A stretch of DNA of 38,421 nucleotides from Planctomycetota bacterium (GTDB lineage: Bacteria > Planctomycetota > Phycisphaerae > UBA1845): positions 1 to 38,421 of the forward strand of contig JAJRPG010000070.1 of assembly GCA_024280855.1 (NCBI GenBank). Direction: 5' to 3'. The notes beneath the pieces are model-generated. The model searched no databases. It was not told the DNA's origin and saw only the letters and a list, made by a program, of their open reading frames with translations. Shown here one piece after another: positions 1 through 38,421 of the stretch (positions are counted from its first letter, which is position 1; each line of letters begins with the position of its first letter). The position numbers and the translations under genes were made by a program.

Positions 1-180
1 AAGCTCATCATCCTTGACGAAGAAGGCCAATTACTCCTAGCCTCAGTCACCCCCAAAGACGTGACCATCCACGCCCAAGCCAGCGTCCTAAACCGCATAG
101 CCTGGACAGTCCCCACATTAGTAGGCCAGACGCTATACATCCGAGACTGCAAAACCATTAAGGCAATAAGCTTGAATTAA
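1..180 (+). CDS. C-terminal end of a PQQ-type beta-propeller protein (partial)
   Basis: Frame 1 is open from the window edge to a TAA at 178-180, giving 59 residues. The final stretch, with Trp-Thr-Val-Pro-Thr-Leu-Val-Gly followed by Leu-Tyr-Ile-Arg-Asp and Lys-Thr-Ile-Lys-Ala, resembles the last blade of the PQQ-binding-like (BamB-like) repeat proteins common in Planctomycetota, which often end in a 'vGxxLYiRDrkxixAL' pattern. The start and most of the protein lie outside the window, so the full function cannot be named. Assignment to the repeat family is by recognition of the motif only. Confidence 0.6.
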   Translation, partial: KLIILDEEGQLLLASVTPKDVTIHAQASVLNRIAWTVPTLVGQTLYIRDCKTIKAISLN

Positions 181-219
181 AGACGTTTTCGCATAACTAG
201 CCGCGGAATTCATCTGGTG

Positions 220-251
220 CCCCATTCTTCGGGTACTCCCGAAGGGTGGGG
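220..251. repeat. imperfect inverted repeat (hairpin)
   Basis: A 14-base arm (CCCCATTCTTCGGG) is followed by TACT and a nearly complementary arm (CCCGAAGGGTGGGG), with 12 of 14 pairs. It lies between the partial propeller gene and glnS. It has no U-tract, so it may be a dispersed palindromic repeat rather than an intrinsic terminator. The rest of 181-395 shows nothing else I can name. Confidence 0.5.
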
Positions 252-395
252 AATGGACTTTCGATATCAGTGGACCCACGCAGTTTCCTAGTTACAAAGC
301 ACTTCCCACCGGTTCCAACCCAAGCCGCCCTAGCGTATCATATTCAAGAGTTGAGACAGAACGAATACCAAGGCGAATAACGGACCACCAAGCTA

Positions 396-2084
396 ATGAC
401 TGACGAACAACCGAAACTAAAGCTGAATTTTATACAGCAAATCATTGACGACGATATCTCCGCCAACAAAAACGATAGCCGGGTGCATACGCGATTCCCT
501 CCTGAACCCAACGGCTATCTACATATAGGCCATGCAAAATCCATCTGCCTAAACTTTGGCCTCGCTGACAAATACGGTGGCAAATGCAACCTCCGCTTCG
601 ACGACACCAACCCCAGCAAGGAGGAAATCGAGTACGTCCAATCCATCAAAGAAGACGTCGCCTGGCTGGGATTCGACTGGGAAGACCGCCTCTTCTTCGC
701 TTCAGACTATTTCGAACAATTCTATGACCACGCCGTCACACTAATCAAAAACGGCAAGGCCTTCGTCTGCGACCTGAACCTTGAAGACATGCGACAACGA
801 CGTGGCACGCTAACTTCTCCAGGCCAGGAAAGCCCATTCCGAAACCGGGAAGTCTCAGAAAACTTAGACTTATTTGAACGCATGCGCAAAGGCGAATTCG
901 CTGACGGTTTCTGCACCCTCCGAGCCAAAATAGACATGGCCGCCGCCAACATGAACATGCGTGACCCCGTTATGTACCGCGTCATGCACGCCACCCACCA
1001 TCGCAGCAGCGACGATTGGTGCATCTACCCCATGTACGACTGGGCACATGGCCTGGAAGACTCCATCGAAGGCATCACCCATTCCATCTGCACATTAGAG
1101 TTCGAGGACCACCGCCCGTTGTACGATTGGTTTCTCGACCAATTAAACTTGCACCATCCACAACAGGTTGAATTCGCTCGCCTGGACTTAAATTACACCA
1201 TGATGAGCAAACGAAAACTTCTCGAACTCGTTCAGGAAGGTCTGGTAAAAGGTTGGGACGACCCTCGCTTACCTACGATTTCCGGCATGAGACGCCGAGG
1301 ATATCCTCCCACAGCCATTAGAGAATTCTGTTCGCGCATCGGCGTCGCCAAAGTCAAAGGTGTCGTAGACATAGCCCTATTGCAACACTGTGTGCGAGAT
1401 GAATTAAACAAAAAAGCACCCCGCGTCATGGGCGTACTAGACCCACTAAAGGTCGTCATCACGAATTTTCCAGAAGACCTCGTGGAAGAGTTGGATGCTA
1501 TTAACAACCCCGAAGACCCCTCAGCCGGTACGCGCAAAGTACCATTTTCTCGCACCTTATACATCGAACGTGGCGATTTCATGGAAGACCCACCACGAAA
1601 ATTCTTCCGCTTAGGACCTGGCCGAGAAGTCCGACTAAGATATGGCTACTTCGTCACTTGCACAGAAGCCATAAAAAACGAAGCCGGCGAAATTACAGAA
1701 TTGCGTTGCACCTACGACCCCGCAACAAAAGGCGGAGATTCCCCAGACGGTCGAAAAGTCAAAGGAACCTTGCATTGGGTAAGCGCGGCTCACGCCTTGG
1801 ATGCCGAAGTCCGTCTCTACGACCATTTGTTCAGCGTTGAAAATCCGTCGGCCATTTCCGATGGCTCAGATTTCAAAGACAATCTAAACCCCGATTCACT
1901 CAAAGTGTTAACAGGATGCAAAATAGAGCCTTCGGTCAATGACGTAAGGCCGGGCGACGGCTTCCAGTTCGAGCGCAACGGGTACTTTTGCGTCGATAAA
2001 GATTCCACTGTAGAGCGGCTGATTTTCAACCGCACATTAACACTAAAAGACGCCTGGGCCAAAATACAAAAAAAGAAAAAATAA
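396..2084 (+). CDS. glnS: glutaminyl-tRNA synthetase
   Basis: A class I aminoacyl-tRNA synthetase of 562 residues that charges tRNA-Gln with glutamine in the cytoplasm using ATP. The HIGH signature is at residues 43-46, preceded by PPEPNGYL as is typical of GlnRS. The KMSKS-type loop appears as MMSKRK at 269-274. The GlnRS acceptor-binding segment with '[20 protein letters not shown]' follows the catalytic core, and the C-terminal part (about 340-550) is the beta-barrel anticodon-binding region. Length matches bacterial GlnRS (about 550). The start is the first ATG in the frame; no clear ribosome binding site precedes it. A bacterium with GlnRS can charge tRNA-Gln directly rather than through GatCAB transamidation. 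Confidence 0.97.
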
Positions 2085-2090
2085 ACGAGC

Positions 2091-2108
2091 CGCGGGCTTC
2101 AGCCCGCG
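2091..2108. repeat. short GC-rich hairpin after glnS
   Basis: An 8-base perfect stem (CGCGGGCT / AGCCCGCG) around a TC loop begins seven bases after the glnS stop. This 'ccgcgggcttcagcccgcgg'-like palindrome is a common dispersed intergenic repeat type. It has no U-tract, so a termination role is uncertain. Confidence 0.45.
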
Positions 2109-2139
2109 CGGAGCGCCGTATGTGCCATCTGCGTGGCAT

Positions 2140-2183
2140 GGGTAAGTTACGATCTTGATTAGCATCAAGATCGTAACTTACCC
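2140..2183. terminator. 20-bp perfect hairpin between glnS and the binding-protein gene
   Basis: The arms 2140-2159 and 2164-2183 are perfectly complementary over 20 bases, beginning GGGTAAGTTACG, with a four-base TAGC loop. The stem is AT-rich in the middle and is not followed by a T-run on either strand. It could therefore be a transcription barrier or mRNA-stabilising structure, or a remnant of a small palindromic element, rather than a classical intrinsic terminator. Confidence 0.5.
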
Positions 2184-2263
2184 GTGGTCGCTAATCATCA
2201 ATGATGGTAAAAGTGAAAGCAAACAAGACAAAAGCCATCCACAATCAAAGCAACCCACCAACC

Positions 2264-3214
2264 ATGACCACCAAAAACAACACCCCGCGCATCGCCTCCA
2301 TGTTAGCCAGTAGCACAGAAATCCTCTACGCATTAGGCTTAGGGAACCAAGTCGTCGCCATAAGTCACGAGTGTGATTACCCGCCACAGGCCTGCAACAA
2401 GCCGCGCATCACCCACGCCAACATCGACAGCACCCAATCCGCTTCTGCCATTGACCAACAGGTCCGACAACTCATGAAGTCAGTCCAGCCGCTATACGAA
2501 ATCGACGTAGAAACCTTAGCCTCTCTTAGTCCCGATTTAATCATTACCCAAGCTCAATGTGAAGTCTGCGCCATTAGTTATAACGACGTCCTTGCTGTGA
2601 CAAATTCGCATCCTGCATTGCGCCAATGCGAAATCCTCTCGATGAATCCCACGACCCTGGATGAGATACTTGTTGACATTCAACGAATCGCCGATGCCGC
2701 AAACGTGGCACCACTAGGCCAACAGTACGTTTCGCAATTACGACAAAGGCTGGAATTTATTGATAAAAAACTTCGAGACTTAGCGAGTGAGGATAAGCCG
2801 CGTACCATCTGCATCGAATGGGTCTCCCCCTTAATGGTAGCCGCCAATTGGATGCCCAATGCCATCACACTCGCCGGCGGGCATGCAGACTTCACCACCG
2901 CAGGTCAGCCAAGCACTTACACCGATTGGTCAGATGTCATCGCCTACGACCCGCAGGTCATCGTCGTCGCATGTTGCGGTTTCGCGCTAGACCGTTCTAT
3001 AGAGGAAGCCGTTTCTCTTGCGCATTTGCCAAACTGGAAAAAAATGTCAGCCGTGCGTGCAGGTCGCGTCTACGCCGCAGACGGCAACGCCCATTTCCAC
3101 CGCGCTGGCCCAAGATTAATCGACACCGCCGAAGCTTTAGCCTATCTGTTACACCCAGACTTGTTTCCGGAGTTCTCATCATTAGCTAGCCAAATAACCC
3201 GGCAAGTAGTCTAA
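2264..3214 (+). CDS. cobalamin/siderophore-type ABC transporter substrate-binding protein (BtuF-like fold)
   Basis: A 316-residue protein of the periplasmic-binding-protein type that binds vitamin B12 or iron-siderophores (PF01497 family). It opens with RIASMLASSTEILYALGLG and VVAISHECDYPP, the usual first strand/helix of this fold. 'LSPDLIITQAQCEVCAIS' is the mid-domain segment, and 'VIAYDPQVIVVACCGF' plus 'AVRAGRVYAADGNAHFHRAGPRLIDTAEAL' form the second lobe. No signal peptide is visible, which is unusual for a transport component but is seen in stand-alone relatives from Planctomycetota. No permease or ATPase gene is adjacent. I chose the ATG at 2264 because the in-frame extension to 2201 encodes 21 polar, low-complexity residues; neither start has a clear ribosome binding site. 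Confidence 0.8.
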   Translation: MTTKNNTPRIASMLASSTEILYALGLGNQVVAISHECDYPPQACNKPRITHANIDSTQSASAIDQQVRQLMKSVQPLYEIDVETLASLSPDLIITQAQCEVCAISYNDVLAVTNSHPALRQCEILSMNPTTLDEILVDIQRIADAANVAPLGQQYVSQLRQRLEFIDKKLRDLASEDKPRTICIEWVSPLMVAANWMPNAITLAGGHADFTTAGQPSTYTDWSDVIAYDPQVIVVACCGFALDRSIEEAVSLAHLPNWKKMSAVRAGRVYAADGNAHFHRAGPRLIDTAEALAYLLHPDLFPEFSSLASQITRQVV

Positions 3215-3254
3215 TACTGAGTGACAGTATTATCGAAATTTGACGGGAGAATAC

Positions 3255-3599
3255 ATGCCCACCTGTTTACTATTAAGCAACGACCTAATTTTCACCTCGC
3301 GCATTCAACAAGCCGCAAATCATGCAGGCGTAGAATGCCTTGTCGTCCAAGATGAAGTCGCCATGTGCGCAGCGTCAGACAATCAGCCTTCTACCGTCTT
3401 TATAGATTTACAAGCCTTGGGCGATATGTCCCTCTCAGCCATTCAAGCAGCCAGCAAGGCTTTGCCCGAAGCCCGCATCATCGCCTTTGGCCCACACGTC
3501 CAAGCTGATTTGTTAGAAGCCGCCCGACAAGCAGGTGCAAACCTGGTACTGCCGCGCTCAGCTTTCGTACAGCAGTTACCTTCATTGCTCTCCGATTAA
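3255..3599 (+). CDS. small receiver-like (CheY-type) protein
   Basis: A 114-residue protein with the alternating strand/helix pattern of a response-regulator receiver. It has an N-terminal hydrophobic strand ending in an Asp (LLLSND), a central strand ending VFIDLQ whose Asp sits where the phosphoacceptor would be, and a late 'EAARQAGANLVLPRSAF' segment where the conserved Lys appears to be replaced by Arg. It may thus be a pseudo-receiver. There is no output domain. The ATG at 3255 is preceded by GGGAG with good spacing; a TTG 15 bases upstream is in frame but less likely. No histidine kinase is nearby. Function unknown. Confidence 0.65.
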   Translation: MPTCLLLSNDLIFTSRIQQAANHAGVECLVVQDEVAMCAASDNQPSTVFIDLQALGDMSLSAIQAASKALPEARIIAFGPHVQADLLEAARQAGANLVLPRSAFVQQLPSLLSD

Positions 3600-3610
3600 C
3601 GCTGCGCATA

Positions 3611-3639
3611 AAAAAAGCGGCTGACGAATCAGCCGCTTT
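3611..3639 (-). terminator. intrinsic terminator for the dockerin-like gene, possibly bidirectional
   Basis: An 11-bp perfect stem (AAAGCGGCTGA / TCAGCCGCTTT, loop CGAA) sits between two convergent genes. On the minus strand it is followed by seven T residues, giving a classical rho-independent terminator for the gene ending at 3670. In the plus direction the tail is only TTTCGTT, so termination of the receiver-like gene is plausible but weaker. Confidence 0.85.
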
Positions 3640-3669
3640 CGTTAATCAATTTTAAGTCACGTCATGTGC

Positions 3670-5658
3670 TTATGGGCACATGCCAGACGGCTGCTGTACA
3701 CTATCTCGAGCAAGACGCACCAAACCAAGGTCGGTGTTCGATACGGTATTGTCGTTGTTGATGTCAGCACGAATCTCAAATACACCTGTCGGTCCGAGAG
3801 GATCAATAACCTGCATGCCGGCAGGCCGTCCTAGGATAATGTCACGGGCTTGTCTTACAAAACCAAGGTCACCGTTATTGACCGTAATCGGCGAAGCATT
3901 GGCGTCACCAAAAATCGCCCACGCTACACGTGTTTCGATAGGTGCTGTCATGCCTCCGCCTAAACACTCCACACCGTCAAGCGTAATATCATAGACGACC
4001 GGTGTTTCGCCTATTTGAGGGTTATTACCAGGAAGCGATGGGCTGAACAGAATTACAGCCTCGTCGAGATTTGCGCCTGCGACAACTGACATCGTAATGC
4101 CAGCCGTATTCTGAATGAAGCCATCAACATCACATCCGTCAACCATCACGGTCGCATTGGTAACATCCACATCAATATCATATTTAACAACAATTTTGTT
4201 GATACCCGTAGAGCGAGCTTCCGAATAATCGCTGCCCGCTGGCATATCTTGGCCATACTCAAGACCGCCACATGAAGGATTGAATATGCAACCCACACCA
4301 TGTTGCCCGATAGAAGTCCACGACTGTACGATTGGTGTCGTACAGTTAGGCTCGCATATGTCAGGTATGTTGTTGTTGTTTGTATCTGGTTCGCCGTTAC
4401 TAATATCACACTCGTCCGGAGTCATGTTACTATTGCAATCCTGACAAAAAGGAACATTCATCGGGCAATTAGCTATGTCGTCAGCGTCTGGGATTAGGTT
4501 GTTATTGCAATCCTGAGCCGGTGGCATTCGAATCACCAATGGTCTTCGGTCTGTCACGGGAATCAGGGCGCTAATTTCATTAAGAAAGGAGTTGGTGATG
4601 CTCGACGGTGTAAATCCCAGCGTAAAATCACCCGCGGCACCCATGGACGGTGAGACAATCATCGTGCCTATGTACGTCTCATCTCCGACGTCAAGCACTG
4701 GTATTACATCAAAAAACGAGTGGCTGTATTCCAATATCAAGCCGTTATTTGCGACAAGTGCAAACCCACCGAGCTGTGTGGCGAACATATAGTCCGGCCG
4801 ACTTTGTTGCAAAAAGGCCGTTGCCTCATTGGTGCACGTTTGGTCCATTTGGCAAGTCGCTGCGGCACATGTACACAATGTTGCAATGGTTTCGCCATAT
4901 CGGCAGTCATCATCCAGGGTACAGGGAAGCGCAGCCAAATCGATAGAGCCTGCATCACCACTGGTAAGGCTGTCCAAATCAAAGCCCCATTGGAAAGACG
5001 TAAGTAGAGGTGTGGGACTGCAAGTATTCGGAATACACTGCCCACTTATGCATTGTATGTCCGCGCAATCAGTTTGATCGATGCATGATATTGCGTTATT
5101 TGTTCCTAGGCAGAAATTATTTACACAGCCTAGCGTGGCGTTGCAATCGCTGCCGGTGTCGGTACAAACGGTCTTGTTAGTGCAGGAGTTTGGTACGATG
5201 GTGCAGCTAAGGCCGGCATCGCTCGTGGCTAGACAGAAACCGCTGTTTGGAAGTACGTCCCACTGTTTCAAGAAGGCGTCAACGCGAATAATGTCACCGG
5301 GTACGACATCGCCAATATTTAGCTCGGTTGGTAACGTGCAAAAGTTGCCAGTTGCGAAAAGTTGGCATGAGCTATTTCCGATCGGACAATGGGCAGGGAC
5401 AGCGATATCGCAAACCACAGGCTTGCAAGCAGGCTTAGTCGGATCGGTACACTCATTATTAAATTCGCACGGTATCCCAACGACATTTGGCGTGCAGACA
5501 GCATCAAGTCGTCCGCTGCAGCACGCGCTACCTAATGCGATAGGTGTGCCATTGATTTCGCTTACCTTCAGGGAATAAGTCCCATCTGCCAACGTGGATG
5601 TCGTCATCAAAGCGGCAACACACAACGCCAGCAACCCACTTCGTAGCCACAATTTCAT
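3670..5658 (-). CDS. secreted Cys-rich protein with dockerin-like repeats
   Basis: A 662-residue exported protein. Residues 1-24 are a signal peptide (MKLWLRSGLLALCVAALM, then Thr/Ser/Ala cleavage region). The next 230 residues or so are very rich in Cys, with repeated 'C..N..C.....C' clusters likely forming disulfide-linked loops. The middle resembles a beta-sandwich. Around residues 390-450 are Asn/Asp repeats of the type DCNNNLIPDADDI and DTNNNNIPDICE, a pattern frequent in secreted planctomycete proteins and likely Ca-binding. The C-terminus has two dockerin type I-like motifs (NNGDLGFVRQARDIILG and DINNDNTVSNTDLGLVRLA). I chose the ATG at 5658 because it directly starts the signal peptide and has an AGAGGA ribosome binding site; the upstream in-frame extension is not plausible. 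It has no IPTL tail, unlike other secreted proteins here. Substrate unknown. Confidence 0.8.
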   Translation of the reverse strand: MKLWLRSGLLALCVAALMTTSTLADGTYSLKVSEINGTPIALGSACCSGRLDAVCTPNVVGIPCEFNNECTDPTKPACKPVVCDIAVPAHCPIGNSSCQLFATGNFCTLPTELNIGDVVPGDIIRVDAFLKQWDVLPNSGFCLATSDAGLSCTIVPNSCTNKTVCTDTGSDCNATLGCVNNFCLGTNNAISCIDQTDCADIQCISGQCIPNTCSPTPLLTSFQWGFDLDSLTSGDAGSIDLAALPCTLDDDCRYGETIATLCTCAAATCQMDQTCTNEATAFLQQSRPDYMFATQLGGFALVANNGLILEYSHSFFDVIPVLDVGDETYIGTMIVSPSMGAAGDFTLGFTPSSITNSFLNEISALIPVTDRRPLVIRMPPAQDCNNNLIPDADDIANCPMNVPFCQDCNSNMTPDECDISNGEPDTNNNNIPDICEPNCTTPIVQSWTSIGQHGVGCIFNPSCGGLEYGQDMPAGSDYSEARSTGINKIVVKYDIDVDVTNATVMVDGCDVDGFIQNTAGITMSVVAGANLDEAVILFSPSLPGNNPQIGETPVVYDITLDGVECLGGGMTAPIETRVAWAIFGDANASPITVNNGDLGFVRQARDIILGRPAGMQVIDPLGPTGVFEIRADINNDNTVSNTDLGLVRLARDSVQQPSGMCP

Positions 5659-6178
5659 GGTCCTCTTCCCTTCTGTCCGGCACAAGGTTTGGCCTGCGCC
5701 ATTATCGTTAAGATTCAGTTCAAACATCATCACAGCTAAGAACCTTCAACTAGAGAAGGCCCTGAAAACAAACACATTAAGTCTAACGGTTTCGAGACGA
5801 ATCAGGCGAGAGCCTCACCCAGCAAATACCATTAGACACAACTTTCGTTATTGCCTATTTGGAATTGCTAAACAGTGAGGGCTGTATCCCCCATTGTCGT
5901 CAAACCACCCCAATTCTCGTCGCAGCCCAATCACGAATTAGCCGCCACGATACTGACGCGCACTCGCCCAAACACCCACCTGTCACAAGCACGCGCGACT
6001 GCCCATTGTAGGGCAAATAGTCTCAGTTGTCCAGGTTTGTCGGCTGTTTTTGCGCAGTTACCAGACCAAAGATGTGACTTTCTTGCCCGAAACTTCCCAT
6101 TTCATCAGTCGTTACCGTATTTTCAGGCCTGTTATTCACCATTGGCGGGCATCGTACTTCGCTAACCCTTGCTATGAC
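5659..6178. other. 520-bp intergenic region, promoter side of the dockerin-like gene
   Basis: Short open frames here on the plus strand lack a ribosome binding site and recognisable sequence. The region separates the 5' end of the dockerin-like gene from the stop of the exosortase-associated gene, and should contain the promoter of the former, but I cannot point to a convincing -35/-10 pair. Confidence 0.5.
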
Positions 6179-6793
6179 TCATGAATTTGGCGGAGCTACT
6201 GTATCTGATAGTCCGAGAATATCCTCCACATCTTTCGCTCGGACGGCTACGCATAGCCAAATAACCACGGCTGCGATGACCGTTCCGCCAGGAGCGTTGA
6301 ATAAAAATTCATATGAAATTTTCAAAATGCTTCCCAAAGTAGCGTTTGGCGCAAATAGTTGAAACGGCGATTTCTGGCTGTATACATAGGCTAGGTAAAG
6401 CCCGAGGCGTGCAACCACGAATAGCTGGGCCGCTGCGAATCCCACTAACAAACACAAAATTTTCCGACGCCACGAAACGGGCATCGCAGCTATCAGCGAC
6501 AAAGCCAATGCCGTCGTCGTAAAACCTACGCGTCCCGAATGGATCGTAGACCCGCCAGCCGTGCGCTTTTGTACGTTTTGCATTGTGACATCAACGTCCT
6601 CGTCTGACGTGTTAATAGCTTCAAACCTCACGTCGCCGTACTCTCCGAAATCCTGATAAATCGCTGTCGCACCAGCAATAAACATGCTTCGATAAGCTGA
6701 GCGGACGTTGGGCCAAGGGTAGGATAGGGCGATGTAAATCACGAGGGAGATAAGGCAAAATCGGGCGATGGCAACAATAGCTGATTGGCTCAT
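6179..6793 (-). CDS. exosortase-associated membrane protein, translationally coupled to xrtH
   Basis: A 204-residue membrane protein with an N-terminal transmembrane segment (IARFCLISLVIYIALSYPW), a polar extracytoplasmic stretch of about 75 residues, and three further hydrophobic segments (TTALALSLIAAMPVSW, LCLLVGFAAAQLFVVARLGLYLAY and TVIAAVVIWLCVAVRA). The start codon at 6793 overlaps the stop of the upstream exosortase gene by four bases (ATGA), so the two are co-translated. I chose this start over longer in-frame options for that reason. A small membrane partner encoded directly after exosortase H is a known arrangement; assignment to that partner family is by context, since I cannot run a profile. 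It may assist the sortase or substrate transfer. Confidence 0.75.
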   Translation of the reverse strand: MSQSAIVAIARFCLISLVIYIALSYPWPNVRSAYRSMFIAGATAIYQDFGEYGDVRFEAINTSDEDVDVTMQNVQKRTAGGSTIHSGRVGFTTTALALSLIAAMPVSWRRKILCLLVGFAAAQLFVVARLGLYLAYVYSQKSPFQLFAPNATLGSILKISYEFLFNAPGGTVIAAVVIWLCVAVRAKDVEDILGLSDTVAPPNS

Positions 6794-7443
6794 GGGCTGG
6801 CCGTCCGCCGAGCGGCCCACACCGCCCACAATCCCCACGCCAGAATCGCCAGGACGATAAAAGCCGCCTGCCAAACATCGTGATGCATAAAGTCGAACGT
6901 TTTTGTAGAAAACAAAGCGCCGACGTAAAACAGGCTAATCACTCTCACCAGATTCATCGTAGCCAGGAAAAAGATACCTATCAGAAGGCCTGGAATTTTG
7001 GGCCAAAACATCACCGGCGAAGCTAAAACCCCGGCTATAAAGAGCGTAGTAGGCTGCACCGCATCGCACCCGCGTTTGATGTTAATACTGAACCTCGCCG
7101 ATGAAATAGTTGAGTCGTGAATGTTTGCTTTTTCACCAAAAAAATTCATCACTGCCCCAGACGTGCGAGCACAAAACCGAAGATAGCTGGGAATCGCCTG
7201 ATCTTTTATGGGCGACCATTGAATAAAAATCTGGAACAGCCCCAGCAATATGACAAGCCCCACCACAAATCGAAACACCGGATGAGGCCGACGCCGCCAT
7301 CGCTGCCAGCGACTAAGTCGACGACGTGGACTGCCTTGGTTAGCCTTGCCCGGAGTAGGGGCATTGTCATGCGCCTGTTTCTTGCGATGTCGTTTTCCTT
7401 TGTCACCCAATGACGCAACTCCGAGTATTATGAATCGATACAC
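6790..7443 (-). CDS. xrtH: exosortase H-like transpeptidase (IPTL-CTERM sorting enzyme)
   Basis: A 217-residue multi-spanning enzyme of the exosortase/archaeosortase family, which cleaves C-terminal sorting tails at the membrane and passes the protein on to the cell surface. The catalytic triad is visible: Cys126 in KRGCDAVQPTTLFIAG, Arg167 in MNLVRVISLFYVG, and His187/188 in FMHHDVWQ. Residues 55-75 are the first membrane helix, preceded by a very basic cytoplasmic N-terminus (RRRLSRWQRWRRRP). The short length and the 'GCDAVQPTTLFIAGVLASP' context fit exosortase H, whose substrates end in IPTLxxWG. Two proteins with such tails lie in this window, which supports the subtype. The GTG start at 7443 has AGGTGA upstream; no ATG exists before residue 99. 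Confidence 0.85.
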   Translation of the reverse strand: MYRFIILGVASLGDKGKRHRKKQAHDNAPTPGKANQGSPRRRLSRWQRWRRRPHPVFRFVVGLVILLGLFQIFIQWSPIKDQAIPSYLRFCARTSGAVMNFFGEKANIHDSTISSARFSINIKRGCDAVQPTTLFIAGVLASPVMFWPKIPGLLIGIFFLATMNLVRVISLFYVGALFSTKTFDFMHHDVWQAAFIVLAILAWGLWAVWAARRTASP

Positions 7444-7547
7444 GGTGATAAATCACCTGAGTCGGGATTATATTCCAAAAGCAACGTGGATGCACGGGAA
7501 TCCTGTTCGGCTGGCCAATTACATTTCGGCATAGGGGTGTGGGGAAA

Positions 7548-7587
7548 TGAAAAAAGCCCGGCAGCGAGCGATGGCACGCTGCCGGGC
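7548..7587 (-). terminator. intrinsic terminator downstream of the IPTL-CTERM gene
   Basis: A perfect 11-bp GC-rich stem (arms 7556-7566 and 7577-7587; GCCCGGCAGCG and its complement) encloses a 10-base loop. On the minus strand it is followed by six T residues and then CATTTC. It ends transcription from the gene whose stop is at 7668, so the IPTL-CTERM gene is likely a separate transcript from xrtH. Confidence 0.85.
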
Positions 7588-7667
7588 ACTAGAATCAATG
7601 TACGAAATTCATCGTCCCGGATAATGAAAACATCACCACAGGTTGATGAAAAACATATTACATAAAA

Positions 7668-8525
7668 CTAGAAAGCGGAGTTCCTCGAAGATTGACGTCG
7701 GTACACGATCGAGCCAGTGACCAAGACTAAGAGCAACATAGTGACTACGCCCCATTCGGAGACAGTGGGGATGGGGGCAGTTCTGTCAATCATACCAGAG
7801 ATGTCTGTCTCAATTCCAGTATCTGTACTTTGAGTCTGAAGACCGCTTGGATCAATCTCTTCGATGCGTATCACGCGACCATCGCCTTCCAGGCCTGGGT
7901 AAACAGAGGCAAGAAAACTAGCATTGGCAAGTTGAGCCTGAACGCCCCCGGAAAGAAGCTGCATAATTATGCTGTCTTCGATGGCATCGGCTGCCATTCC
8001 TGCTGTCGGATTTACTGTTGCCGTTACACCCGATGCCGTTACCGTAATGACTGATTGTGCTCCGTCACTGTCAAGCCCAGTCGCCGTCCCAGCAAAAGAA
8101 GCAAGGCCTTTATTATCCGTAATAGCGACAGCAAACACGTTGTTTGCCTCTGCTTCCCCAGTTGTGTCTTTCTTGAATGCCATCCCCGTTATCTTTTTTC
8201 CCGCTACAGATGTCGCTGAGACTACGTTGGAGGTGCCACCCGCCACCGTCATAGATGTTCCATCTGTCGTTAGGTCTGGATGATTAGGAGGCGCAGCTGC
8301 GCGAATTTTGGTTGCTTTCTCAGCCGGAGTGTCTGTTTTAAGAATTCCAGCTACATTCCATGCAACCTTGACGCCGCCGACGACGATTACCACCCTAACG
8401 GCCCCTACATCTTTCGTCGGTTGCCCACAAGAGATATTCGCAGAATTTGCGTTTGTTTCTGCAGCCATAACTAACACTGATATCGATACGACCAAACTCG
8501 TTAATTTATTCTTTTTTAGTATCAT
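7668..8525 (-). CDS. secreted protein with IPTL-CTERM sorting signal
   Basis: A 285-residue exported protein with an N-terminal signal peptide (MILKKNKLTSLVVSISVLVMAAE). The body is Ala/Thr/Val/Gly-rich with predicted beta-strands and resembles no family I can name. At the C-terminus the tripartite sorting tail is complete: the motif PIPTVSEWGVV, a hydrophobic helix (MLLLVLVTGSIVY) and a basic end (RRQSSR). This is the IPTLxxWG-type tail recognised by exosortase H, whose gene lies about 225 bases downstream on the same strand. It is thus the most likely substrate of that enzyme. A GGAAAG sequence lies upstream of the ATG at somewhat long spacing. The terminator after the stop separates its transcript from xrtH. 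Molecular role unknown. Confidence 0.85.
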   Translation of the reverse strand: MILKKNKLTSLVVSISVLVMAAETNANSANISCGQPTKDVGAVRVVIVVGGVKVAWNVAGILKTDTPAEKATKIRAAAPPNHPDLTTDGTSMTVAGGTSNVVSATSVAGKKITGMAFKKDTTGEAEANNVFAVAITDNKGLASFAGTATGLDSDGAQSVITVTASGVTATVNPTAGMAADAIEDSIIMQLLSGGVQAQLANASFLASVYPGLEGDGRVIRIEEIDPSGLQTQSTDTGIETDISGMIDRTAPIPTVSEWGVVTMLLLVLVTGSIVYRRQSSRNSAF

Positions 8526-8680
8526 TGGTTACTTTCCGTCTCTACATGACTACCTGTGGCGAATGTTGCTTGATATGCAAATAGCGACACAGAATACATT
8601 GTTTTTGAAATAAAACTCTTTCATCTTGGCCAAATGTTTTCTGACGCCAAAATTATTCGGTAAAATTATTGTTTTAAGGT

Positions 8681-9394
8681 CTATTTTTGCCAACCTAGAC
8701 CCGGCGGCGCACGCGGAGCCGCTTCTACGAGTTCCAAAATTTGTTGCAGAACGCTGTCACCGTGTAAGAAGTTGAAAACCGTAGGAATAGTATTATTAGT
8801 TCGGCGTCTTGGCCTCTTCGCGCAGGCGTAAACAATCAACGCGCCCGATACAATCGAAGCCGTGATAAACGCTACGGCGAAGCCGACGAACACGCAGCCT
8901 AGCGTGTGCGAAATGAGCGATAGCCAACCGCTTGAAGCGTAGACCTCAGCCATCACTCGTTCATGCCATCCCAGAGGTGACAGGGCTAATTCTATAAACA
9001 TCCACGCTACGCCAAGAACCAGTGGATGAAAGCCGATGTGTCTGGTCGCCCATGCCCCCAGCCAGGTGTAGAAGGCTATAGCTAAGATGACACAAAAACT
9101 ATCACCAAGCGTCACCGATTGGCCAGGCCGAGCAAACAATAGCATGATGGCTAGCAGTGACACGGACCAGGCACATCCACTAAGCATCGCTCGTAGCGGC
9201 TTGTGGGTACGGATAGAAATCAACAGCGGAAACAAACTTACCCAGGCAAGCCACGAAAAACTTGGGAAGCATAGTGCGCTCGCCATGGCGCTTCTGCCCG
9301 CGATTTGGGCAAGGAAGTCCAAGCCAGTAGACCAACTGACACGCAAATGGCAGTTGCGCAATGTCTTAAACATATCGACCTTAGCGAAGGCCAT
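8681..9394 (-). CDS. membrane protein resembling the N-terminal half of apolipoprotein N-acyltransferase (Lnt)
   Basis: A polytopic protein of about 237 residues. The segment ALCFPSFSWLAWVSLFPLLISIR followed by 'KPLRAMLSGCAWSVSLLAIMLLF' resembles the first membrane helices of Lnt, where a FPPF.lwplAWvaLvPLL pattern is typical. Further helices are at 'SFCVILAIAFYTWLGAW', 'PLVLGVAWMFIELALSPLGW' and 'TLGCVFVGFAVAFITASIV'. The nitrilase-like catalytic domain of Lnt (Glu-Lys-Cys) is entirely absent, so it cannot be a working N-acyltransferase on its own. Possible starts are GTG 9406, ATG 9394 and ATG 9373; the last has AAGG with good spacing. It neighbours the exosortase cluster, but a role there is only a guess. 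Confidence 0.6.
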   Translation of the reverse strand: MAFAKVDMFKTLRNCHLRVSWSTGLDFLAQIAGRSAMASALCFPSFSWLAWVSLFPLLISIRTHKPLRAMLSGCAWSVSLLAIMLLFARPGQSVTLGDSFCVILAIAFYTWLGAWATRHIGFHPLVLGVAWMFIELALSPLGWHERVMAEVYASSGWLSLISHTLGCVFVGFAVAFITASIVSGALIVYACAKRPRRRTNNTIPTVFNFLHGDSVLQQILELVEAAPRAPPGLGWQK

Positions 9395-9406
9395 GATGCG
9401 GCGCAC

Positions 9407-9785
9407 CTTTCAATATGTGTGTGGAAGGCTCCGGTGAATCGATCTAGCGCATCCACACATTCAAAGACTTTGACCTTTGACGCGCGGTCTCTTGCAGCTT
9501 GAAGTGGCTAGCCGATCGCTTCGTTCTTCGCCTCTCACTTCTTTCCATGGCAAACGTGTTGGATTGTCGAAAGGGCTTAAGAAGGAGATGTCCAGCCCAG
9601 ATGACGGCAACTCAACGGAATTGAGATTACCAAAATGATGCCTACCAATGATAGTCAGCTTTTTGTGGTAAACCCTATAGTCTAAGTAATACCCCTGCGT
9701 TAAACTTCGGGAGGTAATTGATAAGCCACCGAGTTTGACGAGTCGCAGTTAAGATGGGCATTGTTGATGGCGAACGCCAAATTGC
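9407..9785. other. intergenic region without recognised features
   Basis: Between the Lnt-like gene and the LuxR-type gene. No open frame has a plausible ribosome binding site, and no tRNA-like fold or strong hairpin is apparent. It should hold the promoter of the Lnt-like gene on the minus strand. Confidence 0.5.
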
Positions 9786-10094
9786 CTAGACGCACAGGCC
9801 CGTATTTAGAGCGATGTATTCGGCAAAGATTCGAACCACAAGGTCGCTACGGCAACTCACATTGAGCTTACGGTAAATGCGGTCAAGATGGGTATGTACA
9901 GTGTGAGCGGAAATGCGCAAACGGTTAGCAATACAGGCTTCATTTAACCCTGAGAAAACGCCTTGAATGACCTGCTGCTCTCTGGTGGTAATGCTAAGAG
10001 CGTGAGTGATTGATGACCATTGCTTCTCCGAAAGTATTGTTTCAGATAGCTCACTCAGTGTTGGTTCGATATTAGATCGACGTAAATGATTCAT
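9786..10094 (-). CDS. small LuxR-type helix-turn-helix regulator
   Basis: A 102-residue protein whose residues 35-95 form a GerE/LuxR DNA-binding domain: ITTREQQVIQGVFSG, then NEACIANRLRISAHTVHTHLDRIYRKLNV (spanning the recognition helix), then RSDLVVRIFAEYI. There is no receiver or ligand-binding domain, only about 30 N-terminal residues, so any signal input would come from expression level or a partner. The ATG at 10094 has GGAG upstream. It is the most distal gene of a minus-strand group including the IPTL-CTERM and exosortase genes. Regulation of that group is possible but not shown by the sequence. Confidence 0.85.
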   Translation of the reverse strand: MNHLRRSNIEPTLSELSETILSEKQWSSITHALSITTREQQVIQGVFSGLNEACIANRLRISAHTVHTHLDRIYRKLNVSCRSDLVVRIFAEYIALNTGLCV

Positions 10095-10600
10095 ATCGCC
10101 CGCTCCATTTTATCGACGTACATCTACCCTGGCTAAACGCAACAAGTTTTGGCGACTGTGAATCGTGTCGCTGGCCAACTTGCCTCATTTTATTCGCAAC
10201 TTACTATCATAGCCACATAAATAATGTGTAAGAGTGACTTATGTATGACACCATGACGCAAGAAAAATATCACGCCGATGGCGAATCAGTTAAAATGGCG
10301 ACACTTGGTGCATTGCGCTGAAAAAAAATCGGCTATCTAGTTACTTAGGACGCCACGGTTATTAAACGAAATCGCTGGAATTCAAAGGGAGAGACCAATA
10401 AGAGCCAGCGATACTATGCAACCTGCCCGAATACAATGTAAGAGATAATACGCTTCGGTACTCAAGCAAGTAGAATCAGTGTGTCAGGGGGCAACAAGCG
10501 ATGCGCCCAACGCAGCGCATTCTATGCGATATAAGCCTTTCAGGTCAACATAAATGTTCATAGTTCAAGTAAGACTTGCCACGTTGTATACGTTGTTGCG
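10095..10600. other. intergenic region with a small dyad
   Basis: Separates the divergently oriented LuxR-type gene and cytochrome gene. A perfect 5-bp dyad, CACAT-N5-ATGTG, lies at 10214-10228 and could be a regulator half-site pair. A weaker GC-rich palindrome occurs near 10500-10530. No gene-length open frame with a ribosome binding site is evident until about 10600. Confidence 0.35.
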
Positions 10601-10753
10601 TTGCTTTACACTAGCACTTACATCCCGGCGTGGCTGTGGATTGAGGCGTTCTTAGGGCGATTAACCATTACCTATCGCGTTGCCAGTGACACGATGGAGA
10701 CCTATAGGAAAAAGCAGACCGAATTAGCCGATGACCTCAAACGAAAACATTAA
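10601..10753 (+). CDS. possible small ORF overlapping the start of the cytochrome gene
   Basis: An open frame of 50 codons beginning with TTG and ending in TAA at 10751-10753. The peptide has a hydrophobic/aromatic start (YTSTYIPAWLWIEAFLG) and a charged, helical end (METYRKKQTELADDLKRKH). It overlaps the start of the cytochrome b gene by 23 bases in another frame. There is no ATG before residue 31 and no clear ribosome binding site, so it may be a remnant of a longer gene. It could also be a small subunit co-translated with the cytochrome. Weakly supported. Confidence 0.25.
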   Translation: MLYTSTYIPAWLWIEAFLGRLTITYRVASDTMETYRKKQTELADDLKRKH

Positions 10754-12632
10754 CATAAATCCCGCGCATTCCCCGCTTACCAAGGTGGCATACTTACGAC
10801 GTAGCTGCCTATTGGCAATAGTCGTTTTGTTTGTCATCGAATTTATTACTGGCGTACTCTTAATGTTGCATTACGCTCCAGCCGTCCAAACTGCTTGGGG
10901 CAGTGTGTGGCATATTCAAACCCAGGTGCCAAGCGGCTGGCTGATTCGCGGGCTTCATCATCATACTTCCAATGCGCTTCTTGTCGTGGTCGTTTTATAC
11001 GCGGCTCTGTTATTGTTTCAGCGAGCCTATATCGGAAGCCGAGCCTGGGTTTGGCGGTTGACGTGGGGATTACTGTTGCTGGTCGCGGCTATGTCGTTGA
11101 GCGGTTTTCTTTTGCCTTGGGACCAGTGGGCGTATTGGGGGACGCAGGTTCGCGCTAACATTCTTGCGACGACGCCATATGTCGGCAGTGCGATGCGCGA
11201 TTTGCTGCTGGGCGATGATGGTTTAGGCCAAGCTTCTCTGACCCGGTTTTATACTCTTCATATTATAGTGCTTCCCTTACTAGCTATATTGCTTTTAGTT
11301 GGGATTTTGACTGCCCGCAGATGGTTGGTTCGCGGTGACGAGACGTTGAACGAATCAAAGAGCAACGGTTCATGTTGCTGTGGCTTAACTGTTGGTGACG
11401 TATTGGTCGTAGCTATGTTTGTCGCGGGAGTTTTGGGCTGGACTTACTACGCGCATGAGACGCTTGGATGGACTCTGCTGGATGCCCCGGCTGACCCAAC
11501 TGCTTCGGACTACCCTGCGCGGCCGGAATGGTACGCACTTTTTCTATACCAATGGCTAAAGTATTTTGTCACGCCAAACGCTCAGGTTGTTGGGGCTATC
11601 GTCCTTCCTTCGATGGCATTTGGCGCGATCATGTTGGTTCCAAACTTTGTGAAAAACGCATCTCGAAAATTTCGCCATATGATCGTCGTGCTAGCCATGG
11701 CGATAGGGGGACTTGCTGCCGTTGCCTTAACTGTAGTTGCTCTGCAGCATGATCTTGAGCCATCTGTCCAAGCTGTCGCTGATGCGAAACGAAGAAGTGA
11801 AGATGGTGGCGAGATGACGGCGGAGGACAAAAGCATCTTGCGTGCGGCTACGTTTCATGAACAGCTCCGTTGGGCGAATTGGGTTTCGAAGCGTTCGTTC
11901 GAGTTGGCGAATGAACATGGCATCCCCGTGGAAGGGCCATTGGTGATGCTCGCGCGTGACCCGCAATTGCAAGGGCCTAAATTGTTCGCTGCGCATTGTG
12001 CATCGTGTCACCGTTATGACGGGCATGATGGCCGTGGGCGCATGTTGGATGAGCCAGCCACCTCATCAGACTTAGTGGATTTTGGTAGTTTCGAGCGGAT
12101 TCGAGGTTTCCTTCGGGAGCCTATGCACCCGCAGTATTTCGGACTTATGAAAAAAGCAGACGGCGAGCCTGCGCATACCAAAATGCAGCGATGGTTGGAG
12201 GCGCAGTTGGAAGATTGTGAAAATGAAGCTGAGCGGAATGCGCTTGAATCAGAGCTGGACGATGTAGCTAGATTCCTGGCGGAACAAGCTAATGCGCATG
12301 AATCGACATCCAATAAATCAGCGGACGGTTCTGGTCTGGAAAATGTTACCGATAAAAGTAAAGCCGTTGAACGAGGACGACGCGCATTTATGGCGTCGTG
12401 TAATGAATGTCACTCTTATCAAGGGCAGCGAAGTGGCACTAGCAAAGCGCCGGAACTATTCGCCTATGCTTCTTGGCGGTGGATTTTCGATATGATTAGT
12501 GATCCTAGCCAGGATTCGCTCTATCGTTCGCGTGGGCGTGAGCCTGCGCAGATGCCTTCGTTTCAGGATACACTAAGCGAATCTGATCGAAAGTCCCTGG
12601 CCATATGGCTTTCCGGGAGCAGCGGGCGATAG
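10731..12632 (+). CDS. cytochrome b fused to two cytochrome c domains
   Basis: A 633-residue membrane redox protein. Residues 25-200 match the N-terminal cytochrome b/b6 domain: helix A (VVLFVIEFITGVLLMLHY), helix B (RGLHHHTSNALLVVVVLY), helix C ending LLPWDQWAYWGTQV, and helix D (FYTLHIIVLPLL). The C-terminal cytochrome b part follows with PEWYALFLYQ, the Qo-site PEWY motif, and about three more helices. After about residue 380 the chain is extracytoplasmic with two heme c sites: CASCH (423-427) and CNECH (557-561). His76-78 in helix B and His177 in helix D supply the bL ligands. The bH positions, 14 residues further on each helix, are Tyr90 and Gly191/Ile192. No Rieske gene is adjacent. Fusion of cytochrome b with c domains is known from Planctomycetota respiratory complexes; it likely oxidises quinol and passes electrons to its c hemes. 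Confidence 0.9.
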   Translation: MTSNENININPAHSPLTKVAYLRRSCLLAIVVLFVIEFITGVLLMLHYAPAVQTAWGSVWHIQTQVPSGWLIRGLHHHTSNALLVVVVLYAALLLFQRAYIGSRAWVWRLTWGLLLLVAAMSLSGFLLPWDQWAYWGTQVRANILATTPYVGSAMRDLLLGDDGLGQASLTRFYTLHIIVLPLLAILLLVGILTARRWLVRGDETLNESKSNGSCCCGLTVGDVLVVAMFVAGVLGWTYYAHETLGWTLLDAPADPTASDYPARPEWYALFLYQWLKYFVTPNAQVVGAIVLPSMAFGAIMLVPNFVKNASRKFRHMIVVLAMAIGGLAAVALTVVALQHDLEPSVQAVADAKRRSEDGGEMTAEDKSILRAATFHEQLRWANWVSKRSFELANEHGIPVEGPLVMLARDPQLQGPKLFAAHCASCHRYDGHDGRGRMLDEPATSSDLVDFGSFERIRGFLREPMHPQYFGLMKKADGEPAHTKMQRWLEAQLEDCENEAERNALESELDDVARFLAEQANAHESTSNKSADGSGLENVTDKSKAVERGRRAFMASCNECHSYQGQRSGTSKAPELFAYASWRWIFDMISDPSQDSLYRSRGREPAQMPSFQDTLSESDRKSLAIWLSGSSGR

Positions 12633-12836
12633 ATATTCACGGCTAGAAAGCTCTTACGATGCGGTTCTTGTGATGGGGGTGAGGGTTCGCGGTTAGTTAC
12701 CGGTCGTTACAAATCTGAAAGCTGGATCGCTTTAATTTATAGCCATATACGTTAAGCTGGAAGGGTTGTTATGATGAGGAAAAGTGTAGGCATGCTAACG
12801 TGATAGGTATGCAAATAACGAGGCAGAGGTGCTTAG

Positions 12837-13415
12837 ATGATCGGTCGTATAATTGCAACGATGTGTATATTGACAGCTATGGGGCTATTGGTTCAGGCTC
12901 AAACGAGTGATTCGCCAGAAAAAGTTCCTGCAGAAAACATACAGGTTGTCACTGCGAAAAAAGTCTCCAATCCACGACTCGATATTAGTGTCATGGCCCC
13001 CGAACGTCAGTTGGACTTTTGGCTTGGCGAATGGAATGTGAAGTGGGAGCAAGGCCAAGGGACTAATTCTGTCCAAAGAATTTTAGATGGCAAAGTCTTA
13101 CATGAAAACTTTAGGGGTAACTGGAGCGGTTCTCACCCGTTCAACGGGAATAGCTTTTCTGTTTATGTGGCGACCGAAAAAACGTGGAAACAAACATGGG
13201 TAGATAACCAGGGCGGCTATGCAGACCTTAAAGGCAATGCCGAAGGCTCGTCATTTATATTGATGCGAGAGCAAATCAATGACGGGCAGCGTATTTTGCA
13301 GCGCATGTTGTTTACTGATATTCGACGAAATAGTTTTACCTGGGATTGGCAGTTATCACGCAACGGTGGAACGACGTGGGTATCCAATTGGAAAATTGAG
13401 TATACCCGAAAATAG
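12837..13415 (+). CDS. secreted DUF1579-like protein
   Basis: A 192-residue exported protein with a signal peptide (IIATMCILTAMGLLVQAQ). The domain begins with LDFWLGEWNVKWEQ, close to the 'FDFWvGeWdV' opening of lipocalin-like DUF1579 proteins. It continues with alternating beta-strands rich in Trp, ending in 'FTWDWQLSRNGGTTW' and a final WKIEY strand, a small beta-barrel pattern. The ATG at 12837 has AGAGGTG six bases upstream. Ligand and role are unknown. It is convergent with the MFS gene; no terminator is obvious in the 40-base gap. Confidence 0.7.
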   Translation: MIGRIIATMCILTAMGLLVQAQTSDSPEKVPAENIQVVTAKKVSNPRLDISVMAPERQLDFWLGEWNVKWEQGQGTNSVQRILDGKVLHENFRGNWSGSHPFNGNSFSVYVATEKTWKQTWVDNQGGYADLKGNAEGSSFILMREQINDGQRILQRMLFTDIRRNSFTWDWQLSRNGGTTWVSNWKIEYTRK

Positions 13416-13455
13416 TAGCCGACTCATCTTATATATCAGAACTCGGTAGACTAGG

Positions 13456-14847
13456 TTACGCCGCATCACCAAATGGGTGAGCGGCGTCAATGGCTAATTC
13501 CTGCCGGGCCATCTTATAAAAAACGAGCAAGCTCAGCAGCGAGAAAAATATCGCCAACAGCCACACTGACCAGGCAGGCCATCCGGCGTTATGCCATAGC
13601 CAAATGCCGCCAAGCGGGGCGACGATGCCGCGCAGGCCCGTGAGTGACACATGGATGCCCATGTACATTTCCGCTTCTTCCGGTTTCGCAAAATGAAGAT
13701 GGCCAAGATTCCACGCTAACGCGCCGCCCGCAAACCCCATGCCCTGAGCTAACGCGCGAAGTGAAAAGAAAACGATAGCCAAAAATGATTGCATGTTACC
13801 GAAGGGTGTCATGTCTACAGCGATATAACAGGCGATTAACCCAAGCACCAGCGAAGACGTCCACATGATGACATTGACCACGCGGAATCGTACGACGCCA
13901 ACGCGGTCAAACAACAATCCCCACCGGCGCAAACTACCGAGCATAGCTAATCTTGGAACGGCGACGATGATGGCGGTGCAAACCCAAAAATCCCAGGCGG
14001 GGTCCATGTCCAAATCGCGCGTGATGATCGTAGCCGCGAGCGATACGGTCATTAAGTTGGCGATTCCGGTCAGCAATTGCGCGATGCAGTAATGTCGAAA
14101 ACGCCTGTCGCCACGCAGAATTTTATACATCTGCCCCAGCACATGCCCAGGCGACAGCAGGGCGGTCAGGCTAAACGGTTCGATCATTCCCTCGCGGGGC
14201 ATATCTTCGCTACCGGGTTTTCGATGGCTACGAAGTTCTGATCGCTCACCACGAATATGCAAGCGCGGCAACAGCATCGCCCCGAACAGGCCTAACACCC
14301 CAGCGATGGGATAAATGAAGCGATAAGCCGAGGCGTTCTTGTCGCAAATTGCCGAGGCGATTAGCACCGTCGTGACCGTAACCACAAATCGCAGCGCTTG
14401 CAGCCTCGCCGTGATTTGGCCACGAAGTTTTTGGGGATAATTGGATTTCCAAATCGCGGAGCGAACGGTCACAACGCCAGCAAGAAGAATTTGAGCGGCG
14501 GCCATCTGGCAGAGAAACCAAATCGCGCCATTCGGAGTAGTTGGAATCGCCCCGGCAGTTCCCGCACACAAGGCCGTGCCCGCAGCGAAAATAATGGCCA
14601 GTCGAATTTTAGGACGTCCGACACAAAGCATGCCCCAAAACAAGCTGAACGTCAGGGCTGCAATAGGCGTTGCTGTAGCGATGGCGATTTGTAACGGGCT
14701 ACCGTTGAAACTTTTAGCGACAACAACACTGGCGAATTGGCCCTCAACCAAACCAGCCAGGACGCTCCAAGGGAGTAGATGTCTAAATTCGTAATAAAAA
14801 TTTCTGCGTGAAAGAAAAGGCAGCGTCCGAATGCCAAGAAAATCCAA
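13456..14847 (-). CDS. MFS-type transporter
   Basis: A 463-residue protein with about twelve hydrophobic segments. A polar central loop (HIRGERSELRSHRKPGSEDM) divides it into two halves of six helices, as in the major facilitator superfamily. Early segments include VLAGLVEGQFASVVVAKSF and IAIATATPIAALTFSLFWG; late ones include 'WSVWLLAIFFSLLSLLVF'. The second half contains 'GLLFDRVGVVRFRVVNVIMW' in the loop after a helix, a typical MFS spot. Substrate cannot be inferred. The ATG at 14847 lies 111 bases downstream of the lexA stop, so it may be co-transcribed with lexA on the minus strand. Confidence 0.7.
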   Translation of the reverse strand: MDFLGIRTLPFLSRRNFYYEFRHLLPWSVLAGLVEGQFASVVVAKSFNGSPLQIAIATATPIAALTFSLFWGMLCVGRPKIRLAIIFAAGTALCAGTAGAIPTTPNGAIWFLCQMAAAQILLAGVVTVRSAIWKSNYPQKLRGQITARLQALRFVVTVTTVLIASAICDKNASAYRFIYPIAGVLGLFGAMLLPRLHIRGERSELRSHRKPGSEDMPREGMIEPFSLTALLSPGHVLGQMYKILRGDRRFRHYCIAQLLTGIANLMTVSLAATIITRDLDMDPAWDFWVCTAIIVAVPRLAMLGSLRRWGLLFDRVGVVRFRVVNVIMWTSSLVLGLIACYIAVDMTPFGNMQSFLAIVFFSLRALAQGMGFAGGALAWNLGHLHFAKPEEAEMYMGIHVSLTGLRGIVAPLGGIWLWHNAGWPAWSVWLLAIFFSLLSLLVFYKMARQELAIDAAHPFGDAA

Positions 14848-14958
14848 TCGTGTACTCCCATCAACGCATCATGGCGTTGCCTTAACGTAGGGGCAACGAA
14901 AGAAATCTGCAAGCGTAATAGCCACCGGCGATAGGATGGTCTTGGAGGCGATAGCGAC

Positions 14959-15594
14959 TCAGCATTCGCGCATCACGCCGATCAGCACGCCTTGGATTTT
15001 TACGTTGCGTGAATAGATCGGTTTATATTTCGCGTTGGCTGGCTGTAAGCGGACGCGGGTTTTTTCTTTGTAAAAGCGTTTGAGCGTGGCCTCATCGCCG
15101 TTGATAATCGCCACGACAGTATCGCCATTCTTGGCATTGCTCCGCTCTTCGTAAATGACAATGTCACCGTCGCAGATGTGGTCTTCGATCATGCTATCGC
15201 CGGTTACGCGGAGCGCTCGCACGGGATATCGACGGTCGAACATTTCTTCAAAGTCGAGAAAATCCGGCGTTTCGATGGCTTCGACTGGCAGACCAGCCGC
15301 AATGCGCCCGACCAGAGGGATGAGCGTAGGCCTTTCGTCAGGAAGATCCACCCGGGCAGTTAAGTCCAAAGAGCGTGCCTTGTTGGACTGGCGGGTGAGC
15401 ATTCTTTTTTCGAGCAGAAGTTCGACGTGTTCGAACACGGTGATTTTGCTGATGCCGAGTTCGTCGGCTATCTCTTGCAACGTCGGGGAATAGCCAAGGT
15501 TCCGCCTGCCGTCTCGAATCAGGGTTAAGATTTCGATCTGCCTCGGTGTTAAACAACGAGCTTCGTCGGTTTGTGCTGCTTTGCGGCGAGCCAT
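14959..15594 (-). CDS. lexA: LexA-type SOS repressor
   Basis: A 211-residue repressor of DNA-damage response genes. Residues 14-70 form the winged helix (LTPRQIEILTLIRDGRRNLGYSPTLQEIADELGIS), the LexA DNA-binding domain. The self-cleavage bond is Ala100-Gly101 in RIAAGLPVEAIE. The catalytic dyad is Ser134 (TGDSMIEDHICDGDIVI) and Lys172 (EATLKRFYKE). The ATG at 15594 has a strong GGAGGA ribosome binding site. An in-frame extension to 15927 exists but lacks homology to LexA and was not used. A direct repeat GTTC-N7-GTTC and a sigma70-like promoter lie about 400 bases upstream, before an overlapping ORF, indicating an autoregulated operon. Confidence 0.95.
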   Translation of the reverse strand: MARRKAAQTDEARCLTPRQIEILTLIRDGRRNLGYSPTLQEIADELGISKITVFEHVELLLEKRMLTRQSNKARSLDLTARVDLPDERPTLIPLVGRIAAGLPVEAIETPDFLDFEEMFDRRYPVRALRVTGDSMIEDHICDGDIVIYEERSNAKNGDTVVAIINGDEATLKRFYKEKTRVRLQPANAKYKPIYSRNVKIQGVLIGVMREC

Positions 15595-15952
15595 GCGAAT
15601 CCTCCGTGAATGGTTGCAAGCCCAATGGGCCAAATGCGACCAGTGGCAAGTTTTGTGGCAAATCGCCACGAGATATTTTTTCATGTAACAATCGAACGCG
15701 AGCGGTTTCCTGTTTGGCTGAACCAAACAAAGAGGCCAAGATGGCGAACCAACTAAGCGACGCCCGTTTAGACTGGGCAGAAGCAGTGGGGCGGGCAGGG
15801 AACGCTTCTTCAGTAATCCTACAGCTAGGCGCTTGACCAGCGATAGCCGGTTGGGAAACAAGGGCGCTGCGATAATCTCCGCCAGGACCGAACACGCACA
15901 AGGGAAGCTCGCTAAGGTGCGAGGCATTTGGTTGTGCGATACTCATGGACAT
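15338..15952 (-). CDS. unknown protein encoded upstream of and overlapping lexA
   Basis: A 204-codon frame starting at an ATG preceded by GGAGGA at 8-base spacing, itself preceded by another AGGAGG. It is the first frame behind the promoter and putative LexA box. Its last 257 bases overlap lexA in another frame. Residues 1-120 look coding: an internal repeat LPLCVFGPGG (16-25) and LPLVAFGPLG (102-111), and a hydrophobic or amphipathic stretch SLSWFAILASLFGSAK (65-80). Residues 120-204, inside lexA, are Arg/Ser/Gln-rich and look like an antiframe product. I cannot assign a family. Position suggests an SOS-induced gene; small SOS proteins encoded next to lexA in other bacteria can be division inhibitors, but that is only an analogy here. 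Confidence 0.4.
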   Translation of the reverse strand: MSMSIAQPNASHLSELPLCVFGPGGDYRSALVSQPAIAGQAPSCRITEEAFPARPTASAQSKRASLSWFAILASLFGSAKQETARVRLLHEKISRGDLPQNLPLVAFGPLGLQPFTEDSHGSPQSSTNRRSSLFNTEADRNLNPDSRRQAEPWLFPDVARDSRRTRHQQNHRVRTRRTSARKKNAHPPVQQGTLFGLNCPGGSS

Positions 15953-15996
15953 CTCAGCATTCCTCCACACCTCCTGAGTTTCTCGCTCAGCGGCGT

Positions 15997-16011
15997 GTTC
16001 AGTGTCTGTTC
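15997..16011. promoter_or_regulatory. putative LexA operator GTTC-N7-GTTC
   Basis: On the plus strand the sequence reads GTTC-AGTGTCT-GTTC, an exact direct repeat of the type bound by LexA in Alphaproteobacteria. It sits immediately after the -10 element of the minus-strand promoter, at roughly +1 to +15 of the predicted transcript, an ideal repression site. Assignment rests on motif match and position. Confidence 0.65.
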
Positions 16012-16018
16012 GGTATAT

Positions 16019-16047
16019 AGTATGGCCTAACAAAGACCCAACGTCAA
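16019..16047 (-). promoter_or_regulatory. predicted sigma70-type promoter of the lexA operon
   Basis: Read on the minus strand: -35 TTGACG (16047-16042), 17-base spacer, -10 CATACT (16024-16019). The predicted start is near 16012, directly at the LexA box. The 5' leader to the ATG at 15952 is about 60 bases and contains the ribosome binding site. Confidence 0.6.
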
Positions 16048-16290
16048 GTATTTTCTCAGATTTTTTCCAAATCATGGCTGATCGTCTCCAAATCCGTTAT
16101 TTCGTGACCATTCTCAGCAATACCCTCAGATGTGGTATTATCGACTGGCATATCTTGATGTGATTATGCAAATGCTGCCGACGCAACGCGCAATTCTTGC
16201 CTATAGTTTGTGATTGATATTTTTTCAGCTAGGGTTGCACGATGATAGCCTAAATCGTCAAGCCAAAACACGGCTAATCACGGACTATGC
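16048..16290. other. intergenic region, upstream of the lexA promoter
   Basis: Between the lexA promoter and the stop of the large FG-GAP gene, both on the minus strand. I see no gene, no clear terminator for an upstream minus-strand transcript, and no repeat. Confidence 0.4.
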
Positions 16291-19200
16291 TTACTCACAT
16301 AGCCCGCCTTGCGGCGGCACGCACGTTCCCGTTAGGCAATCTGTTACGCCCAGGCCAAATGGCTCAGCTGCAAAGGCTTGCACAGCGCGTAACACGTCCG
16401 CGCCGGCTGACACTATTGTGTTAGGTACTGCGTCTGCGTTATCCACTCGAGCAACGATTGGCGCATCGGGATCAAGTTGGAACTTTTTCACTACGGCTAC
16501 GATGTCACCAGAAGTGACCAGCCCATCAGGCATTGTCCATTCGCCGCCAGTAAAAGCACCAACCACATCGCCAAATTGGCGACCTGCAGCAAGTTGTGGT
16601 GGGGTGGTTGAAATAAATAATGGGGTTGTAAATGTTGAACCATCATCTGACATTGATATATTGTACATGTTGCCTGGAACGATGCTGCAACCGCGAACAT
16701 GAAGACCAGTCGTTACACCGCTCATATCGCAGTAGTACGTGGTATCACCGGCAGCGGGTAGTGGGCCATCGATAAGTCGCGCATACCAGCCGTCGGGGCC
16801 AAGATTGGTTAGCGAGGTGCAATCAACATATTTATCCACCGCGCTACCTATACGAGTTACACGCATAGCTACTTCTGTAGCACTATTGGCACTTGGATCC
16901 ATAGAAATGTAACGATCCTTACTAAATCCATGTTCACCGGTTAGCCCCACCGGCGGCAATATTACAAAGGGTCTACAAGCAAATCGTACATGTAGCTGCG
17001 ACTGACCTTGAGCAGCGTCATTGACATTAGGTACGATTGCAGCACTATTCGACACCCAGCCACCGATGCGAATCGTAATTTCCTGATCCTGCTCGACATT
17101 GAATGCAGGTATTTCGGAAACTGTCCCGAATGATCCACAAGAATCGTCATTGCATTCGATGAGCGTGGGGGCAGATGGGTCATTGCCATTAGGGCAAGCC
17201 GTGTATGCCGCCATCATGGCATCATAGACGCCGCCACCACACATTGTTGCGCTCATCTTACCATTGCACGGTGCAGTAACCTTCCACCATACATCTGCAC
17301 GGAATGGTCCACCGCCATTATCTGAACCTGAACAGTCGTCTATCACATTCGGATTGTTCTGGGATGGTGGGCCATCAGTAGTCGCGAAACGATTGTCCGT
17401 AGGTTGTATTTCGCAATCATATTGCAACGTAGATTCTATAGCATTATCATCCAAAATCGGAATACAAAGACCATTACCACCTGCGCACTGCAAAAATAAT
17501 GGACTGCACCAACGTGATTTATTCTTGGCGCAATTACCAACATCTGTTGTGGCCGTACATGCTGCCGGGGCGATTACCGTAGCACTGGTCACGCAGTCGT
17601 CATTGACTGGCGGTTCGCAGATATGCGTACCACCAGCATCGGGGCAAGAGACACCGGTATACGCAATTCCATTTAGGCCATTATCAACAGGGTTCAATAT
17701 ACATTCATATAATGTGACATTACTGGTGCATAGTATGGCTCCGGTGTTATACCGATAGCAGCAAGCGAATGTTCCGGTTTTGTCACCACAGCCGCCGTCT
17801 ACGCCTTCATTGCCAACGGTGTTCTTCGCCATGCCGCTATCAATACAAAATGCGCGGTCATTTTTTACCAGATTAGAATCGACATAGGGGACTGGCTGAC
17901 TAGTCCTGGCGTGTACAGACCATCCATTACCATCCTCGGATTCTGATTCAGCTCCTTGGCCAGCAGAGGTATCCGTATAGAACCAGTTCCAACTACAAGC
18001 CTCGCTATTCAAGTTGCCACTGCCTTCGCCCAAAATTTCAATCCAGTAGCAGTTTCCTGCGGTCAGACCTGTAATACTAACCGGCGCGGAGTAAGAAGTT
18101 GGCTTAAATCCCGCCTGTAAGTTGGTGATCGTTCTTCCATCGTGGGTGATGAGCTGTTCCGGGCCAACGACAATCGCATTTATGTCCGGCAGGCCGTTAC
18201 CGTCATCTTCGTAGATGGTTAGATACCAGGCGGAGTCTGGCGGGTTATCGTTGCAGTTCACGCCGGCTTCTGTGCCGCCCCACACACCTGACCAGCAGAT
18301 ACGATTGATCGTGCCTGACAAGGGGATAAAATCATCAGCGGCTCGAATGTTATGATGGCGATCTGACGTATCGGAAATTGAGGCAAAGTCATTTTGGCAG
18401 TCACTGTTAGTGTCCAATGGACATGCTGGACAAGGCACGCCCAAAGCTAAACAATCTCCCCGACAGCCATCACATTCGATGTTGTTGCCATCGTCGCATA
18501 CTTCCACACCGCAAACGACTCCGTCACCGCAGCCGGTTTCGATTAATAGGCAATCACTACTGCATCCGTCACAGTCGATATTGTTACCGTCGTCGCAGGC
18601 TTCGCATTGATCGAGTATGCCATCCCCGCAAGTGGAGACTATGGAAGAGAAATATAAATAGGCGGCACCATGTTGAAAACTGATGGCATTGTCTTCGGGC
18701 GAACCAATTAAAGCTACCTCACCATCGATTGAAACGGATTGGCCAAATGCGGCACGGTTCGCCGTAGTGGGTGTTGGAGTAAGTTTGGTCGTTTGACCCC
18801 AATTGTCTGCACCCCCTTGGTTACGCTGAAAGATATATGAAGAGCTGATATTATTGTTGTCCCCGCTTGCACCTACTAAAGCAATGTCGCCACTTATGGA
18901 TACGGAAATTCCAAAAAAGTCTTGAATATTACCGTCTGATGCGGTAATTTTTGTCACTTCGCCCCAGTTGTCAGTTCCGCCGAAGTTGCGGCTAAATATA
19001 TAAGCCGCGCCGGGATTGAATTCAGTTATGTTAAAGCTTGCTCCGACAATGGCTGTGTTGCCGTCGATTGAAACTGAACTGCCAAAACCCAAAGATGTGT
19101 CAGAGGCTGTGAGCTTGATCACTTCACCCCAGAGGTCCGTACCGCCTTGGTTGCGATGAAAGATGTAGGCTGATCCGGATTCGTTACCAGCGTCATCGTC

Positions 19201-19968
19201 ACGCCATGCACCTACAATGGCTATATCTCCACTGATCGAGACGGATTTGCCGAAATAGTCATTAAATGCAGCATCGGAGGCAGTGAGCTTTGTCACTTCC
19301 CCCCAGTTGTTCATCCCGCCCTGGTTTCGCTGAAAGATGTATGCCGAGCCAGAGGCAGAACCTGCGTCATCGTTAAACCACGCTCCGACTATGGCGGTAT
19401 CACCGTTAATGGAGACGGAATTTCCAAATAGATCAGCTGTTGCAGCATCGGACGCTGTGAGCTTGGTTACCTCACCCCAATTGTCAGTCCCGCCTACATC
19501 TCGCTGAAAGATGTAAACGGAGCCGGAGTTGTCACCATCGTCATCGTTCAGGTCTGCTCCGACAATAGCCGTGTCGCCGTCAATCGCTACTGAAATACCA
19601 AATCTGTCAGTATTCATCGCATCGGACGCGAGGAGCTTCGCTACCTCGCCACCGCTATTTGTAACGCACTGTATGCCATCAAAGATGTAGGCCGCACCTG
19701 TGCCATCTAAAGGAGGCGAGCCAATAATCGCCGTGTCTCCGCTGAGTGAGACAGAACTACCAAAAAAGTCACCTGACGTTGTGTCGGAAGCAATAATCTT
19801 TACCTCCGCATCGAAGAGTGGGGCGAATGTGGAAGCGGCGGGCGCTTGCTGATCGGTGTTAGTTGCGCTAATTATGTGGTTATCAATAACTGGCGGCACG
19901 GCTAATGTTGCACTGCACACGACCCAGGATATACAGGCCGCATTGACCGCTAATTGTATCAACTTCAT
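16291..19968 (-). CDS. large secreted FG-GAP beta-propeller protein with DUF4215 repeats and shared C-terminal module
   Basis: A 1225-residue exported protein. After the signal peptide (MKLIQLAVNAACISWVVCSATLA) come seven FG-GAP-like repeats of 50-60 residues, each with 'LTASDA....FG.SVSI.GDTAIVGA....GSAYIFQRN'; seven copies fit a complete seven-bladed propeller. Next are Cys-rich DUF4215-type repeats (CGDGILDQCEACDDGNNIDC and CGVEVCDDGNNIECDGC), then about 450 residues of beta-rich sequence with many Cys. The last 230 residues (from LTGEHGFSKDRYISMDP to CVPPQGGLCE) form a module shared with two neighbouring secreted proteins. No IPTL tail, lipobox or LPXTG is present. The ATG at 19968 has GGAGGA upstream. 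Probably a surface or extracellular adhesion or binding protein; ligand unknown. Confidence 0.85.
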   Translation of the reverse strand: MKLIQLAVNAACISWVVCSATLAVPPVIDNHIISATNTDQQAPAASTFAPLFDAEVKIIASDTTSGDFFGSSVSLSGDTAIIGSPPLDGTGAAYIFDGIQCVTNSGGEVAKLLASDAMNTDRFGISVAIDGDTAIVGADLNDDDGDNSGSVYIFQRDVGGTDNWGEVTKLTASDAATADLFGNSVSINGDTAIVGAWFNDDAGSASGSAYIFQRNQGGMNNWGEVTKLTASDAAFNDYFGKSVSISGDIAIVGAWRDDDAGNESGSAYIFHRNQGGTDLWGEVIKLTASDTSLGFGSSVSIDGNTAIVGASFNITEFNPGAAYIFSRNFGGTDNWGEVTKITASDGNIQDFFGISVSISGDIALVGASGDNNNISSSYIFQRNQGGADNWGQTTKLTPTPTTANRAAFGQSVSIDGEVALIGSPEDNAISFQHGAAYLYFSSIVSTCGDGILDQCEACDDGNNIDCDGCSSDCLLIETGCGDGVVCGVEVCDDGNNIECDGCRGDCLALGVPCPACPLDTNSDCQNDFASISDTSDRHHNIRAADDFIPLSGTINRICWSGVWGGTEAGVNCNDNPPDSAWYLTIYEDDGNGLPDINAIVVGPEQLITHDGRTITNLQAGFKPTSYSAPVSITGLTAGNCYWIEILGEGSGNLNSEACSWNWFYTDTSAGQGAESESEDGNGWSVHARTSQPVPYVDSNLVKNDRAFCIDSGMAKNTVGNEGVDGGCGDKTGTFACCYRYNTGAILCTSNVTLYECILNPVDNGLNGIAYTGVSCPDAGGTHICEPPVNDDCVTSATVIAPAACTATTDVGNCAKNKSRWCSPLFLQCAGGNGLCIPILDDNAIESTLQYDCEIQPTDNRFATTDGPPSQNNPNVIDDCSGSDNGGGPFRADVWWKVTAPCNGKMSATMCGGGVYDAMMAAYTACPNGNDPSAPTLIECNDDSCGSFGTVSEIPAFNVEQDQEITIRIGGWVSNSAAIVPNVNDAAQGQSQLHVRFACRPFVILPPVGLTGEHGFSKDRYISMDPSANSATEVAMRVTRIGSAVDKYVDCTSLTNLGPDGWYARLIDGPLPAAGDTTYYCDMSGVTTGLHVRGCSIVPGNMYNISMSDDGSTFTTPLFISTTPPQLAAGRQFGDVVGAFTGGEWTMPDGLVTSGDIVAVVKKFQLDPDAPIVARVDNADAVPNTIVSAGADVLRAVQAFAAEPFGLGVTDCLTGTCVPPQGGLCE

Positions 19969-20068
19969 TTTCTCAATCCTCCAAATCATGCATTTAGCGA
20001 AATGCTAACATCCGAGATTTTCCGAACCACATGGTCGTCCTTTACTGCTGAAAAGGGCCTCACCATAG

Positions 20069-20106
20069 AGTACTCCGAAAACGGCGCGGTTATTGGTGCA
20101 TGATTT
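20069..20106 (-). promoter_or_regulatory. conserved upstream element, copy 1
   Basis: On the minus strand, TGCACCAAT, two variable bases, then CCGCGCCGTTTTCGGAGTACT. The same core recurs at 25145-25183 before the paralogous gene. The element's centre is about 117 bases upstream of the ATG at 19968. A small hairpin-forming segment (CCTTT...AAAGG) lies on its downstream side. Could be a promoter-proximal operator or part of a structured leader. Confidence 0.5.
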
Positions 20107-20373
20107 CTCTATATTACTGGATAAATGTGATAAAACTATAAAAAAACTTAATTTATCGTCCTGGAGCGAAGATATGGCTCTTACGGGATGAAGCAGTTTA
20201 CCATGATAAAAATGGCCGATAGCGATGCATACTGACCCCATTTTGTGCGGTAGAAATGTTTTTTCGAGAGAATTCCAGTTGAATTGCATCGTATCCTATG
20301 ATCGACCCGATACATAAATTCTAAATGCGTAGCCATTGGGCTAGGCTAAAGGTACAAGATTTAGGAGATAGAG

Positions 20374-21591
20374 ATGAGATTGTTCGCGAGTTCTGTGGTA
20401 TTGATGTTTTTCCTTACGCTTGCTTCGGCTGGCTGTAATACAACAACCAGTCCTGATGGGCAGACGGGAGATACTTCTGCGAGGCTTCCGGAAACACAGG
20501 TTACCGGAAAGGTGATGACCAGCTCAACCCAGGCTAAAGGGACCAGTAATCAGCAAACTGCTACGACCTATTCAGCCGTAGCCATTACGGATGATGGCGA
20601 AAAGATCGTTGTCACTGTTGATAGCGAAGGGAATTTCTCGCTGACAATCACTACAGGCGATCAGTTCATGCTTTATCTACTTTCCGATGCAGACGGCGAC
20701 GGGACACCAGAGACTTTTGCAGGTTCGTGCGATATTAAGGATCCCTCAGATGTTGACTTTATTGGTACCAATGGCGGGACCGTCGATCTGGGCGACCTGA
20801 TGCTTCCCGATGATCCAGATATAGACCTGATCGACCTCGATGATGCGCTTGGCCTGATTGATACAGACGATGACGGAATCAGCGATGAGGATGACGATGA
20901 CGACGACAACGATGGTGATACTGACGAAGCGGAGCGGAAGGAGCTTAACGCTGATGATGATCCTCGGCCTGATGACATCGACGACGATGACGACAACGAC
21001 GGGTTGAACGATGACGTTGACGATGACGACGATGGCGACGGCGTGTCCGATTTCGATGAGCCAGACAGCGACGGCGACGGCATACCAGACGCTGATGATG
21101 ACGACGACGATAACGACGGCATTAGCGATGACGAAGATGACGATGACGATGGCGACGGCGTTGATGACGAGTTTGAAACAGATACTGATGGCGACGGCAT
21201 CCCTGATAAGTCTGACGATGATGATGATGGTGACGGCATTTTAGACTTTGAAGATGATGACAACGACGGTGACGGTATCAACGACGACGACGAAGCCGAC
21301 ACCGACGGTGACGGTGAGCCTGATGACTATGATAACGACGATGATGGTGACGGTATTGATGACGGCGACGAACCAGATACCGATGGTGACGGCGAAATAG
21401 ATGATTTTGACGACGACGATGACGGTGACGGCATCTCGGATGATGAAGATGACGATGATGACGGAGACGGCATCCCGGACGACGAGGAAGACGACTTTGA
21501 AGAAGACATGGACGATATGGCTGGCGATGATGATGGCAATAACGAGCCAGTCGATGACGAAGGTGACGATGGAGTTTTATTGCCGCTTTAG
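20374..21591 (+). CDS. Asp-rich lipoprotein with thrombospondin type 3-like Ca-binding repeats
   Basis: A 405-residue exported protein. The N-terminus (RLFASSVVLMFFLTLASAGC) ends in a Cys at residue 20 that fits a lipobox (Ser-Ala-Gly-Cys, lacking the usual Leu at -3), so it is probably lipid-anchored. Residues 40-135 contain a beta-rich domain (TYSAVAITDDGEKIVVTVDSEG). From about 150 to 395 the chain is a run of DxDxDGxxD-type repeats such as DTDGDGIPDKSDDDDDGDGI, typical of thrombospondin type 3 Ca-binding repeats. The acidity is extreme, with roughly every second residue Asp or Glu. AGGAGA lies five bases before the ATG. It is the only plus-strand gene in a run of minus-strand secreted genes and may form a Ca-stiffened stalk. 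Confidence 0.85.
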   Translation: MRLFASSVVLMFFLTLASAGCNTTTSPDGQTGDTSARLPETQVTGKVMTSSTQAKGTSNQQTATTYSAVAITDDGEKIVVTVDSEGNFSLTITTGDQFMLYLLSDADGDGTPETFAGSCDIKDPSDVDFIGTNGGTVDLGDLMLPDDPDIDLIDLDDALGLIDTDDDGISDEDDDDDDNDGDTDEAERKELNADDDPRPDDIDDDDDNDGLNDDVDDDDDGDGVSDFDEPDSDGDGIPDADDDDDDNDGISDDEDDDDDGDGVDDEFETDTDGDGIPDKSDDDDDGDGILDFEDDDNDGDGINDDDEADTDGDGEPDDYDNDDDGDGIDDGDEPDTDGDGEIDDFDDDDDGDGISDDEDDDDDGDGIPDDEEDDFEEDMDDMAGDDDGNNEPVDDEGDDGVLLPL

Positions 21592-21662
21592 CGGCAGATT
21601 GATCGAAGCCGATTAGCGGTTGCGATGTGATCGAGTACTTGTACATGATGTTCAGAATTTAG

Positions 21663-21710
21663 TCAGCCAGGTGCGTTGAGCTTTGTTGCCCGACGCGCCT
21701 GGCTGATTTT
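21663..21710 (+). terminator. intrinsic terminator after the Asp-rich lipoprotein gene
   Basis: A 13-bp stem (TCAGCCAGGTGCG with CGCGCCTGGCTGA, one G-T pair) encloses an 18-base loop and is followed by TTTT. It lies about 70 bases after the stop at 21591. Confidence 0.75.
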
Positions 21711-21820
21711 CATTCGGCTAATACATATTCGATTGTGAGGTCAGTAAGGACTGGACGTCCCTATGCAAGGAGGCCAGCACAGGACTGGATACTCACCATC
21801 GTATTTACATCTTTTCATCA

Positions 21821-24800
21821 TTATTCGCATTCACCGCCTTGAGGTGGCACACAAGTTCCCGTCAGACAGCCAGTCACGCCATAGCTAAACGGCGTAGCAC
21901 TAAAGGCCTGCACCGCACGGAGTACATCACCGGCGAACGACACGATTGTGTTTGGCACAACACCTGCATTATTGACTCTGGCAATAATTGGCGCACCAGG
22001 TGCAGACTTGAACTTTTGCACTACGGATACAACGTCAGAGCCTGTGACTAATCCCTCCGGCGCCGTCCAGGTGCCGGCAATAAAAGAACCAGCTACATCG
22101 CCGAATTGACGACCAGCTGCAAATTGTGGTGGCGTGGTGTCTATTGGGAAGTCGGGAGTGAAAATTGAGCCATCAATAGTAAATGCTACATTGTAGGTGT
22201 TTCCAGGAATAATGTTGCAGCCTCTGACGTGTAGTTCTGGAACACCGTCCATAATACAGTAATAAGTCATATCGCCGGGGGCGGGTAATGGGCCATCGAT
22301 CAACGCAGCATACCAGCCATCTGCGCCGAGGTCGGCCAGAGAGGCGCAATCTACATATCTCTCTGTCGTGCTGCCTACTCGAGTAATACGTATGGCTATG
22401 GGACTTGGGCCGTTAGAAGTTGGATCAAATGATATGTAACGATCTTTGGTAAATCCAGCTTCGCCAGTTAGCGATGCGGGCGGTAATACGCATTCGCCTA
22501 AATCGTGCTGGCAGCCGAGTGCGAGGTCACAAGAATCAACCGAACATGCCATACCATCGTCACAATTATTTTCTAATTGGCAGTCTTCAGAACAACCATC
22601 ACAGTGGTCATTGTTGCCATCGTCACATGATTCGCATTGATCGAGAATTCCGTCTCCACAGTTGAGTACAGTAGCTGAGCAGTCATTATGGCAACTGTCG
22701 CAGTTGTTGATGTTGCCATCGTCACAGGCCTCACCTGCAGTAAAGTTTAGAATGCCGTCTCCACATATCACATTTGTACAATCGATATCGCAGGTAGCCG
22801 ACTCACCGCCATCGTCACACTCCTCGCCCGCATCTGTAATGTCATCACCGCAGAGTACTGTAAAGTAGACGTACGCAGCGCCTGCTTCTATGGCGCTGTT
22901 GTCGTCTTGGTTCCCATTGACGCCCGTTGTGATGCTCTCCTCCTGGAACGCCCCGACCACTACCGTGTCGCCGGACACAGACACCGAGTGTCCAAACCGG
23001 TCTTGTGTACCGGTGTTGGACGCCTTGAGGTAGTCCTGTTGGCTCCAGACACCACCGTCTCGGACAAAGACATACGCCGCACCAGCTTGTTGGGCGTCGT
23101 TGTTTGATTCGTTTCCGCCGTTGACGCCTGTGGTGGTGCTGGCTTCGCCACGGGCCCCGACTACGACCGTGTCATCGGACACGGCCACCGCGTAGCCAAA
23201 CAGGTCGTTTTTATTAGTGTTGGACGCCTTGAGGTAGGCCTGCTGGCTCCAATCGCCGATACCATCGCGGACGAAGACATACGCCGCGCCGGAAGCGTTG
23301 AAGAGGACGTCGTTGTCCTGGTTCCCGTCGACGCCCGTGCCGTTGCTGGCCTCAATGTAGGCCCCGACCACTACCGTGTCACCGGACACGCCCACAGAGT
23401 AGCCAAATCGGTCACTTGTATCGGTGTTGGACGCCTTGAGGTAGGCCTGCTGGTTCCAATTGCCGAAGATATCGCGGGCGAAGACATACGCTGCTCCGGA
23501 AGCGGGCTCGTTGTTGTCGTTCTGGTTCCCGTTGACGCCCTTAGCGTTGCTGTCCTCCCCAAAAGCCCCGACCACCACCGTATCGCCGGACACGGCCACC
23601 GAGATGCCAAGCTGGTCACTTGGACCAGGATTGGACGCCTTTAGGTAGGCCTGCTGGACCCAGACGCCACCAGAGATGCGTACGAAGACATACGCCGCAC
23701 CGGAATCGCCTTCCATGTTGTTAGTCGCGATCCCGTTTTCGCTATCCTCCAACCGCGCCCCGACCACCACCTTGTCGCCGGACACGGCCACTGACCAGCC
23801 GAACTGGTCACTTACATCGGTGACGAACGCCTTGAGGTAGGCTTGTTGGCTCCAGACGCCAGCACCATCTCGGACAAAGACGTACGCCGCGCCGGAGTCA
23901 ACGACGGGATTGTCGTCGTCCTGGTTCCCGTTGACGATCGTGGCGGCGCTGTCCTCCAAATGTGCCCCGACCACAATCGTGTCACCAGACACAGCCACCG
24001 AGAAGCCAAAAAAGTCAGCTCCATCGGTGTTGGACGCCTTGAGGTAGGCCTGCTGGCTCCAAACGCCGTCGGCGTTTTTGACGAAGACGTACGCCGCACC
24101 GGCGTTATTGCGACTGTTGTCAGCCTGGTTGCCGTTGACGCCTGTGGCGTTACTGTCTTCATGCCACGCCCCGACCACTACCGTGTTGCCGGATGCGGCC
24201 ACCGAGTAGCCAAACCCATCCCCTGCACCAGTGTTCGACGCCTTGAGGTAGGCCTGCTTGGCGACGGGATCGATGGTTAGTGGGTAGCGAGCACCACGCT
24301 CGTCGACGACCAGCCTTAGGCCCGTAGCGTCCGCAACAATCCGCGCGGGAAGCACGCGCATATCCGCGTCCCAAACTTTAAGCCCGGCGTAGTTCACGAC
24401 TATGCTACCTTGCTGATTTACGAAGCTCACGCCTTGTCCGTCAGCCCGTCCCTTAGCATGCAAGCCGCCGCGCACCGCAAGTCGTAATTCCAATTGGTCG
24501 CCTGCACCCGGCGGACGACTGATCAACGTGAAGCCATGTTCCAAACCACTACGATCGTTGACGAACCACTCACGCAAGCCTTCATGCCAGTCATATGTCA
24601 CTCGATCGTTATCCGCAGTCATGCTTGCTTGGCCATTAATACTACGCTGGTGACCGGGGAAGCCGTAGCTTTGCAATTCTAATCCCCATTGCCAACCCGC
24701 ACCGTCTGGCTTAACAACAAAGCCGCGTCCGTCGAAATGGGTTAGCCATTGTTGGCCAGTGTTGCGAGCGTGGAACCCACCATCCACGGCTACGGCTGCG

Positions 24801-25045
24801 TGACGATTTTTCTCGTACACCTGGCGGATGCTATTCCAGTCTGAACCCGCCAATCCTTCGGGGACGGCGTCCTCGCTCTTTTGTGCCTCGGGTAAAATGT
24901 CACCGACTCCGGTCGCTCCTTCGTGGAAGCTAGTATTTTCGGCAGCCTTGTTGGGACTGGCGGCCTCAGCGGAAGCGGTTCCCTGCGATACAACTACTAG
25001 AGCGACCACGCTGGCGACTAAGACTATTAATTGGTTCAACTTCAT
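21821..25045 (-). CDS. secreted FG-GAP beta-propeller protein with DUF4215 repeats and shared C-terminal module
   Basis: A 1074-residue exported protein, paralogous to the one at 16291-19968. A signal peptide (MKLNQLIVLVASVVALVVVS) is followed by a beta-rich N-terminal domain of about 200 residues (for example RQVYEKNRHAAVAVDGG and WQWGLELQSYGFPGHQRS). Then come seven repeats of about 65 residues with 'QAYLKASNT....FGYSVAVSGDTVVVGA..EDS...GVNGNQ', a seven-bladed propeller. DUF4215 Cys-rich repeats follow (CGDGILNFTAGEACDDGN, CGDGILDQCESCDDGNNDHC), then the shared C-terminal module ending CVPPQGGECE. The propeller repeats are also very similar at DNA level. GGAGGG precedes the ATG at 25045; the longer in-frame start has no support. 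No IPTL tail. Ligand unknown. Confidence 0.85.
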   Translation of the reverse strand: MKLNQLIVLVASVVALVVVSQGTASAEAASPNKAAENTSFHEGATGVGDILPEAQKSEDAVPEGLAGSDWNSIRQVYEKNRHAAVAVDGGFHARNTGQQWLTHFDGRGFVVKPDGAGWQWGLELQSYGFPGHQRSINGQASMTADNDRVTYDWHEGLREWFVNDRSGLEHGFTLISRPPGAGDQLELRLAVRGGLHAKGRADGQGVSFVNQQGSIVVNYAGLKVWDADMRVLPARIVADATGLRLVVDERGARYPLTIDPVAKQAYLKASNTGAGDGFGYSVAASGNTVVVGAWHEDSNATGVNGNQADNSRNNAGAAYVFVKNADGVWSQQAYLKASNTDGADFFGFSVAVSGDTIVVGAHLEDSAATIVNGNQDDDNPVVDSGAAYVFVRDGAGVWSQQAYLKAFVTDVSDQFGWSVAVSGDKVVVGARLEDSENGIATNNMEGDSGAAYVFVRISGGVWVQQAYLKASNPGPSDQLGISVAVSGDTVVVGAFGEDSNAKGVNGNQNDNNEPASGAAYVFARDIFGNWNQQAYLKASNTDTSDRFGYSVGVSGDTVVVGAYIEASNGTGVDGNQDNDVLFNASGAAYVFVRDGIGDWSQQAYLKASNTNKNDLFGYAVAVSDDTVVVGARGEASTTTGVNGGNESNNDAQQAGAAYVFVRDGGVWSQQDYLKASNTGTQDRFGHSVSVSGDTVVVGAFQEESITTGVNGNQDDNSAIEAGAAYVYFTVLCGDDITDAGEECDDGGESATCDIDCTNVICGDGILNFTAGEACDDGNINNCDSCHNDCSATVLNCGDGILDQCESCDDGNNDHCDGCSEDCQLENNCDDGMACSVDSCDLALGCQHDLGECVLPPASLTGEAGFTKDRYISFDPTSNGPSPIAIRITRVGSTTERYVDCASLADLGADGWYAALIDGPLPAPGDMTYYCIMDGVPELHVRGCNIIPGNTYNVAFTIDGSIFTPDFPIDTTPPQFAAGRQFGDVAGSFIAGTWTAPEGLVTGSDVVSVVQKFKSAPGAPIIARVNNAGVVPNTIVSFAGDVLRAVQAFSATPFSYGVTGCLTGTCVPPQGGECE

Positions 25046-25144
25046 TCTTCGACCCTCCAATTCATTCGTAGAGTGAGATACTAATCTACGCACATATCCG
25101 ATTTACATGGCTATCTTTTACCGTTGTAAAAGATTTCTCCATTA

Positions 25145-25183
25145 AGTACTCCGAAAACGGCGCGGACATTGGTGCAAGATTTT
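25145..25183 (-). promoter_or_regulatory. conserved upstream element, copy 2
   Basis: The same minus-strand core as at 20069-20106: TGCACCAAT, two variable bases, CCGCGCCGTTTTCGGAGTACT. It lies about 118 bases before the ATG at 25045, matching the distance in copy 1. A perfect 7-bp hairpin (CTTTTAC / GTAAAAG, loop CGTT, at 25115-25132) follows on the gene side. Confidence 0.5.
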
Positions 25184-25315
25184 CTGATTTTATCAAAAAA
25201 AATTGTGAAAATCAACAAATATGCTGAATTCCAAGCTCTCAAAGCGATAGGAAGACGATATCGACGGTAACAGTGAGATAGATGTTGTGGACCGCTATAA
25301 TGCAAATAGTTGTGG

Positions 25316-27046
25316 CTACTCGCACGCTCCACCTTGGGGAGGCACACAAGTTCCCGCTAGGCAATCCGTCACGCCATGGCCAAATGGCTCTGTGGCAAAG
25401 GCTTGCACAGCACGAAGCACGTCTGCGCCGGCTGTCACGATTGCGTTAGGTACTGCGCCAGCATTATCCACTCGCGAAAGGATTGGCGCATTAGGATCGA
25501 GTTGGAATTTTTTCACTACGGCTACAATGTCAGCAGACGTGACTATACCATCCGGGAACGTCCAGATGCTGCCAATAAATGAACCAACCACATCGCCGTA
25601 TTCACGACCTGCGGCAATTTGTGGCGGCGTGGTGTCTATTGGGTAGTCTGGTGTGAAATCTGAGCCATTATCGGTTAATGCCACGTTATAGGTGTTGCCA
25701 GGGACAACGTTACAGCCTGTGACATGTAATGCATCAGCACTGCCGAAATTGCAGTAATAAGTTGAGTCGCCGGGCGCTGGCAACGGGCCATCGATCAACG
25801 CTGCATACCAGCCATCTGAGCCGAGGTCGACAAGCGATGTACAATCTACATACCTATCTGTTGTGCTGCCAACTCGATTAACACGAATGGCTATCTCGAG
25901 TACGCCAAAGCCGCTTACATCGAATGAAATATAACGATCTTTGCCGAACCCGGCTTCGCCGGGTAAGAAGGTGAACGGAGGAACTATAGGGCCGTCTGAT
26001 GTAAGAAGATTAGGGCGATAGTTTTCTAACGTGCAGCGCATGCGCCTCGCCTGGTCCAGTGAGAATTCTGTCATGCAGATGTCATCAGAATAATCGAGGT
26101 AATTTTGAACGGCATCCGGTGTGCCGCAAGTGTTGGCGCTGGAGCAGCCAAATGTTGGCGAGCTTTGCGGCTTCGTATCACATATCAAATCGCCGTTGGC
26201 GTAGCACCCCGTACCGTTTGGGCAACCACCCGAACCCCAAGGGTGAAAAAGGCCTAAGTAATGGCCAACTTCATGTGTCGTGGTGCGACCTAGATTGTAG
26301 GGTGGGCCTATGGGGCTATTCCGCCCAAACGAAGACCATAGAACAACGACTCGGTCGGCATTAGACCCTACGATGCCGCCCTGAGGTAAATCGGGAACAT
26401 AGCCAAGATTTCCGCTGGCGGTGTTGGTATAGATGTTCATGTAGCGGTTTGTATCCCAGGCGAGCGAATTCCAATAGGAGCCGCTATCATTGAACCATGT
26501 GGTGTTGTCGCTGTAAGTGATACCATTTGTCGGGCTACCATCTGGGGCTTCGGTGGCGAGAAAGAACTCAATCTGCATGTCGTTTCCGTTTCCACCATTC
26601 GAACCTGGGAGAGCCAGGAAGTCTTCGTTCAGAATATCGATCTGGCTTTGGACTAATGCTTCGCTGATGTGCCCGGTGGTTCCGTTAGATTGTCGGATTA
26701 CATGGACGACGACTGGTATTGAATATTTGATGACAGAAGGGGCATATGCCGGGTCTGGGTTGGTCACGCTGAAGGTGCAATCCTGCACGCCGCCGACACG
26801 GTTGATAAAAGCATTTACGCGGCTTGGCTCGGTGCCACACCGTAATCCTTTCTGAAAAAATTGATTTGAACCCGTGTACTCTGCCCATGATGAAAACGAC
26901 GTACCATCGACGACAATCAAGGCTTCTCCGGCTTGTTCGCCGCTAAGATATTGGTTTGTAGAGGCCTGTTGTGCCATCGCCGATGCGCTAAGTGTCATCG
27001 CTAGTCCAGCTATAAGGCAACTCGTTTGAAATGTTTGGTTTTTCAT
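25316..27046 (-). CDS. secreted M43 (pappalysin-type) metalloprotease with shared C-terminal module
   Basis: A 576-residue exported zinc protease. Residues 1-25 are a signal peptide (FQTSCLIAGLAMTLSASAMA). A propeptide carries GLRCGTEPSRV, resembling the CGT motif near the N-terminus of bacterial M43 enzymes. The catalytic domain has the zinc site HEVGHYLGLFHPWG (HExxHxxGxxH, metzincin) and a Met-turn region NYLDYSDDICMTEFS. It continues with a C-terminal module of about 230 residues (PGEAGFGKDRYISFDVSG to CVPPQGGACE) shared with the two FG-GAP proteins on the same strand. The ATG at 27046 has AGGA at 8-base spacing. It may process other surface proteins; its substrate is unknown. Confidence 0.88.
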   Translation of the reverse strand: MKNQTFQTSCLIAGLAMTLSASAMAQQASTNQYLSGEQAGEALIVVDGTSFSSWAEYTGSNQFFQKGLRCGTEPSRVNAFINRVGGVQDCTFSVTNPDPAYAPSVIKYSIPVVVHVIRQSNGTTGHISEALVQSQIDILNEDFLALPGSNGGNGNDMQIEFFLATEAPDGSPTNGITYSDNTTWFNDSGSYWNSLAWDTNRYMNIYTNTASGNLGYVPDLPQGGIVGSNADRVVVLWSSFGRNSPIGPPYNLGRTTTHEVGHYLGLFHPWGSGGCPNGTGCYANGDLICDTKPQSSPTFGCSSANTCGTPDAVQNYLDYSDDICMTEFSLDQARRMRCTLENYRPNLLTSDGPIVPPFTFLPGEAGFGKDRYISFDVSGFGVLEIAIRVNRVGSTTDRYVDCTSLVDLGSDGWYAALIDGPLPAPGDSTYYCNFGSADALHVTGCNVVPGNTYNVALTDNGSDFTPDYPIDTTPPQIAAGREYGDVVGSFIGSIWTFPDGIVTSADIVAVVKKFQLDPNAPILSRVDNAGAVPNAIVTAGADVLRAVQAFATEPFGHGVTDCLAGTCVPPQGGACE

Positions 27047-27253
27047 CAATATCATCCTAACAGCTGTTTGCGTACGTTCATCATTCTTGGCCCTATTACA
27101 CTTGCTCGGCGACTGCATTCTAGCATGATTGCCCGTGAAATTGCAAGAAATTTTATGACGTCTATAGGAATATTTGGCCGGCTTGATGATTCGTGGAGGT
27201 TGTGGGCTTATGGGGGCGCAAACAGGGGAGGCACGGGGTTGGCATTGAAATTG

Positions 27254-27817
27254 TTAGACCAATTTTTCCAGCTCGAAGGGCTTGGCGGATTTGATATTGA
27301 GGCGGAATAAGCTGCGGGGGGCGGGGTCGTGGGTAAGCGTGAAATCTTTGTGGCCTAGAAATCCTGCGACGAAAGTTTCTACTTCCGGCAGGCAAACACT
27401 TAGTGTGTCAGGCGTGTTGGGGGCGTGTGCCCGGTCGTTGATGCAAAGCTCGAACTCATCACGACAGAATTTTAACGGACTCTCGTTGGCGAGTGTTTCT
27501 TCTAGTAATAGGCATGCTTTAGCTGCGGCTTGAATGGCTTGGCGGAGTCTGTCATCATTGCTGCCGTCGAGCGAGGCTTTGCGGTTGTATCGCAGGCCCC
27601 ACCGGTCGCCTGTGTTGTCTAAGTTGTAATCGCCTTCAAGCCCGATGAGCATGACGCCGGGACCAGCGGGGACATGGCGATAGTCAGCTACGTCGATAAG
27701 TAAGCCGTCGAGCGCCTTGTCTCTAATCCAGGCGTGAAAAATATCTATAACCCTCGCTGGGTCTATGCCCAGTGGGCCTTCCACAAACATCTTGATATTG
27801 ACGTGTTGTAATTGCAT
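27254..27817 (-). CDS. unknown protein co-encoded with the sulfite/nitrite reductase
   Basis: A 187-residue soluble protein without signal peptide or membrane segment. The sequence begins MQLQHVNIKMFVEGPLGIDP and includes VPAGPGVMLIGLEGDYNLD, RWGLRYNRKASLDGS and LKFCRDEFELCINDRAHAPN. I recognise no family. It begins 45 bases after the reductase stop on the same strand, so the two are likely one operon. That suggests a role linked to sulfite/nitrite reduction, perhaps as an accessory or cofactor-handling protein; this is inference from position alone. The ribosome binding site is weak (GGAG 13 bases away). Confidence 0.65.
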   Translation of the reverse strand: MQLQHVNIKMFVEGPLGIDPARVIDIFHAWIRDKALDGLLIDVADYRHVPAGPGVMLIGLEGDYNLDNTGDRWGLRYNRKASLDGSNDDRLRQAIQAAAKACLLLEETLANESPLKFCRDEFELCINDRAHAPNTPDTLSVCLPEVETFVAGFLGHKDFTLTHDPAPRSLFRLNIKSAKPFELEKLV

Positions 27818-27862
27818 CTGTTAGCTATAACTCCTAGCCGGGAATCTTAATTTTTGGCAACG

Positions 27863-30130
27863 CTATGACGACGAAAGCCCTTCCTGTCTCATGCGGTTGT
27901 AACAGGCGTGGATGGCTTCGACAAATAGTTGGGCTTCCTCAATCGTATGCCTGGCTGACTCTTCAGTATAAGTTTGGCTGGCTTTGTCGTGGGCAGCGAA
28001 AAAGTAGCTGGCGAATTTTCCGCCGGCGAAGGGATCGAAGATAAGTTTCGTATCGTAATATCGCTCACGGAATTCCTCGATAATTTCGTCGGCGTCGTTG
28101 GATACGTCGTCGTATTTCATTTGCACGATAGCCTTAGCGGCTTTGAGCATGGATCTGTAAGCTTCGTCGCCAGCTTTTTGGGCGTCGTTTTCATCAAGGT
28201 GAATCTGCGATTCAAAGACCATGCGCTCTGCGTCGGTCATGGCAAATTGATAGGCTGTCACTACTTCGCCTGCGCACTCGCCTTTGCCAATGTCGCCCGT
28301 GCTATATTCGCGCGGGTCGTACCAGTCGGTGTAATAGGTTGGGTCTTGCTCATAAGTGGGGGCGTTTTGTGTGAGGTCGTGAAGCTCCTGACGAATGGCT
28401 GCCTTACCGATTCGCTTGATGAACGTCTGGAATGATTCGTCCGTCTCGCGCATGCGTAAGTAGTAGTCGGTGATGCGGTCGAGCGCGTCGGGAATACGTT
28501 TGGACGCAATCGCAATTACGGGCATACCATAAGAGCCAGCGTTATTTTCCCATTGGCCACCAAGCACAACCTGGAAGTGTGGCACTTGATAGCCATTGAT
28601 CGTGCGGCTCACACCGTAAAAGCCGATGTCCGCGACGTGATGCTGTCCGCAACTATTGAAACAGCCGCTGACTTTTACATGCAGGTTTTGAATGGCTTCG
28701 TCTAGCTTGAAACATTTTTCGTCCAGGAGTTTACGAAGGCGCGATGTTAAGCCTCTCGATGATGAGATGCCTAGCTTGCAGGTGTCGGTGCCTGGGCAGG
28801 TGACAATGTCGAGAATGTTGCATGCGCCAGCATCGCCGATGCCCGCACGACATAAGGCTTCATGCACAGCTGGTAGGTCGCTGCCGCTGACCCACCGAAT
28901 CACAAAATTTTGCTCGACGGTTGTGCGGATGGTTCCGGTAGTGAATTCTCGAAGAATGTCAGCCAATGAGCGAAGTTGATCAGCCGTTAAGTCGCCAAGC
29001 GGCAGAGCGACCGTCACCGTCGAATAACCAGCCTGACGCTGTGGCCGAACGTTGGTCTTTAGCCATTGGTTGAGTTTTTCGTTACCGTTAAGCAGAGGTA
29101 AATCGCTCGGCGGCTTCAGCGGTTTTTCGACATTGTCCTCAACGCTATTTATAAAATCTGTCCAGCGCGGATCATGTTGCAGCTTGGCCCGTTCCGCGAG
29201 AACTTCTTCTTTGAACTTATCGATGCCCCATTGTTTGATGAGAAATTTTAGGCGTGCTTTGGAGCGATTCTTTTTCTCGCCATGACGTCCGAATACTTTG
29301 GCGATAGCTTGGGCGATGGGAAGCATTTCTTCCATCGGGAGAAACTCATCGAAAAGCTTAGCCTGGAAGGGGACCGCGCCGAGTCCGCCGCCTACGACAA
29401 ACCTAAAGCCGCGCTGCTCTTTACCGTCCACCATCCTAGTCTCAGCCGTGTATCCAAAATCGTGCATCGCGGTTAAGCCGCAGGCGTGTTGAGCGCAGCC
29501 GCTAAACGTCGGCTTGACCTTGCGACCAAAGCTCTGCGCGTCTGGATGACCAAGAAGAAACTGTGTCAGCGCATCGGCATAAGGAGTGATGTCGAATTTC
29601 TCATCGGGGCAAACGCCGGCGTAAGGACATCCGGTGATGTTACGGACGGAGTTACCACAGGCTTCGCGGGTCGTGATGTTGACGGTTGCGAGTCTTCGCA
29701 TGATCGTCGGGGTGTCGTCAATGTGTATAAAGTGAAGTTGAAAATCCTGCCGCGTGGTAATGTGGCCAATGCCGTCAGAATATTCCTCAGCAAGCTCAGC
29801 CATGACTTCCAGTTGCTCAGGGTTCATGCCGCCGTAAGGAATTTTGATCCGCAACATACCCGGCGCATCCCATACGGTGTTGACGCCTTTGGTATTTTTG
29901 TCGTTGTCGTATGCGATCGTGCGGGTTTCGTTTCCGTCGTAGCGCTGCCCGTTGTCGTAGCGCTGGCCATACGCTCCTCGACGGAGTCGGGTCTCGGCGA
30001 AGATGACCTCCTCTATCTTGCCCTGACGGCGCAGCTCGATTTCGGTTTCGAAGGTGTCGATCTCCTCAGCCATTTGTGATGGCAGCTTCCCGTCGAGTCG
30101 ATCTTTCCAAAGTTCGTTGCTAGTCTTCAT
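27863..30130 (-). CDS. NirA-type siroheme sulfite/nitrite reductase with C-terminal extension
   Basis: A 755-residue cytoplasmic enzyme that reduces sulfite to sulfide or nitrite to ammonia with six electrons at a siroheme/[4Fe-4S] centre. Both half-repeats are visible: an N-terminal ferredoxin-like part (MLRIKIPYGGMNPEQLEVMA, GIGHITTRQDFQLHFI) and a second copy (YSTVTVALPLGDLTADQLRSLA). The cluster/siroheme ligands are CPGTDTC and, about 50 residues later, CFNSC in VSGCFNSCGQHH. The last 150 residues (from about 610) form a helical, charged extension (SMLKAAKAIVQMKYDDVS, EFRERYYDTKLIFDP) absent from classical NirA. The gene is divergent from the cysteine synthase gene, supporting sulfite rather than nitrite as substrate. 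GGAG precedes the ATG. Confidence 0.9.
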   Translation of the reverse strand: MKTSNELWKDRLDGKLPSQMAEEIDTFETEIELRRQGKIEEVIFAETRLRRGAYGQRYDNGQRYDGNETRTIAYDNDKNTKGVNTVWDAPGMLRIKIPYGGMNPEQLEVMAELAEEYSDGIGHITTRQDFQLHFIHIDDTPTIMRRLATVNITTREACGNSVRNITGCPYAGVCPDEKFDITPYADALTQFLLGHPDAQSFGRKVKPTFSGCAQHACGLTAMHDFGYTAETRMVDGKEQRGFRFVVGGGLGAVPFQAKLFDEFLPMEEMLPIAQAIAKVFGRHGEKKNRSKARLKFLIKQWGIDKFKEEVLAERAKLQHDPRWTDFINSVEDNVEKPLKPPSDLPLLNGNEKLNQWLKTNVRPQRQAGYSTVTVALPLGDLTADQLRSLADILREFTTGTIRTTVEQNFVIRWVSGSDLPAVHEALCRAGIGDAGACNILDIVTCPGTDTCKLGISSSRGLTSRLRKLLDEKCFKLDEAIQNLHVKVSGCFNSCGQHHVADIGFYGVSRTINGYQVPHFQVVLGGQWENNAGSYGMPVIAIASKRIPDALDRITDYYLRMRETDESFQTFIKRIGKAAIRQELHDLTQNAPTYEQDPTYYTDWYDPREYSTGDIGKGECAGEVVTAYQFAMTDAERMVFESQIHLDENDAQKAGDEAYRSMLKAAKAIVQMKYDDVSNDADEIIEEFRERYYDTKLIFDPFAGGKFASYFFAAHDKASQTYTEESARHTIEEAQLFVEAIHACYNRMRQEGLSSS

Positions 30131-30300
30131 AATATTATCGCTCCGGCCGGCGACCTTGGCTCATGCCCTCACATGGTCCATTTGCAGCCTTGCCAGTGTA
30201 TCAAATTGGCCCTCTGTTATCAATGATATGTGTGTAATCGGCGGGCGTCCGCTGAGGCTTGTGATGGAAATCCCTTGGCTAATGACCTATAGTGTCTGTT
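30131..30300. promoter_or_regulatory. divergent promoter region between the reductase and cysteine synthase genes
   Basis: The 170-base gap between two divergent starts must contain both promoters or a shared control region. I see no certain -35/-10 pair and no strong dyad. Confidence 0.35.
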
Positions 30301-31656
30301 ATGAGCAACAACCACACATTACGGATATACGACTCGATTCTCGGACTACTCTCCAACGAGGACAATCCGACGCCATTGGTGCGGCTTAACAAGGTCACAG
30401 GATTCAAACATGCCCAGGTTTACGGTAAGCTGGAGTGGTATAATCCCTTTGGTGCGGTCAAGGACCGGGTAGCGGCTAACATGATTCTCGACGCGGAAGA
30501 GAAGGGGTTGTTAGGGCCAGGGAAGAAGCTTGTCGAAGCCACTTCGGGCAATACCGGCATGGGCCTTGCGATGATGGGCAATGCCAAGGGGTATGCCCTG
30601 CGAACGCCGCTGTCCATTGCTATCCCGCTCGAAAAGAGAACTGTGTTGAAGTTTTTCGGGACCGAGGTGATTGAGTTGGATGATTCGCTATGTCCTGCGC
30701 CGGGTGCGCCGGAGGGGGCGATTGCCAAGGCGATGGAGACAGCTGACACGCAGCCTGAGTATGTGCTTTTGAACCAATATAAAAACCAGGCGAATCCTGA
30801 TAGCCATTACAAAACGACCGGGCCTGAAATCTGGCGACAGACTGAGGGTAAGGTGACGCATTTCGTCGCCGGCTTGGGAACGTGTGGCACGATTACGGGG
30901 ACGGGGAAATTTCTCAAAGAGAAAAATGAGAAGGTGAAGGTCATCGGCGTTCATCCGGAAGATGGCCACGATATTCCTGGCGTGCGTAGTTTGAGGCAAT
31001 TGCAGCAGACGGAATTGTTTGCGCCGGATAAATACGATCAGACGATTGAGGTGACTAACCGCGAGGCGTTTGATTTGTGTCTTCGATTAAATCGAGAAGA
31101 GAGCATTGTGGCTGGTCCTAGTTCCGGCATGGCGTTAGCTGGTGCGCTCAAGACAATTCCCGATGAGCCGGGGACCGTGGTGGTGATTGTTTTTCCTGAC
31201 AATGTTTTCAAATATGCCTCGTCGGTGCAAAGGTATTTTCCGAAGATTTGTCCGCCAGATAGTAAGGGTGAAAGCAGTGGGCCTACGCAGGATGAGCTTT
31301 TCCTAGCGGGCATGATGGAGAATCTAAAGAACCCACACGATTCGATTCGCGTGAGTGTTTTGAAAAAAATGTTGGAAGAAGGCAAGAAGCCGATGCTGGT
31401 AGACGTAAGGCCTGCGGAGATGTTCAGCGATAAGGCTATCGCAGGTTCGGTCAATATCCCGATGGAAGAAATCCCCGATCGAGTAGAAGATTTCCCCGAA
31501 GACCGCGACGCGCCAATTGTCATGGTTTGCGGCATCGGAAAATTCTCCAAGACCTGGACGCTATATCTTAAATCCCTTGGCTATCGGAACGTGCGCAGCC
31601 TTAAAGGCGGGATTGGAGAGTGGGTAAGGAAGGGGTTTGATACGACGGCGGGTTAG
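30301..31656 (+). CDS. cysteine synthase fused to a rhodanese domain
   Basis: A 451-residue PLP enzyme. Residues 1-320 match the cysteine synthase/cystathionine beta-synthase fold: the PLP-binding Lys54 in NPFGAVKDR, the SGNTG loop near residue 81 (EATSGNTGMG), GLGTCGTITG for the phosphate, and GPSSGMALAG. It would convert O-acetylserine (or a similar acceptor) plus sulfide to cysteine. A rhodanese domain follows (about 360-450; MLVDVRPAEMFSDKAIAGSVNIPMEEI) with the catalytic Cys410 in VMVCGIGKFSK. It could carry persulfide sulfur to or from the active site. A longer start 9 bases upstream is possible (GTG). The gene is divergent from the sulfite reductase, so together they cover sulfite to cysteine. 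Its last 111 bases recur at 34665-34775. Confidence 0.92.
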   Translation: MSNNHTLRIYDSILGLLSNEDNPTPLVRLNKVTGFKHAQVYGKLEWYNPFGAVKDRVAANMILDAEEKGLLGPGKKLVEATSGNTGMGLAMMGNAKGYALRTPLSIAIPLEKRTVLKFFGTEVIELDDSLCPAPGAPEGAIAKAMETADTQPEYVLLNQYKNQANPDSHYKTTGPEIWRQTEGKVTHFVAGLGTCGTITGTGKFLKEKNEKVKVIGVHPEDGHDIPGVRSLRQLQQTELFAPDKYDQTIEVTNREAFDLCLRLNREESIVAGPSSGMALAGALKTIPDEPGTVVVIVFPDNVFKYASSVQRYFPKICPPDSKGESSGPTQDELFLAGMMENLKNPHDSIRVSVLKKMLEEGKKPMLVDVRPAEMFSDKAIAGSVNIPMEEIPDRVEDFPEDRDAPIVMVCGIGKFSKTWTLYLKSLGYRNVRSLKGGIGEWVRKGFDTTAG

Positions 31657-31776
31657 CGGTAGATGCGTTAATATCAAGAGGATGAAGTTAGGTGTTCGCC
31701 TGTCGACTCTCGAGGTCTTAAAAGAAGAACCTGGGGCATTTGTCCAGCAATATTTGGATTTGTTGTGAGCTAAACT

Positions 31777-32394
31777 TTGATTGATCATACCTTAAACTAT
31801 CATGATACCAACACCCGTGCGTCAAATCCCGGTCGTGTTACATTATCACATGATAAGTTGCGAATTTTCCATCCAGAGCTTTTCACCATAAGAACGCGAT
31901 TTCTTGATTTTATTCCACGCCGACTACGTTCAAGTATGCGAGCTAAGTATATCTTTAATTTGCTATCAGAACATCTTGCCTATGGAGATGGTCGTGCCGC
32001 GTTAGTGGTTTCAACCAAGCCATACATGGTGGCTACATATACCGACGAAATGGATTGCGTTGCCATCCTACGATTTTTGCCAGAATCAGTCGCTTTTATG
32101 AATACCAACGTTGGAAGCAGATTGATTACAGTAAATACTTACTCGTATATGCAAGATGAGATTGAACATCCAGATTTAACAATTGGTCCTAACCGTTTAG
32201 GGCATTTTACGAACTTTTGGCCAATTATCGCAGATTTCCTAACCGACGATTTCGATCAGCTAAATCATTTGAAATCATGTATTTCTGATGTGGAATGGAG
32301 ACGTACTCAGGAATTGGCGGATCTAAAATTAGCGGATAGTTCTACTAAAATCCGTTATGGTTATCCAATGTTAAGCCATCAAATGGCTACCTGA
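31777..32394 (+). CDS. protein of unknown function
   Basis: A 205-residue soluble protein from a TTG start. No signal peptide or membrane segment. It contains RTRFLDFIPRRLRSSMRAKYIFNLLSEHLAYGDG, then AALVVSTKPYMVATYTDEMDCVAILRFLP and NRLGHFTNFWPIIADFLTDDFDQL. I recognise no family. The gene is AT-richer than its neighbours and lies 28 bases before the HNH gene on the same strand, suggesting a two-gene unit. No good ribosome binding site precedes the TTG and no in-frame ATG exists near the start, so the 5' end is uncertain. Confidence 0.6.
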   Translation: MIDHTLNYHDTNTRASNPGRVTLSHDKLRIFHPELFTIRTRFLDFIPRRLRSSMRAKYIFNLLSEHLAYGDGRAALVVSTKPYMVATYTDEMDCVAILRFLPESVAFMNTNVGSRLITVNTYSYMQDEIEHPDLTIGPNRLGHFTNFWPIIADFLTDDFDQLNHLKSCISDVEWRRTQELADLKLADSSTKIRYGYPMLSHQMAT

Positions 32395-32422
32395 AGCAAG
32401 GTAGCAAGTAGGTTGTACACTG

Positions 32423-33238
32423 ATGCCGAGCTTAGCCACACAGCAAGACTTCCGCGATGTGCAGAAACTTTCTTTCTGCTATCTATGCGGCGAGGAATTC
32501 AAGCCAAGTGATAGCATCAATCGCGACCACATGCCGCCATCAGCATTATTCGAGAAGGATGACAGAGACGTGCCTGTCATTCTACCGACACACTATGAGT
32601 GCAATGCAAAGGAGCATGTCACCGACGAGTTTATCGGGCAGTTCATTGCGCTGATACACGGTCGCACGCTAAAGCTGGGGCATCGTCCGTTGGATGCTAC
32701 CGTTGTCCAAGTTGCTGGTAAGCCGATCACATTTACTAGGGATTTGAATCTTCACCACTTTATCCGTCGCTGTGTTCGGGGTTTCCACGCTACCCTATAT
32801 CACGAGTGGCTTCCATCGAATACTGCAAATGTTTTTCATCCACCTGCGCGTGGGGGGCAGTTCGATGGCGACACTGGTGAGCCAACTGATGTGGTCCAAG
32901 CGATGCTTATAGCCGACAACGGATTAGAGCAGCACAAGTTATTCAGTTACGTTCTAAAACAGAATCGTATTGCAGGAAGTACCGACATAGTTATCTCACG
33001 AAATGGAAAGTGTGTTTACGAATGTGTTTGGACCACCTTTGACAACGGCAAGCCAATTTGTATTTTCGGTTTGAAAATTTACGACTGGCAGCAATTTGAG
33101 CAGTTTGATGGTCAGCCTCCACGGGGTTGTGTGGGCATATACAGCCCTGCGACTGGGCGTCCAAAGATCGCTACAAGGGCGACAGAGTTGGAATTTCCGT
33201 TCGCCAACAGTGACGCCCTCGACCCATTTGGGCGATGA
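32423..33238 (+). CDS. HNH-type endonuclease-like protein
   Basis: A 271-residue protein with a zinc-binding HNH-like core near its N-terminus: CYLCGEEF (Cys-x2-Cys), then NRDHMPPSALF with the DH of the HNH motif followed by PP, then a second His/Cys cluster, THYECNAKEH. This DHxPP arrangement is common in HNH nucleases of small defence or mobile gene pairs. The remaining 180 residues are soluble, with FHATLYHEWLP and CVGIYSPATGRP, and unassigned. It probably cleaves nucleic acid. Its partner upstream is unknown. It lies next to the repeat-rich region that begins at 33252. Confidence 0.75.
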   Translation: MPSLATQQDFRDVQKLSFCYLCGEEFKPSDSINRDHMPPSALFEKDDRDVPVILPTHYECNAKEHVTDEFIGQFIALIHGRTLKLGHRPLDATVVQVAGKPITFTRDLNLHHFIRRCVRGFHATLYHEWLPSNTANVFHPPARGGQFDGDTGEPTDVVQAMLIADNGLEQHKLFSYVLKQNRIAGSTDIVISRNGKCVYECVWTTFDNGKPICIFGLKIYDWQQFEQFDGQPPRGCVGIYSPATGRPKIATRATELEFPFANSDALDPFGR

Positions 33239-33251
33239 AGATTTGATGGCC

Positions 33252-33444
33252 GGGTGGCATGCTCAAGCCTCTAGGCGCGAGCATGTTTGACATCCGAATG
33301 GCCATGCCCGCGCTACGCTTGGGTATGCCACACCGTCGTCATTCCCACGAAGGTGGGAATCCAGCAGCTGTGAGCTGGTTGCAAAGACTGGATACCCGCC
33401 TTCGCGGGTATGACGATGTGTTTAGCCAAGTAGGGCACGGCTAT
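33252..33444. repeat. dispersed composite palindromic repeat R1, copy A
   Basis: A 193-base element nearly identical to 34478-34669. It contains two foldbacks: a left one with GTGGCATGCTCAAGC and its imperfect complement around 33310-33335, and a right one with ATTCCC-N8-GGGAAT (33341-33360) partnered with a matching inverted segment near 33392-33414. The element ends in CACGGCTAT, at the left edge of the MITE-like element. Confidence 0.75.
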
Positions 33445-33599
33445 TGCCTGCCGTCTTCGAAAATCAATCCGATGCCCGCTATGTTAATCTTTTCGCTGAA
33501 CGGCGATTGGGGTCTTCTTCTAGACACCTAACATTGTTTAGACCTGCCAGCATTTTAGGCGCTCGTAATCGGCAGGAAATAGCCATGCCCTACCTGGCT
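33424..33599. mobile_element. MITE-like element with 30-bp terminal inverted repeats
   Basis: The ends 33424-33453 (AGCCAAGTAGGGCACGGCTA...) and 33570-33599 are inverted repeats with 27 of 30 matches. The 176-base element has no coding capacity. The internal sequence (AAAATCAATCCGATGCC... through GGCGCTCGTAATCGG) recurs at 36518-36660, where the left end is degraded. Its left end overlaps the right end of R1. Confidence 0.6.
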
Positions 33600-33730
33600 A
33601 TGCGTTTCGCTGTTTGAATAATATAGCCCCCGTGCCCACACTTTCGGCATGGGGGGGAGTTACTATGGTTTTACTCACGCTGACTGTGGGGACTCTGTTG
33701 TGGTCAAAACATCGTGCTGCGATTATGTGA
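33599..33730 (+). pseudogene. stranded C-terminal tail of an IPTL-CTERM FG-GAP gene
   Basis: An open tail of 43 codons ending in TGA at 33728-33730, matching the last codons of the FG-GAP gene at 36759-38129 with few substitutions. It carries PVPTLSAWGGVTMVLL, a hydrophobic helix and SKHRAAIM. No start codon or FG-GAP body precedes it; the junction follows a TATGCG after the MITE-like element, where copy B has the entire gene instead. Confidence 0.8.
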
Positions 33731-33743
33731 TTGCCCTACTTGG

Positions 33744-34265
33744 CTATTTACTTAATCGTTCAACTCTTGCAACCGTCCAGCGGTCATATGGCGCGTCGCC
33801 CGTCATGAATATTGACACGATCCACCAAAGCGGGCCGATCATCGAAATCAACGCAGGCCCCCACAACCAAATAGGAAACGATTCGTTTTCGCTATAAAAT
33901 GCCTGCTGGGCCATCGTGTGGCCAAGCTCCCACGGTACAAATTTTATGGCATTTCGAATGAAGGCGCGTGGGAAGGTAAGTCTTTCACCCGAACGATTTC
34001 GTACCCGTAATTTAGCTACGCGCTTACCCACCGATGCTTGCCAATGTGAACTTTCGCAAAGCGCGAAGTATAATGTAAAGGGCAAAGTGGCTACCAAAAA
34101 ACCGACCGCTTGCGCAATCCATGGCCCCGAAAAACGAGAGGGTTTACTGTCCGTAGCCGTCATCACGATTAAGAAAATCAGGCCACCCCACATGGCGAAC
34201 AGTATCCAGTCTATAGCGAATGCTAAGACACGACGGACGAAGTTAGATCGAGTGTCGAAAATAAT
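33744..34265 (-). CDS. RDD-family membrane protein
   Basis: About 173 residues. The N-terminal part reads SNFVRRVLAFAIDWILFAMWGGLIFLI, containing the Arg and Asp pair that names the RDD family in its first helix. Two further hydrophobic segments follow (IAQAVGFLVATLPFTLYFALC and FPIWLWGPALISMIGPLWWIVSIFM), with a 'SVGKRVAKLRVRNRSGERLTFPRAFIRN' loop typical of RDD proteins. The first ATG (34193) would cut into the first helix, and upstream to the stop there is no ATG, GTG or TTG. An ATT at 34265 or 34262 behind GGGAG could serve, or the start may be damaged. Its 3' 270 bases recur at 38151-38421. Function unknown; the family is often linked to transport or membrane stress. Confidence 0.75.
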   Translation of the reverse strand: MIFDTRSNFVRRVLAFAIDWILFAMWGGLIFLIVMTATDSKPSRFSGPWIAQAVGFLVATLPFTLYFALCESSHWQASVGKRVAKLRVRNRSGERLTFPRAFIRNAIKFVPWELGHTMAQQAFYSENESFPIWLWGPALISMIGPLWWIVSIFMTGDAPYDRWTVARVERLSK

Positions 34266-34291
34266 GCTCCCGGAAAAATACGATCACAAAT

Positions 34292-34486
34292 CTATTCACT
34301 TTCTGGAGATTTTATAGTAGCTACCGTCAGGAAGAAAACAACACCGAAGACGAAGCTTGCCACTGAAAACCGCAGCAGTTTGCCGGCCCATGTCCTTCTT
34401 TTTGGACCTGGGGGAGTCGGTGATACAATTCCAATAACATGCTCGCGGTGTTCTATGACGGCGGGTGGCGGGCGGGTGGGTGGCAT
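34292..34486 (-). CDS. small single-span membrane protein, N-terminus provided by a repeat edge
   Basis: A frame of 64 codons. Residues 22-36 (SPTPPGPKRRTWAGK) are polar and basic and the rest is one membrane helix (LLRFSVASFVFGVVFFLTVATI) with an acidic end. The only ATG before the motif lies in the edge of the R1 repeat (34478-34490), so the natural start may have been replaced when R1 inserted. It precedes the RDD gene by about 26 bases on the same strand and may share its transcript. A 28-base copy of its codons for PTPPGPKRRT lies in inverse orientation at 34809-34836. Confidence 0.45.
   Translation of the reverse strand: MPPTRPPPAVIEHREHVIGIVSPTPPGPKRRTWAGKLLRFSVASFVFGVVFFLTVATIKSPESE
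34392..34419. repeat. 28-bp inverted repeat, arm 1
   Basis: The 28 bases, running through CTTTTTGGACCTGGGGG, are exactly complementary to 34809-34836, about 390 bases away. Arm 1 lies within the small membrane-protein gene, so arm 2 looks like an inverted fragment of that gene or of a close paralog. Confidence 0.7.
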
Positions 34487-34669
34487 GCTCAAGCCTCTAG
34501 GCGCGAGCATGTTTGACTTCCGAATAACCATGCCCGCGCTACGCTTGGGCATGCCACACCGTCGTCATTCCCACAAAGGTGGGAATCCAGCATCCGAAGC
34601 TGGTTGCAAAGACTGGATACCCGCCTTCGCGGGTATGACGATGTGGTTAGCCAAGTAGGGCACGGCTAT
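34478..34669. repeat. dispersed composite palindromic repeat R1, copy B
   Basis: 192 bases nearly identical to 33252-33444, in the same orientation, beginning GGGTGGCATGCTCAAGCC and ending CACGGCTAT. The copy contains the same two foldbacks, including ATTCCC-N8-GGGAAT. Unlike copy A it is followed not by the MITE interior but by a duplicate of the cysteine synthase 3' end. Confidence 0.75.
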
Positions 34670-34775
34670 ATCTAAAATCCCTTGGCTATCGGAATGTGCG
34701 CAGCCTTAAAGGCGGGATTGGAGAGTGGGTAAGGAAGGGGTTTGATACGACGGCGGGCTAGCGGTTGATGCATTA
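34665..34775 (+). pseudogene. displaced copy of the cysteine synthase-rhodanese 3' end
   Basis: These 111 bases match 31560-31670 with only a handful of differences. They encode the last residues of the rhodanese domain (from LGYRNVRSLKGGIGEWVRKGF), including a stop at the same place, and some 3' flank. No upstream coding sequence accompanies them. The left junction is at GCTATAT, a short homology shared with the end of R1. Confidence 0.8.
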
Positions 34776-34808
34776 GCTCGTAGGGGTGTGACGAAGACGC
34801 TTGATCAT

Positions 34809-34836
34809 CGACTCCCCCAGGTCCAAAAAGAAGGAC
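34809..34836. repeat. 28-bp inverted repeat, arm 2
   Basis: Exact reverse complement of 34392-34419. In one plus-strand frame it reads TPPGPKRRTW, matching the small membrane protein, then diverges to TTWQNAEFR and a stop, so it is a fragment of a related gene. Confidence 0.7.
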
Positions 34837-35056
34837 TTGGACCACTTGGCAAAACGCTGAGTTCCGATAATGAACCCCCCCCCAGGCCTAATCGATGGCC
34901 GAGAAACGTCTTCCCTGATCCAGTTGAAATTTCTTGGCTTAGACTACCATCTCGGATATAATTCAACACTTATTACTATGCATAATGCAAACGAAGCGTA
35001 TACCGTCGCTCATAGCTTAATCGGCTACAAGTTGATGGAGAGAGCGAAAGGTGATT
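34837..35056. promoter_or_regulatory. leader region of the LamG-like gene with promoter at 34934-34962
   Basis: A -35 TTGGCT (34934-34939), 17-base spacer and perfect -10 TATAAT (34957-34962) precede the gene at 35057 by about 95 bases. A run of nine C residues lies at 34875-34883, outside any gene I accept. The rest of the region shows nothing I can name. Confidence 0.6.
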
Positions 35057-36478
35057 ATGGCACGACAATGGTTGGTTTTTGCATGCTTGGTGACGCAGGC
35101 GTTTGGGGTGGTGCGTGTCCACGCGAACTCCGTCGTTGGCCCGCACAGCACGAATCACGTCCAATTATCTGCTTTCGGTGACATCGCAGATCTTCCCAAC
35201 CTCGCAGACTGTCTGGCAGGCCCCGGAGCTTTGCCCGCACCATCAGGCATGTTGACCGCGCAACAGTGTCTTGATCTTTTCGACTTCAATAACGACAACG
35301 ATGTGGACTTAGACGATTCCGCTGTGTGGCTGCAAGTTGTCCAAGCTTGCACCCCAGAGTTTCAAGATTGCGCAACGGGCGATTGCCTGAACGAATTAGC
35401 CTGTGTTGGAAATGGCAATTGCTCTGATAGCGCATGCGCCTGTGACGACGGTTGGATCGGTGGTCGATGTTCGATTAGCTGCGACGGAGGCGATGGAATG
35501 GAGGCGTGTCTGCTCACTGGCTCAATCTGTGGTGGTCATGGCTTTTGCCCTTGCGACAATCCTGTCAATGACCTTTTCGGACAATCCGTTCAATGCTGTC
35601 GATGCCAATGCTTTGATGTGTACGCTGGCTGGCCATATGTGGGCAGCAGTTGTGAATGTGGCGGATCAGGCGCACATTTCGGTGACGTCCCTGACTCCTC
35701 AGTGGAGTTTCAGCCTTCTTATGCAATCAACCCCATTAGCTTAGCATGCTCGGTCGGACCTCATGACATCACATGGACAGGAGCCTACGGACGAAGTTTC
35801 GAGATTTGGTTCAGGTTAGCCACTTATAACCAGACATTGCTAACAAAGTATGGATGCCCTCAGGCTACTACAACCGCATGTTCCCCATCGAGCAAATCTG
35901 CGAATTGGGTGATAAGCGTCGGAAATGCTATCGGCTCGGATAACGGGCGGACCATTCGGTTCGGATCCGGCACTAACTGGGTGTCCAGCCAACCGGTAGA
36001 TCATGTGCCGAATCAATGGCACCACGTGGCCGTCGTTGTACAAGACCAACCTGGCATGAACAATACCGAAGTGTACATATATATCGATGGCGAATTGGAC
36101 ACAAGCAATACGGAGTGGCAGACAGTTTCTCGGCCGAATTGCGGCCCTATCATCATCGGAAGATTCGATGACCCGATCACCCCATCAACTAACTTAGTCG
36201 GAGACATCGCAGAGGTGCGGATGTGGGATCACGCCCGCACAAGTGTACAAATCGTTGACAATATGCATAACAAAATCACCGACCCGATCGAGTTGAGCAA
36301 GTTGCTTCTGTACGTCAAGTTCGACGAGCAAAACACGAACCCGCAAACTGCCCCAGTTGACTCTTCTGATTGGAATCTTCCCGGCGTTCTCATTGGCGAC
36401 GTGGAATATGAAATCCTTTCACCCGTATTTGACCCCAACGACCCCAGCACACAAACGTGTCAACAACCAACACCATGA
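35057..36478 (+). CDS. secreted protein with dockerin-like, EGF-like and LamG-like domains
   Basis: A 473-residue exported protein. Residues 1-24 are a signal peptide (MARQWLVFACLVTQAFGVV). A dockerin-like Asn/Asp motif (DLFDFNNDNDVDLDDSAVW) follows near residue 75. Cys-rich sequence with an EGF-like piece (CACDDGWIGGRCSISC) covers about 110-200. From about 215 to 450 is a concanavalin-like/LamG fold: RSFEIWFRLATYNQTLL, NQWHHVAVVVQDQPG, YIYIDGELDTS and VGDIAEVRMWDHARTS, the classic signatures of LamG carbohydrate- or protein-binding domains. It has no IPTL tail or lipobox. The ATG at 35057 has GGTG upstream and starts the signal peptide. A promoter is visible at 34934-34962. Ligand unknown. 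Confidence 0.8.
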   Translation: MARQWLVFACLVTQAFGVVRVHANSVVGPHSTNHVQLSAFGDIADLPNLADCLAGPGALPAPSGMLTAQQCLDLFDFNNDNDVDLDDSAVWLQVVQACTPEFQDCATGDCLNELACVGNGNCSDSACACDDGWIGGRCSISCDGGDGMEACLLTGSICGGHGFCPCDNPVNDLFGQSVQCCRCQCFDVYAGWPYVGSSCECGGSGAHFGDVPDSSVEFQPSYAINPISLACSVGPHDITWTGAYGRSFEIWFRLATYNQTLLTKYGCPQATTTACSPSSKSANWVISVGNAIGSDNGRTIRFGSGTNWVSSQPVDHVPNQWHHVAVVVQDQPGMNNTEVYIYIDGELDTSNTEWQTVSRPNCGPIIIGRFDDPITPSTNLVGDIAEVRMWDHARTSVQIVDNMHNKITDPIELSKLLLYVKFDEQNTNPQTAPVDSSDWNLPGVLIGDVEYEILSPVFDPNDPSTQTCQQPTP

Positions 36479-36517
36479 GCTACTTTGGCCGGGGGGCCAT
36501 GTCCCCTGTTTCCCCTG

Positions 36518-36660
36518 TTGCCTGAAAATCAATCCGATGCCTGTTATGTCAATCTTTTCGCTGAACGGCGATTGGGGTCTTCTTGTTGAAACCTAACATC
36601 GTTTAGACCTGCCAGCGTTTTAGGCGCTCGTAATCGGCAGGCAATAGCCGTACCCTACCT
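36518..36660. repeat. second copy of the MITE-like element interior
   Basis: Matches the interior and right end of 33424-33599, from TTGCCTG then AAAATCAATCCGATGCC through GGCAGGCAATAGCCGTACCCTACCT. The left inverted end is missing. It lies in the 280-base gap before the FG-GAP/IPTL gene, as in copy A where it lies before the stranded tail. Confidence 0.7.
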
Positions 36661-36758
36661 CTTTAATTACTTCTGGATATTTCTCTTGGAATTGTGTAGG
36701 ATGGCTCATTCATGCTTCTATGATTGTAGGCCGTTTCGGTTCGAAAGGTGAAGAAGAA

Positions 36759-38129
36759 ATGTCATTTCGTAAGTTTGTAGCTGTAGTTCTTGTATTGGCT
36801 GTTGTTGCTTTTATATCGAGTGCGCAGGCATTGGCTCAGTGCGATATGGGGCAAAAGTTGGTGGCTTCCGACGCTTCAGGCAATGACCAATTTGGTCATG
36901 CCATTTCCATAAGTGGAAATGTAGCCATGGTTGGTGCATTCAACCAAGATGGATGTTTGGGTAGCAATTGCGGGGCGGTATATGTGTACAATTTCGATGG
37001 AAACAATTGGCTTGAAGTGCAGACATTGAAGGCCCTGGATGCGGCGTCTGGAGATAGTTTCGGACGATCCGTTTCTGTGGATGGCGACAGAGCTGTAATA
37101 GGTGCGCGCTTGGATGATTGTACTGCAGGAATAATTGATTGTGGTTCAGCCTATGTGTTTCAGTTTAATGGCACGACGTGGGAGCAGGAACAAAAACTAA
37201 CTGCCTCCGATGCTGAATCGGGGGACTTTTTTGGGGCTTCTATTTCCATGTCTGGAGATACAATTGTCGTCGGCGCTCGAGCTAAGGATTGTATGGCCGT
37301 TGCCAATTGTGGAGCGGCTTATGTTTTTCGTTTTAACGGTACAACTTGGATTGAAGAGCAAAAGCTTACCGCTCCTGATGCGGCGGCGGGCGACGAGTTT
37401 GGGCGAAGTGTTTCCACAACCGGAGGTGTCACTGTTGTCAGCTCATTTAACGATGATTGCGTAGGGCCAGGCACTAATTGCGGGTCGGCTTATGTATACC
37501 GATTCAACGGTGCCATGTGGAGCTTGGATCAAAAGCTTATAGCCTCTGACGCTGCGGATGGTGACGGTTTTGGACAGTCTGTTTCTATGGGCGGAGATGC
37601 AATTGTGGTGGGGGCAATTCTACGAAATTGCAATGCTGGTGGCGGTCGTTGTGGGGCTGCTTATGTTTTCAATTTCAATGGTGTAAATTGGATGCAACAG
37701 CAAATTCTTACACCGGCAGATGCGATTGGAGGCGACAAATTTGGACACGCCGTGTCGTTGAGTGGAAACGCGATGGTTATTGGTGCGTTTGAAAGTGATT
37801 GCGGTGCGGATATAGACTGTGGTTCAGCCTATGTATTCAGGTTTAACGGTGCCAATTGGGTCGAGCAGCAAAAGCTTTTTGCTTCCGACGCGGCATCGAT
37901 GGACAAGTTTGGGTTTTCTGTTTCCATAAGTGGAGATGCAGTTGTAGTGGGGGCGCGACTAGCTGATTGCGGCGCTATTGCAAACTGTGGCTCAGCGTAT
38001 GCGTTTCGCTGTTTGAATAACATAGCCCCCGTGCCCACACTTTCGGCATGGGGGGGAGTTACTATGGTTTTACTCACGCTGACTGTGGGGTCGTTGTTGT
38101 GGTCAAAACGCCGCGCTGCGATTATGTGA
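36759..38129 (+). CDS. FG-GAP beta-propeller protein with IPTL-CTERM sorting signal
   Basis: A 456-residue exported protein. After the signal peptide (FVAVVLVLAVVAFISSAQALA) it has seven repeats of about 55 residues with 'QKL.ASDA..GD.FG.SVS.SGD..VVGA', a full seven-bladed propeller. Each blade has a Cys pair placed 'C.....CG.AYVF' (for example DCTAGIIDCGSAYVF and DCMAVANCGAAYVF), so each could close a disulfide loop. The C-terminus is a complete IPTL-type tail: PVPTLSAWGGV, hydrophobic MVLLTLTVGSLLW, basic SKRRAAIM. It is a likely substrate of the exosortase at 6790-7443. The ATG at 36759 has AGGTG upstream; the longer in-frame start is unsupported. Its tail is repeated at 33599-33730. Confidence 0.88.
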   Translation: MSFRKFVAVVLVLAVVAFISSAQALAQCDMGQKLVASDASGNDQFGHAISISGNVAMVGAFNQDGCLGSNCGAVYVYNFDGNNWLEVQTLKALDAASGDSFGRSVSVDGDRAVIGARLDDCTAGIIDCGSAYVFQFNGTTWEQEQKLTASDAESGDFFGASISMSGDTIVVGARAKDCMAVANCGAAYVFRFNGTTWIEEQKLTAPDAAAGDEFGRSVSTTGGVTVVSSFNDDCVGPGTNCGSAYVYRFNGAMWSLDQKLIASDAADGDGFGQSVSMGGDAIVVGAILRNCNAGGGRCGAAYVFNFNGVNWMQQQILTPADAIGGDKFGHAVSLSGNAMVIGAFESDCGADIDCGSAYVFRFNGANWVEQQKLFASDAASMDKFGFSVSISGDAVVVGARLADCGAIANCGSAYAFRCLNNIAPVPTLSAWGGVTMVLLTLTVGSLLWSKRRAAIM

Positions 38130-38150
38130 TTGATATGATGCCCTACCGGG

Positions 38151-38421
38151 CTATTTACTTAATCGTTCAACTCTTGCATCCGTCCAGCGGTCATATGGCG
38201 CGTCGCCCGTCATGAATATTGACACGGCCCACCAAAGCGGGCCGATCATCGAAATCAACGCAGGCCCCCACAACCAAATAGGAAACGCTTCGTTTTCGCT
38301 ATAAAATGCCTGCTGGGCCATCGTGTGGCCAAGCTCCCACGGTACAAATTTTATGGCATTTCGAATGAAGGCGCGTGGGAAGGTAAGTCTTTCACCCGAA
38401 CGATTTCGTACCTGTAATTTA
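38151..38421 (-). CDS. second copy of the RDD-family membrane protein (partial)
   Basis: The C-terminal 90 residues of an RDD protein almost identical to the one at 33744-34265, running off the window edge. Differences include Ala for Ile in the last helix (LWWAV instead of LWWIV) and Asp for Val near the end (RWTDARVERLSK). It follows the IPTL gene by 21 bases on the opposite strand. The intact start is outside the window, so this may be the undamaged copy. Confidence 0.8.
   Translation of the reverse strand, partial: KLQVRNRSGERLTFPRAFIRNAIKFVPWELGHTMAQQAFYSENEAFPIWLWGPALISMIGPLWWAVSIFMTGDAPYDRWTDARVERLSK

Follow-up and report, generated by a model that had tools for sequence, protein, structure and literature searches.

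Cytochrome b of bc1 complexes has eight membrane helices, and we take the first histidine of the pairs in helices B and D to ligate haem bL and the second to ligate haem bH (bc1/b6 numbering). In the available portions of the open-access full-text literature, the only natural Rieske/cytochrome b case without haem bH that was found is that of the Acetobacteraceae, i.e., the "deranged" bc1 complexes of Acidiphilium and Acidocella, in which two bH histidines are likewise naturally lost (Degli Esposti et al. 2023, PMC10715153). According to the accessible part of that study, this loss is "always associated" with Rieske mutations or with the lack of a Rieske gene, and the complexes were judged non-functional. 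The same text considers that a bH-less bc1 complex could perform linear electron transfer like the antimycin-inhibited enzyme, citing a b6 mutant of chloroplasts in which electron flow is partly maintained, and discounts this for its own Acetobacteraceae cases, the Rieske protein being damaged too. In an engineered bH knockout of Rhodobacter capsulatus (H212N), bL was reported to be reduced, but antimycin-sensitive reduction of cytochrome c was not pronounced and a Qo–Qi connection was missing (PMC4330944, accessible part). In H212N and the b6 mutant the same cofactor is missing as in the proteins described below, with Qo and bL present, but these are laboratory mutants of Q-cycle enzymes, whereas the family studied here is natural and has a remodelled bH half.

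The layout of this family, i.e., a Rieske protein with a cytochrome b fused to a two-haem c domain (b-cc), is shared, as far as its partial description goes, by Kuste3096-3097 of Kuenenia stuttgartiensis, which is described there as the most canonical among the three complexes of this organism (PMC12954380). A survey of Phycisphaerae reports bc1 in no Phycisphaerales genome and alternative complex III encoded instead (PMC11266412). No mention of the fused b-cc type was found in the accessible portions of this survey, nor of bH-less complexes in those of a quinone-site review (PMC9162462), and no biochemistry for any member of the fused bH-less family was found in the open-access literature as far as it was available.

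The window, i.e., the whole 38,421-nucleotide stretch of planctomycete DNA that was analysed, belongs to a genome referred to here as G000 and carries a genuine ORF (10731–12632, + strand, as are all parts of this gene given below; ATG start) whose product of 633 amino acids joins a cytochrome b and a c domain with two CxxCH sites in one chain. Pfam matched Cytochrome_B (PF00033) at aa 30–191 (whole-protein E-value 8.6e-30), Cytochrom_B_C weakly at aa 253–343, and also c-type haem domains. The predicted structure, built from a 48-sequence alignment (mean pLDDT 89.1, pTM 0.86), adopts the bc1 fold over residues ~15–344 when compared with solved bc1 cytochromes b (Z ~27), delimiting a cytochrome b domain of aa 15–344 (10773–11762). 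The model has seven long helices able to cross the membrane, all ahead of the c domain; given the usual topology, this would place the c haems on the outer side. The protein shares its fold, bL site, Qo motif and Rieske partner with canonical bc1/b6f complexes, but differs from them in its missing bH ligands, its fused two-haem c domain and its seven modelled membrane helices.

As claimed by an earlier sequence-only reading, the PEWY motif of the site for oxidising quinol (Qo; P265-E-W-Y, aa 265–268; 11523–11534) and the two C-terminal c-haem sites, CASCH (aa 423–427; 11997–12011) and CNECH (aa 557–561; 12399–12413), are all intact, and the latter two provide a c-type cytochrome, presumably on the outer side. 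Throughout the 48 sequences, the bL histidines, Pro265 and the c-haem residues (Cys423, Cys426, His427, Cys557, Cys560 and His561) are invariant, as are Met485 (12183–12185) and Met608 (12552–12554), candidate axial ligands of the c haems, while Glu266 and Trp267 occur in at least 90%. Elsewhere in the window, three proteins (16291–19989, 21821–25093 and 36720–38129) have seven reported FG-GAP_2 repeat stretches each, and a LexA-like repressor (14959–15927) has an N-terminal extension of ~120 residues (an alternative start is possible). A pair of nearby genes (27863–30130 and 30292–31656), one nitrite/sulphite reductase-like and the other for a PLP enzyme with a rhodanese domain attached, is suggestive of sulphur assimilation.

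When aligned with four-His cytochromes b, the protein has a haem bL bis-histidine site, with His76 in helix B (10956–10958) and His177 in helix D (11259–11261), and lacks that of haem bH, with Tyr90 (10998–11000) and Ile192 (11304–11306) in place of the respective ligands. These columns confirm the loss of both bH histidines with both bL histidines kept that had been proposed from the sequence alone; the helix D partner had been given as "Gly191/Ile192", of which Gly191 lies at His+14 and Ile192 occupies the actual ligand column at His+15. Moreover, Leu27 (10809–10811) and Thr111 (11061–11063) replace the glycines of helices A and C that presumably pack haem bH, while their partners Gly41 and Gly125, presumably packing the bL porphyrin, are kept. 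The quinone-reducing Qi site at haem bH appears to be lost as well, its bH ligands and glycines being gone and the bH half poorly conserved; in the Qi aspartate column, Asp is retained in the window protein and gone from 9 of 12 rows of the bH-less clade.

A sequencing error at the ligand codons is unlikely, because the genome G001 of the same genus (72% identical) has the identical Tyr and Ile, and dN/dS between both genes is low (see below). The filling of the bH site by another histidine, such as His77 or His78, which would have spoken against the sequence-only reading, was likewise not borne out, since both positions vary among orthologues; no conserved alternative histidine was found near the bH site among these orthologues.

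Among 60 genomes (G000 included), the gene had 13 near full-length matches above 450 bits, next to a copy split across two contigs (in G012) and a C-terminal remnant (in G002, of the same genus as G000 and G001). A clade profile yielded 14 matches at E <1e-200 in 397 genomes of the class, all within the family of the window's genome. One or both bH ligands were missing in 13 of the 14 aligned rows of this own clade, and the helix D ligand was also missing from the split copy (L018). The remaining member (L010, from G028) keeps all four histidines and branches at or near the base of the clade, which thereby presents three stages, i.e., both bH histidines kept, only that of helix D lost, and both lost.

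Beyond this clade, a phylum search of 392 genomes detected the fused type in 67 of them (E up to 1e-100), and a genome scan with the clade alignment confirmed 158 loci, of which the best 80, predominantly planctomycete and verrucomicrobial, were retained. In the resulting set of 151 aligned rows, at least one bH histidine was missing from 32 (both from 18 and a single one from 14), and a bL histidine from none; since these rows are a non-random sample in which the own family and class are oversampled, no frequency of bH loss is given. The set includes three outgroup rows without a fused c domain (L001, L003 and L022). Fifteen rows were dropped for being partial, duplicate, of another type or in the wrong frame (L018, L061, L105, L111, L113, L115, L124, L127, L129, L130, L133, L135, L136, L138 and L139), and L194 (the own gene again), L183 (the same gene as L154) and L251 (partial) were also left out. 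As a control, cytochromes b of other types were taken from relatives (hand-picked from a longer list of hits, their C-termini unchecked for fused domains), and all 54 kept four histidines. Taken with the counts of 32 and zero among the 151 rows, this excludes chance.

The question raised by the sequence-only reading, whether the paired loss is conserved in homologues, thus has a split answer: the loss recurs, but in 14 of the 32 rows it is not paired. It is no quirk of one lineage either, as it is spread over planctomycetes (including L120, L125, L131 and L132, the last from a deer rectum record), Verrucomicrobia (L064, L093 and L102) and a Myxococcales MAG (L122). The packing glycines follow a similar division: the bL glycines were present in every row with those columns covered, and the two bH glycines (GG) were kept in 108 of the 119 rows with four histidines but in 4 of the 32 bH-less rows, a bH glycine being missing also in 11 four-His rows. 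In a phylogenetic sign test, ligand loss was not significantly associated with the loss of glycines (median p 0.25, range 0.06–1), so that this link rests on the raw counts.

A number of individual rows stood out. L237 and L240 (from G699, two contigs, and G666, one contig) have Gln at both bH positions, which could mark a repurposed site, and in genus g327 the helix B bH position is Gln or His depending on the genome (L236, L241 and L242 versus L231, L233–L235, L238 and L239). The b-cc protein L154/L183 (G184) has Arg at the helix D bH ligand and PESP instead of PEWY as its Qo motif, and in five verrucomicrobial b-cc proteins (L114, L123, L134, L137 and L140) helices D and E are separated by a long inserted stretch that looks hydrophobic. 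In genome family f70, which we guess to be from anammox bacteria, all 20 complete rows keep four histidines (L251 being partial).

On the tree, 11 changes of the bH ligands were needed, 8 of which were forced by supported branches. As the trees were of the "quick" kind, with SH-aLRT support and a number of long branches, the figure of 8–11 events is approximate, and gain and loss are not separable by such a count. A tree in which the own clade was made to group with that of L120, L125, L131, L132, L227 and L232 was 129 log units worse and rejected by the AU test (p 0.0009), which would fit convergence, the grouping having been picked after the tree was seen.

The loss of conservation in the closest clade was confined to one half of the membrane domain. 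Over helices A–D, mean pairwise identity among 13 bH-less clade members was 0.64 in the bL half versus 0.22 in the bH half, compared to 0.73 versus 0.64 for 58 four-His relatives and 0.80 versus 0.74 for 25 further four-His rows (20 of them from family f70). The corresponding bH/bL ratios are 0.35, 0.87 and 0.92, and it is this within-group ratio that counts rather than the levels, because the groups differ in age and make-up. In the c domain, identity was 0.52 in the bH-less clade, 0.40 in the 58 relatives and 0.62 in the further rows. Between the G000 and G001 genes, dN/dS was 0.14 over the whole gene (with dS at 1.3, nearly saturated) and 0.12 over aa 345–633; in 60-codon windows it peaked at 0.24–0.28, with the end of helix D among the highest, and fell to 0.04 at aa 121–180. 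The gene is therefore under purifying selection, least so in the bH half and some linker stretches.

The sequence-only reading had also found no adjacent Rieske gene and implied a Rieske-free route from Qo to the protein's own c haems. The former holds within the window, but on another contig of G000 (C109) a cognate, unlinked gene is predicted to encode the Rieske [2Fe-2S] partner, with its six cluster residues kept and a frame break near its C-terminus. The latter is not supported, as the family has a dedicated Rieske gene that lies upstream in most loci, i.e., immediately upstream in eight own-clade loci and upstream in 62 of the best 80 of 158 loci of the wider set (counted with a strict limit on distance, which some loci with overlapping frames or truncated contigs escape). 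In G012 it adjoins the N-terminal piece of the split b-cc copy, and in G000, G001, G011, G029 and G004 it is on a separate contig from b-cc. Furthermore, of 26 hand-picked genomes, 14 of the 15 that carry this b-cc type gave a Rieske match of at least 100 bits, but none of the 11 that lack an intact copy did (best score 43 bits), so that a Rieske-free enzyme was rejected. The exception among the 15 is G358 (85% complete), and two of the 11 (G002 and G027) have another fused type (that of L020) with its own, different Rieske protein.

A Rieske protein with all four cluster ligands and both disulphide cysteines was found for 31 of the 32 bH-less rows, the exception being L184 of G358. The joint loss of Rieske cluster and bH ligands known from the operon-encoded, alphaproteobacterial complexes of Acidiphilium and Acidocella (PMC10715153, accessible part) is therefore absent from these 31 rows. 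This removes the objection of a damaged Rieske protein raised in that study, and favours a productive one-site reductase.

Nevertheless, signs of decay were seen in the genus of the window's genome. The Rieske frame of G000 stops ~25 residues short of that of its relatives, and next to this frame break on C109 (L056, 7715–8173 and 8176–9066) an in-frame stop interrupts the adjoining M50-like gene; G001 has intact versions of both genes. This M50-like membrane gene (with a HELLHV motif, below the Pfam cut-off) lies beside the Rieske gene in four genomes (L041, 8155–8931; L178, 6318–7247; L179, 7708–8502; and L056). In G002 (contig C59; L052, 10558–11145), the b-cc remnant has one c-haem site left and no cognate Rieske gene, i.e., decay within the genus. 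The G000 copy may thus be decaying or misassembled, reflecting either assembly errors or a system being lost in this genus, and because of the G000 Rieske break and the G002 remnant the argument for function rests on the family more than on G000. The latter genome has three further four-His Rieske/cytochrome b loci (L053, L054 and L055, on contigs C12, C104 and C107); C104 carries a b6-like gene with genes for a large protein with 8 CxxCH and, judged by eye, an oxidase subunit I-like protein.

These lesions would also fit a decaying or purely structural leftover, without turnover, in which bH was lost first as dispensable for assembly (cf. Acidiphilium and Acidocella). The published "deranged" complexes and the longer branches of the bH-less own clade compared with its four-His member L010 point the same way. 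We nonetheless regard a leftover as unlikely, given that conservation is lost in the bH half alone, with low dN/dS over the whole gene and its c-domain part, invariant bL histidines, Pro265 and c-haem residues, near-invariant Glu266 and Trp267, and intact Rieske clusters in all but one of the bH-less rows. Moreover, rows with bH changes are present in single-contig genomes (G666, G469 and G449).

We instead favour, as a somewhat better than even prospect judged from these sequences, that this gene encodes the b-cc core of a complex of the Rieske/cytochrome b type acting as a one-b-haem, non-bifurcating quinol:cytochrome c reductase. The ligand columns and the lost bH glycines support what the sequence-only reading had predicted in this respect, i.e., a single b haem without a bH/Qi branch, with Qo and c haems kept. 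In such an enzyme, (mena)quinol would be oxidised solely at the Qo site, and the first electron would pass via the Rieske cluster to the two fused c haems. Since the absence of bH would close the path from bL to the Qi site, bL would serve as a temporary electron store, from which the second electron would leave later by the Rieske/c route, when the Rieske head moves again. In net terms, the enzyme would convert quinol and two oxidised c carriers into quinone and two reduced carriers, with two protons released to the outside and no uptake at a Qi site. The enzyme would thus constitute a non-bifurcating bypass able to run against a high membrane potential, working in G000 alongside the three four-His Rieske/cytochrome b complexes. 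The 14 rows that keep one bH histidine may be intermediates rather than finished one-haem enzymes.

It seems distinctly improbable that bifurcation was retained via another low-potential exit from bL, with the electron passed to a protein encoded elsewhere, to the fused c domain or to some acceptor within the remodelled cavity. The strict retention of bL and its packing glycines would be odd for a mere passive store, and the M50-like membrane gene beside the Rieske gene could be regarded as a candidate, but that gene occurs in just four genomes and below the Pfam cut-off, no conserved extra redox gene was noticed when the listed neighbourhoods were read by eye, and the c haems would lie across Qo from bH, judging from the topology. 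That haem bH is still bound through Tyr, Gln or other ligands, or that a different cofactor occupies its site, is more improbable still, for although Tyr is the commonest helix B replacement (15 of the 23 rows that lost this histidine) and two rows have Gln at both positions, each of these residues is a single base change from His, the helix D replacements are mostly non-haem-binding residues (Ile, Gly, Arg, Lys, Phe, Leu, Ala or Trp) or a shortened helix, and so few bH-less rows keep both packing glycines.

Returning to the one-b-haem reductase, there is in our estimate an even chance, based on the comparisons above, that planctomycetes, verrucomicrobia and relatives harbour a working natural class of single-b-haem Rieske/cytochrome b complexes that, judging from the tree, arose at least eight times from four-His b-cc proteins and oxidises quinol without a Q-cycle, bL being kept. 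The Rieske/cytochrome b family is regarded as defined by the Q-cycle, for which haem bH in turn counts as essential. If the bH-less complexes do work, they would show how quinol can be oxidised without bifurcation, what bL does alone and how the expected electron leak is controlled, and their close four-His relatives, in one case inside a single genus, would make a direct comparison possible.
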